Positions 1 to 64,000 of a DNA stretch of 64,000 nt are shown here, piece by piece. The notes under the pieces were generated by a model. That model was not told the origin of the DNA. It did no database searches and saw only the letters and a list, made by a program, of their open reading frames with translations. A program made the position numbers and the translations under genes. Origin of the DNA: Flavobacterium inviolabile (lineage in GTDB: Bacteria > Bacteroidota > Bacteroidia > Flavobacteriales > Flavobacteriaceae); assembly GCF_013389455.1 (NCBI RefSeq), contig NZ_CP058278.1, positions 1,302,001-1,366,000 of the forward strand, given 5' to 3'. The stretch's first letter is position 1, and every line of letters begins with the position of its first letter.

Positions 1-1416
1 ATGTACTATTCCCTGCAAATGTATTTTGCAAATGGTGGTGGTCCGTGTTATATCGTTTCTGTAGGCGGTTATGACGGCGGTGTAAACAAAAGTGATCTGA
101 AGTTAGGTCTGGATGCTTCTGCTTTGCAGGAAGAATCAACAATTGTTGTTTTTCCTGATGCAACATCATTAACACAGCAGGAAGAATTTTATGCAATTTA
201 TCAGGATGCATTAGTTCAGGCTGATGACTTAAAAAACAGATTCCTGATCATGGATACATTCCGTGGTGAATCAAAAACGAAAGAACCGGTTGCTGGTGCT
301 GATTCGCCTCTTGATACGGTTGGATATCTTCGTCACAAAATCGCGACGACAATGCATGCTGCAGCCTATTTTCCACATTTGAAGACCGTATTGAACTACA
401 GTTTCGATGAAAAAGCTGTAATCGATCATGCCGGATTGCAGTTAGCCAATGCTCCGGGGAATTTCTTCGCTGATGCTGCGGCCGATTTGGGTGCATTAAG
501 CAGCCTGGCTTCGGCGGAACTGGAAGATGCAACTCCTGAGGAACCTGCTGATACAAAAGAGCTTATCGATATTATAAAGAGTGCTATTGCTATCGTAGAA
601 AATGTAAATGTTACGGCCGATAGTAAAGTTTCGTTGGTGGATGCTCAAACGTATTTACAGTACTTGAAAAGCGGAACAGCTGATGATGAAGCTATTATTG
701 GAATTCTAGCTGCCTTGAAAACTGCGGTAGAAGGAGCTGAAGATAAAAAAGGCGATGCAAACGGATTAAAACTGGATGCGTTAAAAACGACAAATTCCGC
801 TTTATACAATCAGATTAAAAAAGTAATCGCTGAACTAAACGTGGTATTACCTCCGTCTTCAACTATGGCTGGAGTATATGCTAAAGTTGATGGTACACAA
901 GGGGTTTGGAAATCACCGGCGAATTTGGGACTTAACTATGTAATCGCTCCAACCGAAAAAATTTCAGACAAAGAGCAGGAAAGCTTAAACGTAAATCCAA
1001 GCGGAAAATCGGTTAATGCAATCCGTACGTTCACCGGTAAAGGAAATCTGGTTTGGGGGGCAAGAACTTTCGACTCGGAAAACACCGAATGGAAATATAT
1101 CTCGGTTCGTCGTCTTTTTGATATGATCGAAAAATCAGTTCAAAATGCAATGCAGCGATTCGTTTTTGAAACCAATGATGCGAATACCTGGGTAAAAGCG
1201 AAAGCCATGATCGAAAACTACCTGAACCAGTTATGGATGAGTGGTGCCTTAGCGGGAACAACTCCGGAACAAGCCTATTACGTTATCGTTGGTAAAGAAA
1301 CAACAACGGCGCAAGATGTACTGGAAGGCAGAATGAATATTGAAATTGGTATGGCGGCAGTTCGCCCTGCAGAATTTATTGTGTTGAACTTTTCACACAA
1401 AATACAAGAATCATAA
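1..1416 (+). CDS. eCIS/phage-type contractile sheath protein 1 (5' end missing)
   Basis: Contractile tail sheath subunit (Afp2-4 / T4 gp18 class), which surrounds the inner tube and contracts to drive it into a target. The 471 visible residues align with the complete sheath at 1903-3261 from that protein's residue 88 (shared start MYYxLQMYFANGGGPCYIVS) to its end (shared GMAAVRPAEFIVL near the C-terminus). The ATG at base 1 is therefore an internal Met and about 85-90 residues lie before the window. Relative to sheath 2 it carries about 106 extra residues, mostly in an Ala/Asp/Glu-rich stretch around residues 150-260, probably a surface domain. The following tube gene starts 30 nt downstream, so the pair is one transcription unit. 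The family call is secure; the role of the extra segment is unknown. Confidence 0.92.
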   Translation: MYYSLQMYFANGGGPCYIVSVGGYDGGVNKSDLKLGLDASALQEESTIVVFPDATSLTQQEEFYAIYQDALVQADDLKNRFLIMDTFRGESKTKEPVAGADSPLDTVGYLRHKIATTMHAAAYFPHLKTVLNYSFDEKAVIDHAGLQLANAPGNFFADAAADLGALSSLASAELEDATPEEPADTKELIDIIKSAIAIVENVNVTADSKVSLVDAQTYLQYLKSGTADDEAIIGILAALKTAVEGAEDKKGDANGLKLDALKTTNSALYNQIKKVIAELNVVLPPSSTMAGVYAKVDGTQGVWKSPANLGLNYVIAPTEKISDKEQESLNVNPSGKSVNAIRTFTGKGNLVWGARTFDSENTEWKYISVRRLFDMIEKSVQNAMQRFVFETNDANTWVKAKAMIENYLNQLWMSGALAGTTPEQAYYVIVGKETTTAQDVLEGRMNIEIGMAAVRPAEFIVLNFSHKIQES

Positions 1417-1446
1417 AAAATAGATAACAATTAAATACAGCAAATT

Positions 1447-1878
1447 ATGAATGAATATCCATTAGCGAAGTTTTCCTTCGAAGTTGATTGGGGTGGAACA
1501 AAATTAGGTTTCACGGAGGTTACCGGAATGCAGATTGAAACTGACGTTACGGAATACAGACACGGAGCCAGCCCGGACTTCAGTAAAATCAAAATGCCCG
1601 GACTTAGAAAATTCTCGAACATCACGTTAAAACGTGGTTCTTTCAAAGGAGACAACGAGTATTTTACCTGGTTAAACAGTATCAACCTGAATACAGTAGA
1701 GCGTCGTTCGGTTACAATTTCACTTTTAGACGAAACGGGAGCACCGGCAATTACCTGGAAAGTGAAAAACGCATTCCCTGTTAAATTACAGGCTACCGAT
1801 TTGAAAGCCGATGCAAGTGAAGTGGCTATTGAAACTTTAGAAATCGCTCACGAAGGATTAACAATCGAAAACAATTAA
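1447..1878 (+). CDS. eCIS inner tube protein (gp19-like), copy 1
   Basis: Inner tube subunit of the Afp1/Afp5, T4 gp19 (Hcp-fold) family; stacked rings form the rigid tube inside the sheath. It is 143 residues, the normal length, and starts MNEYPLAKFSFEVDWGG. Typical family features are the N-terminal beta strand, the phrase LGFTEVTGM and a C-terminal AIETLEIAHEGL. It differs from copy 2 (3291-3722) at only two residues (Ile/Val near position 30 and Ser/Thr in the LNxINLNTVE stretch). The about 30-nt leader is also nearly the same, so a sheath-tube unit was duplicated. Two nearly equal tube genes may raise dosage of the most abundant subunit. Confidence 0.95.
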   Translation: MNEYPLAKFSFEVDWGGTKLGFTEVTGMQIETDVTEYRHGASPDFSKIKMPGLRKFSNITLKRGSFKGDNEYFTWLNSINLNTVERRSVTISLLDETGAPAITWKVKNAFPVKLQATDLKADASEVAIETLEIAHEGLTIENN

Positions 1879-1902
1879 TAAATAACTTTTAAATTAAAAC
1901 AC

Positions 1903-3261
1903 ATGAATTACAAAACACCAGGGGTTTACGTAGAGGAAATTGTAAAATTCCCACCATCAGTGGCACAAGTAGAAACAGCTATTCCGGCTTTTATTGGATA
2001 TACTCAAAAAGGACCAAAAGATGAGCCAACAAGAATTTCTTCCTTAATGGAGTATGTTACACTTTTTGGAGGCGCCGATTTAGAAAAAGACACTTTTAAA
2101 ATTAGCATTGCAGACGATGTGGCTACTGTTACAATTGATGAAGCTAAAATTAGCAAATTCAAAATGTACTATGCATTGCAAATGTATTTTGCAAATGGCG
2201 GTGGTCCTTGTTATATCGTTTCTGTAGGGGGTTATACTACAGGTGTAAATGCAGTAGATTTCGATAAGTTAGTAGCAGCGTTGGAATTATTAGAAAAAGA
2301 AGATGAGCCAACACTAATCGTGTATCCGGATGCAGAAGCTTTAACAGTACCTAATGCACACTCATTATACAAGAGTTCATTAAACCATGCAGAAAAAATG
2401 GGTGACCGTTTTGTGATTATGGATACTATTGGTGGTGTTGATGCCTTCAGAGAAGGAGTGGAAGCAACCGGTTTAAAATATGGAGCTGCCTACCACCCGA
2501 ACTTGGAAACAATTTTGACATATAGCTATAATGATGCAGATATTGCTATTACCAGCTACAAAAAAACAGTAGGAAATACTTTAGAAGCTGTTGTAGGAGC
2601 TCCAACAAAATTGGACGCTTTAAAAACATACAACTCGGCTTGTTACAACTCGGCGAAAAAAGATATTGCTGCAAAACGTGTTGTTTTGGCACCGTCTTCA
2701 ACAATGGCCGGAGTTTATGCAAAAGTTGACAGTACTTCCGGAGTATGGAAAGCACCGGCAAACATTGGTCTTAACTATGTAGTTGCTCCGGTTGAGAAAA
2801 TTTCTCATAAACAACAGGAAAGCTTAAACGTTGATGCTAAAGCTGGAAAATCAATCAATGCAATCCGTACATTCACCGGTAAAGGTACTTTAGTTTGGGG
2901 TGCCAGAACTTTAGACGGAAACAGCAACGAATGGAGATATGTATCCGTACGTCGTTTCTTTAACATGGTTGAAGAATCAGTTAAAAACGCTACAGAACGT
3001 TTTGTATTTGATGCTAACGATGCTAAAACATGGACACGTGTAAAAGCGATGATCGAAAATTTCCTTAACCAGCAATGGATGAGTGGTGCCTTAGCCGGAA
3101 GTACTCCGGAACAAGCCTACTACGTGAGCGTTGGTTTAAACGAAACTATGTCGGCTCAGGATATTTTAGAAGGTAGAATGATCGTTGAAATCGGTATGGC
3201 GGCAGTTCGTCCTGCAGAATTTATCGTGTTACGCTTTTCACACAAATTACAAGAAGCATAA
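1903..3261 (+). CDS. eCIS contractile sheath protein 2
   Basis: Complete 452-residue sheath subunit. The N-terminus MNYKTPGVYVEEIVKFPPSV is the standard start of Afp/phage sheath proteins (the TPGVYVEEI motif at residues 4-12), whose arms link neighbouring subunits. The C-terminal domain (about residues 270-452) contains the conserved INAIRTFTGKGTLVWGARTL and QQWMSGALAG segments. It is shorter than sheath 1 by one internal insertion. It lies between two near-identical tube genes with 24-30 nt gaps, so all are probably co-transcribed. Several sheath genes per locus are normal for eCIS (Afp has three). Confidence 0.95.
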   Translation: MNYKTPGVYVEEIVKFPPSVAQVETAIPAFIGYTQKGPKDEPTRISSLMEYVTLFGGADLEKDTFKISIADDVATVTIDEAKISKFKMYYALQMYFANGGGPCYIVSVGGYTTGVNAVDFDKLVAALELLEKEDEPTLIVYPDAEALTVPNAHSLYKSSLNHAEKMGDRFVIMDTIGGVDAFREGVEATGLKYGAAYHPNLETILTYSYNDADIAITSYKKTVGNTLEAVVGAPTKLDALKTYNSACYNSAKKDIAAKRVVLAPSSTMAGVYAKVDSTSGVWKAPANIGLNYVVAPVEKISHKQQESLNVDAKAGKSINAIRTFTGKGTLVWGARTLDGNSNEWRYVSVRRFFNMVEESVKNATERFVFDANDAKTWTRVKAMIENFLNQQWMSGALAGSTPEQAYYVSVGLNETMSAQDILEGRMIVEIGMAAVRPAEFIVLRFSHKLQEA

Positions 3262-3290
3262 AAAATAGATAACAATTAAATACAAAAATT

Positions 3291-3722
3291 ATGAATGAAT
3301 ATCCATTAGCAAAGTTTTCCTTCGAAGTTGATTGGGGTGGAACAAAATTAGGTTTCACGGAAGTTACCGGAATGCAAGTTGAAACAGACGTTACGGAATA
3401 CAGACACGGAGCCAGCCCGGACTTCAGTAAAATCAAAATGCCGGGACTTAGAAAATTCTCAAACATCACATTAAAACGTGGTTCTTTCAAAGGAGATAAC
3501 GAGTACTTTACCTGGTTAAACACCATCAACCTGAATACAGTAGAGCGTCGTTCGGTTACGATTTCACTTTTAGACGAAACCGGAGCACCGGCAATTACCT
3601 GGAAAGTGAAAAACGCATTCCCTGTTAAATTACAGGCTACCGATTTGAAAGCCGATGCAAGTGAAGTTGCTATTGAAACTTTAGAGATCGCTCACGAAGG
3701 ATTAACTATTGAAAATAACTAG
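3291..3722 (+). CDS. eCIS inner tube protein (gp19-like), copy 2
   Basis: A 143-residue tube subunit almost identical to the product of 1447-1878, with the same domain, length and start. The sequence just before the ATG (an AT-rich stretch with aaaaaatagataacaatt) is shared with copy 1, so the duplicated segment includes the translation-initiation region. The two tubes are far more alike than the two sheaths, which suggests gene conversion or strong purifying selection on the tube. The next gene follows after 2 nt. Confidence 0.95.
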   Translation: MNEYPLAKFSFEVDWGGTKLGFTEVTGMQVETDVTEYRHGASPDFSKIKMPGLRKFSNITLKRGSFKGDNEYFTWLNTINLNTVERRSVTISLLDETGAPAITWKVKNAFPVKLQATDLKADASEVAIETLEIAHEGLTIENN

Positions 3723-3724
3723 TC

Positions 3725-4165
3725 ATGGCAGGCTTATATCCTCCAACAAGCTTTTCGTTTACAGTTAGCGGAGTAGCATCAGAGGGTATTGACTCCAGAT
3801 TTCAATCTGTATCTGGATTATCTACAGAAATTGGAACTGAGGAGTATGCAGAAGGAGGTGAGAACCGATTTGTTCATCAACTTCCACTGCGTCCAAAATA
3901 CCCTAATTTAGTTTTAAAGCGTGGGCTTGTAGAAGACTCCGGATTGATTGAATGGTGTAGAGCTGCCATGGAACGATTCGAGTTCGCCCCCAAAGATTTA
4001 GTCATTACGCTTTCAGGTGGAACAGATTCAACAGCACCATCGATGTCTTGGAATGTTGTAGGCGCATATCCGGTAAAATGGGATGTGTCCGAATTTAACG
4101 CCGAAGAAAGCAAACTGGCTATTGAAACAATAGAACTCAAATATAGATATTACACAATACCTTAA
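3725..4165 (+). CDS. eCIS tube-initiator / baseplate-proximal tube protein (Afp5-like)
   Basis: A 146-residue divergent member of the gp19-like tube family, starting MAGLYPPTSFSFTVSGVA. It keeps the family layout: an FSFTVSG strand, an RFQSVSGLS strand, the PLRPKYPNLVLKRGL loop, and an ESKLAIETIELKYR C-terminus. Afp-type systems have one special tube paralogue next to the baseplate genes that forms the first ring joining tube to spike; position and divergence fit that role. It begins 2 nt after the second tube gene and is the last gene before the 220-nt gap that separates tube/sheath from baseplate genes. The family call is strong; the initiator role is inferred from order. Confidence 0.85.
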   Translation: MAGLYPPTSFSFTVSGVASEGIDSRFQSVSGLSTEIGTEEYAEGGENRFVHQLPLRPKYPNLVLKRGLVEDSGLIEWCRAAMERFEFAPKDLVITLSGGTDSTAPSMSWNVVGAYPVKWDVSEFNAEESKLAIETIELKYRYYTIP

Positions 4166-4202
4166 GCAAGCGGTCTAAGCTTGTAATTTGAATAGCAAAA
4201 CT

Positions 4203-4316
4203 AAACACATAAAGTGTATTAGTTAAAGGTAAAATCTTAACTAAATCTTTTAAAAAAAGGCGACAGTTTGATTGTTAAAATCAACCTGAACGGACGCTTT
4301 ATGTGTTTGGTTTTTT
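4203..4316 (+). terminator. Possible attenuating terminator between tube/sheath and baseplate genes
   Basis: In the 4166-4386 gap, aaacacataaagtg (4203-4216) is repeated in inverted form as cgctttatgtgttt (4295-4308) with one mismatch (a G-T pair in RNA), followed by GG and a run of six T. A long-range hairpin ending in a U-tract could end part of the transcripts after the abundant tube/sheath genes. The arms are about 80 nt apart, so folding is uncertain. Confidence 0.4.
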
Positions 4317-4386
4317 AATAAATAGCGCTTTAAAGTGCTTATTGTCAGTATTTAAAGCGTTTACTAATCCATTAAAAGCAAACGAA

Positions 4387-4548
4387 ATGCCAATAGAAAT
4401 AAAAGAACTCCATATTAAGATAAATGTGGACGAAAATGCATCCGGTACAACAACTGCCACATCGGTAGACAAGGAAGGAATCATGCGGGCAATCAGCGAA
4501 AGCGTAGAACAAATAGTAACTATTGAACAACGTAAAAAAGAAAGATAA
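4387..4548 (+). CDS. DUF5908 family small eCIS protein
   Basis: A 53-residue acidic/basic peptide starting MPIEIKELHIKINVDE and ending in EQRKKER. Small proteins of this kind (DUF5908) recur directly before the LysM baseplate gene in Bacteroidetes contractile injection loci; their function is not known to me. The reading frame is open back to 4303, but the MPIEIKEL start at 4387 matches the family and avoids a non-conserved, hydrophobic N-terminal extension overlapping the hairpin. Its stop overlaps the next start (TAATG), so translation of the two is probably coupled. Confidence 0.75.
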   Translation: MPIEIKELHIKINVDENASGTTTATSVDKEGIMRAISESVEQIVTIEQRKKER

Positions 4549-5282
4549 TGGGAGGATCAATTCAAAAATTAACGATTGGAACCTATAAAGATTCAAACTA
4601 TGAAACCAGGATCTTAATGGGGGCTTTTAAAGCGTTTATCAATCCTGCGGGTTTTTCCATGACCTATAAATCAAATTTTGCTTCAGATCAGGCAATGGGT
4701 ACTTCTAAAGCAGATTTGAAATATACCAATTCGGTTCCGTCTGATTTACAATTAGATTTTCTTTTTGATGGCACAGGAGTATCAGAAGCAAATGCCGTAA
4801 CTAAAGCACTTAGTAGCGCGGCGCAAAAAGCGGGTCAGGGATCAGCATTCGCAGCGGCTGCAGTGTCAAAACAGATAAAAGATTTTTATAAGGCTACAGG
4901 GCAACTTGAAGGAAGGATTCACAAACCCTATAATGTTATTATAAACTGGGGTGATTTTGAATTTCTGGGATTTCTGTCGGAGTTTACCATCGAATATAAA
5001 TTATTCAATAATGAAGGAAAACCGTTACGGGCAATCGGAAAAGCAAAATTTACAGAATCCATTAGCCCGGAACTCGCTGCAAAAACAGATAAACTAAACT
5101 CGCCCGATCTTACCCATAAACGAACGGTAGTAGATGGTGACACACTGCCTTTGATGACCGAAAGAATTTATGGCGATTCCAAATACTATTTAGAAGTCGC
5201 CAAAGTAAACGGTATTATCGATTTCAGGCAATTAACTCCCGGACAAGAATTATTCTTTCCACCTATAGCAAAAATATCATAA
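4548..5282 (+). CDS. LysM-containing baseplate protein (Afp7-like)
   Basis: A 244-residue protein. The N-terminal part (1-190), starting MGGSIQKLTIGTYKDSN, is the eCIS Afp7-type domain. The C-terminus (about 194-240) is one LysM motif (DGDTLPLMTERIYGD ... LTPGQELFFPP). In Afp/PVC the equivalent (compare T4 gp53) clamps tube initiator and spike within the baseplate hub. The LysM module here serves protein packing rather than cell-wall binding, because no signal peptide is present. It overlaps the DUF5908 stop by one base and is followed after 1 nt by the spike gene. Confidence 0.88.
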   Translation: MGGSIQKLTIGTYKDSNYETRILMGAFKAFINPAGFSMTYKSNFASDQAMGTSKADLKYTNSVPSDLQLDFLFDGTGVSEANAVTKALSSAAQKAGQGSAFAAAAVSKQIKDFYKATGQLEGRIHKPYNVIINWGDFEFLGFLSEFTIEYKLFNNEGKPLRAIGKAKFTESISPELAAKTDKLNSPDLTHKRTVVDGDTLPLMTERIYGDSKYYLEVAKVNGIIDFRQLTPGQELFFPPIAKIS

Positions 5283-5283
5283 G

Positions 5284-7029
5284 ATGAATAATAGCGGCTA
5301 CATACAAACAGCAAAAACTCCCGACCTGGTAACCTATAAAGTGATGTCCGGAGGCACAGAACTGCCCGTTCAATACGGCGTAAAAAGTATTGTGGTAGAA
5401 AAAGAAGTGAACAGGATTCCACATGCCCGCATTGTTATTTTAGATGGAAGTGCTCCGGATCAGAATTTTAAACTAAGTAGTGAAAATTTACTGATTCCGG
5501 GAAAGGAAATTGAAATTACGGTTGGATACCATTCCAAAGAAGACACCCTTTTTAAAGGAGTTGTGGTAAAACATAACTTAAAAGTTAAAAACGGATCGAC
5601 TTACCTGATTGTGGAGTGTAAAGACAAAGCCGTCAAGATGACTTTGGGAAGAAAAAGCAAGTATTTCTACGAAAGTAAGGACAGCGATATTATCGAAGAG
5701 CTGATCGGAAATAGTGGTGCTACTGCCGATGTTGAAGCTACAGCAAAATCACATAAGGAATTGGTGCAATACCGTGCCTCCGATTGGGATTTTATGGTAA
5801 CCCGGGCACAGGCCAATGGGAAACTTTGTTTTGTAGACGACGGCACCATCAAAGTAGCCAAACCGAAAGTGAGCGGCGAAACGGTAGAAACCGTAGCCTT
5901 TGGTTCTTCTGTTCATGAATTTGACGGAGAAATCGACGCCAGAAATCAGTTTAGTAAAATCACGGCTACTTCGTGGAGTTATACCGATCAGGAAATCGTA
6001 GAAGCAGAAGCGCAGGATCCTGCAATTGCACTCAATGGTGACCTTTCGCCAGGTGATCTGGCTGCTGTTTTCGGAATTGAAGACCTGCAGTTGCGACACG
6101 GAGGTAAGATAACCCAGGAAGAACTACAGGACTGGGGCGATGCCAAAGCCGTTTTTCAGCAATTAGCGAAAACACGCGGAACAGTAAAGTTTCAGGGGAT
6201 TTCAAAAGTAAAACCAGGCGTTTTATTAAAATTAGAAGGCTTAGGAAACCGATTTAACGGTACCATTTATGTCACAGGCGTACGCCATGAAGTTGCAGAA
6301 GGAAACTGGTTGGTGACCGCACAATTTGGATTAACACCAACGTGGTTCTCAGAAACCTATGAAGTGAGCGAAATGCCGGGATCCGGAATCATGCCGGCCA
6401 TTAGCGGTTTGCATGTTGGAGTGGTATCACAATTGGAATCGGATCCGGATGGAGAAGATCGAATCCTGGTACAAATACCAATTATTAACAATGAAGAAGA
6501 AGGAATCTGGTGTCGTGTAGCAACACTTGATGCCGGAGAAAACAGAGGCTCTTTTTTCAGACCGGAAATTGGCGATGAGGTTATTATTGGTTTCATAAAC
6601 GACGATCCGAACGATGCCGTAGTACTGGGAATGTTGCACAGCAGTGCCAAACCGGCACCGATAACAGCCACCGATGACAATCATGAAAAAGGATTCGTGA
6701 CCCGAAGTGAAATGAAAATGATTTTCAATGATGATAAAATTTCCTACACACTTGAAACACCGGCTGGTAAGAAAGTGATTTTAGACGAAGATGCCGATAT
6801 TATAAAGATTGAAGATGAACATTCGAACATACTCACCTTTAAAAGTGATGGTATTACGATGGAAAGTGCGGGAGATATTAAAATTAAAGCCTCCGGAGAT
6901 GTCAGCATCGAAGGAACCAATGTAAAACTGAAAGCCAGCGCACAGTTTAAAGCCGAAGGAAGCTCCGGTTCGGAAGTGTCCTCAGGAGCAGTAACCGTAG
7001 TTAAAGGCTCTCAGGTAAAAATCAACTAA
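5284..7029 (+). CDS. VgrG/gp27-gp5-like central spike protein (Afp8-like)
   Basis: A 581-residue spike protein. Residues 1-360 form the gp27-like hub part, including a phage late-control D-like segment (SDWDFMVTRAQANGKLCFVD). Residues about 378-460 form the gp5 OB-fold (VGVVSQLESDPDGEDRILVQ ... EIGDEVIIGFINDDP). The C-terminal 90 residues are short beta-helix repeats (DIIKIED, SAGDIKIKASGDVSIEG) of the trimeric needle. It would sit at the baseplate centre, plug the tube and carry the PAAR tip encoded next. No extra C-terminal enzyme domain is seen, so this spike is structural rather than an 'evolved' VgrG. Confidence 0.92.
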   Translation: MNNSGYIQTAKTPDLVTYKVMSGGTELPVQYGVKSIVVEKEVNRIPHARIVILDGSAPDQNFKLSSENLLIPGKEIEITVGYHSKEDTLFKGVVVKHNLKVKNGSTYLIVECKDKAVKMTLGRKSKYFYESKDSDIIEELIGNSGATADVEATAKSHKELVQYRASDWDFMVTRAQANGKLCFVDDGTIKVAKPKVSGETVETVAFGSSVHEFDGEIDARNQFSKITATSWSYTDQEIVEAEAQDPAIALNGDLSPGDLAAVFGIEDLQLRHGGKITQEELQDWGDAKAVFQQLAKTRGTVKFQGISKVKPGVLLKLEGLGNRFNGTIYVTGVRHEVAEGNWLVTAQFGLTPTWFSETYEVSEMPGSGIMPAISGLHVGVVSQLESDPDGEDRILVQIPIINNEEEGIWCRVATLDAGENRGSFFRPEIGDEVIIGFINDDPNDAVVLGMLHSSAKPAPITATDDNHEKGFVTRSEMKMIFNDDKISYTLETPAGKKVILDEDADIIKIEDEHSNILTFKSDGITMESAGDIKIKASGDVSIEGTNVKLKASAQFKAEGSSGSEVSSGAVTVVKGSQVKIN

Positions 7030-7113
7030 AAAGCGATAAGGATCGCGATGACGAAAAAAGAAATGCAAAGGAAGCGACGCCTTACGATCTGAAAAAATTA
7101 TAAATAACAATAT

Positions 7114-7404
7114 ATGAAACCAGCAGCACGAATTACAGATATGCATACCTGCCCGATGGTTACCGGAAATGTACCTCATGTAGGCGGACCTATATTGCCG
7201 GCCGGCGAACCGACAGTATTAATTGGCGGAATGCCCGCAGCAAGAGTAGGCGACAAAGCAATCTGTACCGGTCCACCCGATACGATAGCCGCCGGATCAT
7301 CGACCGTTTTAATAGGCGGAAAACCGGCAGCAAGACAAGGCGATACCACAGCACATGGAGGTGTCATATCGGCTGGTCTGCCCACCGTGTTAATTGGTGG
7401 ATAA
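7114..7404 (+). CDS. PAAR-domain spike tip protein (Afp10-like)
   Basis: A 96-residue PAAR protein: MKPAARITDMHTCPMVTG, then two PAAR-type repeats (GGMPAARVGDKAICTGPP and GGKPAARQGDTTAHGG) and repeated VLIGG ends. PAAR proteins form a sharp cone bound to the end of the spike trimer, usually holding a metal through His/Cys; H12, C14, C52 and H82 are candidates. It is PAAR only, with no attached toxin domain. It follows the spike gene after 84 nt, the usual neighbour relation. Confidence 0.93.
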   Translation: MKPAARITDMHTCPMVTGNVPHVGGPILPAGEPTVLIGGMPAARVGDKAICTGPPDTIAAGSSTVLIGGKPAARQGDTTAHGGVISAGLPTVLIGG

Positions 7405-7553
7405 TGCTGCACAATGATATTTAAACTCAGTAATGGCTTTGCTACCCGTATTCGGCCTGGCCTGAAAACTGAAACATCCATAACCACACCGCGGTAAACA
7501 AAGGCATCATATTACCGATAAACTATTACAATAAAAAAAATATAAAGAACAGT

Positions 7554-7964
7554 ATGAAAATAAATACAGATTTTTTAGGAATAGGTTGGAGCTTTCCGCC
7601 TGAGTTTAATAAAGCAGAAGGAAGCGTGACGATGACTACTGATGTTGAAGATATCAATAACAGTTTAATAATCCTTTTGTCTACGCGACCAGGAGAACGT
7701 GTCATGTTTCCAAACTATGGCTGTGATTTACAGGAAATGCTTTTTAAGCCCCTGGAACTAACACTAATCACACAAATGAAAGGTATTATTGAACGCGCCA
7801 TCTTGTACCACGAACCCCGGATCAATATTATCAGTATTGAAATTGATACTACAGAAGAACTGGAAGGACAGGTGTTGATACATATCGATTATGAAGTAAG
7901 AAATACCAATACGAGAAGCAATGTTGTTTTCCCTTTCTATAAAGGAGAAGCCACAGCAATCTAA
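7554..7964 (+). CDS. gp25-like baseplate wedge protein (Afp9-like)
   Basis: A 136-residue protein of the gp25/GPW family that starts sheath assembly at the baseplate and mimics the sheath 'handshake' domain. The family signature is visible in the middle: DINNSLIILLSTRPGERVMF followed by PNYGCDLQEMLF (the RPGER.M.P.YG core). The order PAAR then gp25 is the reverse of Afp (afp9, afp10). The 149-nt gap before it and the 91-nt gap after it hold no convincing ORF. Confidence 0.92.
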   Translation: MKINTDFLGIGWSFPPEFNKAEGSVTMTTDVEDINNSLIILLSTRPGERVMFPNYGCDLQEMLFKPLELTLITQMKGIIERAILYHEPRINIISIEIDTTEELEGQVLIHIDYEVRNTNTRSNVVFPFYKGEATAI

Positions 7965-8055
7965 ACGACTTGTAATTACTGTAACCCGATTCGATTTTGC
8001 CAGAATAGTTTACATCAAGTATTGCAGCTGACCATAGAAAATTAAATATAAACAA

Positions 8056-11000
8056 ATGAAAAAAATAGATACATTTTCGCATTATCGTGACGGAAAATCA
8101 CAAATGCAACGCTTTTTAACAGAACTTGATCCCAGTAATCTTGAATTGCACGATTTCGATTTGTTTGATTGGCTACTCTTTGCAAACAATTTTGCCAATC
8201 ATGTAAATTATTTTGATAAAAATGATGCAACAACACCTAACGGAAGCTGGGAAGGCTTTTTTTTAGGTGCCGATGATTATTCCATTCCGCGTAGGGAAAG
8301 TGTTGCTTACAAAAGCCTGAAAAAAGAGGTTACAGAACTTGTCGCTCAATTTGAGAAAGACGGAAGTCTTACGCCTCACCTGACTTTATTTATCTGCTTT
8401 ATTAAGTTGATGGATTTTTCGAAAAAGGCACTTAATAACCTTACCCAAAGACATCTGGATTTCTATTACAATGAAATTCTTCAGATCGAAAAACAAGATG
8501 CCAAATCGGATAAGGTTTATGTGATTTTCGAATTAGCCAAAAAAGCAATCCAGGAAAGAGTACCGGAAGGTACCTTACTTGACGCTAAAAAAGATGCAAC
8601 AGGTAAAAAACGTGTTTTTAAAACCGAAAAAGAACTTATTGCCAGCCAGGCAAAAGTGGTCGGACTGAAAAGCTTTTTAAACGATAAAACAAAAAAAGAA
8701 CTAAAAATAGCCCGTGCGGTTAATACCTTAGACGGAATAGCCGAAAAACTAACGGAAACCAGTAATTATTGGTGGCCTTTCGGATACAATTCGGACGAAT
8801 CCAAGCCGGAAAAATCGGACTTTAAAGAACTTGAAAACGCCAAACTGGGCTTTTCAATCGCTTCCTCATTGCTAAGCTTAAAAGAAGGCGAACGTACCGT
8901 AACCGTTACGATCAGCTTCCGAAATAACGGAACCTCAAGATTAGCGGCTTTAAAGCCTAATGAAATCGAAAACAATATCAAATTGTTTTACAGTGGTGAA
9001 AAAGAATGGGTGTCTGGTAGTGCAATAAAATGTCTTAACAACGATGCTAAAAGTCTACAGTTATCCTTTACGCTGACGAAGAATTTCCCGGCCGTAGTAA
9101 ACTACAATAAAGAAGTATTGGGCGGAACATTCCTGACCAATTTTGCCATTGCACGATTTATGATCGAAGGAAACAAGTACTATGAACTTTATGAGGCACT
9201 GGCGGAAAAAGAAATCCAGAATGTAGACATTGCCGTTGATGTAAAAGGAGTAAAATCCATTTTGATTGAAAACGATAGCAGTACGCTAAATCCGGAAAAA
9301 GATTATTTCCCATTTACAGGACAACCGGTAACAGGATCTAATTTTTATATTAAATATCCGGAGATGTTTGCTAAAAAATGGGATAAAGCATCCATTACAA
9401 TCAATTGGAAAAACACACCAACATCGATAAAAGATCTTTATGAAGGCTATACGATTAAGCCCAATGTTGTTGTTTCGAAAAATACTTTTAGCGCTGCTAA
9501 AATGAAGAGTTCTGTTGTTGTTCAGGACGATCATTTTAAAGCGAATGCTTCTCTTTTAGAAAAAGAAGGATGGGCTATAAAAGCGACAGACATCCAGTTG
9601 TACCAAAAAACGGAAACCGGTTATCAAACGTATTTTTCGATCAAAAACGCCAGTCCTGTTGCGGGAACTTCCGAGTCGATCCGATTAACCTTAAAACAAT
9701 CGGCATTACAGGATGTCTATCCAAAATTATACACACTGGCATTAACCAGCGGCGAAACAAACATCCTGATCCCGAATGAACCGTATATCCCAGTGACCGA
9801 AAATGTCGAATTGAACTATTCGGCTTCAGAAAGTGCTTATACGGGCCGAAATATTCTGGTAAAGAATGTAAAAGCATTAAATACAAAAAGCGCTTTTGCG
9901 AACCAAAATATTCTGGCAAAGAATGTAAAATCATTAAACATTGAAAGCATTTCTCCGAGCCGAAGTATTCTGGCAAACAGTGTAAAATCAGCAAAGAACA
10001 AAGAAGTAACATTGTTTTATGAAGATGCATTTGGTCAGGTTGAAAAAGAAATGTCCGCCAATAGTATTGTACCGATTCACGAAGCTGGAGGCGAATTGTT
10101 TATCTGCCTGGATGCCAATCCAAGTGAAACGGTATCCTTGCTAATCCAGGCTTTGGAAGGAAGTGAAAACACTTTGGCCGATACCTTTGAGAACAATGAA
10201 AATATTGAATGGGATATTCTTTCTAAGAATACATGGATAAGTCTTAGAAACAATATCCTGACAAACGAAACGAAACGATTCCTGGAATCCGGAATCCTGA
10301 AATTTAAGATTCCGAAGGATATTGATATAAACACAACCTTATTTGAGAAAAAAGGGATATGGATCAGAGCTAAAACAAAAACAAGCTATGACGCCGTATG
10401 TAAAATTCAGGGAATTTATACACAAGCTGTTCTGGCTACTTTTCAGAATCAGGACAATGATTTGACCCACCTGGATCACGGACTGGAAGCGGGAACCATC
10501 GCAAAACTAATTACAAGAGTACCGCAGATCAAATCGGTAAGTCAGCCCTATAATTCTTTCGACGGAAAATATAAGGAAACCGATGCGGCTTTCTACAGAC
10601 GTGTTAGCGAACGATTACGACACAAAAACAGAGCGATTACACAATGGGATTATGAGCAACTTGTTTTGCAGGAATTCCCAGACGTTTTTATGGTGAAATG
10701 TTTGAACCATACTTCCGAAAAATCATTTATGGCTCCTGGTCATGTGACACTGGTTGTGATTCCGAATACCAAAAATAAAAATGCATTCGACATTTACCAG
10801 CCACGAATAAGTCGTGCCAGTTTGAACAAGATTCAAAACTATGTTAATGGATTAAATTCAATGCATGTTAAAACCCATGTTATCAATCCAAACTATCAGG
10901 AAGCCACTGTAGAAATAGAAGCGAAATTCTTTAACGAATATGATGAGGCATTTTATAGCAAGCAACTGGACGAAGATATTAAAAAATTTATATCGCCCTG

Positions 11001-11223
11001 GGCTTTCGGAGATTCTGACGTAGTTTCTTTTAATATGAAACTCAATGTAAATCAGTTGATTAATTATTTGGAGCAACTTTATTATGTTGACTATATCGAC
11101 AGTTTACAGGTAATGATTAATGGTGAAATACAGACGAAATATTTAATCGAAGTAGATCCGAAATCCATATTAGTATCCGCAAAACAACATGCTGTGACTA
11201 TTGCAAAACAGGTATGTATTTAA
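8056..11223 (+). CDS. Baseplate J-like wedge protein (Afp11-like)
   Basis: A large 1055-residue baseplate component. The C-terminal 250 residues carry the baseplate-J type signature (TDAAFYRRVSERLRHKNRAI followed by TQWDYEQLVLQEFPDVF, about residues 842-885), which builds the wedge ring around the hub. The N-terminal 480 residues start MKKIDTFSHYRDGKSQMQRF and match nothing I can name beyond Bacteroidetes eCIS relatives. Residues about 597-653 hold three imperfect 19-residue repeats (NILVKNVKALN, NILAKNVKSLN, SILANSVKSAK). The next baseplate gene starts 30 nt downstream. Confidence 0.88.
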   Translation: MKKIDTFSHYRDGKSQMQRFLTELDPSNLELHDFDLFDWLLFANNFANHVNYFDKNDATTPNGSWEGFFLGADDYSIPRRESVAYKSLKKEVTELVAQFEKDGSLTPHLTLFICFIKLMDFSKKALNNLTQRHLDFYYNEILQIEKQDAKSDKVYVIFELAKKAIQERVPEGTLLDAKKDATGKKRVFKTEKELIASQAKVVGLKSFLNDKTKKELKIARAVNTLDGIAEKLTETSNYWWPFGYNSDESKPEKSDFKELENAKLGFSIASSLLSLKEGERTVTVTISFRNNGTSRLAALKPNEIENNIKLFYSGEKEWVSGSAIKCLNNDAKSLQLSFTLTKNFPAVVNYNKEVLGGTFLTNFAIARFMIEGNKYYELYEALAEKEIQNVDIAVDVKGVKSILIENDSSTLNPEKDYFPFTGQPVTGSNFYIKYPEMFAKKWDKASITINWKNTPTSIKDLYEGYTIKPNVVVSKNTFSAAKMKSSVVVQDDHFKANASLLEKEGWAIKATDIQLYQKTETGYQTYFSIKNASPVAGTSESIRLTLKQSALQDVYPKLYTLALTSGETNILIPNEPYIPVTENVELNYSASESAYTGRNILVKNVKALNTKSAFANQNILAKNVKSLNIESISPSRSILANSVKSAKNKEVTLFYEDAFGQVEKEMSANSIVPIHEAGGELFICLDANPSETVSLLIQALEGSENTLADTFENNENIEWDILSKNTWISLRNNILTNETKRFLESGILKFKIPKDIDINTTLFEKKGIWIRAKTKTSYDAVCKIQGIYTQAVLATFQNQDNDLTHLDHGLEAGTIAKLITRVPQIKSVSQPYNSFDGKYKETDAAFYRRVSERLRHKNRAITQWDYEQLVLQEFPDVFMVKCLNHTSEKSFMAPGHVTLVVIPNTKNKNAFDIYQPRISRASLNKIQNYVNGLNSMHVKTHVINPNYQEATVEIEAKFFNEYDEAFYSKQLDEDIKKFISPWAFGDSDVVSFNMKLNVNQLINYLEQLYYVDYIDSLQVMINGEIQTKYLIEVDPKSILVSAKQHAVTIAKQVCI
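9844..10014 (+). repeat. Three tandem 57-bp repeats inside the baseplate J-like gene
   Basis: The sequence attctggyaaa-agtgtaaaa recurs with a period of exactly 57 bp at 9847, 9904 and 9961, encoding three 19-residue units centred on NILxKNVKxLN. The period is a multiple of three, so copy number can change without a frameshift. Confidence 0.8.
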
Positions 11224-11253
11224 ACAAAACAAATAGATAAAAAACAGATAATT

Positions 11254-14040
11254 ATGTCAGAAAATAGTCATATTAGTATACCTAAAAAAGTTGAAACGGA
11301 AGACCAGTTAGATTTTCAGTTTCTACGAAAGACAGGTATTAAATACATAGAAGAACTGGGTAGTAAACTCTGGACAGATTATAATTCTCATGATCCTGGG
11401 ATCACTACTTTGGAAGTGTTAAGTTATGCCATTACCGATCTGGGCATGCGAATGAACCTTAATACGGAAGATATTTTATCTTCTGAAGATCCGGATAAAA
11501 ATATTGAAAACCAATTTATTAAAGCTACCGAAATTCTGCCGTCAAGACCATTGAATGAGCTGGATTACCGAAAATTATTTATCGATGTTGGTTTAAAATC
11601 GGGCAGTAGCAGAGCTGTAAAAAACTGCTGGTGGCGTCCTAGAGTAGAATTGGTTTATGCCGATTGTAAGTCAACAAAACTGGCGTTAAACCCGAACGAT
11701 TTAGGCGTAACTGAAACAAAAAGCTTCGACGTAAAAGGACTTTATGATCTTTATGTAGAATATGGTGATGACCTTGAAGGAGAAGACGCAACCGATGTTT
11801 GCGACAGATCGAACACCAGAATAAAAATTCTGGAACGTTATCATGCAAACAGAAGCCTTTGTGAGGATTTAGTAGACATCAGGGAAGTTGAAACGCAAAG
11901 TATTGCGGTTTGTGCCCGGATTGGTGTTACAAACAAAGCCGACGAAGAACTCGTACACGCAAAAGTGTTGCGAAGCATTAACAATTACCTGTCGCCGGAA
12001 GTGCACTTCTATTCCTTAAAGCAAATGCTGGACAAAGGATATACGACCGATCAGATTTTTGACGGACCGCTTTTGGATAATGGTTTTATCGATACGGAAG
12101 AACTTAAAAACAGTCAGCTAAGAAAAGAAGTACGGCTGTCCGATATTATCAGTGAGATTATGAAGGTTGAAGGCGTTCAGGAAATTAAAGAAATTTCTAT
12201 CGCCGGATGTGACGGTACTTTACAACAAAGTGATGAATGGGTGATCTGTATCGGAGAAGGAAAAAAACCGGTATTGTGTGATCTAAGTTCTTTTAGCTAT
12301 TCCAAAGGATCGCTACCGTTAAATATCAATCGTAAAAAAGTAGCCGAATACCAGAAAACATTCCGTGAGGAGCAGGAAGCACTTAGAGTAGATGCGCGGT
12401 TAAACAAAACATTGGAAATCCCTACAGGAACGGCCTATGACTTGGGAAATTATGCCTCTATTTTAAATGAATTCCCGGATACCTATGGTGTGGGAACATC
12501 CGGAATTATTGGAAATCCGGGTGTGGAAAGAGAAGCGCTTGCCAAGCAGTTACAAGGGTATTTGCTGTTTTTCGATAAAGTACTGGCCAGTTATTTCAAA
12601 CATCTTGAAAAAGTAAAAGAAATATTGAGTGTTAACGGTACGCTGAAAAGAACCTATTTTACACAGGCGCTTAAAGGAATCAATGGTTTTGAAAATCTGG
12701 TAAAGAATTATGTAACTAACGACGACGATAAGCTTACCGATGCTTTATATGAAGAACTGGACAATAGTGTAGAACGAAGAAACAAGATTCTGGATCACCT
12801 GACTGCCCGGTTTGCAGAAACATTCAGCGATTATACCTTCCTGATGAAAACACTTTACGGAGTGTCTACCGATGAAATTGTATTGCGAAACAAAGAAGTT
12901 TTCCTGAGCGAGTACAGCACATTGAGTACCGATAGAGGATTGGGGCATAATTATACCCTGACTGCCGATACCGATTTGTGGAATACCAGTAACGTTTCCG
13001 GAGTACAAAAAAGAATTGCGCGATTGTTGGGAATGAAAGATTACAAGCACCGAAATGTGTCCAATTCGCCTGTTCAGATTATCGAAATCACAGAAAGCGG
13101 AGCCCCGGCCTTTAAATGGCGTATTAAGGATGCCGACAATGCCATTATTCTGAGTGGTGTTAAAAGCTTCAAGATTGAGTATGGCGCTACACAAACGTTA
13201 AACGAAGCCGTTTATCAGGTCATTCAGATTGATCAGGAAGATCTTGAAAACAAGCTGGAAACCACTTTTAATGGAAACGAACGTATTGGAAACATCATCA
13301 TCCGTAAATCGGAGATGGAAAATTTCTATCTGGAAATTGTAGACGATTCCGAAGCGGCTGTAGTTATCGCATCCCATAAGAAAACAAATCCGTATACGTC
13401 ACAGGATGCCTTAAAAGAGGGAATCCTTAATCTGGTAGATTATTTCAAATATCGCTTCACCGAAGAAGGGCTTTTCCTGGTAGAACACATGTTGTTAAAA
13501 CCATCGGTTAAAAATTATGATTTGATGGGCGGTATCGGTTGTATGGCTATTGAAGACACTTTTATCGTGATGTATGATGGCGATGGCGGCTCTGGAGCTG
13601 CCGATCCGGATGCCTTTATGACTACCTGCGAAGATGGTTGTGAGAACGATATTTTTGATCCGTATTCCTACCGTGTCAGCGTAGTGCTTTCCGGATATGC
13701 ATATCGTTTTTCAGATTATGATTTCAGACGTTATGCCGAAACGGTTATCCGACAAGAACTTCCGGCACACGTTTTAGCAAAAATTTGTTGGGTTGGTGAC
13801 AGACAGGGTGAGGTCGAAACCGCGATGGGTGATCTGTCGGATTTCGAAAGAACCTATAAAAAATTCCTTCTCGATAAAGCACGAAATAATATTAGCAGTT
13901 TGGGAAGCAGTACCAAAGCGTTACTGGATGCACTAACCAACTTAAATAATATCTATAAGCCGGGAAGGCTGTTAGACTGTGCCGTGGACGATAACGACAG
14001 TCTGGATGGAAAAATCATACTAGGACAATCAAACATATAA
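11254..14040 (+). CDS. Afp12-like baseplate wedge protein
   Basis: A 928-residue protein in the position of afp12, directly after the J-like gene. It starts MSENSHISIPKKVETEDQLD and contains LWTDYNSHDPGITTLEVLSY near residues 40-60; the DPGI..LE..aY motif is typical of baseplate-J/gp6-like wedge proteins. The C-terminal part includes YRVSVVLSGYAYRFSDYDFR and a run before DRQGEVE that recur in Bacteroidetes eCIS Afp12 relatives. With Afp11 it would form the heterodimeric wedge to which fibres attach. It is separated by 12 nt from the next gene, in the same operon. Confidence 0.8.
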   Translation: MSENSHISIPKKVETEDQLDFQFLRKTGIKYIEELGSKLWTDYNSHDPGITTLEVLSYAITDLGMRMNLNTEDILSSEDPDKNIENQFIKATEILPSRPLNELDYRKLFIDVGLKSGSSRAVKNCWWRPRVELVYADCKSTKLALNPNDLGVTETKSFDVKGLYDLYVEYGDDLEGEDATDVCDRSNTRIKILERYHANRSLCEDLVDIREVETQSIAVCARIGVTNKADEELVHAKVLRSINNYLSPEVHFYSLKQMLDKGYTTDQIFDGPLLDNGFIDTEELKNSQLRKEVRLSDIISEIMKVEGVQEIKEISIAGCDGTLQQSDEWVICIGEGKKPVLCDLSSFSYSKGSLPLNINRKKVAEYQKTFREEQEALRVDARLNKTLEIPTGTAYDLGNYASILNEFPDTYGVGTSGIIGNPGVEREALAKQLQGYLLFFDKVLASYFKHLEKVKEILSVNGTLKRTYFTQALKGINGFENLVKNYVTNDDDKLTDALYEELDNSVERRNKILDHLTARFAETFSDYTFLMKTLYGVSTDEIVLRNKEVFLSEYSTLSTDRGLGHNYTLTADTDLWNTSNVSGVQKRIARLLGMKDYKHRNVSNSPVQIIEITESGAPAFKWRIKDADNAIILSGVKSFKIEYGATQTLNEAVYQVIQIDQEDLENKLETTFNGNERIGNIIIRKSEMENFYLEIVDDSEAAVVIASHKKTNPYTSQDALKEGILNLVDYFKYRFTEEGLFLVEHMLLKPSVKNYDLMGGIGCMAIEDTFIVMYDGDGGSGAADPDAFMTTCEDGCENDIFDPYSYRVSVVLSGYAYRFSDYDFRRYAETVIRQELPAHVLAKICWVGDRQGEVETAMGDLSDFERTYKKFLLDKARNNISSLGSSTKALLDALTNLNNIYKPGRLLDCAVDDNDSLDGKIILGQSNI

Positions 14041-14052
14041 AACAGAAAAAGA

Positions 14053-17000
14053 ATGAACACTAAATTAGATAATATCACGACCCAGTATAGAAAGTTCAAC
14101 GTAAATCAGGCGTTAACCGAAGGGCAATTGAATGAATTTATTGATTATTTTGAAGATCAGGATCGTTTATCAAGAACCAGGCTAAATGGTGTTGGAGTCG
14201 GTTGCGGTTTTGAAACCGGCTTTATGGCGAATACTGCGGCACGAATCGCAGTCGTAAACCCAGACCAGCAGCAGTATCAGCAGCAATTTCAATTTATTAC
14301 AATTTCGCAAGGTGTGGGTGTTACCACAGATGGAGACCTGATTACGTTGCGTAAAAATATTCCCGGATCTAAATCTAAAGAGGTTAAAATAGACGATGCC
14401 GAAACAAAATATGCATACTATAGAGCCTATTTGGATCCCTACAAATATCCGCATTTCTATAGCGGAAATACACAAATGCCGCTATTGGAATTGTTTACCC
14501 AGGCCGACTATGAGGATCTGATAGCAAAAGGAGCCATAGCCGATTCCTTTCGTCCTGTATCAGCGCTGCAACAGGAAGTGCGCAATAAAATCGTAATTCT
14601 ATATCTGGAAAGCTATTCTAATGAAGAATCACCTTGTCAGGATGTCGATTGCGACAATAATGGAGCAGAACAGGTGTCTGATCTTAAAGTGCTTTTGGCG
14701 AACAGAAGCGACATGGATTTCTATGCACTTAACAGTAATGGATATGACAGTATTTATCAACAGTACAATAACTACGAATTACTTTATGAACAGTTAAGAA
14801 ACGTTGAAGTTCCAAGGGTAATTCTGGATAGAAATGTGACAACGGAATTGGCGTTACGTACAAAATTCCAGAATGCCATTCAGAGTGGTACACTGATTAC
14901 CGATTTGGATTTTAGTTTTAATCTCATTGCGGATATGTTTGATATTACCATGGACTTTGGTGGATTAAACCTGAGAGATAAACTGGATCAGGCATTAAAT
15001 ACGGCTTCATACGATTATCAGTATCGCTATGACCTGTTAAAAGATTTAGTGGATACATACAACGAGATCAAAGGATTGGTATTGCACCTTAAATCCGAAT
15101 GTTGTCCGGATATTAACGCGTTTCAAAAGCACCTTTTGTTAGGACCTCTTGGCGCTCCGCTAAATCAGGGAGATCATACGTCATACCGTCATGATTTTTA
15201 TAGTGCGCCAATCAATACCCATGAAGATGAAAACAAAGAAAAATTGATTTCATTGGCGAACCGTTTTACGCTAAAACTTAAAAAATTCCAATCGTTTAAA
15301 GGGCCGATCGTTATCACACCGTCTAACATAGGTGTTGCGCTAAGTGAAAAAGCCATTCCGTTTTATTATAATGTAGATCTGGATCTGTTAGAAAAATGGA
15401 ATTTCGAAAAAACGAAAAATTATAAGGAAACCTATAACTTAAGTTACCATAAAGCCAATCTGGCAACCGACGATTTTATTCGGAATCCGTTGCTGTACAA
15501 TATGGACCACAACGATTTTTATAAAATTGAAGGCTTTGTCGGGATGCCGTATACCATTGCAATGCAAAATATTAATGCCCTTAGGGATAGATATGGATTG
15601 GCATTTAAAGTTTCCGGATTATCCCTGGAGAAAAGTACCTCCCGAGCGCTTAGCGGAACCATTACAACGGCTACTGCTGCTACAGCTACTGTTGCTACTG
15701 CCGCTGCTGCCGCTGCGGGTATTGCTGCCGTAGTTACACCGGGCGACGTAACGGCTGTACCAGAAACACCTGTTTTGCCAGTGGGACCAGAGTTGACAAC
15801 CATATCAATCAAAGATCTGAGAGCACAATTAGTGGCTATTTCCAGTGATATTAGTAATCAGGTTAATGCACAGCAAACCTTGCGAACAATATCCGGCTTG
15901 GATAATCAATTGAAATTATTAAATACGATCGATTTTAAAGCGATTGCTGATTCGGGGATTTCCATTGTAACACAAACGGCCAAAGAAGAAAAGGTAGACA
16001 CCGAATTTTTAGGCGATTTCCTTGACCTGAAATCAGGATTGGAGCATGATGGCGGTGTACCGGTTGGCGGGACTTTGTATCTGATTTACAGATCGGAAGA
16101 ACACAATACCGTTTTAGCCGATTTTGCATTGCCTTACCTGTGTTGTTCCAAAAAAGATCCGGTATTTATGGCATTGCCTACGGCTAAATTATGTCAGAAT
16201 GATGCGAAGATTCCGTTTACGATTATTCCTTTGGATGGCGACATCAAAGCGAATATTGCAGGTCGGGAAGTGAAAGTCGTTAGTAAAACTGCAGGTCAGA
16301 ATTTCTTCGATCCGGGCCTTGTGGCAGCGGCCGATTTAGGTAAAACAATCACCTTTACCGTTAACGACGATCCTGTGGATGCAAAAATGATCGTGCATGC
16401 ACTGCCAAATGTAACGGTAACCGCTTCTGAACCGATTCACGGTGAAGTTCCGGATCTTCCGGATGCAGAGGTAACATTTACAGTTACCGGAGCGCTTGCA
16501 AATCTGACCTATATGATGGATTTTGGCGATGGTAAAAAAGCTTCGGGTACAGTGCCATTAGATGGTAAAATCAAGAATACGTACAAGCTTGTTGCAGGTC
16601 AGGAAGATACTTTCAGACCAACGATTACAATTTCGAACACGAACAGTTGTTCTAAAAAATATGATCTTAAACCGATTGTAATAACAGGACAAACAACCGT
16701 GAAATGTTTATCCGGTCTGGAAGTCACGATTCAGTATCACGATACCAAAGGACCTTGTCCGGGTGGACACGCTTGTAACTCGGCCCGATTCAAGTTATTG
16801 GCAAATTCGATACCACTTGGCAATGCCACTAATGGTAGTAACATTGTGAACTTAAATAATGGTAGTGCAGCACTTCAGCCGGGACAGGCTTATGGCGATG
16901 GAGAAACTTCCGGAAGATCGCGTAAGTGGACCTATAGCATTTCGGCAACAGAGGCACAGGCCATTGTTGCGGCAAACCAGCCTAACGACGGATTCATTTC

Positions 17001-17145
17001 GTTCTCATTGGTTTGTGCAGACAGTTCTTGTCACAGCGGTGTAGCATGGACTACATTAAAATTAGATGGTGCGGTAATTTATAATGGTTGTCCGAAAAAT
17101 AACTTCTTGACTATTAACCCTTGTACAGGAGAAATAAAGAAATAA
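14053..17145 (+). CDS. Large eCIS structural protein with PKD/Ig-like part, paralogue 1
   Basis: A 1030-residue protein of unknown exact role. Its N-terminal half is paralogous to that of 17558-20803: both have N-I-[TA]-TQYRKF, FFEDQDRLSR or YFEDQDRLSR, G-V-G-[VI]-x-CG and QGV[GA][VI]TTDGDL. Around residues 536-560 is an Ala/Thr/Val low-complexity hinge. Residues about 810-880 look like a PKD/Ig-like fold (MMDFGDGKKASGTVPLDGK). The C-terminal 140 residues are Cys-rich (CPGGHACNSARF, CADSSCHSG). There is no signal peptide. Its place at the end of the baseplate operon suggests a peripheral baseplate, fibre-anchor or cap component; that is inference. Confidence 0.7.
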   Translation: MNTKLDNITTQYRKFNVNQALTEGQLNEFIDYFEDQDRLSRTRLNGVGVGCGFETGFMANTAARIAVVNPDQQQYQQQFQFITISQGVGVTTDGDLITLRKNIPGSKSKEVKIDDAETKYAYYRAYLDPYKYPHFYSGNTQMPLLELFTQADYEDLIAKGAIADSFRPVSALQQEVRNKIVILYLESYSNEESPCQDVDCDNNGAEQVSDLKVLLANRSDMDFYALNSNGYDSIYQQYNNYELLYEQLRNVEVPRVILDRNVTTELALRTKFQNAIQSGTLITDLDFSFNLIADMFDITMDFGGLNLRDKLDQALNTASYDYQYRYDLLKDLVDTYNEIKGLVLHLKSECCPDINAFQKHLLLGPLGAPLNQGDHTSYRHDFYSAPINTHEDENKEKLISLANRFTLKLKKFQSFKGPIVITPSNIGVALSEKAIPFYYNVDLDLLEKWNFEKTKNYKETYNLSYHKANLATDDFIRNPLLYNMDHNDFYKIEGFVGMPYTIAMQNINALRDRYGLAFKVSGLSLEKSTSRALSGTITTATAATATVATAAAAAAGIAAVVTPGDVTAVPETPVLPVGPELTTISIKDLRAQLVAISSDISNQVNAQQTLRTISGLDNQLKLLNTIDFKAIADSGISIVTQTAKEEKVDTEFLGDFLDLKSGLEHDGGVPVGGTLYLIYRSEEHNTVLADFALPYLCCSKKDPVFMALPTAKLCQNDAKIPFTIIPLDGDIKANIAGREVKVVSKTAGQNFFDPGLVAAADLGKTITFTVNDDPVDAKMIVHALPNVTVTASEPIHGEVPDLPDAEVTFTVTGALANLTYMMDFGDGKKASGTVPLDGKIKNTYKLVAGQEDTFRPTITISNTNSCSKKYDLKPIVITGQTTVKCLSGLEVTIQYHDTKGPCPGGHACNSARFKLLANSIPLGNATNGSNIVNLNNGSAALQPGQAYGDGETSGRSRKWTYSISATEAQAIVAANQPNDGFISFSLVCADSSCHSGVAWTTLKLDGAVIYNGCPKNNFLTINPCTGEIKK

Positions 17146-17146
17146 T

Positions 17147-17413
17147 ATGAAACTGATCGAACGATATGAAAAAGACGGAACTGTCATTGAAGTTGATAGT
17201 TTGCTTACTACAAGCGATGCCGTTATCGATATAAAACAAATCATGGTAATGAATAATGAAGAGGTTCTTTTTTGTTTTGATACCGTAGAAGATAGGATTA
17301 TTATGACTGAATCTGCCGATGCTTTTATAGCAAAATACAAGGACTATTTGGGAACGTTGGAGAAAAAAACAGCTCATGTAGATACGGGGTGTGGATGCAA
17401 AAGTTGTAAGTAA
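17147..17413 (+). CDS. Small Cys-rich-tailed protein of unknown function
   Basis: An 88-residue protein whose ATG is one base after the previous stop, so it is probably translationally coupled to the 1030-residue gene. Most of it is acidic and mixed alpha/beta; it ends in GCGCKSCK, a cluster of three Cys that could bind metal or form disulfides. I recognise no family. It sits between the two large paralogues and is probably a partner of one of them. Confidence 0.6.
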   Translation: MKLIERYEKDGTVIEVDSLLTTSDAVIDIKQIMVMNNEEVLFCFDTVEDRIIMTESADAFIAKYKDYLGTLEKKTAHVDTGCGCKSCK

Positions 17414-17467
17414 TGACATCTTTAAAGGATTTATAAAACGCGTCATGCTTGAACACAATCAGGACAG

Positions 17468-17515
17468 ATACTGCGGGACTTGATACGGTAACGGAATGCA
17501 AAATAACCGCAGTAT
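17468..17515. other. Inverted repeat in gap between the two large paralogues
   Basis: The 144-nt gap (17414-17557) contains a perfect 9-bp inverted repeat, atactgcgg at 17468-17476 and ccgcagtat at 17507-17515. No T-run follows, so this is more likely an mRNA structure or binding site than a terminator. Confidence 0.35.
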
Positions 17516-17557
17516 GGCTTCCTGTGAAAAGCTGCTAAACCATTTAAATTATTAAAA

Positions 17558-20500
17558 ATGAATTACAATTATCAATTAAATAACATAGCAACCCAATACC
17601 GAAAATTTAGTAAAGGGCAAAGAGTAGAGGATTTGCAATTCAACGAGTTCCTGGATTTTTTTGAAGATCAGGACCGCTTGTCCCGGGTTATGCTGGAAGG
17701 CGTAGGGATTGTGTGTGGTTTAGAACCACAACCGATTTACGAAAATAACCTGCTTACCAAAATAAAGCTTTCGCAAGGTGTTGCAATCACTACAGATGGA
17801 GATTTGCTTACGTTAAACAAGAAAAGCAAAATCCAGGATTTAAGTGGCGACGCCTATATGGGCGAACTAAAAAACATAAACATATCCGATAAAGAATACA
17901 CACATTGGAGGGTTTATGACAATAGTAAAGCAATGTATCCGCCTTTTCATACCAATTTAGGAGTGCAGAACGTACAACTTTGGGAACTGGCAACAGCCGA
18001 AGAAGCTACAACAAATTTTCAGCCGTTGGCAACACTTGGCGATTTTGATGACAAATACTTACTGCTTTATCTTGAAAGTTATGAAAAAGAAGTAAAACCA
18101 TGTCGCGGTGTGGATTGTGATAATCACGGAATCCAGCAAATTCGAAACCTGAAAGTGTTGGTTACGACACATAGTAGTGCCGACCGGATTCTGGCTAAGG
18201 ATAACGTTTTTCCGGAACGTATGATCTCGGGTAACGTAACCACAGCCAGAAAATTAAAACGTGTTATTTTAACACCACAACTGGGAACACCGGAACAATT
18301 AAAACAGGCATATAAAAATATTGTAACGGAAAATGATTACGGTTGGATGTTTTCGAATATTGATTTTATTTCGGAAAAAATGAACATCCCGTTGATCAAT
18401 CGGGCCAACTTTGTGAGTACGCTAAACCAGCTTGCCAATCAGAGTAATAATTTTCAGTATGCCTATGATGTCCTTAAAGACTTAGTGGAAACGTTTGCCG
18501 AAATCGTCAAATTACTACCGGGTTCCTTTACGAAATCGCTGCCCGATGTAGCTTCTTTTCCAAAGCATGTCATACTTGGGAAATTGCTGCCAATAGCCGG
18601 ATACGATTATACCAGACATAACTTTTATAATTCGCCTGTTTTAGACAGCGAAAAAAAGACATTAAGGGTTAGAACATTAATCGAACGCTTTAATCAATTG
18701 ATCCTTGCGTTTAGAAATCCGACCAATATTGGTACCGGAGTTGTCATTACGCCGTCAATGAATAAAAGTTCGTTAGGAGACCGATCCATTCCGTTTTATT
18801 ATGAAACTTCGGAAGAATTTTTACGCCTTTGGAATTTTGATAAAACAAGTAACAGGGCTTTCGATACGAATTTAAATTATAATAAATCGAATCTTTCAAC
18901 AGCGCTTAACGTGCAAATGCCGCTCGATTACAACATCGATAAAATGCCTTATTATCTTATCGAAGGACATCAGGGAGGTGATTATCATGAAGTGATCGAT
19001 GCGATTCAGACAATAAAAAACGCGAAGCAGTTAGGCTTTGAAGTAATGTCGGTATCTCTGACACAACTACTTAATAATAAGGATTTCTATAAGGCTGATT
19101 TTGCCGATTATGTTGGGAAAAACCCGGCATTGGAACATAAACATGGAGTTCATAAAGGAGGTACTTTTGTCGTGGTTTACAAATCGGAAAGTGATCCTTA
19201 TGTAATTGCCGATTTTGCCCTGCCTTACATTTGTTGTACACCAAAAACACCTATTTCGTTAAGCCTTCCGTCTCAGACCGTTTGTAAAAATGGAAAACCG
19301 ATGGTTTTTACCGTAAATCCGCCAAATGGAGAAGTAAAAGCAGCTGCTGGCAATGTACTCCTTGCAGGTGTTACAAAGATCAACGGACAATATTTGTTTG
19401 ATCCGGACTTGGTTGAACCGGCATTACTGAATCAGGAGATCAGTTTTACAGTAAACGGAAAACCAACCAATTGTAAGGTCAGAGTTTTACCAATACCTGC
19501 CGTAACAATCAATGCGGTCAAATTTGATTATCCTGAAGGCGATTCAACGCAAACAGTTGTGACGTTTAAGGTTTCGAATCAGAATGGAGTGGAATATGAT
19601 TATAAATGGGATTTCCTGGGTAATGGAAGCTATGTTTCTGTTAAACCGGATGATGCGGGTAATGTTAAAAATATATACTTTGCTAAAGGTAAAGTTAGAA
19701 GAAACCCGGTAAATGTCCTGGTTACAGCAGGAAACGGCTGTTCTCAGATGGTAACGCTTACCAATTGGTATGTGTCGCAACCAACAAATAATAATACTCC
19801 TCCAACGGTGGCGCTTAGTGCTATACCTACGGACTTGTATGTACCGGGGAGGCACCAGTCAAAAATTTACAGAGAAGTAACGCCTGGAACAGGTACAATT
19901 CCGGATTCCGGTTATATATGGTCGTGCGATGATCCTAATGTGATTATCTCAGGTACCAGCAATCCGGTTGGAGCAACTTTCCCTTATGCCGGAGTCTTTA
20001 CGGTGAAGTTAACGGTTAAAGATTCTAATAATTTAGAAGGGTCCGCTACCCTTGTGTTTGATGTGAAAACGCAGGTGAGTATTACAAATTTGATTGTAAC
20101 GCCATCGGAACCAAGTACCAATGATATTGTGAATGTTAGGGCTGTGACGAATAATCCAAGCAATATTCAGGACTTACAATATGAGTGGTACCTGGATGGT
20201 GAGCGGGTCAATACTACATCTGTAAATGAGATGGATTTCGGGCCGCTTGATGCCGGGGAAAGAAAGATTGATGTGCTTTTGAGCAGCAGTGCGGGTTGGT
20301 ATCATTCAACGGAAGTGCATACCGTTATAGTGCAGGTTCAGGAGCCGGTATCACCGCGGGGAGGGACTTCCTTCTTGCCGGGAACCAAGATAACCATGGA
20401 AAATGGAAGCTTGAAAAATATTGAAGAAATCAAAAAAGGGGATCGGTTAAAATCCTATAAGGGCTCCGTGACGGTTATCAGATCTGTTAATTATAAGGCG

Positions 20501-20803
20501 GAGGTTAATCTGTACCGATTGAATGAGGAGGTACACTTTATAACGGGGGCACATCCGGTACGAACAACATCTGGCTGGCGATCGTATGAACCGGAAAAGA
20601 CCAGAGCGATTCTGCCGTCATTTCAGATTGGCCAGCTGAGTGGAGACATTATGCTTATGAAAGCTGGAGATCTAACGGAACCATTACAAACGGACGACTT
20701 TATAAGCGGGAATTTTACAGTGTATAATCTGGAAGTAAACGGAACTTTGGATTATTTTGCTAATGGCTATTCTGTACATAGTGAAATAATGCCACAGGCA
20801 TAG
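17558..20803 (+). CDS. Large eCIS structural protein with Ig/PKD-like repeats and C-terminal Hint-like domain, paralogue 2
   Basis: A 1081-residue paralogue of 14053-17145. Residues 1-560 share the TQYRKF / FFEDQDRLSR / TTDGDLLTL framework. Residues about 640-930 hold three Ig/PKD-like segments (YDYKWDFLGNGSY, YIWSCDDPNVI, LQYEWYLDGERV). Residues about 938-1075 resemble a Hint (hedgehog/intein) domain: SFLPGTKITMENGSLKNIEE, then FITGAHPVRTTSGW and finally VYNLEVNG...YFANGYSVHS. The usual first Cys is Ser938 and the usual final His-Asn is His-Ser, so cleavage chemistry may be changed or lost. It is the last gene before a strong terminator. Its role in the particle is unknown; a display or anchor function for fibres or cap is possible. 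Confidence 0.72.
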   Translation: MNYNYQLNNIATQYRKFSKGQRVEDLQFNEFLDFFEDQDRLSRVMLEGVGIVCGLEPQPIYENNLLTKIKLSQGVAITTDGDLLTLNKKSKIQDLSGDAYMGELKNINISDKEYTHWRVYDNSKAMYPPFHTNLGVQNVQLWELATAEEATTNFQPLATLGDFDDKYLLLYLESYEKEVKPCRGVDCDNHGIQQIRNLKVLVTTHSSADRILAKDNVFPERMISGNVTTARKLKRVILTPQLGTPEQLKQAYKNIVTENDYGWMFSNIDFISEKMNIPLINRANFVSTLNQLANQSNNFQYAYDVLKDLVETFAEIVKLLPGSFTKSLPDVASFPKHVILGKLLPIAGYDYTRHNFYNSPVLDSEKKTLRVRTLIERFNQLILAFRNPTNIGTGVVITPSMNKSSLGDRSIPFYYETSEEFLRLWNFDKTSNRAFDTNLNYNKSNLSTALNVQMPLDYNIDKMPYYLIEGHQGGDYHEVIDAIQTIKNAKQLGFEVMSVSLTQLLNNKDFYKADFADYVGKNPALEHKHGVHKGGTFVVVYKSESDPYVIADFALPYICCTPKTPISLSLPSQTVCKNGKPMVFTVNPPNGEVKAAAGNVLLAGVTKINGQYLFDPDLVEPALLNQEISFTVNGKPTNCKVRVLPIPAVTINAVKFDYPEGDSTQTVVTFKVSNQNGVEYDYKWDFLGNGSYVSVKPDDAGNVKNIYFAKGKVRRNPVNVLVTAGNGCSQMVTLTNWYVSQPTNNNTPPTVALSAIPTDLYVPGRHQSKIYREVTPGTGTIPDSGYIWSCDDPNVIISGTSNPVGATFPYAGVFTVKLTVKDSNNLEGSATLVFDVKTQVSITNLIVTPSEPSTNDIVNVRAVTNNPSNIQDLQYEWYLDGERVNTTSVNEMDFGPLDAGERKIDVLLSSSAGWYHSTEVHTVIVQVQEPVSPRGGTSFLPGTKITMENGSLKNIEEIKKGDRLKSYKGSVTVIRSVNYKAEVNLYRLNEEVHFITGAHPVRTTSGWRSYEPEKTRAILPSFQIGQLSGDIMLMKAGDLTEPLQTDDFISGNFTVYNLEVNGTLDYFANGYSVHSEIMPQA

Positions 20804-20869
20804 GCTAAATGCTTAATCGGTTAAAGTAATCGAGCGTGATAAGCAGGTTGAGGTTGTTTAGTGGCAAGA

Positions 20870-20913
20870 AAACGTCGGGCCTTCCGGCCCTACGTTTCTG
20901 TTTGTTTTTTTGA
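20870..20913 (+). terminator. Intrinsic terminator ending the eCIS structural operon
   Basis: A hairpin with arms aaacgt.gggcc (20870-20881) and ggccc.acgttt (20886-20897), one mismatch and a ttcc loop, followed by ctgtttgttttttt. It lies 66 nt after the stop of the Hint-domain gene. Confidence 0.85.
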
Positions 20914-20957
20914 GAATTTAAAGAAACCATGATCAAATGGTCAGGAAGCGATTGTTG

Positions 20958-21620
20958 TTATCGCCGGTTGTTTTTGCGTCTTGTACTAATGATGTTAAAC
21001 AGTTTGGCAACATCCTTAAGATGGATTTCAAAATCATTGTAATAGTCATTTAAGGAATGCAGCGTAATAATTCCGTTTTCCACATCGTGATTGATGATCC
21101 GTTTTACCAAAATACCTTTTTCCTTGTGGATAATCACAAAGTCCCACTTGTTATAATGCAGTTTGCTCATCCAGAAATCCTGTCTGATATTCCTGCATAA
21201 TAAAATGTCGCCTTCCAGGTAGCTCTCGTAGGATCCGTTATCCATACTGTCGCCTTTAACTTCGAAGCACATGTACTCGCCCCGGTGTTCTACGTCGTCA
21301 GTGAAGGGAATGGTAGGAAGGCTTTCCGTGTATTCTTCATCGGCAAAACCGTTAAGGTAACCGGCTTGTGCATATTGGTTTACAAGCGGCACATTCATGA
21401 CCTTTAATTCGGAAAAAATAACCGGAGATCCATTTTCATTAGTTGGTTTCTGTTTTTTAGCTAACAGGCTTTTCATGAAAAAGGCAGTCGTTTCAGGAAT
21501 TTTTCGTTCGCCTTTTTCCCAATACTGTATCGCTCTAATTCCAACTCCAATAGATTTTGACAGCTCAGATTGCTTCATGTTTAAGTTTTTTCGAATTTCT
21601 TTAAACTCTAAATAATTCAT
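20958..21620 (-). CDS. S24-family (LexA/CI-like) transcriptional repressor
   Basis: A 220-residue regulator. Residues 1-60 are an HTH_XRE DNA-binding domain (MKQSELSKSIGVGIRAIQYW). Residues about 78-215 are a LexA/CI-type S24 peptidase domain. The cleavage-site pair Ala86-Gly87 (YAQAGYLNG), the catalytic Ser125 (KGDSM) and Lys173 (ILVKRI) are all present, so RecA-assisted self-cleavage is chemically possible. The frame stays open to 21659, but MNYLEFKEIRKNL at 21620 is a typical N-terminus for this family. It is transcribed away from the lysis-like genes across a 361-nt gap, the arrangement of a prophage repressor. Target genes are inferred. Confidence 0.9.
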   Translation of the reverse strand: MNYLEFKEIRKNLNMKQSELSKSIGVGIRAIQYWEKGERKIPETTAFFMKSLLAKKQKPTNENGSPVIFSELKVMNVPLVNQYAQAGYLNGFADEEYTESLPTIPFTDDVEHRGEYMCFEVKGDSMDNGSYESYLEGDILLCRNIRQDFWMSKLHYNKWDFVIIHKEKGILVKRIINHDVENGIITLHSLNDYYNDFEIHLKDVAKLFNIISTRRKNNRR

Positions 21621-21981
21621 AATGAGATTTTTATAAATATTAAACAAAATAAAACGCAAATTGTACTCTTTTTTGTTTTGTAAACACGAACATAATTCGC
21701 ATATTTGTCGTGTAGCGTATCGAGATTAATGCAAATATACGAAATATATGCAACATTTAACAGTGTTGCTAGTATTGGTATAATCAAGTGACGCTCTTAT
21801 ATTACAGTGTTTTATTTCCTTTTTGGAAACTGCAAAAATACAAAATAAAAATACGAACATAGTGCGGTATTGTGCGTTTTTTATTTTTTTTGCAGAACTA
21901 TTTGCGTAAAGAAAAGCTACAACAAATGCTGGATTTATTTTTTAATCAATTTTTAAAACAACCAATTTTTAAAACAAACCG
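21621..21981. promoter_or_regulatory. Divergent promoter/operator region of the S24 repressor and lysis-side genes
   Basis: There is no gene in these 361 nt. Possible sites are: an inverted pair cgcatatttg (21698-21707) and caaatatacg (21732-21741), nine of ten bases matching; a repeated acgaacata at 21686-21694 and 21853-21861; and acacga/tcgtgt arms around 21685-21714. The second arm of the first pair reads tatatttg on the minus strand (21732-21739), a match to the Bacteroidetes TAnnTTTG -7 box for the repressor gene. These are candidate operators for the S24 protein. Confidence 0.5.
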
Positions 21982-22152
21982 ATGAGAAGAAGTAAAGAAT
22001 TAATTGAAAAGCGAAAAGAATTTGTTACGAACTACGTAACGCATAACCAGAGCAAGCAGATGAAGGTGATTGTGACTGAATTGACAGAGATGCTGTTTCT
22101 GTCAGAACGTACCATATATAATATCCTTACTGATGATGAAAATGATTACTAG
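21982..22152 (+). CDS. Small putative HTH DNA-binding protein
   Basis: A 56-residue protein starting MRRSKELIEKRKEFVTNYVT. The second half (VTELTEMLFLSERTIYNILT, residues 31-50) has the spacing of a helix-turn-helix, with SERTIYNIL as a likely recognition helix. It is the first rightward gene after the S24 repressor and could be its antagonist or an activator of the genes that follow. No family assignment is certain. Its 3' end overlaps another small ORF. Confidence 0.6.
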   Translation: MRRSKELIEKRKEFVTNYVTHNQSKQMKVIVTELTEMLFLSERTIYNILTDDENDY

Positions 22153-22240
22153 GATTGTAAGCCTTGATAAAGGATGGAACCTGTTCTGGTTCTATCAGGA
22201 CAAAAACGAACCGGATTTTCCCGAGTTAGGTTGGGAATAA
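22142..22240 (+). CDS. Tiny overlapping ORF (32 residues), uncertain
   Basis: ATG at 22142 lies inside the last codons of the small HTH gene (11-nt overlap, different frame) and opens a 32-residue peptide, starting MITRIVSLDKGWNLFWFYQD and ending FPELGWE. The overlap and its aromatic-rich, non-random look suggest translational coupling. Length alone gives little statistical support. Confidence 0.35.
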   Translation: MITRIVSLDKGWNLFWFYQDKNEPDFPELGWE

Positions 22241-22586
22241 AGCCCGGAACTACGGTAAAAGACTATTTAAATGCAACTGTCAGTATAAAAGATTACCATG
22301 CCGTTATGCATCGGATATCGTAAACAGTTAAGAACTTTTCTAAAAAAAGAAACAACGCCACACATTAATATCTGGGAAACAGGCCCGTAAGCCAGTATTT
22401 AAAGAAACCTGATGCAATGACTATTGTATAGTGGCGTCTTCAGAGAATAAAAAATAAAGCAAAAAATGACAGGCTTTTTAAGCATTGACTTAAAGGGCAG
22501 GAGACCTTTTTGTCTTCATTCGGAAGCATTCCCTTTCAGATTAGCATCCAGATAAACCACTAACTACAAGTATAATACTAATAATT
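22241..22586 (+). other. Intergenic stretch before the lysis-like genes
   Basis: 346 nt without a convincing gene. A distant inverted pair acgccac (about 22349) and gtggcgt (about 22430) could form a large mRNA hairpin. A 29-codon ORF from 22467 looks like chance. I see no terminator. Confidence 0.3.
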
Positions 22587-22751
22587 ATGAAAAGAAAAAA
22601 GAAAGCAACAAAGAGAAAGAAAGGGGTATTTGATGAACCGGAAAAAGATATTGATGATCTTATTGATGATATCGCTTATCTGGATGAGAGTCAAAACATT
22701 AAAAAAAGCAAAAGCTTTTTAGACAATATGTACCTGATAAATAAAGAATAA
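22587..22751 (+). CDS. Small basic/acidic protein of unknown function
   Basis: A 54-residue protein. It has a very basic start (MKRKKKATKRKKGVF), an acidic middle (EKDIDDLIDDIAYLDE) and ends in YLINKE. Its stop overlaps the next ATG (TAATG), so it is translationally coupled to the holin-like gene. No family is recognised; the charge pattern resembles small phage proteins. Confidence 0.55.
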   Translation: MKRKKKATKRKKGVFDEPEKDIDDLIDDIAYLDESQNIKKSKSFLDNMYLINKE

Positions 22752-23122
22752 TGAATTTAGAAAACTTCAAGATCTTATTTATAGGAACGGCAGTCGCATT
22801 CTCAGGAGGACTGTTGAGGGTATTGATTTCGATTCAGAATAAAGAAAAAAAACAGCCTTGGGAACATATCGTAACCTTATTGATTGTGATAATCGTAGGC
22901 TTTACAATGAGTTATGTGATGCATAAAGCGAATGTCAATGACAAATGGTATTCCACCGGGATGCTTTTTGTCCTTGGCTATGGCTATGATAAATTCTTGA
23001 AAATGATCACAACAAATCTCCCAAGCTGGATTGACAAAGCGGTAAAAGCTTATATCGAAAAGACATACGGGATCAATACGGACAAGGCACCAAAAGAGAA
23101 AGAAGAGGAGGATGAAAAATAA
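22751..23122 (+). CDS. Holin-like small membrane protein
   Basis: A 123-residue protein with hydrophobic segments at about 7-27 (ILFIGTAVAFSGGLLRVLI) and 39-58 (HIVTLLIVIIVGFTMSYVM), a weaker one at about 67-80, and a charged tail ending KEKEEEDEK. Size, membrane segments, charged tail and position directly before an amidase fit a phage holin, which opens the inner membrane to let endolysin reach the wall. There is no sequence motif diagnostic of a holin family, so the function rests on context. Confidence 0.65.
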   Translation: MNLENFKILFIGTAVAFSGGLLRVLISIQNKEKKQPWEHIVTLLIVIIVGFTMSYVMHKANVNDKWYSTGMLFVLGYGYDKFLKMITTNLPSWIDKAVKAYIEKTYGINTDKAPKEKEEEDEK

Positions 23123-23140
23123 CTTAAAAAGGCAAAACAG

Positions 23141-23785
23141 ATGAAAACAATAAGTCATGATTTCCCTGAAAATCAATATTACAGGGAAATGACAAAAAAA
23201 AAAGGAATTGTGCTGCATCATACCGTCTCTGGCGACTCGGTCGCGGGCGATATCGAATGGTGGAAATCCACTGCGGAACGTGTTGCCACACCTATAATCA
23301 TCGCTAGAGATGGCGGGATACACCAGTTATATTCTTCTCAATATTGGGCACATCACTTGGGAATAAAGCAAGAACATTTTAAACTATTCGGTCTTCCGGC
23401 CTCAAATACCCAGCGAAATAAAGAATTTATAGGAGTGGAGCTTGACAGTTGGGGCGGATTGACCAGTAAAAATGCCCGGTATTATTCCTTTTCAGGCCAG
23501 GAAGTAAAGAAAGAAAACGTGGTGTATTATGAAAAAGGATTTCGGGGCTATCAGTATTTTGAGAAATACACGCCGGCGCAGCTCGACTCTTTAAAGGAAC
23601 TTCTGGAATATTGGGGCAAACGATATGAAATCCCGCTGGACTATAAAGGCGATGTTATGTTTGAATGTAACAAAAGAGCATTGAGCGGCGAAAGCGGAAT
23701 ATGGGGACATGTTTCTTTCAGGCCGGACAAGTCTGATGTGCATCCTCAGCAAGAACTCATCGCGATTCTGAAATCGTTAGCGTAA
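23141..23785 (+). CDS. N-acetylmuramoyl-L-alanine amidase (amidase_2, endolysin-like)
   Basis: A 214-residue zinc amidase that would cut the bond between MurNAc and L-Ala of peptidoglycan. Zinc-site signatures are present: GIVLHHTVSGDS (His26/His27) and WGHVSFRPDKSDVHPQ (His190, Lys197, Asp199, His201), with the central segment YWAHHLG. No signal peptide is visible, so export would need a holin, as for phage endolysins. It lies 18 nt after the holin-like gene and 25 nt before the coiled-coil membrane protein gene, and all are probably one operon. The alternative of a housekeeping amidase is unlikely given the neighbours. Confidence 0.9.
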   Translation: MKTISHDFPENQYYREMTKKKGIVLHHTVSGDSVAGDIEWWKSTAERVATPIIIARDGGIHQLYSSQYWAHHLGIKQEHFKLFGLPASNTQRNKEFIGVELDSWGGLTSKNARYYSFSGQEVKKENVVYYEKGFRGYQYFEKYTPAQLDSLKELLEYWGKRYEIPLDYKGDVMFECNKRALSGESGIWGHVSFRPDKSDVHPQQELIAILKSLA

Positions 23786-23810
23786 GGAATGGATATAAAA
23801 AACAAGGAAA

Positions 23811-24158
23811 ATGAGAGATAAGGTGCTATGCTATGCTTTGGGTGTTCTGGTTGTTATAATCTTAGTACTGAACATTCGAATGTATTTTTTGAAAAAAGAA
23901 CTCAATGCCGTTCTCGATGAACAGATGGAGGAATTGGAACTGCTGAAGGAACAGCACTTAATGCGATTAGACAGCATAGCGTTTTTGAAAGAAAAGAAAA
24001 TCGCCGTGATAGCTGAAAAAGAAAAATCGCTTTATGATCAGGTTGCTAAGGCAAAAGAAAACAATATGCGTTATGAACAAATCAAAATTAACATTGGTAA
24101 TACTGATGATGCTGACAGCCTGGCACGCCAGCTCACAAACCGCTATTCCGAAAGATAG
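23811..24158 (+). CDS. Membrane-anchored coiled-coil protein (i-spanin-like candidate)
   Basis: A 115-residue protein with one N-terminal membrane segment (about 7-27, LGVLVVIILVLNIRMYFL) and then a long charged coiled coil (EQMEELELLKEQHL through KEKSLYDQVAKAKEN). This is the architecture of Rz-type inner-membrane spanins, which with a partner disrupt the outer membrane after endolysin action. The last 86 nt overlap the next gene in another frame, again like Rz/Rz1. No sequence family is recognised; the call is by architecture and position. Confidence 0.55.
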   Translation: MRDKVLCYALGVLVVIILVLNIRMYFLKKELNAVLDEQMEELELLKEQHLMRLDSIAFLKEKKIAVIAEKEKSLYDQVAKAKENNMRYEQIKINIGNTDDADSLARQLTNRYSER

Positions 24159-24468
24159 TGTCGTGATCTCGAAAGAAGTGGCCAGAAAAGTGCTGATTGA
24201 CCTGGCGGATTATGATCGGCTCAGGGAAAATAAAGTAGAAACGAATCTGGAGGACTGTATCGGAATCCAAAAAGAAAAAGACGTATTGATCAGCTATATG
24301 GCACAACAAAACAAGCTTTATGGAGAAACGCTGCTGCTGACTGAAAAACAGTTGAAAATCAGAGACGAACAACTCCGGCTGAATAAGGGCGGCAGCGGCA
24401 AAAGCCTGTTGTTTGGTGTGGCGGGTTTTGCTGTAGGCCTTGTGCTGGGCGGGCTGCTGATACAATAA
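24073..24468 (+). CDS. Exported coiled-coil protein with C-terminal membrane segment (lysis partner candidate)
   Basis: A 131-residue protein read in the +1 frame relative to the upstream gene and overlapping it by 86 nt. MNKSKLTLVILMMLTAWHAS is a signal peptide (cleavage likely near residue 20). The middle part is an alpha-helical charged region (PKDSVVISKEVARKVLIDL, then DRLRENKVE). The last 24 residues form a glycine-rich membrane segment (LLFGVAGFAVGLVLGGLLIQ). No lipobox Cys is present, so it is not a classical Rz1 lipoprotein. The start at 24073 is preferred over 24034 because it begins the signal peptide. It probably pairs with the preceding protein. Confidence 0.6.
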   Translation: MNKSKLTLVILMMLTAWHASSQTAIPKDSVVISKEVARKVLIDLADYDRLRENKVETNLEDCIGIQKEKDVLISYMAQQNKLYGETLLLTEKQLKIRDEQLRLNKGGSGKSLLFGVAGFAVGLVLGGLLIQ

Positions 24469-24484
24469 CGTTCGAAGAAAATCA

Positions 24485-24660
24485 GAAGTATTGCAACTAC
24501 AGAATAGAATAGCCGAAAAGCTATAGCATGAAATAAAAATACTTGAAATTTGCATTGTTCAATAAGAAGAACAGCAGGAAAACCGAAAGGTAAGACTTAC
24601 TGCAACTACAGAATTCAAACACAAAATATACTTAAAATTCAAATCCAATATTTGAATTTT
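24485..24660. promoter_or_regulatory. Repeated tgcaactacagaat motif and perfect hairpin before the fibre array
   Basis: The 344-nt gap between lysis module and fibres has no gene. It contains ttgcaactacagaat twice or nearly so (24491-24505 and 24600-24614; the longer form is gacttactgcaactacagaat at 24594-24614). It also has a perfect 11-bp inverted repeat aaaattcaaat (24634-24644) and atttgaatttt (24650-24660). The same gacttactgcaactac element is found at 42464-42479 before the ATPase gene, so it may be a shared promoter or regulator site. Confidence 0.5.
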
Positions 24661-24812
24661 GTAACCATAAAATAAGCAGATACAATAGTGCTGCATATAA
24701 GTAACGGAAGGCATATCCGGCTTATAAAAACAACAAAAAAATACTGAGAAATGTTTAACGGACTGTGGAATTGTTACAAACAGGCAACCATCAGGAACAT
24801 TACAACAAGATT

Positions 24813-25544
24813 ATGAAAAATATAACGACGAGAGAGGAACTCAAAAAATATTTTGAAAGAGGAGACCGCCCTACTGAGAGCCAGTTTTCGGAACTGATTG
24901 ACGGATATGTTCATTTAAATGAACTTAATTTCGGACTCTCAATCAAGCCGGCCACAGAAATATTCAATAAGTATTATGACTTTTATAAAGCTGACGATGT
25001 TGCTAATTCCGGAGCAGGCCACATAATAATCGAATCGGAAGCAGGAAAGGATCCTCAGATTTTTAACGGGTATCATCATGTCTTAAGCCGGGAAGTGTTC
25101 TATAAAAAATTGCATATAGAATTACTTGGCGGAATTAAGATTGAAACACACCAGCCGAAAATCATAATAAAGCGCTACAAGCAGAAAAAAAGACTGCGTA
25201 GCGGCTTTAAGAAAAAGTCCGGATTTTATCGGGAAAAAATGACGGATGCAGAACTATGGCAAAGAAAATCAGAATACATTGTGAAAGAACGGGAAATGAT
25301 TCTTGACCTGGAACCCATCCACTATTTCAGACCGAATAAGGCGTATAAAAACTTTTTGCCATCAGGAAGCCTCAATAAATCCGGTTCTTTTAAGTACTCA
25401 AGACATGGAAAAGCTTTTGTACCGATTACCATGCAGGTGGAAATACTGATTAACGGTATTGCATACCGGTCGCAGCCCGTAGGATTAAAAATCATTTTAG
25501 GTTCTGCAGGCGATACCGATTCCATAAACTATCTTTTAGATTAA
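24813..25544 (+). CDS. Fibre-array protein with divergent N-terminal attachment module
   Basis: A 243-residue protein starting MKNITTREELKKYFERGDRP. The stretch KKYFERGDRPTESQFSELID has the same pattern as the WFxxGxxPTxxxF module of the fibre proteins downstream, though the FWHK part is YVHL here. The middle is basic (KRYKQKKRLRSGFKKKSG). The C-terminal 80 residues (FVPITMQVEILINGIAYRSQ) are beta-rich. It is the first gene of the fibre array and may be an adaptor or short fibre. An in-frame ATG at 24765 exists, but the later one begins the recognisable module. Function is inferred. Confidence 0.6.
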   Translation: MKNITTREELKKYFERGDRPTESQFSELIDGYVHLNELNFGLSIKPATEIFNKYYDFYKADDVANSGAGHIIIESEAGKDPQIFNGYHHVLSREVFYKKLHIELLGGIKIETHQPKIIIKRYKQKKRLRSGFKKKSGFYREKMTDAELWQRKSEYIVKEREMILDLEPIHYFRPNKAYKNFLPSGSLNKSGSFKYSRHGKAFVPITMQVEILINGIAYRSQPVGLKIILGSAGDTDSINYLLD

Positions 25545-25561
25545 TTATCAGGGATAACCCT

Positions 25562-25717
25562 GTCCAGGTAGGACGTTCTTTTTGTAAGTAGCCCTTGTGC
25601 GTCAGGTATAGTTCCTTGCTACGGCAGGAACTGATCCGGAACCGCATGGGATACGTTTTGAGCAAGACCCTGGGGAAACCCGTGGGACTATCCGTCTGCG
25701 AACGGCCTTCTGACGGG
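25562..25717. repeat. GC-rich non-coding direct repeat, copy 1
   Basis: About 156 bp (beginning gtccaggtaggacgttcttt) repeated at 25771-25926 with about 90% identity by eye and a 209-bp offset. It is clearly GC-richer than the AT-rich flanks and contains no rightward ORF. Minus-strand frames are open but look like chance. It lies in the 752-nt gap (25545-26296) between fibre genes. Confidence 0.85.
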
Positions 25718-25770
25718 GTTTATCTTTAAAAAATAAAATATTTCGATTAAAACAGTACAATACAACCCTT

Positions 25771-25926
25771 GTCCAGGTAGGACGTTCTTTTTGTATGTAG
25801 CCCTTGTGTGTCGGGTGTGGTTCCTTGCTACCGCAGGAGCTGATCCGGAACCGCATGGGATACTTTTTGAGAAGGACTCTGGGGAAACCCGTGGGACCAT
25901 CCGTCTGGGAACGGCCTTCTGATGAG
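25771..25926. repeat. GC-rich non-coding direct repeat, copy 2
   Basis: Second copy of the element at 25562-25717, with about 15 substitutions of mixed type and no indels seen. The rest of the gap (25927-26296) holds no gene I can support. Its last 30 nt before 26297 match the leader before 31753, showing that leaders were duplicated with the genes. Confidence 0.85.
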
Positions 25927-26296
25927 GGGTGTTTGTACAATCGAAATACGATCAGAATACGCTTTAGGGCAAAGTGCTGATTGCTATTGTAATACCCCAA
26001 ATACACATACAGAAGTACTCCATGCATTTGGGTACCGATATATCCCGGGAATTGAAAACCTCACAATTCCATAGGACCAAACAGTAATCCTGATTGCAGA
26101 CAAGCTCAAACAGGAATTTTTATCGGAAGTAAAACACCAAAATTTTAATTATTGCCTTCATTTCAGAGGCTTTTCCTGGTTTTAAACAGCACAAAACAGC
26201 GGGAATTTAAGGTAAGGTGCAACGGCCATAATGGAAAGTACCTTCTGTATACAACCTACTTTTATAAGGCAGTAATTTTTATCAAATACATATAAT

Positions 26297-26656
26297 ATGA
26301 CAACACCATTTAATGACATACTACAATGGTTCTTACAAGGTAAGAAACCAACGCAGTCAGAGTTTGAAGCAACATTTAGATCTTTCTGGCATAAGGAAGA
26401 AGCCATTCCGGCAACTAAAGTGGATGGTCTTAATCAGGCACTTAGCCAAAAGGCAGGGCAGGCAGAATTTACAGCACACCTCACAGATGGGCAGGCTCAT
26501 ACTGGGTTGTTTGCTGCCAAAGAAAATATAGCGAACAAACAAAATAGCCTGACACCGGACAATACCGGAACAAAGTTTCCTACAGTAGATGCTGTGAATC
26601 AGGCTATAGGAACCATTGGTAATGCTATTGATATAATTAACGGACAAATAGTATAA
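26297..26656 (+). CDS. Fibre N-terminal attachment-module protein, copy A
   Basis: A 119-residue protein. Residues 8-32 form the shared attachment module (LQWFLQGKKPTQSEFEATFR then SFWHKEE). Residues 33-70 look helical, and the C-terminus has TKFPTVDAVNQAIGTIGN. It is closely similar to the product of 31753-32112, and each is followed at once by a BspA-repeat fibre gene (here overlapping at the A of TAATGG). It probably forms the particle-proximal part or adaptor for that fibre. Similar modules begin many Bacteroidetes phage tail proteins. Confidence 0.7.
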   Translation: MTTPFNDILQWFLQGKKPTQSEFEATFRSFWHKEEAIPATKVDGLNQALSQKAGQAEFTAHLTDGQAHTGLFAAKENIANKQNSLTPDNTGTKFPTVDAVNQAIGTIGNAIDIINGQIV

Positions 26657-28167
26657 TGGGAACAATTGCAGATAAACTAACCTATTTAGGACAAACAAAA
26701 ACAGAAATACGCGATGCGATCATTTCAAAAGGTGTAACGGTTCCAGCCGCAACAACCTTTAGAGAATATGCCGGTAAAATCCGTGAGATAACAGCCGGAA
26801 GCGGAGGCGAAAATCCGGTAGTATGGACACGCCCGGCGGATTGGTTGTCCATTGAGAACAGAGTTAAGGAAGGCGATCAGAAATTCGTGGGCTTACACGC
26901 AATATATGAAGACAGTAATTTTATTTCCCTATCGGCTACCGGGAATTATACGGTAGATTGGGGTGATGGCGTTGTCGAAAATTTTGCGTCAGGTGTTCAG
27001 GCCTACCACATTTATACCTACAGCTCTTTTCCGGGAACAGAAACGACGGGCGGTTACCGCCAGGCTATTGTGACCGTTACACCGCAGTCGGGGCAGAATT
27101 TAACGAACGTAAATTTACAGCGAAAGCACAAGCAGGCCGGATTGAATTCGTACAGTACCAGATGGCTGGATATTAGAATGAGCGGACAAAACATGACGAG
27201 CCTTGTTATTGGCGGAGCCACAATAATGCACCGATCTTTAGAAGCATGCTGTTTTTTAGGAAGCAACTTAATAACCGATTTTTCCAAATTCTTTTCAGGA
27301 TGCAGTGCCCTGCAGTCCGTTTCCTTACTGGACACTTCCAAAGGAACGAATTTCAGTAATATGTTCACGTCGTGTACGGCGCTGAAAACCATTCCCTTAT
27401 TGGTTACGTCAAAAGGAACGGATTTTAGTTATATGTTCGAATCATGCGCTTCTTTAAAAACCGTTCCCTTGCTGGATACATCAAACGGAATGAGTTTTAG
27501 CGGCATGTTTTTCGGATGTACTTTACTGCCGGCGGTGCCCTTATTGAATACCGCAAAAGGAACCGATTTTAGTCTGATGTTTTCACTGAGTACCGCTTTG
27601 CAAGCCATTCCGTTACTGAATACTTCAAACGGAGCCGCATTTACCAGCATGTTTGAATCATGCGCTTCTTTGAAAACCGTGCCGTTATTGGAAACGTCAA
27701 AAGGAACCGATTTTAGTTATATGTTCCAGGGCTGTGTTTCCTTACAAACCGTTCCCTTATTTAAAACGTTAAACGGAACGGACTTTAGTAACATGTTTTT
27801 CGGATGTACAGCTTTGCAGACCATTCCACTACTTGTTACGGCAAAGGGAAGCAATTTTAGTAACATGTTCGGATCGTGTGCGGCATTAGAAACACTTCCG
27901 TTACTGAATACTTCCGCCGGAACTAATTTTAGCGGGATGTTCACTAATTGCGGGACATTGAGTAAAGCATCCTTTACAGGAACTAAAAATGTACTTTCCT
28001 ATGCGGGCTGTAAACTTTCCCGAACGGCCTTAGTTGACATCTTTAACAACTTAGCATCCGGAGTATCGTCTAAAACAATAACAATAACAAATAATTGGGG
28101 AGCACCATTATTAACGGCCGGTGAAAAAGCAATCGCTACCGGTAAAGGATGGACCATTGTCGGATAA
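26656..28167 (+). CDS. BspA/DUF285-repeat tail fibre, paralogue 1 (9 repeats)
   Basis: A 503-residue putative receptor-binding fibre. Residues 1-47 form a phage-type leader (MGTIADKLTYLGQTKTEIRD ... TFREYAGKI). Residues about 80-140 are a PKD-like segment (YTVDWGDGVVENFAS). Residues 217-432 are nine 24-residue repeats of the form xxLxTxPLLxTxxGTxFSxMFxxC, the BspA/DUF285 surface-repeat type. The last 71 residues are a conserved cap ending GKGWTIVG. There is no signal peptide, which fits assembly in the cytoplasm. Two paralogues (29935, 32117) share head and cap and differ in repeat number. It is translationally coupled to the preceding module protein. Confidence 0.78.
   Translation: MGTIADKLTYLGQTKTEIRDAIISKGVTVPAATTFREYAGKIREITAGSGGENPVVWTRPADWLSIENRVKEGDQKFVGLHAIYEDSNFISLSATGNYTVDWGDGVVENFASGVQAYHIYTYSSFPGTETTGGYRQAIVTVTPQSGQNLTNVNLQRKHKQAGLNSYSTRWLDIRMSGQNMTSLVIGGATIMHRSLEACCFLGSNLITDFSKFFSGCSALQSVSLLDTSKGTNFSNMFTSCTALKTIPLLVTSKGTDFSYMFESCASLKTVPLLDTSNGMSFSGMFFGCTLLPAVPLLNTAKGTDFSLMFSLSTALQAIPLLNTSNGAAFTSMFESCASLKTVPLLETSKGTDFSYMFQGCVSLQTVPLFKTLNGTDFSNMFFGCTALQTIPLLVTAKGSNFSNMFGSCAALETLPLLNTSAGTNFSGMFTNCGTLSKASFTGTKNVLSYAGCKLSRTALVDIFNNLASGVSSKTITITNNWGAPLLTAGEKAIATGKGWTIVG
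27304..27951 (+). repeat. Nine tandem 72-bp coding repeats (fibre paralogue 1)
   Basis: Nine consecutive 24-codon units, each ending in Met-Phe-x-x-Cys or a close variant, flanked by the Gly-Cys before residue 217 and the cap from residue 433. Confidence 0.9.
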
Positions 28168-28180
28168 AAAAAATAAAAAT

Positions 28181-28348
28181 ATGATAACAAATACAACCGA
28201 ATATTTTGTAGAAATAATTGCCGGAGAAGGAATGGAATTATTTAACGGACAGGAAAAGACCAACAGAGTTACGGCACCTATCGGTACGGATTTGAGTGGC
28301 TGGATCGAAAGAGAACCGGTACCTACTGAAAGTACTCCGGAAGCATAA
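28181..28348 (+). CDS. Small 55-residue protein after fibre 1
   Basis: A 55-residue acidic peptide starting MITNTTEYFVEIIAGEGMEL and ending TESTPEA, 13 nt after the fibre gene. The start at 28181 follows the stop of the fibre gene and suits the conserved block; the frame is open back to 28121 inside that gene. Degraded copies of its 5' part lie at 28453-28497, 31595-31620 and 33565-33615, so it was duplicated with the fibre genes and mostly lost. Function is unknown; a small fibre-assembly partner is possible. Confidence 0.5.
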   Translation: MITNTTEYFVEIIAGEGMELFNGQEKTNRVTAPIGTDLSGWIEREPVPTESTPEA

Positions 28349-28452
28349 GCTGCCGGGCAGGAGCGAAGAACTTGACGGAACGCGATTCCGGACAGAAAAA
28401 AGCGCCATAGTTACACAAAAGCTGGATTATTTATAGATAAAAGAGCAGCAAC

Positions 28453-28497
28453 AGAATAAAAATACAACCGGATATATTGTCGAAATAACAGGAATTT
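28453..28497 (+). pseudogene. Decayed copy of the 55-residue ORF
   Basis: The bases around aatacaaccggatatattgt followed by cgaaataacagg align with the start of 28181-28348 (aatacaaccgaatattttgt, agaaataattgccgg). There is no start codon or sustained frame. Confidence 0.5.
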
Positions 28498-28518
28498 TAA
28501 AAAATAAAGCACTTTAAT

Positions 28519-29853
28519 ATGACAAGTTTAACAGAAATGAAAAACTGGTTTAAAACCGGTTTCAAACCAACACAAATGCAATTTTGGTTGTCATGGGACT
28601 CGTTTTGGCATAAAGAAGAGATTATCCCGCAGGCCAATATTCTATACCTCGAAACCGATCTTGAAAATAAAGCGAATCTAAAAGGAGAAAATACCTTTAC
28701 AGACAAGCAGACGATACAAGGCGATTTAGAGTTAAAAGGTAATGTCAAACCAGGCTTCGAATGGTATTCAAGCTTTGGCGGATCTGAAACGGGGAATATG
28801 TATTTTGACAGTATTAATCCGACACCGGAATATCCGGAGTTTGACGGTTTATTCTTTTTTGCTCTTGATCCGGGTAGCTTTGATGAAAATATCCAAAGTG
28901 AAACAATTACCGTACGCTTATCGGTTGACGATCATTCCGGAAACTACGTTTTTACCAAGAATGACCATTTTGCAGCGACAACCGGTTATGGTCCTACGTG
29001 GACAATGCCTGCGTTAACAGGCTACACCAATATTTATTTGGATGGAGCAACCGTACATAGAATAGCGCCTAACGCGGTTAAATTGAACCTGCCGGCGGAT
29101 ACCGACTATATGGGCGGATTCCTGTATGATAATGTAGTCCGGGTACAACCCGACGGAACGCTAAAAGCGGCAGCGCCGGGAATTCCGGATATCGATAGCA
29201 TACTTGCGGCAAGCGGGAATACCATAAATGCAGATGTCGATTTCAGAACGAACGATAACCACAACAGAAATCAGGTAAACGGCGAAGGCTCTTTGATTGC
29301 CTATAATGCAAATGATGGCTCGGGTAACGACAGGTTTGCCTCTTATACCTTGAACGGAGTACGCTTTGAATCGCACTACAATAACCCTTCCTGCCGGTAT
29401 GCAGTATCGGTAATTCCAAACATGGCACAGGGAAATAGTAATCCGGCCGAGGTAGTATTGCCTAAAAAGAGCGGGCATTTGCCGGTTAAATCAGAACTGC
29501 CGGCATTGATCCACCGAACGATTGCTACTACGGCAGCAACATTAACGGATTCGCAGTTAAATACCCTGATAACCCCGCTGGACAACAGTGGTGGTGATTA
29601 TAGAGCATTGCACACAACGCTGGTTTATAATGGTACTGCAAATGCTACCTGGGCAATTCCGGCAGAGAATTTTAGCAGCTACAGGTACACGATTATCAAC
29701 AATACCGGACACTCCATAACCATTAACAGGGTTGGAATAACGACCTTTTGGGTAGCAGGAGTATCGAATACTTCGGTAACGATACCGGCAAATGGTTGGG
29801 CGGAAATTATTGGCAGCGAAAAAGAAAACCGGTTCTATTTCAGAATTTTTTAA
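28519..29853 (+). CDS. Tail fibre protein with FWHK attachment module (444 residues)
   Basis: A 444-residue fibre candidate. Residues 5-34 are the attachment module (MKNWFKTGFKPTQMQFWLSW then DSFWHKEEIIP) and a short helical linker (YLETDLENKAN) follows. The body (about 75-330) is beta-rich with repeated short strands. The C-terminal part (from about 350) has the look of a beta-sandwich or knob (YTIINNTGHSITINRVGITT). No enzyme motif is seen. It is close in head sequence to 33650-36526. It probably attaches to the baseplate and binds a surface ligand (inference). Confidence 0.7.
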   Translation: MTSLTEMKNWFKTGFKPTQMQFWLSWDSFWHKEEIIPQANILYLETDLENKANLKGENTFTDKQTIQGDLELKGNVKPGFEWYSSFGGSETGNMYFDSINPTPEYPEFDGLFFFALDPGSFDENIQSETITVRLSVDDHSGNYVFTKNDHFAATTGYGPTWTMPALTGYTNIYLDGATVHRIAPNAVKLNLPADTDYMGGFLYDNVVRVQPDGTLKAAAPGIPDIDSILAASGNTINADVDFRTNDNHNRNQVNGEGSLIAYNANDGSGNDRFASYTLNGVRFESHYNNPSCRYAVSVIPNMAQGNSNPAEVVLPKKSGHLPVKSELPALIHRTIATTAATLTDSQLNTLITPLDNSGGDYRALHTTLVYNGTANATWAIPAENFSSYRYTIINNTGHSITINRVGITTFWVAGVSNTSVTIPANGWAEIIGSEKENRFYFRIF

Positions 29854-29934
29854 AAAGAATGATAAAATCAGCTTTAATGATCGAAACAGGACCGGGATAA
29901 CAATCGGAGAATACTAACGGATAAACAGTAGGGA

Positions 29935-31593
29935 ATGGGAACAATTGCAGATAAATTAGCATATTTAGGACAAACAAAAGCCGAAATACGGGATGCGATC
30001 ATTTCAAAAGGCATCACGGTTCCTGCAGAAACTGCTTTTCGGGAGTATGCCGGTAAGATCCGTGAAATAACCTCAGAAGAAGGAAACACAAATCCTGCGG
30101 AATGGACACGTCCGGCCGATTGGCTGCCGATAGCACACAAAGTGGTTGCCGGCGATCAGAAGTTTGTGGGTTTACACGCGATCTATGAAGACAGTAACTT
30201 TGTTTCCCTGACTGCTACCGGAAATTATACGGTGGATTGGGGTGATGGCCTGGTCGAAAATTTTACATCGGGAGCTCAGGCGTATCATCTATATTCCTAT
30301 GATGCTTTTCCGGGAACAGAAACGGCAGGCGGTTACCGCCAGGCTATAGTTACAGTTACACCACAGGCCGGACAGAACCTGACGGGTATCAATTTACAAA
30401 AAAAGCACAACCAGGCCGGATTGAATAATCTTTATAACAGCGGGTGGCTGGATATCAGGATAAGCGGGCAAAACATAGCAAGCCTTATTATTGGCGGACA
30501 AACCATCTACCATAGATGTTTAGAGTCTTTTTGTTTTGTAGGCAATAATGCAATAACAGATTTTAACCGTTTTTTTTCGGGATGTTATGTGTTGCAATCC
30601 ATCCCCATGTTGGATACTTCTAACGGGACGGATTTTAAATATATGTTTCAGGTTTGTACTTTACTGCAATCCGTTCCTTTGCTCGATACTTCCAAAGGCA
30701 TTAACTTTAGTAGTATGTTCCAGAGTTGTATTGCGCTGCAAACGCTTCCATTGTTTAACACTGCTAAAGGAACTGTTTTTGGTAATATGTTCCAGGATTG
30801 CATTTCCTTAAAAACCGTCCCGTTTTTTGATACGGCAAAAGGAACGGACTTTCGTTATATGTTTCAAAACTGTAAGTCATTGCGAACGGTTCCTCTATTT
30901 GATACTTCTATGGGAATTAATTTTAGTAGTATGTTCCAGAGCTGTACCGCATTGCAAGAAATACCCTTATTGAATACGGTAAAAGGAACTAACTTTAATA
31001 ACATGTTTTCCTCAAATACCTCCCTGCAAACGGTTCCGTTATTAAACACAGCAAATGGAACAGATTTTAGCGGCATGTTTTCTATGTGTTACAACTTACA
31101 AACCGTTCCCTTATTGGATACGGCAAAAGGGACTAATTTTAGTAGCATGTTTACCTCAAATGCGTCCTTACAGGCAATACCCTTATTGGATACAGCAAAC
31201 GGTACTAATTTTGGTAGCATGTTTAGTGGCTGTACACTATTACAGACCATTCCGTTATTGGATACTTCAAAGGGAACAGAGTTTAGTGTCCTGTTTTCGG
31301 GATGTTATGCATTGGAAACGCTTCCGCTATTGAACACTTCAAACGTTGCTCGTTTTGACAGCATGTTTACCAATTGCGGGACATTGAGCAAAGCGTCATT
31401 CTCAGGAACCAAAGAAAATATTTCCTATACAGGCTGCAAGCTTTCCCGGACAGCTTTGGTCGCTGTTTTCAGCAACCTGGCCTCGGGTGTGGTCGCTAAA
31501 ACCATTACCATCACGAATAACTGGGGCGCAGCATTACTAACAGCAGAAGACAGGGCTGTCGCTACCGATAAAGGATGGACTATCGTGGGATAA
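29935..31593 (+). CDS. BspA/DUF285-repeat tail fibre, paralogue 2 (11 repeats)
   Basis: A 552-residue paralogue of 26656-28167. It has the same head (MGTIADKLAYLGQTKAEIRD), PKD-like segment (YTVDWGDGLVENF), repeats at residues 218-481 (eleven of 24 residues) and a 71-residue cap ending DKGWTIVG. Here the preceding gene is the 444-residue fibre instead of a 119-residue module protein. The 49-residue length difference from paralogue 1 is explained by two extra repeats (48 residues). It is a putative receptor-binding fibre. Confidence 0.78.
   Translation: MGTIADKLAYLGQTKAEIRDAIISKGITVPAETAFREYAGKIREITSEEGNTNPAEWTRPADWLPIAHKVVAGDQKFVGLHAIYEDSNFVSLTATGNYTVDWGDGLVENFTSGAQAYHLYSYDAFPGTETAGGYRQAIVTVTPQAGQNLTGINLQKKHNQAGLNNLYNSGWLDIRISGQNIASLIIGGQTIYHRCLESFCFVGNNAITDFNRFFSGCYVLQSIPMLDTSNGTDFKYMFQVCTLLQSVPLLDTSKGINFSSMFQSCIALQTLPLFNTAKGTVFGNMFQDCISLKTVPFFDTAKGTDFRYMFQNCKSLRTVPLFDTSMGINFSSMFQSCTALQEIPLLNTVKGTNFNNMFSSNTSLQTVPLLNTANGTDFSGMFSMCYNLQTVPLLDTAKGTNFSSMFTSNASLQAIPLLDTANGTNFGSMFSGCTLLQTIPLLDTSKGTEFSVLFSGCYALETLPLLNTSNVARFDSMFTNCGTLSKASFSGTKENISYTGCKLSRTALVAVFSNLASGVVAKTITITNNWGAALLTAEDRAVATDKGWTIVG
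30586..31377 (+). repeat. Eleven tandem 72-bp coding repeats (fibre paralogue 2)
   Basis: Eleven consecutive 24-codon units of the xxLxTxPLLDTxxGTxFxxMFxxC type. Units 6 and 8 end in Asn instead of Cys. Confidence 0.9.
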
Positions 31594-31594
31594 A

Positions 31595-31620
31595 ACCGGA
31601 TAGACTATCGGAATAACCAG
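31595..31620 (+). pseudogene. Remnant of the 55-residue ORF after fibre 2
   Basis: aaccggatagactatcgg and the following aataaccag resemble the remnant at 28453-28497 (aaccggatatattgtcga, aataacagg). It sits directly after the fibre stop, the same relative place as the intact gene after fibre 1. The match is short. Confidence 0.3.
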
Positions 31621-31752
31621 TATTTAAAAAGCCATCTTCAGGCATCGGAACCTGACCAGGACAAAACCGAAAACTATAAAAGGAAGCAGGCTACCTCTTG
31701 GGGTAGTGGATCCCTATGGCGTAATAATTTCATCAAATACAGAGCATATAAT

Positions 31753-32112
31753 ATGATAACACCATTTAATGACCTGCTACAATGGTTCTTACAGGGTAAG
31801 AAACCGACGCAGTTACATTTTGACGCAACATTCCGGTCTTTTTGGCATAAGGATGAGGTAATTCCAGCGAATAAAATCGATGGTTTGGAACCGATGCTTA
31901 ACCAAAAGGCCGGACAGGTACAATTTACAGCACACCTCACAGACGAGCAGGCTCATACTGTTCTGTTTGCATCTAAAGAAAATAGTGGATACAAACAAAA
32001 TAGTCTGACGCCGGATGGCACGGGAACAAAGTTTCCCACAGTGGATGCGGTAAATGGGGCCATAGGAACTATAGGGAATGCTATGGATATCATTAACGGA
32101 CAAATAGTTTAA
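31753..32112 (+). CDS. Fibre N-terminal attachment-module protein, copy B
   Basis: A 119-residue paralogue of 26297-26656, with the module LQWFLQGKKPTQLHFDATFR followed by SFWHKDE, and the same C-terminal TVDAVNGAIGTIGNAMDIIN. Its leader (atcaaataca...atataatATG) is shared with copy A, so a block of leader, module protein and fibre was duplicated. The fibre gene follows after 4 nt. Confidence 0.7.
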   Translation: MITPFNDLLQWFLQGKKPTQLHFDATFRSFWHKDEVIPANKIDGLEPMLNQKAGQVQFTAHLTDEQAHTVLFASKENSGYKQNSLTPDGTGTKFPTVDAVNGAIGTIGNAMDIINGQIV

Positions 32113-32116
32113 CAGG

Positions 32117-33556
32117 ATGGGAACAATTGCAGATAAACTAACCTATTTGGGCCAGACGAAAGCCGAAATAAGGGAGGCTATCATTTTAAAAGGCGTTACG
32201 GTTCCTGCGGAAACCACCTTTAGGGAATATGCCGGTAAGATTCTTGAAATAACGACAGCGGATAACGAAAAAGATCCGCTGGAATGGGTGCGCCCTGCAG
32301 ATTGGTTACCCATAGAAAACAAGGTAGTGGCCGGCGATCAGAAATTCGTGGGCTTATATGCGGTATTGGAAGATAGTAACTTTATTTCGCTTGCTGCTAC
32401 AGCAGATTATACGGTAGATTGGGGTGATGGTGTTGTTGAAAATTTCGCCTCCGGAGTTACGGCCTATCATACCTATTCGTATGGCTCTTTTGAAGGAACG
32501 GAAACGACAGGCGGTTGCCGGCAGGCTATTGTTACGATTACGCCTCAGGCGGGCCAGAATCTGACCGGTATCAATTTGCAGCGAAAGCACAAACAGGCTT
32601 TCCTGAATTTTTACAGTTCCGGATGGATGGATATCAGGCTAAGCGGAAAAAACATGACGAGTCTCGCTATTGGCGGATCAGTAATGTATCACGGATATTT
32701 AGAAGCGTTTTGTTTTTTAGGCAATAATGCAATGACCGACTTCCGTAAATTGTTTCAGGGATGCAGTCTGCTGCAATCCGTTTCATTATCGGATACCTCA
32801 AACGGAACGAATTTTACCAATATGTTCGCCTCCTGTACAGCACTGGAAATAGTGCCCCTGTTTGATACTTCAAACGGAACAGATTTCAGTTATATGTTCA
32901 GATCCTGTACTTCATTGCAAAAAGTGCCCTTATTTGATACGGGAAAAGGACTTTTTTTTACGAATATGTTTGCCTCATGTGCGGCATTAAAAACCGTTCC
33001 GCTATTCAATACATCCAATGGCGTGAGCTTCAATGCCATGTTCCTGGGATGTACTGCTTTACGAACCATTCCTTTATTTGATACGTCAAAAGTGACGGGC
33101 TTTATTGCCACGTTTTTAGGATGTACATCCTTACGAACCGTTCCCTTATTGAATACTGTAAGTGGAACCGAATTCAACAGTATGTTTTTTGAATGTACTG
33201 CCTTGCGAACCGTTCCGCTGTTGAATACGGTAAATGGAACAGATTTCAGTATCATGTTTCATTCATGCGGTAAACTGGATATTGTTCCGGCATTGAATAC
33301 GTCTAATGGAACAAATCTCACCGACATATTCATCAATTGCGGCTCCTTGAGTAAAGCGGCGCTCTCAGGAACGAAAAATACAATTACGTATGCTAATTCA
33401 AAACTGTCACAAAGTGCCTTGGTTGATATATTCAACAACCTGGCATCGGGTGTGGCGTCAAAAACCGTAACCATTACCAATAACTGGGGTTCTTCATTAC
33501 TCACTGCAGAAGAAAGGGCTATTGCGACCAATAAAGGATGGACAATTGTCGGATAA
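32117..33556 (+). CDS. BspA/DUF285-repeat tail fibre, paralogue 3 (8 repeats)
   Basis: A 479-residue paralogue of the fibres at 26656 and 29935. Head MGTIADKLTYLGQTKAEIRE, PKD-like segment YTVDWGDGVVENF, eight 24-residue repeats at 217-408 and the 71-residue cap ending NKGWTIVG. It is exactly 24 residues (one repeat) shorter than paralogue 1. Repeat 5 departs most from the consensus (DTSKVTGFIATFLGC). Putative receptor-binding fibre. Confidence 0.78.
   Translation: MGTIADKLTYLGQTKAEIREAIILKGVTVPAETTFREYAGKILEITTADNEKDPLEWVRPADWLPIENKVVAGDQKFVGLYAVLEDSNFISLAATADYTVDWGDGVVENFASGVTAYHTYSYGSFEGTETTGGCRQAIVTITPQAGQNLTGINLQRKHKQAFLNFYSSGWMDIRLSGKNMTSLAIGGSVMYHGYLEAFCFLGNNAMTDFRKLFQGCSLLQSVSLSDTSNGTNFTNMFASCTALEIVPLFDTSNGTDFSYMFRSCTSLQKVPLFDTGKGLFFTNMFASCAALKTVPLFNTSNGVSFNAMFLGCTALRTIPLFDTSKVTGFIATFLGCTSLRTVPLLNTVSGTEFNSMFFECTALRTVPLLNTVNGTDFSIMFHSCGKLDIVPALNTSNGTNLTDIFINCGSLSKAALSGTKNTITYANSKLSQSALVDIFNNLASGVASKTVTITNNWGSSLLTAEERAIATNKGWTIVG
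32765..33340 (+). repeat. Eight tandem 72-bp coding repeats (fibre paralogue 3)
   Basis: Eight consecutive 24-codon units between a conserved head and cap; the length matches 8 x 72 bp exactly. Confidence 0.9.
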
Positions 33557-33564
33557 AATAAAAA

Positions 33565-33615
33565 GAGGATCACAAATACAAACCGGATTTTGCAGCGATA
33601 ATTACCGGAAGACAC
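33565..33615 (+). pseudogene. Decayed copy of the 55-residue ORF after fibre 3
   Basis: ggatcacaaatacaaaccgg and the following attttgcagcgataattaccgg align with the start of the intact gene at 28181 (tgataacaaatacaaccgaa, tattttgtagaaataattgccgg). The ATG is replaced by agg and the frame is lost. Confidence 0.5.
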
Positions 33616-33649
33616 AATAAACAGGAACGTAAATAATAAAAAACATTAT

Positions 33650-36526
33650 ATGGCAAGTTTAGCAGAAATAAAAAACTGGTTCAAAACCGGTTTGAAGCCA
33701 ACACAAATACAATTTTGGGCAACATGGGACTCGTTTTGGCATAAAGACGAGGTTATTCCGCAATCCAGAATTCAAAACCTTATAACCGACCTTGAGAATA
33801 AAGCCGAAAAAGGTGCCGGAAGCAGATTCGGTATAGAGGACAATAAAATGCCGGCTGGGATCAACCACCGGTTTGTGGATATGAACGGAAAGAATATGAA
33901 GTTTGACCATGCTGGCGATTTCATAATCAACAACTATACACCTTATGGAAACATAGAAGAGCTGACGGCTCAGGATGAGGGAACAGTTATTTTAGAAAAT
34001 GACGAAACGGAAGGGGTTTGTACAATTTACAGAGCCGATGGAAGCAATATAAGCTACACGCCTCCCGGCGGATATTTACAGCTGTTGATTTCAAAAGACG
34101 GAGCTCCTTATTTCCCGAAAGGCTTCTATGTTAATTATGATGCAAACAACCGGAAATGGACCTATAGGTCTGAGTTTTTATCTGGAGGATCATATAAATA
34201 TCAGGGATTCGTAGGTGAAAAGTATTCCGATATAATTGCAGGAATACCACCTGTTATGGATAAAGGAATGGGACAGGAAGTTGTTGTTGTTGAAGGTGAC
34301 AAACTAAAAAAGACCCCAATTTACAATGTGCTGCCGGCGACAACATTAAATGAAGTAACCAATAAGGGAAATGTCAGCAGGAAAAATGTAATAATATCCA
34401 GATCCGGAACAGCCGATACAGACGACAACTATGCCGAATATTATGATTCCGGTTACAGGCTTTATGGCGGCTATAGCAGAGAACCTAAATATGATGTTTA
34501 TATCGGACTGCAGCATGAAATGGGTTCTGCCTATAAAGGCAGGCATTTCTATGTGTGGCCAGCCAGCCCGAGAAGAAATGATCCCGGTTCAAATCCGTAT
34601 ATCATACCCATTACCGTAAATGGCAAGCCTGCCGATAAAGAAGGAAATATTACTATAGATGGTGGTAGTTCCGGAACGGCTACCTGGGGAACAATTAGCG
34701 GCGAAATAGAAGCGCAGCAGGACCTGGTTCAGATGGTTAACGGTAACAAATTCGGAACAGGAGATAACGAGATGGACGATGACAGGTCGGTAGACATGGA
34801 TTATAATTCTTTTACTTACAACAAAGTCGGAACCTTTGCTTTGTTAGGTGATGATACGGATGCCAGTGAAACCGATCCGGCACTTATATTAGTACCGGTA
34901 AGGGCAGACATCCCTGACGGGAACCTTTTGAACAGAACTTTTATATTCAACGAGGACCGTAGTGCGATAACAAATAGTAATGAAATAAACTTTGAGTTAA
35001 CCATAACCGAAAACGAAGATACTTATACGGATTACTACACCTTTACAAAACAAGATTTTGGCGACAGAGGCGGAATAATGTATTGTTCCAACTACCAGCT
35101 TTGGGATGATGAGAATACCATTTCGATAGAGATGACCGGAAACTACCAGTACCGGAAATTAAACTATGCCGATGTCAGAATGCAGGTTCCTCCCGATTCC
35201 GGAGAACCGGAAACAGGCATAAAAAGAGTCATGCTGATGAATGACAATGGTTCCGTTAGTCATGCATCGGAAGCGCTTGTTTTAAAAGAATTGTCCTATG
35301 TGGAATTAACGGGTAAAGCCGTAGTGGAAAATATACCGTATCAGCATTTTGGCGAATATGCCAATATCGAAATAGTGGGCAATGACACAGGGTATCCGGA
35401 TTATGACAACTACACCTTTTTAAGACTTAACATACATTATAACCTGTCTGACCAGCTTGGTAATGAAGTAGCGGTTATGTTAGATGTAGACGGAGCTGTT
35501 GGTGTGTATGGCTTCTCGTCAATAATGATAGGAGAATACCGATATTTTGTTTATGATGGAACAATCGGAACGGTGGTAACTCCGATATCCTATTTTCAGC
35601 CAACGGTTAAACCGGCAGTTGTTAACATGAAGCTAATGGAAGCAACGGGCAATGACAGCTATTATAAACCCATTGTAACAGATGAATCCGGTAATCTTTT
35701 TAAAGGAAGTTCAGTATCGCCCGGATTAGATACGGTTCTTAATACCAGGTCGAGTGCTGCATTCAATAGCATTACGTTAAACAATACCAATGAGTTTACA
35801 ATATTAAATCCGGTTCCATATACTTCAGATCCCGGCGGGATGATGATTAAAGCCACAACGGGGAATCTGGCGGAAACATTTTATAAAAAAAACGGGATAA
35901 GTATTCAAAATGCTGCTACCGGCAGCGTTAACCTGAACTTTCCGACTTCCGGTGTAACAGCCGCTACCTACAACCTGAACGTACCGGAGCGAAACGGTAC
36001 TCTGGCAACTACGGATCAGATACCGGTTATTCCTCCGGCTTCCGGATTGCAGGAAGTTTTAGCAGTCAATTCAATTGCTGAAAAAAGAGGCCTGGTAAGA
36101 ATTGAATCTAAAAGTAATGATCAGATAGGACCAGGGCTTGCCTACGGTAGCGCCAAACTGGATTTATTCGATACCGGAACCGGCACTAATGCAGAACTGT
36201 ATGTTAGAGACTATTTCGGATTTGAAACATTTCTGAAACTGGGAGCTTCCGATGCATCCGGACACGGAATATTAGTAAATGCCTATAACTACGGTCTTAG
36301 AAACGTAACGGATCACTCCGGTAGCGAGTTTAACAATGATCTGAATTATGTGACGGCCGGAGGGATCAAAAAATACTTTGATGCCAATATAGGCTATACC
36401 GTTCCGACATCGCAGACAGACACCGGCAGAAAAGGCGAAATAAGAGTAGGATCTTCATACGTATACTTTTGCGTAGACACCAATAACTGGGTGAGGCTGC
36501 CAATCGATACGTCAAGATGGACATAA
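33650..36526 (+). CDS. Large tail fibre protein with FWHK attachment module (958 residues)
   Basis: A 958-residue fibre. Residues 4-34 are the attachment module (IKNWFKTGLKPTQIQFWATW then DSFWHKDEVIP), followed by a linker NLITDLENKAEKG. Two similar beta-rich modules start near residues 57 (GSRFGIEDNKMPAG) and 368 (GNKFGTGDNEMDDD), pointing to internal duplication. The C-terminal 250 residues are like phage fibre ends (ATYNLNVPERNGTLATTDQI) and end in GEIRVGSSYVYFCVDTNNW. No enzyme motif is evident. Probably another alternative or additional receptor-binding fibre. Confidence 0.72.
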   Translation: MASLAEIKNWFKTGLKPTQIQFWATWDSFWHKDEVIPQSRIQNLITDLENKAEKGAGSRFGIEDNKMPAGINHRFVDMNGKNMKFDHAGDFIINNYTPYGNIEELTAQDEGTVILENDETEGVCTIYRADGSNISYTPPGGYLQLLISKDGAPYFPKGFYVNYDANNRKWTYRSEFLSGGSYKYQGFVGEKYSDIIAGIPPVMDKGMGQEVVVVEGDKLKKTPIYNVLPATTLNEVTNKGNVSRKNVIISRSGTADTDDNYAEYYDSGYRLYGGYSREPKYDVYIGLQHEMGSAYKGRHFYVWPASPRRNDPGSNPYIIPITVNGKPADKEGNITIDGGSSGTATWGTISGEIEAQQDLVQMVNGNKFGTGDNEMDDDRSVDMDYNSFTYNKVGTFALLGDDTDASETDPALILVPVRADIPDGNLLNRTFIFNEDRSAITNSNEINFELTITENEDTYTDYYTFTKQDFGDRGGIMYCSNYQLWDDENTISIEMTGNYQYRKLNYADVRMQVPPDSGEPETGIKRVMLMNDNGSVSHASEALVLKELSYVELTGKAVVENIPYQHFGEYANIEIVGNDTGYPDYDNYTFLRLNIHYNLSDQLGNEVAVMLDVDGAVGVYGFSSIMIGEYRYFVYDGTIGTVVTPISYFQPTVKPAVVNMKLMEATGNDSYYKPIVTDESGNLFKGSSVSPGLDTVLNTRSSAAFNSITLNNTNEFTILNPVPYTSDPGGMMIKATTGNLAETFYKKNGISIQNAATGSVNLNFPTSGVTAATYNLNVPERNGTLATTDQIPVIPPASGLQEVLAVNSIAEKRGLVRIESKSNDQIGPGLAYGSAKLDLFDTGTGTNAELYVRDYFGFETFLKLGASDASGHGILVNAYNYGLRNVTDHSGSEFNNDLNYVTAGGIKKYFDANIGYTVPTSQTDTGRKGEIRVGSSYVYFCVDTNNWVRLPIDTSRWT

Positions 36527-36555
36527 AGCAGTAACCAAATAAAACCAAATAGACT

Positions 36556-36777
36556 ATGGAAAAATTTAAAAATTGGACTTTGTTCGCAGTAGTAATCATT
36601 TTAGCGGTGATCGATCAGACAACAGACATTATGCCTTTGTTCTTAAAACAAATTAATGCACCGGAATGGGTGGGAGCTGCTTTGAGAATATTTGTGGCAG
36701 TATGTGGAGCGCTTAAATTAAGATTGCAGGAACCACCTGCAAAACAGGCGAATAAAGACGCCGAACCAACGGTATAG
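36556..36777 (+). CDS. Small membrane protein, holin-like candidate
   Basis: A 73-residue protein with two hydrophobic segments (about 6-22, NWTLFAVVIILAVID; about 38-56, EWVGAALRIFVAVCGALKL) joined by a short loop, and a charged tail ending QANKDAEPTV. Two membrane spans plus a charged tail fit small phage holins, but no family motif is seen. It lies alone among fibre genes, 30 nt after the 958-residue fibre. A weak hairpin (36791-36813, arms cggcagg/cctgccg) follows it. Confidence 0.5.
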   Translation: MEKFKNWTLFAVVIILAVIDQTTDIMPLFLKQINAPEWVGAALRIFVAVCGALKLRLQEPPAKQANKDAEPTV

Positions 36778-36978
36778 GTAAAAGTAATGACGGCAGGATG
36801 AAAAAGCCTGCCGGAATTTTAATTCGGCAACAGAATTTAAGAATAAAGCAATCAGGCTGCCTTCAGGCATTGGGTTCGGATAAGGGGAATCCAGCAACGA
36901 TAACAAATGGTGGTCAAACCTTTGAAATAAGGAGCCCTTATAAAAAATAGTAATGTTTATTGAATTTAAAGGATAATT

Positions 36979-37410
36979 ATGGCAAGTAAGAATATTTTAA
37001 AAAATTGGTTTAAAACGGGCTTGTTTCCAACACAATCCCAGTTTTGGGAATGGATGGAAAGCTATTGGCATAAAGACGATATTATTCCACAGGCTAAAAT
37101 TCAGAATCTTAAAGCCGATCTTGATAATAAAGCAGAAAAAGCATCGCTCGGTATTCATGCAACAGACATGAATGCCCATGCTGAACTATTTGCAAGGGTT
37201 TCGACACCGTATCGGTTTTTACCCGTTTTTCCAACCGTTGACACTTCTGAACTGCAGGTTGATGCGCTTAAAAATACCACGCTGAATGCAGTGATGTATA
37301 TGGGGCAGATAGATATGGATGTAATACAACTGGACCCGATAACCGGGACTTTATCGAATTGGGATTTTAGAGCAAACACACAATATATAATACTTTATAC
37401 AAAACGATAA
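36979..37410 (+). CDS. Fibre attachment-module protein before the long fibre (143 residues)
   Basis: A 143-residue protein with the module at residues 4-38 (ILKNWFKTGLFPTQSQFWEW then MESYWHKDDIIPQ) and a linker NLKADLDNKAEKA as in the large fibres. The remaining part (from about 75) is beta-rich. It ends 1 nt before the long-fibre ATG, so the two are translationally coupled; together they look like a split fibre in which the attachment head is a separate chain. Confidence 0.7.
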   Translation: MASKNILKNWFKTGLFPTQSQFWEWMESYWHKDDIIPQAKIQNLKADLDNKAEKASLGIHATDMNAHAELFARVSTPYRFLPVFPTVDTSELQVDALKNTTLNAVMYMGQIDMDVIQLDPITGTLSNWDFRANTQYIILYTKR

Positions 37411-37411
37411 T

Positions 37412-40400
37412 ATGAAAATCAATGCACAAGGTAAAACAATTACAACAGGAGACGAAGTTATAATTTCGGAATATCTTGGTGGTGTAAGTGCTACAACTGT
37501 TATGCAGGTTCCTGAGGATTCTGAGGCGCATGTATTGCCGAATGTTGCACTTAAGAGACGTATTCGTTTTAATCCAATGACTGAAAAGTTTGAAGGACAT
37601 AATGGAACGGAATGGACAGCGCTGGGTTTTGATCAGCAGCTAAAGGACGCAATTGACTTCTTAAATGCCGGGTTCTTGAATAAAGCGGACCTTGTTGACG
37701 GAAAAATACCCCTTTCACAAATTAATGATGCCCTTGTTGGGGCGGTTAATTATCAGGGAACGTATGATGCGGCAACAAATAATCCTGCTTTACCGGCCGC
37801 ATCGGTTAATAAAGGAAAATATTGGGTGGTAAATGTTGAAGGAGCCCAGCAGGGTAACAATTTCAAAATTGGTGATTGGGTTATTTCTAATGGTACTGCC
37901 TGGGGACGTGTGCCAAAAGCAACCGATGTGGATAGCACACCAACAGCAGGAAGTAATAATGCTGTTTCAAGTGGTGGCGTTGCTGATGCACTGGCTTTAA
38001 AAGCAAACACTATTGAAGTGAATTCCAAATTAGCCGATAAAATAAGTGCTATCGAACTGCATGATGGCTTGATTTTGAAAGCCGACCTGGCTGAAGTGAA
38101 TACAAAGTTTGCTGTAAAAGCGAATATCGCTGATGTTAATGCCGGTCTGGCTTTAAAGGCAGACCTAACCGATGTCAATACAAAATTAGCCGATAAAGTA
38201 AGTGCTATTGAATTGCATGATGGCTTAATTTTGAAAGCCGACCTGGCTGAAGTGAATACAAAATTCGCAGTAAAAGCGAATATAACCGACCTGAATGCCG
38301 GTTTAGCCTTAAAGGCCAACACCAGCGATGTCAATTTGAAATTAGCCGAAAAAGTAAGCGCGACAGAATTGCATGAAGGATTGGCATTAAAAGCCGATAC
38401 CACCGATGTGAATGCAAGATTTGCTGTAAAAGCGAATATAGCTGATGTAAACGCAGGACTTGCTTCAAAAGCTAATATACTCGATGTTGATACAAAATTA
38501 GCAGAGAAAGTAAGCGTAACAGAACTTCATGAGGGATTAGTCTTAAAAGCGGATATCACTGATGTAAATGCAAAGATCACGGAAAGTGCTACCGTTATCA
38601 ATGCCGGTCTGGCTTTAAAAGCCGACATAACAGATTTGAATTCCGGCTTAGCGTTAAAAGCAAGCAAAATCGATTTGAGTTCAGGTTTAGCGGAGAAAGT
38701 AAGCGCGACAGAACTTCATGAAGGATTAGCTTTAAAAGCCGATACCACCGATGTGAATGCAAAGTTTGCTGTAAAAGCGAATATAACTGATGTAAACGCA
38801 GGACTTGCTTCAAAAGCCAATATACTGGATGTTGATACAAAATTAGCAGAGAAAGTAAGCGCAGCAGAACTTCATGAGGGATTAATTTTAAAAGCAGATA
38901 TCACTGATGTCAATGCCAAAATCACGGAAAGTGCTACCGTTATCAATGCTGGCCTGGCATTAAAAGCGGATATAACCGATGTGAATGCTGGTTTAGCCTT
39001 AAAAGCAAGCAAAATCGATTTGAGTTCAGGTTTAGCAGAGAAAGTAAGCGTAACAGAACTTCATGAGGGATTAGTCTTAAAAGCGGATATCACAGATGTA
39101 AATGCAAAAATCACGGAAAGTGCTACCGTTATCAATGCTGGTCTGGCATTAAAAGCAGATATTACGGATCTGAATTCCGGCTTGGCTCTAAAAGCAAGCA
39201 AAATCGATTTGAGTTCAGGTTTAGCCGAAAAAGTAAGCGCGACAGAATTGCATGAAGGCTTGGCATTAAAAGCCGATACCACCGATGTGAATGCAAAGTT
39301 TGCTGTAAAAGCGAATATAACTGATGTGAACGCAGGGCTTGCTTCAAAAGCCAATATACTCGATGTCGATACAAAATTAGCAGAGAAAGTAAGTGCGACA
39401 GAACTTCATGAGGAACTGGTTTTAAAAGCAGATATCACAGATGTGAATGCAAAGTTTGCTGTAAAAGCGAATATAACTGATGTGAACGCAGGGCTTGCTT
39501 CAAAAGCCAATATACTCGATGTCGATACAAAATTAGCAGAGAAAGTAAGTGCGACAGAACTTCATGAGGGATTAGTCTTAAAAGCGGACATTACGGATCT
39601 GAATTTAAAGGCAAGTAAAATCGAGTTGAGCTCAGGTTTAGCTGAAAAAGTAAGTACAACAGCATTACAAGAGGGATTGGCATTAAAAGCTGATACAGCT
39701 GATGTTAATGCAAAGTTTGCTGTTAAAGCGAATATAACTGATGTGAACGCAGGGCTTGCTTCAAAAGCCAATATACTTGATGTCGATACAAAATTAGCAG
39801 AGAAAGTAAGCGCGACAGAACTTCATGAGGAACTGGTTTTAAAAGCGGATATCACTGATGTGAATGCAAAAATATCGGAAAGTGCTACCGTTATCAATGC
39901 CGGCCTGGCTTTAAAAGCCGACATAACAGATTTGAATTCCGGGTTAGCGTTAAAAGCAAGCAAAATCGATTTAAGTGCAGGTTTAGCCGAAAAAGTAAGC
40001 GCGACAGAATTACAAGAGGGCTTGGCATTAAAAGCCGATACAACTGACGTCAATGCAAAATTTGCTGTAAAAGCGAATATAACTGATGTAAACGCAGGAC
40101 TTGCTTCAAAAGCCAATATACTGGATGTTGATACAAAATTAGCGGAGAAAGTAAACGCGACAGAATTGCATGAAGGATTAGCTTTAAAAGCTGATACCAC
40201 CGATGTGAATGCAAAGTTTGCTGTAAAAGCGAATATAACTGATGTAAACGTAGGACTTGCTTCAAAAGCCAATATACTCGATGTCGATACAAAATTAGCA
40301 GAGAAAGTAAGCGCAGCAGAACTTCATGAGGGATTAGTCTTAAAAGCAGATATCACTGATGTAAATGCCAAAATCACGGAAAGTGCTACCGTTATCAATG

Positions 40401-42280
40401 CTGGCCTGGTATTAAAAGCCGACATTACGGATTTGAATTCCGGGTTAGCTTTAAAAGCAAGCAAAATCGATTTGAGTTCAGGTTTAGCAGAGAAAGTAAG
40501 CGCGACAGAATTGCATGAAGGATTGGCATTAAAAGCCGATACCACCGATGTGAATGCAAAGTTTGCTGTAAAAGCGAATATAACTGATGTGAACGCAGGG
40601 CTTGCTTCAAAAGCCAATATACTCGATGTCGATACAAAATTAGCAGAGAAAGTAAGTGCGACAGAACTTCATGAGGAACTGGTTTTAAAAGCGGATATCA
40701 CTGATGTAAATGCAAAGATCACGGAAAGTGCTACCATTTTAAATGCCGGTCTGGCCTTAAAAGCCAACACTATTGATGTTGATGGGAAATTATCTGCAAA
40801 AGCGAATATAACCGATCTGAATTCAGGATTAGCCGGAAAGGCCAACACAAGTGATGTGGATACGAAATTTGCGGAAACGAGTACTGTTATACAAGAAGGT
40901 TTAGCTTTAAAAGCAAGCAAAATCGATTTGAGTTCAGGTTTAGCAGAGAAAGTAGGCATGGTCGATTTGAATGCCGGTCTGGCCTTAAAAGCCAACACTA
41001 TTGATGTTGATGGGAAATTATCTGCAAAAGCGAATATAACCGATCTGAATTCAGGATTAGCCGGAAAAGCCAACGCAAGTGATGTGGATACGAAATTTAC
41101 GGAAACAAACATCATTATGCATGAAGGCTTGGCATTAAAAGCTAATAAAGCCGATTTAAGTTCAGGACTTGCCGAAAAAGCAAATACGATTGACGTGAAT
41201 GCCAAATTAGCTGAAAAAGTAGGAGTGGTCGATCTGAATGCCGGTTTGGCATTAAAGGCAAACACTGCTGAAGTGAATGCCAGATTAGCCGAAAAAGTAA
41301 GTGCCGCCGAAATGTATCAGGGATTAGCGTCAAAAGCGAATGCCGCCGATGTGGATGCGAAATTTGCTGAAAGTATAACCGTTATGTATGAAGGATTGGC
41401 CCATAAAGCAGACGTACAAGGCACTTTAAATGTTAGAGGACAGTTGGGGTATGATGAGGACTTAAACGAGTACAGGGAAACCGGTATTTTCTCTCAAAAC
41501 TCTGATGAAGCAGCGAGATCAGGCAAGAATTATCCTTCATTTATGGCAGGGATGTTAACCGTTGTCAGAAATTATAAAGATGAGGTGATGTGCTATCAAA
41601 CTTACCATACCTATGGAACGAACAATATGATATACCATCGTGCATTTTATAACGGGGAGTGGTCTCCCTGGAATGGTATGACCAATAGTGGCGGCGATTA
41701 TCTGCGCAAAACAGGAAATGAAACAAAAACAGGAAATTTAGGAATTGAAGGTGCTTTTGCTTCTCTGGATAAATCCGAGGATAGCTCACTAAGACTGGAG
41801 ACTAATAAACTGCAGATACCGAATATACAGGGAGGCAATTACGGCCAGAAATACAGTAAGGATATAAGTCTGCAAAGGCAGGGAGGTAATGTCGGGATAG
41901 GGACATCGGTACCTGTAGCAAGATTAGATGTTGAGGGAACTGGTAACTTTTCGGGTGAGCTGACCATTGCTCCTGCTACATCGCCTAATGGGGCTGTTAA
42001 TTTAGCTCAATTAGCTATGGAGCCTGGAGATAAAAATGAGAAAGGCTATTTGAAAATCCTTACGTTTTATCATAATCCGTCCGAAAAATATGAAGACAAG
42101 GACCTGGTAAATGCACAAATAAAATACATAGTATGTTTCAGGACAGATGACGGAAAGTATTTTTCACCATACATTGTTGAACCGCACAATTACGAATTCT
42201 TTGATAAAGAAGGTATGCTCTCTTTCAATATGGCAGACAAGAGCTATATCGTAGTCAACTATATAAAAAGGAACTACTAA
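37412..42280 (+). CDS. Very long repetitive tail fibre (1622 residues)
   Basis: A 1622-residue fibre. Residues 1-110 are a globular head. Residues about 112-190 match a phage-fibre domain (VNYQGTYDAATNNPALPAAS ... NFKIGDWVISNGTAW). Residues about 194-1334 are a shaft of 13-14-residue units of the type LALKADITDVNAKLAEKV, arranged in higher-order blocks of roughly 115 residues. The C-terminal about 290 residues form a tip, with a sugar-binding-like segment (YHTYGTNNMIYHRAFYNGEW) and a final domain ending SYIVVNYIKRN. The shaft pattern suggests a trimeric coiled coil. It is the last fibre gene and is closed by a strong terminator. Confidence 0.78.
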   Translation: MKINAQGKTITTGDEVIISEYLGGVSATTVMQVPEDSEAHVLPNVALKRRIRFNPMTEKFEGHNGTEWTALGFDQQLKDAIDFLNAGFLNKADLVDGKIPLSQINDALVGAVNYQGTYDAATNNPALPAASVNKGKYWVVNVEGAQQGNNFKIGDWVISNGTAWGRVPKATDVDSTPTAGSNNAVSSGGVADALALKANTIEVNSKLADKISAIELHDGLILKADLAEVNTKFAVKANIADVNAGLALKADLTDVNTKLADKVSAIELHDGLILKADLAEVNTKFAVKANITDLNAGLALKANTSDVNLKLAEKVSATELHEGLALKADTTDVNARFAVKANIADVNAGLASKANILDVDTKLAEKVSVTELHEGLVLKADITDVNAKITESATVINAGLALKADITDLNSGLALKASKIDLSSGLAEKVSATELHEGLALKADTTDVNAKFAVKANITDVNAGLASKANILDVDTKLAEKVSAAELHEGLILKADITDVNAKITESATVINAGLALKADITDVNAGLALKASKIDLSSGLAEKVSVTELHEGLVLKADITDVNAKITESATVINAGLALKADITDLNSGLALKASKIDLSSGLAEKVSATELHEGLALKADTTDVNAKFAVKANITDVNAGLASKANILDVDTKLAEKVSATELHEELVLKADITDVNAKFAVKANITDVNAGLASKANILDVDTKLAEKVSATELHEGLVLKADITDLNLKASKIELSSGLAEKVSTTALQEGLALKADTADVNAKFAVKANITDVNAGLASKANILDVDTKLAEKVSATELHEELVLKADITDVNAKISESATVINAGLALKADITDLNSGLALKASKIDLSAGLAEKVSATELQEGLALKADTTDVNAKFAVKANITDVNAGLASKANILDVDTKLAEKVNATELHEGLALKADTTDVNAKFAVKANITDVNVGLASKANILDVDTKLAEKVSAAELHEGLVLKADITDVNAKITESATVINAGLVLKADITDLNSGLALKASKIDLSSGLAEKVSATELHEGLALKADTTDVNAKFAVKANITDVNAGLASKANILDVDTKLAEKVSATELHEELVLKADITDVNAKITESATILNAGLALKANTIDVDGKLSAKANITDLNSGLAGKANTSDVDTKFAETSTVIQEGLALKASKIDLSSGLAEKVGMVDLNAGLALKANTIDVDGKLSAKANITDLNSGLAGKANASDVDTKFTETNIIMHEGLALKANKADLSSGLAEKANTIDVNAKLAEKVGVVDLNAGLALKANTAEVNARLAEKVSAAEMYQGLASKANAADVDAKFAESITVMYEGLAHKADVQGTLNVRGQLGYDEDLNEYRETGIFSQNSDEAARSGKNYPSFMAGMLTVVRNYKDEVMCYQTYHTYGTNNMIYHRAFYNGEWSPWNGMTNSGGDYLRKTGNETKTGNLGIEGAFASLDKSEDSSLRLETNKLQIPNIQGGNYGQKYSKDISLQRQGGNVGIGTSVPVARLDVEGTGNFSGELTIAPATSPNGAVNLAQLAMEPGDKNEKGYLKILTFYHNPSEKYEDKDLVNAQIKYIVCFRTDDGKYFSPYIVEPHNYEFFDKEGMLSFNMADKSYIVVNYIKRNY
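37991..41413 (+). repeat. Coding repeat region of the long fibre shaft
   Basis: About 3.4 kb of near-tandem repeats. Short units of about 39-42 bp encode LxLKAxxxDVNxxLA-type steps. Larger blocks recur nearly unchanged, for example the 47-bp phrase beginning aaagccaatatactcgatgt at several places between 38.8 and 40.7 kb. Minus-strand frames here are open only because of the repeat pattern. Confidence 0.92.
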
Positions 42281-42286
42281 ACACAA

Positions 42287-42324
42287 AACCTCACAGGTAT
42301 TCCAATCTGCCTGTGAGGTTTTTT
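42287..42324 (+). terminator. Strong intrinsic terminator after the long fibre
   Basis: A perfect 11-bp stem, aacctcacagg (42287-42297) with cctgtgaggtt (42310-42320), then a run of T. It lies 6 nt after the long-fibre stop. Confidence 0.95.
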
Positions 42325-42462
42325 AAGGCATACTGCTTTAGCCGGAAGAACAATCAAAAACAGACACATAAAGTATTACAATCCGGGTTTTCCCGGCTTG
42401 TGCGCGGTTATTGGTATGTGGTTGATATTTAGTTGTTTGGTTTTTTAAAACGGTAAATTTTA

Positions 42463-42484
42463 TGACTTACTGCAACTACTGAAT
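42463..42484 (+). promoter_or_regulatory. tgcaactac motif before the ATPase gene
   Basis: tgacttactgcaactactga (from 42463) repeats, with one or two changes, the element at 24593-24614 before the fibre array. The spacing to the ATPase ATG is about 85 nt. A shared regulator or promoter upstream element is possible. The rest of the 288-nt gap has no gene. Confidence 0.4.
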
Positions 42485-42568
42485 ACAGCGCCCGAAAAAA
42501 TACTTTTTGAGAAAAAAAATAGTGAATTTTGAACTTCAGAAGTTTAAAAAACAAACACCAAAAATACA

Positions 42569-43879
42569 ATGGAGTCAAAAAAATTACAGCAAATATTCAG
42601 TTATCTAGAACAAGTAATTATCTGGCGAATTAACAATCCTTCAAAAGATTTCAATATAGAAGCACCTGGATTTAGCACTAGTGACCATGAAGGCTTTCCA
42701 CTAGGAGACTATATCTCGGAAAAAGAGCTTGCCCATCAGGAAGTTGTCATTCTCTTAATGGCATTGATGCCAAGATTGGACCCGGCGTTGTTACGACGTA
42801 TTTATTTAGAGGTACCCAATAGTGTATTGTTTGACGTATGTTCAACCAATGATAGCGGCAGGCTTTTTTATCCAACAGTCGAAGCGATACAGTATATTTT
42901 AGGAGGAAGCTGTATTGCAGGGCGATTACAGGTATTGCAATATTTTGATGACTCGAATATCTTAATAAAAGAAAACATTATAAAGCTGGCAAATCAGGAT
43001 GAAGACGCAATTGGCAGTAAGATAAATGTCACGCAGGAAGCTTTTAACCGCATCCTGCAGGGCATAGAATTATTGCCAAAAATGAGTAAAGATTTTCCGG
43101 CAGAACAATTACACACCCGCAGATCGTGGAGCGACCTCATACTTCCCCAATCCACGTTAAACGAACTTCAAAGCATAGAAGCCTGGTACAGTAGCAGTAA
43201 TATACTCATGGAGGAATGGGGTATGCAAAAAACCTTAAAACCAGGCTTCCGGGTGTTGTTTTATGGCGATCCGGGTACGGGTAAAACATTGGCCGCAAGC
43301 CTTTTGGGGAAATATATAAACCGGCCTGTTTTTAGAGTGGATGTTTCCATGCTGGTTTCGAAATACATTGGTGAAACGGAAAAACATTTGGCCAAACTTT
43401 TTGATAAAGCAGAAAACAAAGACTGGATACTGTTTTTTGACGAAGCCGATTCCATTTTTGGTAAACGTACCAACGTTCGCGATGCACACGATAAATATGC
43501 CAATCAGGAAGTTTCCTATCTGTTACAGCGAATCGAAACCTTTTCGGGATTGATCATACTGGCATCAAACTATAAAAACAATATGGACAAAGCCTTTACG
43601 CGACGCTTTCATAGCTGCATCAGATTCAATAGTCCCAAGCATGAGGAGCGTCTGCGTATCTGGCAACATAATTTGCCTAAACAATTGAACTTAGAAAATA
43701 TTGACTTAAATGATATCGCCAGACGCTATGAACTGACAGGTTCAAATATCATGAATGTCATTCAGGATATAAGTTTGAAAACAATAGCCTCAAAATCGGC
43801 CGATTACAAAGTAAGCCTGGACGTATTGAAGGAAAGTATTCAAAAAGAATATTTAAAAGAAGATCGAATATTCGCATAA
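42569..43879 (+). CDS. AAA+ ATPase of the eCIS (Afp15-like)
   Basis: A 436-residue AAA+ ATPase. Residues 1-200 are a family-specific N-terminal domain starting MESKKLQQIFSYLEQVIIWR. The ATPase core holds Walker A GDPGTGKT (233-240), Walker B ILFFDEAD (about 287-294), sensor-type ILASNYKNNMD and arginine-finger-region FTRRFHSCIRF. Every eCIS locus carries such an ATPase (Afp15/PVC15), needed for particle assembly or fibre/cargo handling; its exact job is unsettled. It is transcribed on its own after a strong terminator and ahead of the effector gene. Confidence 0.92.
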   Translation: MESKKLQQIFSYLEQVIIWRINNPSKDFNIEAPGFSTSDHEGFPLGDYISEKELAHQEVVILLMALMPRLDPALLRRIYLEVPNSVLFDVCSTNDSGRLFYPTVEAIQYILGGSCIAGRLQVLQYFDDSNILIKENIIKLANQDEDAIGSKINVTQEAFNRILQGIELLPKMSKDFPAEQLHTRRSWSDLILPQSTLNELQSIEAWYSSSNILMEEWGMQKTLKPGFRVLFYGDPGTGKTLAASLLGKYINRPVFRVDVSMLVSKYIGETEKHLAKLFDKAENKDWILFFDEADSIFGKRTNVRDAHDKYANQEVSYLLQRIETFSGLIILASNYKNNMDKAFTRRFHSCIRFNSPKHEERLRIWQHNLPKQLNLENIDLNDIARRYELTGSNIMNVIQDISLKTIASKSADYKVSLDVLKESIQKEYLKEDRIFA

Positions 43880-44046
43880 ACTGCTTAACAATCGATTAAG
43901 CCTTCCAAAATCAAATTACAATCGTCTGATTTTTTGATTTTTTTTCAGACAGTAATGTGCTATAGGGGATGTAACGCATACCGTTACGCCTTGTATAGTG
44001 CAAAACTGTATCACAAAACCAAGAAAATAATATAATAGTAAGGTAA

Positions 44047-47000
44047 ATGAACGCAGAGAAAGAGAGTAATCCGAAGAAAGCAGCGCATAAGAAAGAACAG
44101 AAACAGGCAGTGATTTTGCCTCTTTCTCTGCGCGAAACTGAGAATGCCAATTCTCAAACGCAGGACCCAAATATACAGGAAAGACCAGCTTCCGTTGAGA
44201 ATAGCAGCCCGACGTCCGGTAATGAAAGCATTCCGGCGGTTCATGGCTCCAGTCCGGCGTATTCCGATGGTGCTGAACAAAAGTACCAACAACTTCAGAC
44301 CAGTCTTGAGAAAACAGGGGAATTGGATCATCCTGATACCAAACAGAAAGAGATGGAGTATAAGAGTACGCTGGGCATTAGTGAATTGAGGGAATACCAC
44401 GATGCTAAGCCGGCGGAAGCGAAACCAGCTGCAGCGGCTCAGGCAGATAAAAAAGAGGAACTGGTTCCGGTGGCTACTGCCGCGGGTACATCCAGTACGG
44501 ATGCTCCGCTTAAATCGCCAGCAATTGTTGATAAAGGAGAAGTGGTGAATGCAGAATCGTTGGAACCGGTTGCCGATAAAGAGGAAGTACCGGAAGCTGA
44601 AGATGCAACACCGAAGACGGCTACGGCCAATCCTGTTTTCCTGGAAATGCAGGATCAGATAACGACAACAGCAAAAGCACAACGAAAACATGGACCAGCC
44701 GGTAAAGCATCACAGGATGCACAGGCTGCAGCACCTTCTCCGTCAAACGAGCGCCAAAGTAAGGCACAAGCCGGGCAGGTGAAAAAAATGAGTGAACAGG
44801 AACCGGGTACGTTTAGTGCAGCTGCTTTTAAAGCCGAACTGAAAAAGAAAATTGCCGGGATGCAGCTTCCTAAAAATGAAGAGCAGGCCGACAATTTTGA
44901 AAAAAATAACAACATCAAACAGGTAAACGAGCAGGCAATGGGCTCGGTGAAAAAAGAGAAAAATGCCGCTTCGGGAAGTATCGCGAATACGACATCTCAA
45001 AAACCGGATACAGGAGCACAACCTGTTCGAAATGTTGCCAAAATGCCAACACCGGATCATGGTAAAGCTCCGTCAGCTATTAATGCGTCTAAGGCAATGC
45101 CGTCAAAAAGAGATGCGGCTAACATTGAAAAACCGATTCAGTCAGAAACAGACAGCATTGATAACCAGATGAAAGAGCATGGTGTTACGGATAGCATGCT
45201 TGCCAACTCTAATGAACCTTCATTTAAAGGGGCTTTAGATGAGAAAAATAAAGCAAAAGAGCAAAGTAAGGCGGCTACAAACCAGTTTAGAACCGAGGAA
45301 GGTCAGCAAATAAACAAAACTCAGAATGAAGCTCAGGCACAAGCGGCACAGCAAATTTCGGGTATGCATGGCACGCGTAAGGGCGGATTGGATAAAGTGC
45401 TTGGAAACCAACAGCAAACAGCGTCGAAAGATACCGAGAAACGTAAAGAGATTGCGGATAAGATCAATAAAATTTATGGGGATACCAAAAAAGATGTTGA
45501 TGATATTCTAAATGGTCTTGATGATACCGTTGCGGGTAAATTTGCAGCAGGTAGTAAAGCTGCAAAAATTGCTTTTGAAAACCATGTGGACAAGGAAATG
45601 ACAGCCTATAAAAAGAAACGTTACGGCGATTCCTGGTTGGACTGGAGAAATCTAAAACGTGTAAAAGATGCCGTTGTAGGTCTTCCACCGGAAGTTAATG
45701 AATTCTTTACAAGCGGAAAAGAAGTTTATATCAAAACGATGGATGTTTACATTGACAATATCGCTAATGTTGTAGCATCACAACTTAACGCAGCAAAAAG
45801 AAGAATTGCTACCGGTAAGAAAGAGGTGCAAAATTATGTAGACACGTTATCGCCAAGTTTAAAGAAACTGGGAGCAGCTGCGATCAGCGAAATCCAGGGT
45901 AAATTCAATGCGCTTGAAAAAGACGTAGACAGTAAAAAAGATGCACTTATTGATGTATTGGCTAAGAAATATGTTGAAAATATTGAAGCTGTCGATGCCA
46001 GAATTAAAGCGTTAAAAGAACTGAACGGCGGTTTAGTGGGTATGGCGTTAAAAGCCCTGAGCGGTGTTTTTGCCTTCATCATTGAAGTGAAAAACACATT
46101 GATGAGCCTGTTGGCGAAAGTGGTTGAGGTAGTAGGAGCTATTATTATGGACCCTATAGGATTCTTCGGTAATCTTATCGCGGGTGTTGGACAAGGATTT
46201 TCAAACTTTACGACAAATATCTGGACACACCTTAAAACCGGATTCTTTAGTTGGTTAACAGGAGCGTCAAAAGGGATTACGATTACCATGCCGGAAGATA
46301 TCTTCTCATTAAAAGGAATTTTCTCGATAACCATGCAGGTACTTAGCCTAGGTTGGGAAGGTATACGTTCTATCGGGGCCACTGTAGTAGGGGAACCGTT
46401 AATGAAAGTACTGGAAACAGGTGTTGAAATAGTACAGGTAGTACGAAAAGATGGTATTGCAGGACTTTGGGAATATCTGAAAGATCAATTCCAGGATTTG
46501 AAGGAAACCGTTATGGATGCCATTATGGATATCATTCAAAACCAGGTTATTCAGGCCGGTATTAAATGGATTTTAGGATTGTTATCACCTGTGGGAGCCT
46601 TTGTAAAAGCTATTATGGCTATTATAGATGTAGTAAAATTCTTTGTACAGCGTGCCGCACAGATTGCCGAATTAATTAAAGCCTTTATGGATAGTGTGGC
46701 AGCAATTGCCAGTGGTAAAGTGGGTGCAGTGGCCGTAGCGATTGAAAATGCATTAGCAAAAGCCATACCGGTATTGATTGGATTGTTAGCCTCGATATTA
46801 GGTATCAGCGGACTGGCTGATAAGGTGCTTGCTGTGATCCGAAAGATACGTCAGCGTATTGTGGCCGGAATTACCAAGTTTTGGAACTTTGTGAAGGAGA
46901 AGGGGAAAGGGCTATTGAATAAAGTTGGTATTGGAAGTAAGAGAGATGATAAGAAGAAAGACGATAAGAAAAAGGATAAAAAAGAACCGAGTAAGTCAAA

Positions 47001-48171
47001 TACAGATACTATTGAATCATGGGATGATGTAGTTCCGTTTAAAAATGTAGAAAATGTAGATCATACATTATACTTTAGAGGAGAAGGTGAAAATGCAAAA
47101 CTCTACATGCATAGTAAGGATGATCATGTTTTAAAGCATTTGGATAATGCAGAAAGTGAGGCTAAAACACCAGCAGAAAAGAAAGCGGTGTCAGATGGTG
47201 TGAACTATTATAATGGTAGTGTTTTGCCTTCAAATAATGCATTGTGGAAACTGGAAAAAGACCGTAAAAGACTGCTGGATAATAACAAAGATGGTAAAAA
47301 TGATTCTAAAATAAAGGCTAATGAAGAGGCTATTAAAAAGCAGAATATAACGCAGGATAATGTTTTAAACAAGTTAGCTCAATTGTTTAAAATGATCAAA
47401 TTTGATGATGGAGTAGAGCCGACGACGGTGAAAACTATGGTAACTTTTGAGCAAGATTCTATGGGTAGAGCTTCTAAAGTTGAAGCAAAACCATTAACCT
47501 GGATGGCTGGTAATACAAAAGGTAGTAGTCCGTATCAAGATCCGTTAGGTTGGGACTATACTAAAGGGGATATACGTGAAAATATTTATATTAGAGGTCA
47601 CTTACTCAACGATAATATACATGGTCCGGGGGTAAAATGGAATTTAGTACCTATCACCAGAGTGATGAACTCGGGAATGGAAAAAGATGCTGAAAGAGAA
47701 GGAAAGAAAGTACTTGAGGAAAAAAATCGCATTATGGGATATAAAACTACTGTAAATAGTTATTATGATGTGAAGAATGATGAACGGGATCAATACTTTC
47801 CACAACAAATAACAGTAGAGTGGGGTGAATATAAAAACAGTGAGGGACTGTATGATGCTAAGGGAACTCTTGTTGATGTTAAGAGAGCTGTATTTACGCA
47901 AGGTAGACCTGCGATGCCATATAATATTAACGATCTTGGTGAGACTTTATTAGTTGATAAATTAAAATTAAATGCTAACTTCGCTAAAGCAGTTGCTATA
48001 GTGCGTAATGATAAAGGAGCATTTAAAGATATGGCTAATTTTAGATTGAGAATGAAACAATATTATTCATTAAACCGGGTTTCTAAAGATGCTGAAAGAG
48101 AAGAGGGAGTAGTAGCTGTTGATGCAATGAGAAAAACGACACCTGAATTTATAACTTTTGATTTTAAATAA
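44047..48171 (+). CDS. Large eCIS cargo/effector candidate with C-terminal nuclease-like tip
   Basis: A 1374-residue protein. Residues 1-470 are a disordered Ala/Lys/Gln/Glu-rich stretch. Residues about 480-660 are helical. Residues about 658-958 are hydrophobic/amphipathic, with several possible membrane-inserting helices (GVFAFIIEVKNTLMSLLAKV, LIGLLASILGISGLADKV). A Lys-rich linker follows (about 966-985), then a C-terminal domain of about 220 residues carrying IRGHLLNDNIHGPGVKWNL, which resembles the (D)RGH...N core of beta-beta-alpha-metal DNA/RNA non-specific nucleases (His1185 and Asn1199 as candidate catalytic and metal residues). From about 46,980 on, the DNA becomes more AT-rich, suggesting a swapped toxin tip. 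The next gene is a candidate immunity gene. It could also serve as tape measure; that is less likely given the tip domain. Confidence 0.72.
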   Translation: MNAEKESNPKKAAHKKEQKQAVILPLSLRETENANSQTQDPNIQERPASVENSSPTSGNESIPAVHGSSPAYSDGAEQKYQQLQTSLEKTGELDHPDTKQKEMEYKSTLGISELREYHDAKPAEAKPAAAAQADKKEELVPVATAAGTSSTDAPLKSPAIVDKGEVVNAESLEPVADKEEVPEAEDATPKTATANPVFLEMQDQITTTAKAQRKHGPAGKASQDAQAAAPSPSNERQSKAQAGQVKKMSEQEPGTFSAAAFKAELKKKIAGMQLPKNEEQADNFEKNNNIKQVNEQAMGSVKKEKNAASGSIANTTSQKPDTGAQPVRNVAKMPTPDHGKAPSAINASKAMPSKRDAANIEKPIQSETDSIDNQMKEHGVTDSMLANSNEPSFKGALDEKNKAKEQSKAATNQFRTEEGQQINKTQNEAQAQAAQQISGMHGTRKGGLDKVLGNQQQTASKDTEKRKEIADKINKIYGDTKKDVDDILNGLDDTVAGKFAAGSKAAKIAFENHVDKEMTAYKKKRYGDSWLDWRNLKRVKDAVVGLPPEVNEFFTSGKEVYIKTMDVYIDNIANVVASQLNAAKRRIATGKKEVQNYVDTLSPSLKKLGAAAISEIQGKFNALEKDVDSKKDALIDVLAKKYVENIEAVDARIKALKELNGGLVGMALKALSGVFAFIIEVKNTLMSLLAKVVEVVGAIIMDPIGFFGNLIAGVGQGFSNFTTNIWTHLKTGFFSWLTGASKGITITMPEDIFSLKGIFSITMQVLSLGWEGIRSIGATVVGEPLMKVLETGVEIVQVVRKDGIAGLWEYLKDQFQDLKETVMDAIMDIIQNQVIQAGIKWILGLLSPVGAFVKAIMAIIDVVKFFVQRAAQIAELIKAFMDSVAAIASGKVGAVAVAIENALAKAIPVLIGLLASILGISGLADKVLAVIRKIRQRIVAGITKFWNFVKEKGKGLLNKVGIGSKRDDKKKDDKKKDKKEPSKSNTDTIESWDDVVPFKNVENVDHTLYFRGEGENAKLYMHSKDDHVLKHLDNAESEAKTPAEKKAVSDGVNYYNGSVLPSNNALWKLEKDRKRLLDNNKDGKNDSKIKANEEAIKKQNITQDNVLNKLAQLFKMIKFDDGVEPTTVKTMVTFEQDSMGRASKVEAKPLTWMAGNTKGSSPYQDPLGWDYTKGDIRENIYIRGHLLNDNIHGPGVKWNLVPITRVMNSGMEKDAEREGKKVLEEKNRIMGYKTTVNSYYDVKNDERDQYFPQQITVEWGEYKNSEGLYDAKGTLVDVKRAVFTQGRPAMPYNINDLGETLLVDKLKLNANFAKAVAIVRNDKGAFKDMANFRLRMKQYYSLNRVSKDAEREEGVVAVDAMRKTTPEFITFDFK

Positions 48172-48179
48172 AGAACAGT

Positions 48180-49010
48180 ATGTTAGAAAAATTTGAAGAT
48201 TTTATTAGTGCTCTAAAGGGCAATGATTTTGTTTCTGTTAATGAAGATGGTGTTCAGGATAATAGGGAGCTTCTTGAATTTATTGATTATGAGGAAAACT
48301 TTGAAGAAGTTTATGACGAATTAAAAATAAAAGTTCCTAAAGAAGAATGGAAATATGAGGATTTGGGGAGCTTAAATTTAGACTGGGACGCTGTCACGGA
48401 TCAGCCTAATGAGGATTATCTGTGGGGAGGTTTTCAGCTTCATACTTTTTCATCAGCATTATCATCTCGGTCTAATTTTTGGAAACGTTATAATGATAGC
48501 CCACGTTTTTGGAAAAATAATCCGCAACCTGAAGCGGAAGCTATTTGGGAAGAATTTTTACCTAAACTTAATTATATTAATGGATCGGGGCACGGTAGTG
48601 ATGGTACTTTTGGGTGTCTCCTTCGTGAAGAAGGTATTTATCCTTGCCCTCTTTATTTTTATGATTCAGGGGTCTGGTTTAAAATGAAAATGAATCTGGA
48701 AACATATTACAACACCATGATTGCTTGCAAAGCAGTATATTATTGGCAATATTTTTATATAGATACAGAAGAGATTGTGAAAAAACTTGGCAAATTTAAA
48801 CCTGTTTTTATAGAGTATGGGGCTAAATATGTAGAAGGTCCTCATTCGTTTAGTGATAAATTTAAGGATGGGACGCTTACGACTTCAGCTGAAGGAGTCT
48901 TGCATCAAATGAAAAATATTATTAAACGATTCCCAATATTGTTTCCGGATGTAGATTTGACCTATTTTAAAGAAAGATGTAATGCTTTAGAAAAAGCGTT
49001 AAATTCATAA
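48180..49010 (+). CDS. Candidate immunity protein for the nuclease tip
   Basis: A 276-residue acidic, aromatic-rich cytoplasmic protein, 8 nt after the effector gene and of the same AT-rich composition as the toxin tip. Features include WGGFQLHTFSSALSSRSNFW and YYNTMIACKAVYYWQYFYID. The latter is reminiscent of SUKH/SMI1-KNR4-like immunity proteins, but I cannot assign the family firmly. Small acidic genes right after polymorphic toxin tips usually protect the producer. It is the last gene of the eCIS region; a terminator follows. Confidence 0.55.
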   Translation: MLEKFEDFISALKGNDFVSVNEDGVQDNRELLEFIDYEENFEEVYDELKIKVPKEEWKYEDLGSLNLDWDAVTDQPNEDYLWGGFQLHTFSSALSSRSNFWKRYNDSPRFWKNNPQPEAEAIWEEFLPKLNYINGSGHGSDGTFGCLLREEGIYPCPLYFYDSGVWFKMKMNLETYYNTMIACKAVYYWQYFYIDTEEIVKKLGKFKPVFIEYGAKYVEGPHSFSDKFKDGTLTTSAEGVLHQMKNIIKRFPILFPDVDLTYFKERCNALEKALNS

Positions 49011-49037
49011 TACCATACATTATTATGTTAGTGAACT

Positions 49038-49075
49038 AAAGTGAGGCCTCTTTTATAGAGGCTTCGCTTTTTATT
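49038..49075 (+). terminator. Intrinsic terminator after effector-immunity pair
   Basis: A 13-bp stem with two G-T pairs: aaagtgaggcctc (49038-49050) and gaggcttcgcttt (49058-49070), followed by a T-rich stretch. Confidence 0.85.
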
Positions 49076-49087
49076 ATTTAATCATTT

Positions 49088-49740
49088 TTAATCCAAAAAT
49101 AAACGAGTGCGTTCTATAATCAAATCATTATACCTTGCTTTTTTGTAGTCATCTAAAAAAAAGAGATTTCAATCGGGGTTTTAGCTTTTGGGAGCAAACA
49201 GAATGAATCTGTTTTTCGTTTACGCCTAAAACTGTTCCAAATCGGCTAAAATAGAATTTGTCGAAATACATCTTTTTGCCTCTTAGGGAGTAATGTGGTG
49301 TCTTCTTTATCCTTTTATAAAATTATTTAATCATAAGTGGGAGACAATGCTAGCCAATGTCTGATAGATTCATGTCGTTATTGCTAATGATCTAATTAAA
49401 TAAAGCCAATTTAAAAAAGAAGTGGGCTTTGTTGGGTAATGTATTGATTGATGACTCGCCAATGGATTTGTCTTCCAGTTCTAAATTTGATGAAAATCGA
49501 TTAGATAATTTTTTGTATTTGAAGTTGATAGGCCATACGTTTTGTAATATAGCATAATTCACCCAAAACCAAACGAATCATATCTGACGGAACAACAGCT
49601 GTTTTAAATAATGCTGCCAGTTTGATGGATAAATGCTCATTCTCAGGTATCTGTTCGTATTGCAAATTTTGTGGTTTTAGAATGTAATTGCCATCTAAGA
49701 TTGTTAAACGGTCGCTTTATTCTTTTTCTGATTCGTATAA
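49088..49740 (-). pseudogene. Decayed HipA-type kinase toxin gene
   Basis: Translating the minus strand in several frames gives HipA pieces in the right order: RLTILDGNYILKPQ and PENEHLSIKLAALF with ELCYITKRM (one frame, 49501-49710), then SNNDMNLSDIG (near 49367-49390), LSPTYD (near 49330), FDKFYFSRFGTVLGVNEKQI (near 49230) and LDDYKKARYNDLIIERTRLF ending at 49088. In intact HipA these correspond to the P-loop/activation region, the NNDMHLKN motif and the C-terminal helices. Stops and frameshifts separate them, so no functional kinase can be made. The family's N-terminal part is missing or unrecognisable beyond about 49710. No HipB partner is seen. Confidence 0.75.
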
Positions 49741-49813
49741 CCTAATATAATAAGACGTGGTGAGTGAGTTTGAAGTAAAAGAATATTGTACATTACAAAC
49801 AGCTATAAAACAA

Positions 49814-49843
49814 AAAAAGCTCCAAACATCGTTTGGAGCTTTT
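49814..49843 (-). terminator. Terminator downstream of tRNA-Leu copy 1
   Basis: A perfect stem agctccaaac/gtttggagct with an atc loop. On the minus strand it lies just after the tRNA and is followed by a T-run (caaaaaaa on the plus strand). Confidence 0.85.
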
Positions 49844-49844
49844 G

Positions 49845-49930
49845 TACTCAAGGCGGGACTTGAACCCGCACGAACATTACTGTTCACTGGATTTTAAGTC
49901 CAGCGTGTCTACCAATTCCACCACTCAAGC
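49845..49930 (-). tRNA. tRNA-Leu(UAA), copy 1
   Basis: An 86-nt class II tRNA. The anticodon loop is CTTAAAA (anticodon TAA) in a 5-bp stem TGGA(C)/(A)TCCA, with a long variable arm (GTGAACAGTAATGTTCGT) and T-arm GCGGGTTCAAGTCCCGC. Acceptor arms GCTTGAG/CTTGAGT pair with wobbles as in other Leu tRNAs. CCA is not encoded. Confidence 0.96.
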
Positions 49931-50131
49931 TTATATTCTTTGAAAATATAAAATCGATTTTGAGAATAATGCGATACGTTTCTGTATTGCGTTGCAAAGG
50001 TAGTATTAAATTTTAATTTCACAAGCTTTCTTAAGGAATACGGATGAAAAAAATACAGGGAATACGGTATATTGCTGAGGTAAGGAGGATTATCGGCCCG
50101 ATAAATGTGGGATTATTTCTAAGGCAATAAC

Positions 50132-50470
50132 TTAAAAGAATATCTCTTCGGTAAAATCCAGCACTTCTGCCGCTTCAACATTGCGCTGTATCTCTTCAAT
50201 ACCTTTCGCAATACGCAATTCGGTGGTGAATTTTCTGCTGGTAGCGCAAATCTGATCCTGAACCACCACTCTGAAAAAATACTTGCCGCTGGAAGTCTTA
50301 AATCGGAGAAACAACATCTTTTCAAAATAGATCTTCATGATCTGGATGTCTCTCACGCATTCTACTTTCTGATTGTAGCTGGCTCCGGTTAAAATTATCT
50401 TACCTTTCCTGGAAGTGTAATTAAAACGATACTGTCCGTTTTCTCTTTTTGTAATAACAAATGCTCCCAT
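50132..50470 (-). CDS. DUF1508 (YegP-like) protein
   Basis: A 112-residue protein made of two DUF1508 units. The first begins MGAFVITKRENGQYRFNYTS with KGKIILTGASYNQK; the second has KYFFRVVVQDQICATSRKFT. DUF1508/YegP folds are small beta-alpha domains of unclear role, common in Bacteroidetes. It stands alone, separated from its neighbours by a bidirectional hairpin. The C-terminus DFTEEIFF is acidic and hydrophobic. Confidence 0.8.
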   Translation of the reverse strand: MGAFVITKRENGQYRFNYTSRKGKIILTGASYNQKVECVRDIQIMKIYFEKMLFLRFKTSSGKYFFRVVVQDQICATSRKFTTELRIAKGIEEIQRNVEAAEVLDFTEEIFF

Positions 50471-50510
50471 TTAGTGCTGCTTTCTTGTAAAATTCGGACG
50501 GCAAAACTAA

Positions 50511-50538
50511 CAAAAAAGTCCCGATTTACGGGACTTTT
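50511..50538 (-). terminator. Bidirectional-looking terminator after small lipoprotein gene
   Basis: A perfect stem aaaagtcccg (50514-50523) and cgggactttt (50529-50538) with loop attta. On the minus strand it ends the lipoprotein/OmpA transcript. Confidence 0.85.
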
Positions 50539-50540
50539 CT

Positions 50541-50675
50541 TTATGCTTCTTTCTGCATTTCTTTCTTTTTCGCTACGTCGTTTTTAACATAACTTGATTT
50601 GCAGTTCCAACCTCCTGAGCATGATGCTGATAAAACGGAAACAGAAATAATTCCCGCTAAAATTAATTTTTTCAT
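50541..50675 (-). CDS. Small lipoprotein
   Basis: A 44-residue lipoprotein: signal MKKLILAGIISVSVLSASCS with lipobox LSASC (Cys19), then a short mature part rich in Lys (CKSSYVKNDVAKKKEMQKEA). Its ATG is 4 nt after the stop of the PD40-OmpA gene, so it is the distal gene of that operon. Function is unknown; it could sit next to the OmpA protein at the outer membrane. Confidence 0.7.
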   Translation of the reverse strand: MKKLILAGIISVSVLSASCSGGWNCKSSYVKNDVAKKKEMQKEA

Positions 50676-50679
50676 GATT

Positions 50680-52236
50680 CTATTTTTGTATTATAAATTC
50701 TACTCTTCTGTTTTTGCTTTCCTGCTCTTCGGAACAATTCCCTTTGCATTTAAACTTTAATTGTGTTTTACCGTATCCTTTGTAAGCCAGGCGGTTCTCA
50801 CTAACACCGTGCTGTATAAGATAAGCGTAAGCTGCTGCAGCACGTTTTTCGGATAAGGTCATGTTGTAATCTGCTTTTCCTTTGGAATCCGTATGTGCAT
50901 TGATGTTGATCTTCATGTCCGGATTCGCTTCCAGGGCATCGATAATTTTGTTTAACGAAAGCTCTGATTCTTTTTGTAGCGATGCTTTGTTAAAATCGAA
51001 ATAGATATTCTCAATTTCAATAGCGCTGTCTGTTATGTTGGCTTTTGTCTGAACCAGGGCAATGTGTTTGTTGTAATGTGTGGCGTTACCGTCCGGTTTG
51101 AAAAATATAGTATTTGGCAGGTAACCTTCTTTATTTGTTTCGATGCTGTAAGCCGATAGCGGATTCATTTTCAGGGCAATGTTACCATGAGCATCAGATG
51201 TTGTTTTCTTGATGATTTCGCCAAACTCATTTTTAATAACGATGCTGGCATTGGGTAAAGCGGTTTTAGTGATGCTTTCTTCTACTACGGCATTGAAATT
51301 TTGTTCCAGTTCTACCAGTTCGAATTTGTAAATGTCAAAATCGGACTTGTCGGCCTTTCTGTTCGAAGAAATATATCCCTTAGCGTTATTGCTGAAGGTA
51401 AACGCAATCTCATCATTATGAGTGTTGATGGTTTCTCCCAGGTTGGAACGATTGGTGATAGCCTTGTTTGTTAAAGAAACTCTGAAAACGTCATATCCGC
51501 CAAAAGTCTCGTGTCCTTTGGAAGAAAAATAAATGTATTTCTGGTCTGCAGTAGCATAAGGATATTTCTCGTCTTTATCGGAGTTTACCGTTGGACCCAA
51601 ATTGGTTACATTTTTCAATGTTCCGTCAGCAAGTACATCGGCACTGTAAATATCAAATCCTCCAAAACCACCTTTCATATCCGACGCGAAATAAATCTTC
51701 TTGCCGTTAGCATTCATATAAGGCGTTTCGATTGAATAATCACCGTTTATTGATAGTTCCTGGATGTCTTTCCAGTATCCTTTTGTTTCCAGATCAAGCG
51801 TCGCCTTTTGAAGCGAATATTGATTAGGATTGTTTTCTTTCGCTTTTGTTAGGTAAATTGTTTTCTCATCCGGAGAAAAAGTCACTCCGCCTTCATCGGT
51901 ATCGGCATCCAGTAATTTCGAGAAAATAACCGGGCGTAAAAGATTTCCGTTTTTGTCAAGATCGGTACAGAAAAGATTGTTGTAAGGCGTGTTCGTTACC
52001 GGATCAACGGAAACTTTGGCAAACCCTCTTTTTTTGTTAGACAAAATAAGGTACTTGTTCATAAAGAAAGCTGTTCCTACTTCGGATAACTCAGTATTTA
52101 CGCCTGAATCGAATGTAGTAAAGCTTAAACCGTTACTTTGCGGTAATTTATATGTTTTATTGGAATTACTCTGCCCCTGGGCGAATAATTGTGATGAAAA
52201 TAATAAAGAACAAACAATAATTTTGAAGGGTTTCAT
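50680..52236 (-). CDS. PD40/OmpA-family outer-membrane protein
   Basis: A 518-residue exported protein. Signal peptide MKPFKIIVCSLLFSSQLFAQ. Residues about 60-300 are PD40 (WD40-like) propeller repeats (GGFDIYSADVLADGTL, FGGYDVFRVSL, YIYFSSKG). Residues about 315-385 are a carboxypeptidase-regulatory-like domain (LPNASIVIKNEFGEII). The C-terminal 120 residues are OmpA peptidoglycan-binding (IENIYFDFNKASL, INAHTDSKGKADYN, NRRVEFIIQK). The common TPR region of PorE/SprE-like relatives is missing. It probably links outer membrane and cell wall. The small lipoprotein gene is co-transcribed. Confidence 0.9.
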   Translation of the reverse strand: MKPFKIIVCSLLFSSQLFAQGQSNSNKTYKLPQSNGLSFTTFDSGVNTELSEVGTAFFMNKYLILSNKKRGFAKVSVDPVTNTPYNNLFCTDLDKNGNLLRPVIFSKLLDADTDEGGVTFSPDEKTIYLTKAKENNPNQYSLQKATLDLETKGYWKDIQELSINGDYSIETPYMNANGKKIYFASDMKGGFGGFDIYSADVLADGTLKNVTNLGPTVNSDKDEKYPYATADQKYIYFSSKGHETFGGYDVFRVSLTNKAITNRSNLGETINTHNDEIAFTFSNNAKGYISSNRKADKSDFDIYKFELVELEQNFNAVVEESITKTALPNASIVIKNEFGEIIKKTTSDAHGNIALKMNPLSAYSIETNKEGYLPNTIFFKPDGNATHYNKHIALVQTKANITDSAIEIENIYFDFNKASLQKESELSLNKIIDALEANPDMKININAHTDSKGKADYNMTLSEKRAAAAYAYLIQHGVSENRLAYKGYGKTQLKFKCKGNCSEEQESKNRRVEFIIQK

Positions 52237-52440
52237 TTTGCTATGTTATCAACGTTTCTGGTATAATCTTTATGGATGTGACGAATATATACCCGATTAT
52301 TATGATTACGTTAATAAATCTTTAAACGGATGTAAATAATCGATAAAGTGCAACGGTGTAAAATAAAGACTACAATTTGAGAATTTCGTAAAACTTTAAG
52401 AAATAACAAAAGTGCGTGAAAATGTGATATTTATATAAAT

Positions 52441-52473
52441 AAAAAAAGCTCCAAACGTTAGTTTGAAGCTTTT
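52441..52473 (-). terminator. Terminator downstream of tRNA-Leu copy 2
   Basis: Stem agctccaaac/gtttgaagct (one G-T pair in RNA) with a gtta loop and a flanking A-run that reads as T-run on the minus strand. It is nearly the same element as at 49814-49843. Confidence 0.8.
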
Positions 52474-52474
52474 G

Positions 52475-52560
52475 TACTCAAGGCGGGACTTGAACCCGCA
52501 CGAACATTACTGTTCACTGGATTTTAAGTCCAGCGTGTCTACCAATTCCACCACTCGAGC
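52475..52560 (-). tRNA. tRNA-Leu(UAA), copy 2
   Basis: An 86-nt tRNA identical to copy 1 except in the 5' acceptor strand (GCTCGAG instead of GCTTGAG), which improves pairing with CTTGAGT. Same anticodon TAA and variable arm. It is followed on the minus strand by the same type of terminator. Confidence 0.96.
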
Positions 52561-52575
52561 ATTGTAAGGTAGTTG

Positions 52576-52648
52576 AGCGAAAAACGGGATTCGAACCCGC
52601 GACCTCAACCTTGGCAAGGTTGCGCTCTACCAACTGAGCTATTTTCGC
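52576..52648 (-). tRNA. tRNA-Gly(GCC)
   Basis: A 73-nt tRNA. Acceptor GCGAAAA/TTTTCGC with A-U/G-U pairs, D-arm GCTCAGTTGGTAGAGC, anticodon loop TTGCCAA (GCC), T-arm CGGGTTCGAATCCCG. It lies 15 nt upstream of tRNA-Leu copy 2 on the same strand, so the two are co-transcribed. Confidence 0.97.
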
Positions 52649-52793
52649 ATTTTCATTCTCTTTTTGAACTTCGCTATACTTGTTCTGTATTGCGGATGCA
52701 AATTTAGTACATAAATCTAATTACACAAGAAATATTCAGAAAAAAAACAAAACTTTTTTTTAATTTATTGATAACCTTTGGTTTAAAAATAAA

Positions 52794-55400
52794 TTATTTT
52801 TTGGTTAACATCCGTTTAATCTCGTTTAGCTTCATTAAAGCCTCTACAGGAGTCAGCGTATTGATGTCAATATTGAGAATCTCTTCTTTGATTTCTTCCA
52901 GTAGCGGATCGTCCAGATTGAAAATACTCAGCTGCATTTCCTCTTTATCCGACTTAACACCGGCTAAAGCTTCGCTCGAATGATCTTTTTCCAGTTTCTT
53001 TAATAACTTCTGGGCTTTCTGGATTACCGTTTGCGGCATACCTGCCATTTTAGCCACATGGATACCAAAACTGTGCGCACTGCCGCCTTTTACCAGTTTA
53101 CGGATAAATAATACCGTATCCTTTAATTCCTTTACGGAAACGTTGAAATTCTGAACCCCTTCAAAGATCACTTCCATCTCATTCAGTTCGTGGTAATGTG
53201 TGGCAAACAATGTTTTTGGTTTTGCCGGATGTTCATGTAAATATTCGGCAATGGCCCAGGCAATGGAAATACCGTCATAAGTACTCGTTCCGCGGCCGAT
53301 TTCGTCCAGAAGAACAAGACTTCTGTTGGAAATATTATTCAAAATAGATGCCGTTTCATTCATTTCCACCATAAACGTCGATTCTCCCATCGAAATATTG
53401 TCGGAAGCGCCCACACGGGTAAAGATTTTATCGACTATGCCCATTCGTACACTTTCAGCCGGAACAAAGCTGCCCATCTGTGCCAGTAATACAATAAGGG
53501 CTGTCTGGCGCAATATGGCTGATTTACCCGACATGTTCGGTCCGGTAATCATGATAATTTGCTGCGTTTTGTTGTCTAAGAAAACATCATTGGCAATATA
53601 AGGCGTACCCACAGGTAACTGCTTTTCAATTACCGGATGGCGTCCGTTTTTAATATCCAGTTCAAAACTCTCGTCCAGTACCGGCTGTATATAATTGTTT
53701 TCGATTGCCAGCTGTGTAAAAGAGGTAAGGCAATCCAGCTGCGCTACTAAATTAGCGTTTAGCTGAACTACTTTGATATAAGTCGAAATCCAGAGTACCA
53801 GCTGTTCGAATAATTCTACTTCCAGTTTGTAGATCTTCTCTTCAGCGCCCAGGATTTTACTTTCGTATTCTTTTAACTCTTCCGTAATATAACGCTCGGC
53901 ATTCACCAGGGTCTGCTTGCGGATCCATTCGGCAGGAACTTTGTCTTTATGTGTGTTACGAACCTCAATATAATACCCGAAAACATTGTTAAAGGATATT
54001 TTTAAAGAAGGAATTCCGGTTTTCGAACTTTCGCGTGCTTCCAGTGCTTCCAGGTATTCTTTTCCGGAAAAAGCGATACTGCGCAGCTCGTCCAGTTCTT
54101 CGTGGATTCCGGTTGCAATAGCATTTCCTTTATTGATCGAAACCGGTGCTTCCGGATTTAAAGTTGCTTTGATTTTTTCACGCAGTACTTCGCAGGCGTT
54201 TAATTTGTCTCCGATATTTCGCAACGAAGCATTGGCGCTTTCCATTGCCAGCGTTTTGATCGGGACAATAGCATCCAGCGAGTTGCACATATATACAATT
54301 TCACGCGGACTTACTTTTCCGGTGGCTACTTTTGAGATCAGACGCTCCAGGTCGGATATCTGTTTAATCTGATACTGTACTTTTTGTAACTCGTCTCCGT
54401 TTTCCTTGAAATAAGCCACCACTTCATGGCGGTCTTTAATGCGTTGCGCATCTTTCAGCGGAAGTGCCAGCCAGCGTTTCAGCAAACGGCTTCCCATAGG
54501 CGAAAGCGTTCTGTCGATAACGTCTAAAAGCGTTACGGCATTCGGATTCGTACTGTGGTATAATTCCAGGTTCCGGATTGTAAAACGGTCCATCCACACA
54601 TAGGCATCTTCGGCGATACGGTGAATGGAAGTGATATGTTGTATTTTGTTATGCTGTGTTTCTGATAAATAATATAAAATAGCTCCCGAAGCGATTAAGC
54701 CCTCCGGAAGTTCTTCAATACCAAACCCTTTTAATGAATTGGTCTGGAAATGATTCGTCAGCGTTTCAAAAGCATAGTCTTCTTTAAAGATCCAGTCTTC
54801 CAGGAAGAAAGCATGGAAATTTTCGCCAAAAGCCGCCTTAAACTGATTTTTATGGTTTTTCTGAACCAGGATTTCACTCGGACTGAAATTCTGCAACAGT
54901 TTGTCGATATATTCTTCATTACCCTGTGAGGTTAAAAACTCTCCGGTAGAAACATCAAGAAAAGATACACCTAAAAGTTTTTTGCCAAAATGAACGGAAG
55001 CCAGAAAGTTATTGGATTTAGAGCTAAGCACTTCATCGTTTAGCGCTACACCCGGAGTAACCAGTTCCGTAACCCCGCGTTTCACGATGGTTTTGGTCAT
55101 CTTGGGATCTTCCAGCTGGTCGCAAATCGCAACACGAAGTCCGGCTTTTACCAGTTTGGGCAAATACGTATTTAACGAATGGTGCGGGAATCCGGCTAAA
55201 GCGGTTTCAGAATCCGAACCGGCACCGCGTTTGGTCAGGGTGATTCCTAAAATCTGGGAAGCACGAACAGCATCATCACCAAAAGTTTCGTAAAAATCAC
55301 CCACACGGAACAGCAAACAGGCATCGGGATATTTCCTTTTGATTTCATTATATTGCTTCATTAGGGGCGTTTCTTTCGGAGTTTTTTCTTTTGTTGACAA
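52794..55400 (-). CDS. mutS: DNA mismatch repair protein MutS
   Basis: An 868-residue MutS, normal length. The N-terminal mismatch-reading motif [11 protein letters not shown] (Phe-x-Glu) is present, followed by connector, lever/clamp regions and the ATPase core: Walker [24 protein letters not shown] (Walker B/signature) and FATHYHEL. It recognises mismatches and recruits MutL. The start [20 protein letters not shown] is a normal short extension before the mismatch domain. The gene stands alone between the tRNAs and a divergent methyltransferase gene. Confidence 0.98.
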
Positions 55401-55530
55401 GGCTTAAAGATTTAAATATTCGTAAAGAGCGAAATTAAGGATTTTTTATAATAGAAAAATAAGATGTTTTGAACATAATGTTTTAAAAGCAAAAAGAAAA
55501 ACATTCGGGGATTCTGTCAAATTTTATAAT

Positions 55531-55538
55531 TAATTTTG
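55531..55538 (+). promoter_or_regulatory. -7 promoter box of the TrmH-family gene
   Basis: taattttg is an exact match to the Bacteroidetes TAnnTTTG -7 element, about 22 nt before the ATG at 55560. This rules out the in-frame ATG at 55536, which would lie inside the promoter. Confidence 0.7.
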
Positions 55539-55559
55539 CCCTCAATTATTTACAACAAG

Positions 55560-56096
55560 ATGAGAAAACTTGCCAATAGCGAATTAGAAAGAAAGAATGT
55601 AGCGGAATTTAAAGAAGCGGAAAAAACACCAATTGTCATTATACTGGACGATATCCGCAGCCTGCACAATATCGGTTCGGTTTTTAGAACAGCCGATGCT
55701 TTTTTAATTGAAAAAATCTATTTGTGCGGTATCACGGCAACGCCTCCCAATAAAGAGATCCACAAAACTGCATTGGGCGCAACCGATACGGTAAGCTGGG
55801 AATATGCCAAAGACGTGCTGGAAGTAATTGAAAACCTGAAAAAAGAAGAGGTTGCTGTTTTTGCGATTGAACAGGTGGAACACTCCGTTTTATTGCAGGA
55901 TTTCACACCGGAAACTGGTAAGAAATATGCACTGGTTTTTGGAAACGAAGTAAAAGGCGTTTCGCAGCAGGCAATCCATGAATGTGACGGGACAATTGAA
56001 ATTCCGCAATTGGGTACGAAACACTCGTTGAATATTTCGGTTAGTGCCGGAATTGTGGTTTGGGATTTATTTAAAAAACTGCAGTTTCCCGGTTAA
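55560..56096 (+). CDS. TrmH/SpoU-family RNA 2'-O-methyltransferase
   Basis: A 178-residue SPOUT methyltransferase that would transfer a methyl group from SAM to a ribose 2'-OH of tRNA or rRNA. The three SpoU motifs are present: LHNIGSVFRTADAF, ALVFGNEVKGVS and IPQLGTKHSLNISVSAGI (knot region). The length is catalytic domain only, with no substrate-binding extension, so the target cannot be told. Its stop overlaps the stop of the convergent folK fusion (shared ttaa). Confidence 0.92.
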   Translation: MRKLANSELERKNVAEFKEAEKTPIVIILDDIRSLHNIGSVFRTADAFLIEKIYLCGITATPPNKEIHKTALGATDTVSWEYAKDVLEVIENLKKEEVAVFAIEQVEHSVLLQDFTPETGKKYALVFGNEVKGVSQQAIHECDGTIEIPQLGTKHSLNISVSAGIVVWDLFKKLQFPG

Positions 56097-57229
56097 GACT
56101 GCATTTTTTCCTGGATCTGTTCCAGAATGCTCAGGTAATCTTCCTGGTTTTCCACAAAATCATAGTCGGAAACATCAATAATCAACACATTAAGACTCGT
56201 CTGCGATTTGATATAATCCAGATAGCCGCGGTTAATTTTGTCTAGGTATTCTGCGGGAATTTCCTGTTCATAAGAACGGCCTCTTTTTTTGATGTTTTGC
56301 AGTAAGCGTTCCGTGTTTTGGTAGAGGTATACATACAATCCCGGTTTGGGCATTTCTTTATAGATAATGTCAAACATGGTTTTATACAGGCGGAACTCGT
56401 CCGACCCTAATGTCACTTTCGCAAAAATCAGCGATTTAAAAATGTGATAGTCGGCAACGATAAAATCTTTAAACAAATCAAACTGTGCCAGGTCATCCGA
56501 CAACTGCAAATAACGATCGGCTAAAAATGACATTTCCAGCGGAAACGCATAACGGGCCTGATCTTTATAGAATTTGGGTAAAAACGGATTGTCGGCAAAA
56601 CCCTCCAGAATCAGTTTACCGTTAAAATCCTCGGAAATTTTGGTAGCCAGAGTCGTTTTTCCGGCGCCGATGTTGCCTTCAATTGCAATATAATTAAAAT
56701 GATGCATTTCAAACTTCTCCACCGGAGAAACAAGCTTGCCGGCAATTGTGCAGTGGCTGGTGTCTGCTGTAGTGGCGATTAGCTCTGAAATACTTTTCTT
56801 TAAAACCGGATGTTCCCATTCCAGATTTAAATCTTTAAAAGGTAGTAATACAAAAAGACGGTTTTGCATTTGCGGATGCGGAATCGTTAGTTCGTCAGTA
56901 GTTATTACCGTTTCGTTAAAAGCAATAATGTCTACATCGATCATTCGCGCTTGGTAACCTTGCTGTTCGTTCCGGGTTCTTCCCAGCTTTTTTTCAGCAG
57001 AAAGAATCTTTTTAAGGATGGTTTCGGCAGAAAAATAAGTGTGAAGTACAATGGCGCAATTGTAAAAAGCATCACTTTCAAAACCCCATGCGGGTGTTTC
57101 GTACAGGCGGGATACGCGAATTACGGTTCCTATACTTTTGTGGATCAGATTGATACACTGCTGGATGTTTTCCAAACGATTTCCCTGATTGCTTCCTAAT
57201 GATAATACAACTTGATTCTGACTGCGCAT
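56093..57229 (-). CDS. folK: Fusion: HPPK (FolK) and deoxynucleoside kinase
   Basis: A 378-residue two-domain enzyme. Residues 1-160 are 6-hydroxymethyl-dihydropterin pyrophosphokinase of folate synthesis (LSLGSNQGNRLENI, ARMIDVDIIAF, IPHPQMQNR). Residues about 175-378 are a deoxynucleoside kinase (P-loop IEGNIGAGKTT, middle motif DRYLQLSDDL, and KKRGRSYEQEIP), which would salvage deoxynucleosides. The fusion is well known in Flavobacteriaceae. The linker is Ser/Val-rich (about 160-174). Confidence 0.93.
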   Translation of the reverse strand: MRSQNQVVLSLGSNQGNRLENIQQCINLIHKSIGTVIRVSRLYETPAWGFESDAFYNCAIVLHTYFSAETILKKILSAEKKLGRTRNEQQGYQARMIDVDIIAFNETVITTDELTIPHPQMQNRLFVLLPFKDLNLEWEHPVLKKSISELIATTADTSHCTIAGKLVSPVEKFEMHHFNYIAIEGNIGAGKTTLATKISEDFNGKLILEGFADNPFLPKFYKDQARYAFPLEMSFLADRYLQLSDDLAQFDLFKDFIVADYHIFKSLIFAKVTLGSDEFRLYKTMFDIIYKEMPKPGLYVYLYQNTERLLQNIKKRGRSYEQEIPAEYLDKINRGYLDYIKSQTSLNVLIIDVSDYDFVENQEDYLSILEQIQEKMQS

Positions 57230-57264
57230 ACGGCAAAATAACTAAAAGAATTTTAGAATTGGAG

Positions 57265-57272
57265 TATATTTG
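57265..57272 (+). promoter_or_regulatory. -7 promoter box of the SppA gene
   Basis: tatatttg is an exact TAnnTTTG match, 106 nt before the likely SppA start and divergent from the folK fusion. Confidence 0.55.
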
Positions 57273-57377
57273 TGGGAAGTGTTGATAAGTTCTTGATAAA
57301 GCCGGGCCAAACAGCTTTCTTTGACTTCTTTTGTAACATTTATCGAAAAAAAACTACTTATAGTAAAAAGAAATAAA

Positions 57378-59144
57378 ATGAAATTTATAGGAAATGTAAT
57401 CGCAACTGTAGTCGGACTATTCGTTTTTTTTATGATGTTGTTTTTTGGGATTGTGCTGATCGGAGCAATCTTTGGAGGCGATAATGATAAGATAAAAGTA
57501 AAAGATAATTCCGTTATAGAACTGGATTTGTCTGAAGTGACGCATGATTATGGCGGGAAATTTAACTTCACCGATTTTAATTATTTTGAAGCAAAGCATG
57601 ATGGGGTAGTCGATGTTTTAAATGCAATCGATGCGGCTAAAAAAGACGATCGGATCAAAGGGATTTCTATTGTAAACAATGCTTCCATGCTGGGAATGGC
57701 ACAAAGAAAAGCCGTTCGTAACAAACTGGAAGAATTTAAAAAATCAGGAAAATTTGTTGTGGCTTACGCCAATGCCTATACGCAGGGAGAATATTATTTA
57801 GACTCTGTTGCCGATACACTTTATGTGAATCCGGTGGGAGAACTGGACTTTAAAGGACTGTCTACAGAAATCTTATTCTTCAAAGATTTTCAGGAAAAAT
57901 CAGGGATCAAGATGGAAGTTATCCGTCACGGAAAATATAAAAGTGCTGTAGAACCGTTTTTGGAAAACGAAATGAGTCCGGCAAACCGGGAACAAATGAC
58001 CGTTTTATTAAACTCTGTCTGGACAACGGTAGTTGATGATATTTCGAAAAGCAGAAAAATACCGGTGGACAGCCTGAATGTTATTGCAACAAATCTTGGA
58101 GCAAGAACTCCGGAAATGGCAAAAAACAAAAAACTGATCGATAAGATCGGTTATGAAGACGAATTCCACGACGGTATCCGTAAAGCCTTAAAAGTTGAAA
58201 AAGGAGAAGAATACAATAAAGTGAACATACTGGATTATGCCCGTAATGTAGCGACGACCAATGAAGAGTATTCAACGAAAGACAGAATTGCTATTATTTA
58301 TGCACAGGGTGAAATTTTATCGGGTGAAGGGGATGTAACCTACATTGGTGAAGGTTCAATGCGACGTTCTTTGGAAGCGGCCCGTAATGACGATAATGTA
58401 AAAGCGATTGTTTTGAGAATCGACAGCCCGGGTGGAAGTGCCTTAACATCGGAACTGATCTGGAGAGAAATTGAACTGACCAAAAAGAAAAAACCGGTAG
58501 TGGTTTCCATGGGTAACCTGGCAGCTTCCGGCGGATATTATATTGCCTGCAATGCCAATACTATTTTTGCAGAACCCAATACAATCACCGGTTCTATCGG
58601 GGTATTCGGAACCTTGCCGAACTTTAGTCCGCTGGCTAAAAAAATAGGGATCAATGCCGAACAGGTAAGAACCCATCAGAATGCATCCGGATACAGCGTT
58701 TTTGAACCGATTGACGAGAACTACAAAAATGTGGTTTTAGAAGGTGTGGAAAACATCTATAAAACATTTGTGAGCCGTGTGGCAACCGGAAGAAAAATGA
58801 CTTTCGCACAGGTAGACAGCATTGCGCAGGGACGTGTCTGGGCAGGAAGAGATGCAATCAAAGTAGGATTGGTCGACAAAATGGGCGGTATGGATGAAGC
58901 CATCAAACATGCAGCTTCTTTAGCCAAAATTAAAGAATACAAAACGGAAAGTTTTCCGGAATATGATAAAACGCTGCAGGATATGCTTCACAATTTTACC
59001 GGAATATCCATGTTCCAGGGAAGAGAAGCTTTGATCAAAGAGCAGATAGGTGAAGAAAGCTACCAGATTCTGGAGCAGATCAGAAAAGCCAATCAGCAAA
59101 GAGGCGTACAGGCGTTAATGCCGTTCCAGTTAGTGATCCGATAA
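57378..59144 (+). CDS. sppA: Signal peptide peptidase SppA (67-kDa type)
   Basis: A 588-residue inner-membrane serine protease that degrades leftover signal peptides. Residues 1-35 hold an N-terminal membrane anchor (VVGLFVFFMMLFFGIVLIGA). Two tandem S49 domains follow. In the second, IVLRIDSPGGSALTSELIWR and SMGNLAASGGYYIACNA contain the nucleophile Ser. The frame is open to 57321, but the ATG at 57378 begins the anchor and fits family starts. A terminator follows. Confidence 0.94.
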   Translation: MKFIGNVIATVVGLFVFFMMLFFGIVLIGAIFGGDNDKIKVKDNSVIELDLSEVTHDYGGKFNFTDFNYFEAKHDGVVDVLNAIDAAKKDDRIKGISIVNNASMLGMAQRKAVRNKLEEFKKSGKFVVAYANAYTQGEYYLDSVADTLYVNPVGELDFKGLSTEILFFKDFQEKSGIKMEVIRHGKYKSAVEPFLENEMSPANREQMTVLLNSVWTTVVDDISKSRKIPVDSLNVIATNLGARTPEMAKNKKLIDKIGYEDEFHDGIRKALKVEKGEEYNKVNILDYARNVATTNEEYSTKDRIAIIYAQGEILSGEGDVTYIGEGSMRRSLEAARNDDNVKAIVLRIDSPGGSALTSELIWREIELTKKKKPVVVSMGNLAASGGYYIACNANTIFAEPNTITGSIGVFGTLPNFSPLAKKIGINAEQVRTHQNASGYSVFEPIDENYKNVVLEGVENIYKTFVSRVATGRKMTFAQVDSIAQGRVWAGRDAIKVGLVDKMGGMDEAIKHAASLAKIKEYKTESFPEYDKTLQDMLHNFTGISMFQGREALIKEQIGEESYQILEQIRKANQQRGVQALMPFQLVIR

Positions 59145-59255
59145 TCCCCAACGTACTGTAGAAAAATGCTACAGCACAAACATCAGTAATCGTGTTGAAA
59201 CAAAACGGGTTCCGGAAACGGACGTAATAACGTACTATTCAACGATTTTTATACT

Positions 59256-59302
59256 AAACCAACTTATTTTCTGTTCGCATTAAATAAGTTGGTTTAATTT
59301 TT
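59256..59302 (+). terminator. Terminator after sppA
   Basis: A perfect 13-bp stem, aaaccaacttatt (59256-59268) and aataagttggttt (59283-59295), then aattttt. Confidence 0.85.
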
Positions 59303-59334
59303 GTAGTAAATTCGTAAGATAAATATTTCGAGTT

Positions 59335-61932
59335 ATGTTAAAGAAAATTCTAAAAGGTTTCGGTGTGTTTTTATTGCTGTCAATAATCACCTTAGCCGCT
59401 GTTCCGTTTTTGTTTAAAGACAAAATAAAAGAATTGGTGGTAAAAGCCATTAATGATAAAGTGGATGCCAAAGTGGCTTTTGATGATGTGGATTTAAGCC
59501 TGTTTAAGAGCTTTCCGAACGCAAATGTCACCATTGATAAGATCAGCATCATTAATAAGGCGCCTTTTGCCGGTGATACCTTGTTTTATGCCGGTGAGGT
59601 AAACCTGAAAATGTCCATTAAGGAACTCTTTAAAAAAGACGGGGAAACGATGAAAGTGGACGGATTCTATTCCGAAAACGGAGTTGTGAACATCATCTTC
59701 AATAAAGACGGTGTGGGAAATTTTGACATTGCCTTAAAAGATGAAAAAGAAAATGACCCTTCAGAAAGTAAGCCGTTTGCGTTGACCCTTAAGAAATATG
59801 AAATAAAAAACCTGCGATTCACATATCTTGATGAAAAGTCAAAAATCAAAATGGTAGTCGATAGCCTGGATCATGAAGGAACCGGTAATTTTGCCGCGCA
59901 AAAGCTGGATCTGGTAACAAAATCATCGGCAAAATTATCATTGGTGATGGATAAGATGCAATACATGAAAAACGTATCGCTGAATCTGGATGCTGTTTTG
60001 GGTATTGATCTGGACAAACAAAAATATACCTTTAAAGAAAATAAGGCGTTGATCAATCAGCTGCCGTTGGAATTTGACGGATTTATTCAAATGCTGAAAA
60101 ACGGGCAGGAATATGACTTGAAATTCAAAACGCCTACATCGTCCTTTAAAAACTTCCTGGGACTGGTTCCGGAAGCCTATGCCGGCAACCTGAATACGGT
60201 TAAAACAACCGGTGATTTTAAAGTAGATGGAACGGTTAAAGGAGTACTTACCGATACAACAATCCCGAAATTCAATATTGAAATAGCGTCCAATAACGCT
60301 TCCTTCCAATATCCGGACTTGCCGAAATCGGTTCAGAATATTGTAATTGATACCCGGATCATAAACGAAACCGGATTGATGAACGATACGTATGTAAATC
60401 TGGATAAATTGTCGTTCCGGATCGATCAGGATGTTTTCAATGCAAAAGCAAACATTAAAAATATTTCACAAAACGCTTTGGTAAATGCCGAATTAAAAGG
60501 TGTTATCAACCTGGCTAATGTGACAAAAGCCTATCCGGTGAAACTGGAAAAACCGTTGTCGGGGATTCTAAAAGCCGATGTAGTGACCAAATTCGATATG
60601 AAATCGGTGGAAACCAGCCAGTATCAGAATATCCAGAATTCCGGAAATATCAGCCTTACCGGATTCAACTATGCCGGTCCGGAAATGGCAAAACCAATTC
60701 AGATCAAACAGGCAACCGTTGCCTTTAATCCGAATCAGATCCGTTTGAACCAACTGGATGCGGTAACCGGAAAATCGGATATTAAAGTAACCGGAACACT
60801 GGATAATTTCTATGGTTTTGTATTTAAAAAACAAGTGCTGAAAGGAAACTTTACCATGAACTCCAACCAGTTGTTAGTGTCCGATTTTATGACGCCAACA
60901 ACGCCTGAAGCGACAAAAGGTAATGTGAAGCCGAAAGAAGCTGTGAAAATTCCGGCCTTTCTGGATTGTACCATTACGGCAAATGCCAATACGGTGGTGT
61001 ACGATAACCTGACCCTGAAAGCCGTTTCCGGAAAAATGATCATTAAGGACGAAGCGGTAAAACTGGAAAATGTGAAAACCAATATTTTTGACGGTCAGAT
61101 CGGGGTAAACGGTACCGTTTCGACTAAAGGTGCTGTGCCATCCTTTAATATGGATTTAGGACTGAATACCGTGGATATTGCCAAATCGTTTACGCAGCTG
61201 GACATGTTGAAATCCATCGCGCCTATCGCCGGAGTTATTAGCGGTAAACTGAATTCAACCATTAAACTGTCGGGTAACCTGGATGCTAAGGAAATGACGC
61301 CGGATTTAAAAACAATTTCCGGAGATTTAGTAGGGCAATTGCTTTCGACTTCTGTTAATGCGAAAAATTCCAATTTACTAAATGCGCTGGACAGCAATTT
61401 AAAATTCGTAGACCTGGATAAGCTGAACCTGAACAACCTGAAAGCCCATTTGTCGTTCGATAACGGAAAAGTAAACGTAAAACCGTTCGATATTAAATAC
61501 CAGGATATCAAAGTAACGGTTGGCGGACAGCACGGTTTTGACCAGAGCATGAATTATAACCTGAAGTTTGATGTTCCTGCCAAATACCTGGGATCGGATG
61601 TGAACAAGCTTCTGGCAAAATTATCGCCTTCAGATGCAAATAAAATAGAAAGCGTACCGGTAAATGCTATCTTAACCGGGAACTTTAAAAGTCCTAAAGT
61701 ATCTACCGACTTAAACCAGGCGGTTACCAATATTTCGAACCAGTTAATCAAGCAGCAAAAAGACAAGCTGATTAACCAGGGAACCGGAGCTTTGGAAAAC
61801 CTTTTAGGAGGAGGGAAGAAGAATACCGGAACTACGGCCGATACGACCAAAACAAAACCGAAAGACGATATTAAAAATGCCGCAACAAATGCCATTAAAG
61901 ATTTGTTTGGTAAGAAGAAAAAACAAGAATAA
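59335..61932 (+). CDS. AsmA-family protein
   Basis: An 865-residue AsmA-like protein. It has an N-terminal membrane anchor (LKGFGVFLLLSIITLAAVPF, residues 5-25), then a long stretch of repeating beta-strands (KVAFDDVDLSLFKSFPNANV and many D/N-G turns). The AsmA C-terminal domain, about residues 600-770, has LDMLKSIAPIAGVISGKLNS. A disordered Lys/Thr-rich tail ends KKKKQE. Such proteins are thought to bridge inner and outer membrane for phospholipid transport. Full length for the Bacteroidetes family. It is a single-gene unit closed by a strong terminator. Confidence 0.9.
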   Translation: MLKKILKGFGVFLLLSIITLAAVPFLFKDKIKELVVKAINDKVDAKVAFDDVDLSLFKSFPNANVTIDKISIINKAPFAGDTLFYAGEVNLKMSIKELFKKDGETMKVDGFYSENGVVNIIFNKDGVGNFDIALKDEKENDPSESKPFALTLKKYEIKNLRFTYLDEKSKIKMVVDSLDHEGTGNFAAQKLDLVTKSSAKLSLVMDKMQYMKNVSLNLDAVLGIDLDKQKYTFKENKALINQLPLEFDGFIQMLKNGQEYDLKFKTPTSSFKNFLGLVPEAYAGNLNTVKTTGDFKVDGTVKGVLTDTTIPKFNIEIASNNASFQYPDLPKSVQNIVIDTRIINETGLMNDTYVNLDKLSFRIDQDVFNAKANIKNISQNALVNAELKGVINLANVTKAYPVKLEKPLSGILKADVVTKFDMKSVETSQYQNIQNSGNISLTGFNYAGPEMAKPIQIKQATVAFNPNQIRLNQLDAVTGKSDIKVTGTLDNFYGFVFKKQVLKGNFTMNSNQLLVSDFMTPTTPEATKGNVKPKEAVKIPAFLDCTITANANTVVYDNLTLKAVSGKMIIKDEAVKLENVKTNIFDGQIGVNGTVSTKGAVPSFNMDLGLNTVDIAKSFTQLDMLKSIAPIAGVISGKLNSTIKLSGNLDAKEMTPDLKTISGDLVGQLLSTSVNAKNSNLLNALDSNLKFVDLDKLNLNNLKAHLSFDNGKVNVKPFDIKYQDIKVTVGGQHGFDQSMNYNLKFDVPAKYLGSDVNKLLAKLSPSDANKIESVPVNAILTGNFKSPKVSTDLNQAVTNISNQLIKQQKDKLINQGTGALENLLGGGKKNTGTTADTTKTKPKDDIKNAATNAIKDLFGKKKKQE

Positions 61933-61935
61933 AGA

Positions 61936-61964
61936 AAAAGCCCCGCAATTGCGGGGCTTTTTTT
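61936..61964. terminator. Bidirectional terminator between AsmA and DUF2797 genes
   Basis: A perfect stem aaagccccgc/gcggggcttt with loop aatt, an A-run before and a T-run after, between two convergent genes. Confidence 0.95.
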
Positions 61965-62757
61965 ATAGCGTGATTTTTACAACATAACCTTCAAAAGTAC
62001 GGATGTTAAAAACGGTGCCGTCTTCAAAAAGCAGGTATTGTCCTTTAATACCTGCTAATTTTCCGTTAAAAACAGGTGTTTTGTCAAGGCTTAAGCTGTT
62101 TACTTTTTTCGGGTATTGTAAAACGGGATATTCCAGATGGTACATTTTTTCGGGTGTTGTATGGAAATACTCTTTTACTTCATCGGGTAAAAGCGGTTCC
62201 AGTTTGTTGCGTTCGGAAATAATATCCATGGCTGGAATTTCATTCTGAAGCATTTTCCGCCAGTTTGTTTTGTCCGAATAATGATCCTTTAAAGCAACTT
62301 CGGTAATTCCGGCCAGGTAACGGTTCGGTACTTCTACTATCGGAACAGCCTCAATGGCGCCCTGATCGATCCAGCGGGTCGGAACCTGTGTTTTTCGGGT
62401 TACGCCCACTTTTACTTCACTTGAAAGTGCCAGGTAAACGATGTGCGGCTGCAACTGTACTCTTTTTTCATATTCCAGGTCGCGGTCTTCAATGTCCAGA
62501 TGTGCGGTGCTTAGCTCCGGTTTCATGATCCAGTCTCCGGCTGAGGCACTCGACATAAAGCAGTCGTAGCAAAAACCCTGTCTGAAAATCTTTTTTTTCT
62601 TACCGCAATTCAAACATTGGTATCCCTGGAAGGAAATCTCCATTTCTTTATTGAGTAATTGGTTGACATTCAAAAAGCTATTTTCGAAAACAAGATAATA
62701 TTGGATCGGGTTTCCTATTTCCGTTTGCATTTTTGTAAGTACGCCTTCGTATTGCAT
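61963..62757 (-). CDS. DUF2797 zinc-ribbon protein
   Basis: A 264-residue protein of the DUF2797 family. The N-terminal part carries a four-Cys zinc motif (CLNCGKKKKIFRQGFCYDC, about residues 48-66). The centre has VYLALSSEVKVGVTRKTQVP and RWIDQGA, a signature reminiscent of GIY-YIG-like folds, which agrees with the family. The C-terminus is a beta barrel-like piece (GKLAGIKGQYLLFEDGTVFN). Function is not established. The start MQYEGVLTKMQTEIGNP fits the family. It is divergent from the GH3 gene. Confidence 0.88.
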   Translation of the reverse strand: MQYEGVLTKMQTEIGNPIQYYLVFENSFLNVNQLLNKEMEISFQGYQCLNCGKKKKIFRQGFCYDCFMSSASAGDWIMKPELSTAHLDIEDRDLEYEKRVQLQPHIVYLALSSEVKVGVTRKTQVPTRWIDQGAIEAVPIVEVPNRYLAGITEVALKDHYSDKTNWRKMLQNEIPAMDIISERNKLEPLLPDEVKEYFHTTPEKMYHLEYPVLQYPKKVNSLSLDKTPVFNGKLAGIKGQYLLFEDGTVFNIRTFEGYVVKITL

Positions 62758-62823
62758 TTTGTAAATTCAGATTTAAGAGTTAGGATTTGCAGATTAACAG
62801 CGTCGTTACTGCGGTTTTTTTAT

Positions 62824-62831
62824 TATTTTTG
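62824..62831 (+). promoter_or_regulatory. -7 promoter box of the GH3-family gene
   Basis: tatttttg matches TAnnTTTG, 74 nt before the ATG at 62905. Confidence 0.5.
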
Positions 62832-62904
62832 GTAATGTTGTAAAAGTACAAACTTTGATTTGAATTATCCCAAAAACAAATCTTCTTAACCGGAATCTAG
62901 TATT

Positions 62905-64000
62905 ATGGCATTAACAATAATTAACTCAATTGCTTCTTGGATATTAAAAAAGAGAATTCACCAGATGGAATTGTTTCTTAAATACCCGAATGAAGTACAG
63001 GAGGAATTGCTTTTTAGTTTGCTGAGAACAGCAGAAAATACAATTATTGGCCAGAAATATGAGTTTGGAACAATTAAGAGTTACAAGACCTTTTCGGAGC
63101 GTATTCCGGTATCGACTTATGAAGAGCTCGAACCGCTGATCGAAAGAACCCGGAAAGGGGAGCAGAACGTTTTCTGGAACACGCCTATCAAATGGTTTGC
63201 AAAATCCAGTGGTACGACCAATGCTAAAAGCAAATTTATTCCGGTGAGTAACGAAGCGTTGGAAGACTGCCATTATAAAGCCAGTAAGGACTTGCTGTGC
63301 CTGTATCTGAATAACAATGAAAACTCACAGCTGTTTACGGGTAAAAGCCTGCGATTGGGCGGCAGTAAGCAGTTGTATGAAGATAACAATACTTTTTTCG
63401 GCGATCTTTCGGCGATCCTGATTGATAATATGCCTTTTTGGGCAGAATTCAGCAGTACGCCAAGTAATAAGGTTTCCCTGATGAGTGAATGGGAGTCCAA
63501 AATACAGGCGATCATTCACGAAACGGTTCTGGAAAATGTAACCAGTTTTGCCGGTGTTCCGTCATGGATGCTGGTGCTGCTGAACCGCGTATTGGAAGAA
63601 ACCGGAAAAACCGATCTGTTTGAACTGTGGCCTAATGTTGAGGTTTACTTTCACGGAGGAGTGAGCTTTGAACCGTACCGGGAACAGTACAAGCGGATCC
63701 TGCCGAAAGCGGATTTTAAATATTATGAGATCTATAATGCTTCCGAAGGATTTTTTGCCATCCAGGATCTGAACAATTCCGATGATTTACTGCTGATGCT
63801 TGATTACGGGATTTTCTATGAATTTATCCCGATGGATACTTTTGGAACCTTACAGCAGCGAACCATCCGGTTATCGGAAGTGCAGCTGAATAAGAACTAT
63901 GCGGTAGTGATTACGACCAATTCCGGTTTGTGGCGCTATTTAATAGGGGATACGGTTCGTTTTACTTCGCTGAATCCTTATCGTATTAAAGTTACCGGAA
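62905..64000 (+). CDS. GH3-family acyl-adenylate/amide synthetase-like protein (3' end missing)
   Basis: 365 residues are visible, running off the right edge. It starts MALTIINSIASWILKKRIHQ. GH3/ANL-type motifs are present: KWFAKSSGTTNAKSKFIPVS (ATP-binding Ser/Thr-rich loop), VEVYFHGGVSFEPYREQY, YYEIYNASEGFFAIQD (adenylate-binding) and LWRYLIGDTVRFTS (hinge). Bacterial members are common in Bacteroidetes; their acid and amine substrates are not known to me. About 130-150 residues should follow beyond the window. Confidence 0.9.
   Translation, partial: MALTIINSIASWILKKRIHQMELFLKYPNEVQEELLFSLLRTAENTIIGQKYEFGTIKSYKTFSERIPVSTYEELEPLIERTRKGEQNVFWNTPIKWFAKSSGTTNAKSKFIPVSNEALEDCHYKASKDLLCLYLNNNENSQLFTGKSLRLGGSKQLYEDNNTFFGDLSAILIDNMPFWAEFSSTPSNKVSLMSEWESKIQAIIHETVLENVTSFAGVPSWMLVLLNRVLEETGKTDLFELWPNVEVYFHGGVSFEPYREQYKRILPKADFKYYEIYNASEGFFAIQDLNNSDDLLLMLDYGIFYEFIPMDTFGTLQQRTIRLSEVQLNKNYAVVITTNSGLWRYLIGDTVRFTSLNPYRIKVTG

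Follow-up and report, generated by a model that had tools for sequence, protein, structure and literature searches.

What a phage-like repressor and a set of lysis genes are doing in the interior of an eCIS locus is the question raised by the Flavobacterium inviolabile DNA analysed here, a stretch of 64,000 nucleotides that is referred to below as the window. Inside the eCIS, at 20958-24468, lies a module that encodes an S24 repressor, a 56-aa protein and a holin-like protein, together with an Amidase_2 endolysin and two membrane proteins whose genes overlap, and every feature that an earlier note had claimed for this lysis and repressor module is present in the window. As judged from sequence, the module is probably (at roughly 0.6) a domesticated temperate-phage control-and-release circuit, inherited in one Flavobacteriales eCIS clade. 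The genes concerned are as follows.

1-20803, plus strand: eCIS structural genes (sheaths, tubes, CIS_tube, VgrG-like, PAAR, gp25, gpJ and others), from family matches
20958-21620, minus strand: S24 (CI/LexA-type) repressor, 220 aa from ATG (PF00717 Peptidase_S24, 2e-10; PF01381 HTH_3, 3e-8)
21982-22152, plus strand: 56-aa conserved protein, candidate late activator, in 17/17 loci
22587-22751, plus strand: 54-aa conserved ORF (orf54), in 17/17 loci
22751-23122, plus strand: holin-like protein, 123 aa (PF16083 Phage_holin_3_3, E 9.5e-4)
23141-23785, plus strand: Amidase_2 endolysin (PF01510, 4e-13), without a TM segment by hydropathy
23811-24158, plus strand: membrane/coiled-coil protein with an N-terminal TM segment and inner-spanin-like layout, by hydropathy
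24073-24468, plus strand: overlapping partner with a C-terminal TM segment and, by eye, a signal-peptide-like N-terminus
24813-25544, plus strand: first fibre-like gene after the eCIS boxes, so named in the earlier note and sharing an N-terminal tag; it has no family match
42569-43879, plus strand: AAA ATPase of the eCIS (PF00004, 9e-28)

The surrounding locus is an eCIS by content, with sheath, tube, baseplate, spike, tape measure, terminator and AAA ATPase, the Pvc16 terminator and the tape measure lying just upstream of the window (locus L082). The module occupies the same eCIS position in 17/17 module-bearing loci found, with the S24, 56-aa, 54-aa and holin genes co-located in all of them, so that the synteny across related loci that the earlier note had asked about bears out its view of the module as part of the eCIS. 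(G367 and G201, or C. hagamense, are one genome, with a 44,340-base contig and the box sites on C51 and C60 in common, and were counted once.) Chance origin is excluded because the gene order is kept in other genomes, and the conserved position rules out a separate prophage remnant absent from related eCIS loci. Only one eCIS clade, in the Flavobacteriales, has the module, which was missing from 10/10 other-type eCIS loci fetched. All 14 credible holin genomes among 395 genomes of the order carry the holin within the eCIS, which counts for the circuit; a further match, G453, was removed (23% identity, 8 stops).

Several parts of the module have relatives in phages: the S24 protein at 41% identity in a Leeuwenhoekiella phage, the holin at 73% in a temperate-phage-like contig with tape measure and integrase, and the 56-aa protein at 61% in a phage contig where the homologue lies between genes for a DnaB-like helicase and a terminase. 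All three relatives count for the circuit. Phage records and viral contigs also contain relatives of the amidase, at 27-50%, and the holin had no match in annotated phages. Such relatives would also be expected of a leftover prophage fragment in an ancestral eCIS, drifting or selfish and without a role in particle release. The frameshifted holin of G178, where the S24 and 56-aa genes are intact, points the same way and counts against the circuit. However, this explanation is very improbable given the position kept in 17/17 loci, the conserved operator described below, the presence of an amidase or GH24 lysozyme in 16/17 genomes (partly a relic in G251), with the lysin exchanged, and the degree of conservation of S24, whose mean p-distance is 0.10-0.11 compared with 0.20-0.21 for two baseplate-side proteins. 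Distances of module and structural proteins correlate closely, which counts for the circuit (for S24 and holin, Mantel r is 0.93-0.95 over 16 or 15 loci, with G178 excluded for its frameshifted holin and no gpJ there for G352).

The S24 protein has the sequence hallmarks of a self-cleaving repressor, namely an HTH, an S24 domain, an Ala-Gly site and a Ser-Lys dyad. Ala86-Gly87, Ser125 and Lys173 are intact and were numbered correctly in the earlier note, and the AQAG site, GDSM serine and (V/I)KRI lysine are invariant in 17/17 orthologues. Against PDB sequences, the best match (E 0.017) was among HTH-level or chance matches. The S24 gene is divergent from the remainder of the module, and the region between contains the following elements.

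21687-21699, unstranded: putative S24 operator CGAACATAATTCG (pattern CGAACANNNTTCG, 66-69 nt upstream of S24 in 17/17 loci)
21700-21707, plus strand: rightward -7-like element CATATTTG, directly after the operator
21732-21739, minus strand: leftward -7-like element facing S24, TATATTTG on that strand
21853-21866, unstranded: second, diverged and weak operator-like site, also in F. supellecticarium

The Bacteroidota -7 consensus is TAnnTTTG, and the rightward element reads TATATTTG in every locus but those of the window and F. supellecticarium (15 loci). A palindrome-like site abuts a -7 element upstream of S24 in 17/17 loci, which counts for the circuit and is compatible with S24 binding in the 21621-21981 region, the one named in the earlier note. 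Four relatives have CGAACATTGTTCG as the putative operator, there as part of a perfect 17-bp palindrome; in the window and F. supellecticarium the operator has diverged from the palindrome by more than 3 mismatches, which counts against the circuit. The second site in the window is weak, as its 2-mismatch pattern would give 1.7 chance hits there. Apart from this site and its counterpart in F. supellecticarium, a plus-strand scan for near-palindromes found no further S24-type site in the loci, and S24 therefore probably controls one divergent promoter region. The idea that S24 represses the structural genes directly was rejected, as the scan gave no second strong operator in the loci. In whole-genome scans allowing up to 2 mismatches, G200, G201 and G202 each have the exact site once, and other matches number 5, 5, 0, 1 and 1 in G000, G199, G200, G201 and G202, compared with 2, 2, 0, 2 and 0 for the reversed-pattern control.

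What sets off the repressor is a point on which the earlier idea of an SOS signal has a competitor. S24 may instead sense a partner antirepressor, with a subpopulation lysing independently of DNA damage, an arrangement compatible with the other steps of the circuit. In its favour, a genome-wide S24-family search gave three matches (this S24, a UmuD-like 151-aa frame and another HTH-S24 protein), none of them LexA-like as read; the AQAG site and Ser/Lys dyad, intact in 17/17, count against it, and we regard the non-SOS cue as possible, though less probable than not.

The particle operons carry a different signal, the eCIS box (TACTGCAA[AG|CT]ACAG, about 46 nt, TTTG), which stands upstream of structural, fibre and effector operons, some of them unlinked: terminator/sheath, tape-measure, effector and fibre operons, unlinked loci for fibres or nucleases and, in this genome, the ATPase gene. 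Three sites concern us in the window.

24489-24502, plus strand: eCIS box with 1 mismatch, upstream of the fibre operon
24598-24611, plus strand: exact eCIS box, upstream of the fibre operon (ORF from 24813)
42468-42481, plus strand: eCIS box with 1 mismatch, upstream of the AAA ATPase gene

The box was found in 14/395 genomes of the order, exactly the 14 with the holin (reversed-pattern control, 0), and the regulator that reads it is therefore probably encoded with the module. All 72 of 72 sites at 0-1 mismatch lie outside ORFs of at least 200 aa, and the 10 other-type eCIS loci (542 kb) contain 0 sites at this stringency. As in a PrtR/PrtN-like arrangement, a common promoter box thus precedes the particle operons and is confined to switch-bearing genomes. 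No spaced box precedes the lysis operon, and none occurs at 0-2 mismatches in two phage contigs with a 56-aa homologue; both results count against the circuit.

The candidate for this regulator is the 56-aa protein, described in the earlier note as a small HTH protein. Its strong conservation stands; the HTH is not supported, as there was no Pfam or PHROG family at E <= 1, and the AlphaFold model (from 24 close homologues) is one helix spanning residues 2-54 (pLDDT 92.8, pTM 0.60) with no Foldseek match in the PDB. A PDB profile search for an HTH fold returned weak matches only (CprK 0.018, AlpA 0.09, GerE 0.55) and the fold was set aside. With no HTH family, a single-helix model and no Foldseek match, the identification as an activator is weak, a point against the circuit. 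These structural results, and the lack of a box in the phage contigs, would suit an arrangement in which S24 governs the local lysis operon alone, the 56-aa protein has another role and the box regulon answers to a different regulator, which might be orf54, a specialised sigma factor or an unlinked activator. Against this, the exact coincidence of box and module points to a module-encoded factor and the phage homologues of the 56-aa protein sit before terminase genes, and we consider it unlikely, though a serious contender. The 54-aa ORF was absent from the earlier note's list.

For release, a peptidoglycan hydrolase domain is present both here (the amidase) and in a relative (GH24, PF00959, 4e-30). 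Searches with lysis profiles upheld the amidase; the holin-like protein, which has two TM segments by hydropathy, scored below the Pfam cut-off (19.7 vs 28.4 bits), which counts against the circuit, and matched PHROG holin phrog_785 at E 0.0036. The lysin is exchangeable between module loci, a point for the circuit: among the 17 genomes, 5 have the amidase, 11 a GH24 lysozyme (partial in G251), none both and one neither. Calling this a complete set of release genes was too strong, as the holin has no neighbouring amidase in 12/17 loci; a GH24 lysozyme is present instead in 11 of these 12 genomes (within the fetched locus in 10 genomes). In G251 the GH24 gene is a relic that has lost its front part, and a PHROG endolysin (6e-50) lies in that place. 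Neither lysin family searched was found in G352, whose contig ends early; this counts against the circuit. With an orthologue in only 5/17 module genomes, the amidase was discarded as a universal release enzyme; a search of 60 relatives recovered its own gene and two weak matches (32 and 37%) only, and 16 of 20 loci compared matched the amidase alone among window proteins. The overlapping pair is real, and is present in 2/17 loci (the window and F. supellecticarium). As this distribution is narrow and no lipobox, expected of an outer-membrane spanin lipoprotein, was seen by eye in 24073-24468, its members are candidate spanins at most, which counts against the circuit; several relatives, in place of the pair, encode a protein that combines a lipobox with a C-terminal TM segment.

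The temperate-phage programme runs from CI repressor to late activator, structural genes and holin-endolysin lysis, and the proposed circuit follows the same order of logic, although the eCIS-locus proteins scanned include no integration, replication, head or terminase families. From the conserved anatomy, S24 dimers on the palindrome upstream of the rightward -7 element would keep off an operon of the 56-aa protein, orf54, holin and lysin. A RecA-activating signal or other trigger would cause S24 to cleave itself, as its intact cleavage site and dyad suggest, and so relieve repression. The 56-aa protein may then act as a phage-type late-gene activator to turn on the eCIS box promoters, a regulon defined by sequence, while holin and lysin (the amidase here; a GH24 lysozyme or other endolysin in relatives), perhaps with membrane partners, would lyse the producer and free the particles. 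Lysis genes would share a promoter with the activator, at the risk of early lysis, and the circuit offers no account of timing. The fuller version has, in our estimate, even odds: a complete decision circuit of a phage, with S24, the 56-aa protein as late activator, the box as late promoter, the holin and an exchangeable lysin, would have been domesticated for the eCIS, and copies of the box would then have come to stand before other chromosomal genes for fibres, effectors and nuclease immunity, making a genome-wide particle regulon.

In the PrtR/PrtN system of Pseudomonas pyocins, as the available excerpt of PMC10598620 describes it, a self-cleavable LexA-related repressor holds back an activator and the lysis genes are co-controlled. 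An S24-type repressor beside a contractile-particle locus is likewise found here. The candidate activator, of 56 aa, would resemble PrtN in function only; the particle here, an eCIS, has a tape measure, an ATPase and effectors, and the promoter box and unlinked fibre/nuclease loci are absent from the PrtR/PrtN account in that excerpt. The Serratia Afp eCIS also has its own holin and lysin genes, in an upstream cassette of endopeptidase, holin and lysozyme with predicted particle release (excerpt of PMC12961389), whereas the module here is internal, adjoins an S24 gene and has an exchangeable lysin. A GerE/LuxR regulator has been linked to eCIS loci (Geller 2021, PMC8213781, in part); it too is locus-linked, but belongs to another protein family, and the available main text contains 0 occurrences of holin or LexA. 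A literature search of titles and abstract openings gave no description of this circuit, and 'contractile injection system' and Chryseobacterium never appeared together.

According to the accessible part of a 2023 review (PMC10598620), the control of eCIS clusters without a lysis cassette and conserved regulators remains unclear. The activation and release of eCIS are largely open questions, and the circuit suggests how particles may be switched on and freed. Its control gene, operator, promoter box and release genes are each open to deletion or reporter work. As a sequence tag the eCIS box leads to unlinked fibres and effectors and, if the circuit is as proposed, would be usable for finding unlinked cargo and fibres.

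The identity of the locus as an extracellular contractile injection system (eCIS) was borne out by Pfam, which recognized two sheaths, three gp19-type tubes, a CIS_tube protein, a VgrG-like hub/spike, PAAR, gp25 and the baseplate-side protein gpJ. The flanking genes and the module are located as follows.

Just upstream of the window: Pvc16_N terminator (Pfam)
Just upstream of the window, divergent: tape measure, CIS_TMP (Pfam)
20958-24468: the module, from the S24 repressor (20958-21620, minus strand) through a 56-aa protein, orf54, a holin-like protein and an Amidase_2 endolysin to an overlapping membrane pair
42569-43879: AAA ATPase (Pfam)
44047-48171: nuclease-tailed protein

The module is thus flanked by eCIS genes on both sides in the window, and the position proposed for it in the earlier note, together with the residue numbering of S24, proved correct. 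The 1081-aa protein preceding the module (17558-20803) carries a Hint/Vint-like end (PF14623, E = 1.4e-5, 25.4 bits, just below the cut-off) and PKD-like matches, and the fibre-like genes at 24813, 26297, 28519, 31753, 33650 and 36979 share an N-terminal tag (..F..G..PT..QF..). The same locus is present in Flavobacterium supellecticarium and in three Chryseobacterium records.

Scanning the genome collection with an amidase alignment yielded 20 loci. The module lies inside an eCIS in the four closest, and longer stretches of all four gave the order g14053, g17558 (both eCIS proteins), S24 (reverse), 56-aa gene, orf54, holin, amidase; in the flanks of the other 16, the amidase is the sole match to proteins of the window. 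CIS_tube was detected in 22 of 199 relatives, the genome studied here among them, at 25 places. S24 lies at the homologous distance from it in three of the 22 (this genome, G040, G178), while the remaining 19 have no S24 there, giving a module frequency among eCIS of 3/22. One locus was fetched from each of 12 of the 21 other CIS_tube genomes: G040 and G178 have S24, the 56-aa gene, orf54 and the holin at the same eCIS place, and the 10 loci of other eCIS types have none of these four at E 1e-3. A holin search of 395 genomes of the order gave 15 matches, 14 of them within this eCIS type; the match in G453 was noise and was dropped. In total, 17 loci, each counted once, carry the module core in the same order at an eCIS (12 from one genus, taken as Chryseobacterium because it also includes G367, whose contigs identify it as the C. 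hagamense genome); because they were collected via module proteins, they test the position of the module, not its commonness. The protein distances of S24 and the holin track those of gpJ and g11254, another eCIS protein (r = 0.93-0.95), as would be expected from shared inheritance. The suggestion that the module is built into the eCIS therefore holds for this clade, in which it is integral and constant in place, but not for the 10 other-type loci, from which it is absent.

In all 17 loci, CGAACANNNTTCG immediately precedes (T/C)ATATTTG at a distance of 66-69 nt upstream of the S24 start, and in four the CGAACANNNTTCG block lies within a perfect 17-bp palindrome. An opposite-facing CAAAT(A/G)TA element is located downstream. 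Scanning for this palindrome with up to three mismatches returned the S24-upstream site and no other in each of 15 loci, only a second, diverged site in F. supellecticarium, and no site in the window. This anatomy fits S24 controlling itself and repressing a promoter that reads rightward into the 56-aa/lysis operon. The S24 helix-turn-helix (GVGIRAIQ versus GVGTRAVQ) differs in the two Flavobacterium loci, as does the operator (putatively 21687-21699 in the window), and the two may co-vary.

Alignment of the regions upstream of the terminator operon from seven loci revealed conserved TACTGCAAAGACAG and TATGTTTG, and this box or its variant TACTGCAACTACAG also precedes other operons, with TTTG at offset 60 or 61 in 48 of 53 exact sites. 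At 0, 1, 2 and 3 mismatches, the spaced box has 39, 33, 9 and 13 sites in 873 kb of clade loci, 0, 0, 1 and 10 in 542 kb of the ten other-type loci, and 0, 0, 0 and 4 in the reversed clade sequence used as a control. At 0-1 mismatch there are 72 sites, one or more in every clade locus (17/17), and none falls inside an ORF of at least 200 aa. For 70 of them a downstream ORF, classed by its first residues, lies within the stretch: 44 fibre-tagged genes, 11 effector-like giants, 7 terminators, 6 small first genes of the tape-measure side, 1 ATPase and 1 other ORF. Of the 395 genomes of the order, 14 have the exact box at this spacing (54 sites in total), and these are precisely the holin genomes; the reversed pattern is in none. 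The unspaced exact box, in two forms, is found in 12/12 module genomes and 0/6 module-free genomes, of which four have other middle letters only and two have nothing. Twelve of these boxes lie on other contigs or at a distance, three without the right spacing and nine with it, eight of these before fibre-tagged genes; two of the distant cases (both G201, draft contigs) could be linked to the eCIS locus. The tag is also present on orphan genes behind eCIS boxes in other genomes. The ninth correctly spaced box is in the genome studied here (3.9 Mb, one contig), roughly 0.77 Mb from the module (L198:1001-5976), before genes for another AAA ATPase, for a 973-aa protein that ends in a WHH/colicin-DNase part and for an immunity-like SUKH protein.

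Several module proteins have relatives in phages or viral contigs. The 56-aa protein has two in viral contigs: one in L202 (61%), where a DnaB-like helicase precedes it and terminase genes follow, and one in L203 (10001-10159; 57%), directly before the terminase small subunit, with two in-frame stops reflecting either decay or stop reassignment. A holin homologue (73% identical) is encoded on contig L205, which also has matches to a tape measure and an integrase; annotated phages gave no holin match. A Leeuwenhoekiella phage S24 protein is 41% identical to that of the module, and the amidase shares 27-50% identity with relatives from viral contigs and 29-44% with those from phage records.

The amidase is missing beside the holin in 12 of the 17 loci. 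In one of the module genomes, G377, the genes after the ATPase encode a protein that has a lipobox (read by eye) and a C-terminal TM, and then a 146-aa phage lysozyme (PF00959, 4e-30). Whole-genome searches found an amidase orthologue (78-100%) in 5 of the 17 module genomes, the lysozyme (82-100%) in 11, both together in none, and neither of the two in G352; for the other 16, such exclusivity would arise with a probability of 1 in 4368 under independence, a figure that relatedness makes too strong. The lysozyme is inside the fetched locus in 10 of its 11 genomes and, in G332, on the same contig about 45 kb past the holin. In G251 it is a relic without its first 64-65 residues, and the site of the lost front holds an HNH-like ORF (by eye) and a 199-aa protein. 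The latter hit a PHROG endolysin family at 6e-50 and endolysins of solved structure at 4e-21, and nothing in Pfam. Five genomes (G261, G377, G477, G481 and G485) have a further GH24 lysozyme copy (84-88%), distant from the one at the eCIS.

An eCIS-adjacent lysis cassette is known for Afp (PMC12961389) and repressor/activator control for pyocins (PMC10598620), and Geller et al. named a GerE regulator for eCIS (PMC8213781); neither this switch nor this box was described in the literature searched, mostly listing entries. The most economical reading of the module is a domesticated CI/late-activator/lysis circuit, in which S24 would bind the operator until relieved by RecA-type induction, the 56-aa protein would be the candidate activator, and the lysis genes would lyse the producer. 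Against this circuit stand the 56-aa protein, which AlphaFold models as a single helix with no PDB match; the frameshifted holin of one locus (G178), where the S24 and 56-aa genes are intact; the one genome without either lysin; the overlapping membrane pair, which could not be identified as spanins; and the lysis operon, which has no spaced box in front, so that the circuit does not account for lysis timing. The positions, conservation, box regulon and lysin exchange are the parts of it that can be read from the genomes. Lysins have been swapped, yet one or another is kept in 16/17, the best sequence evidence that lysis is the selected function.
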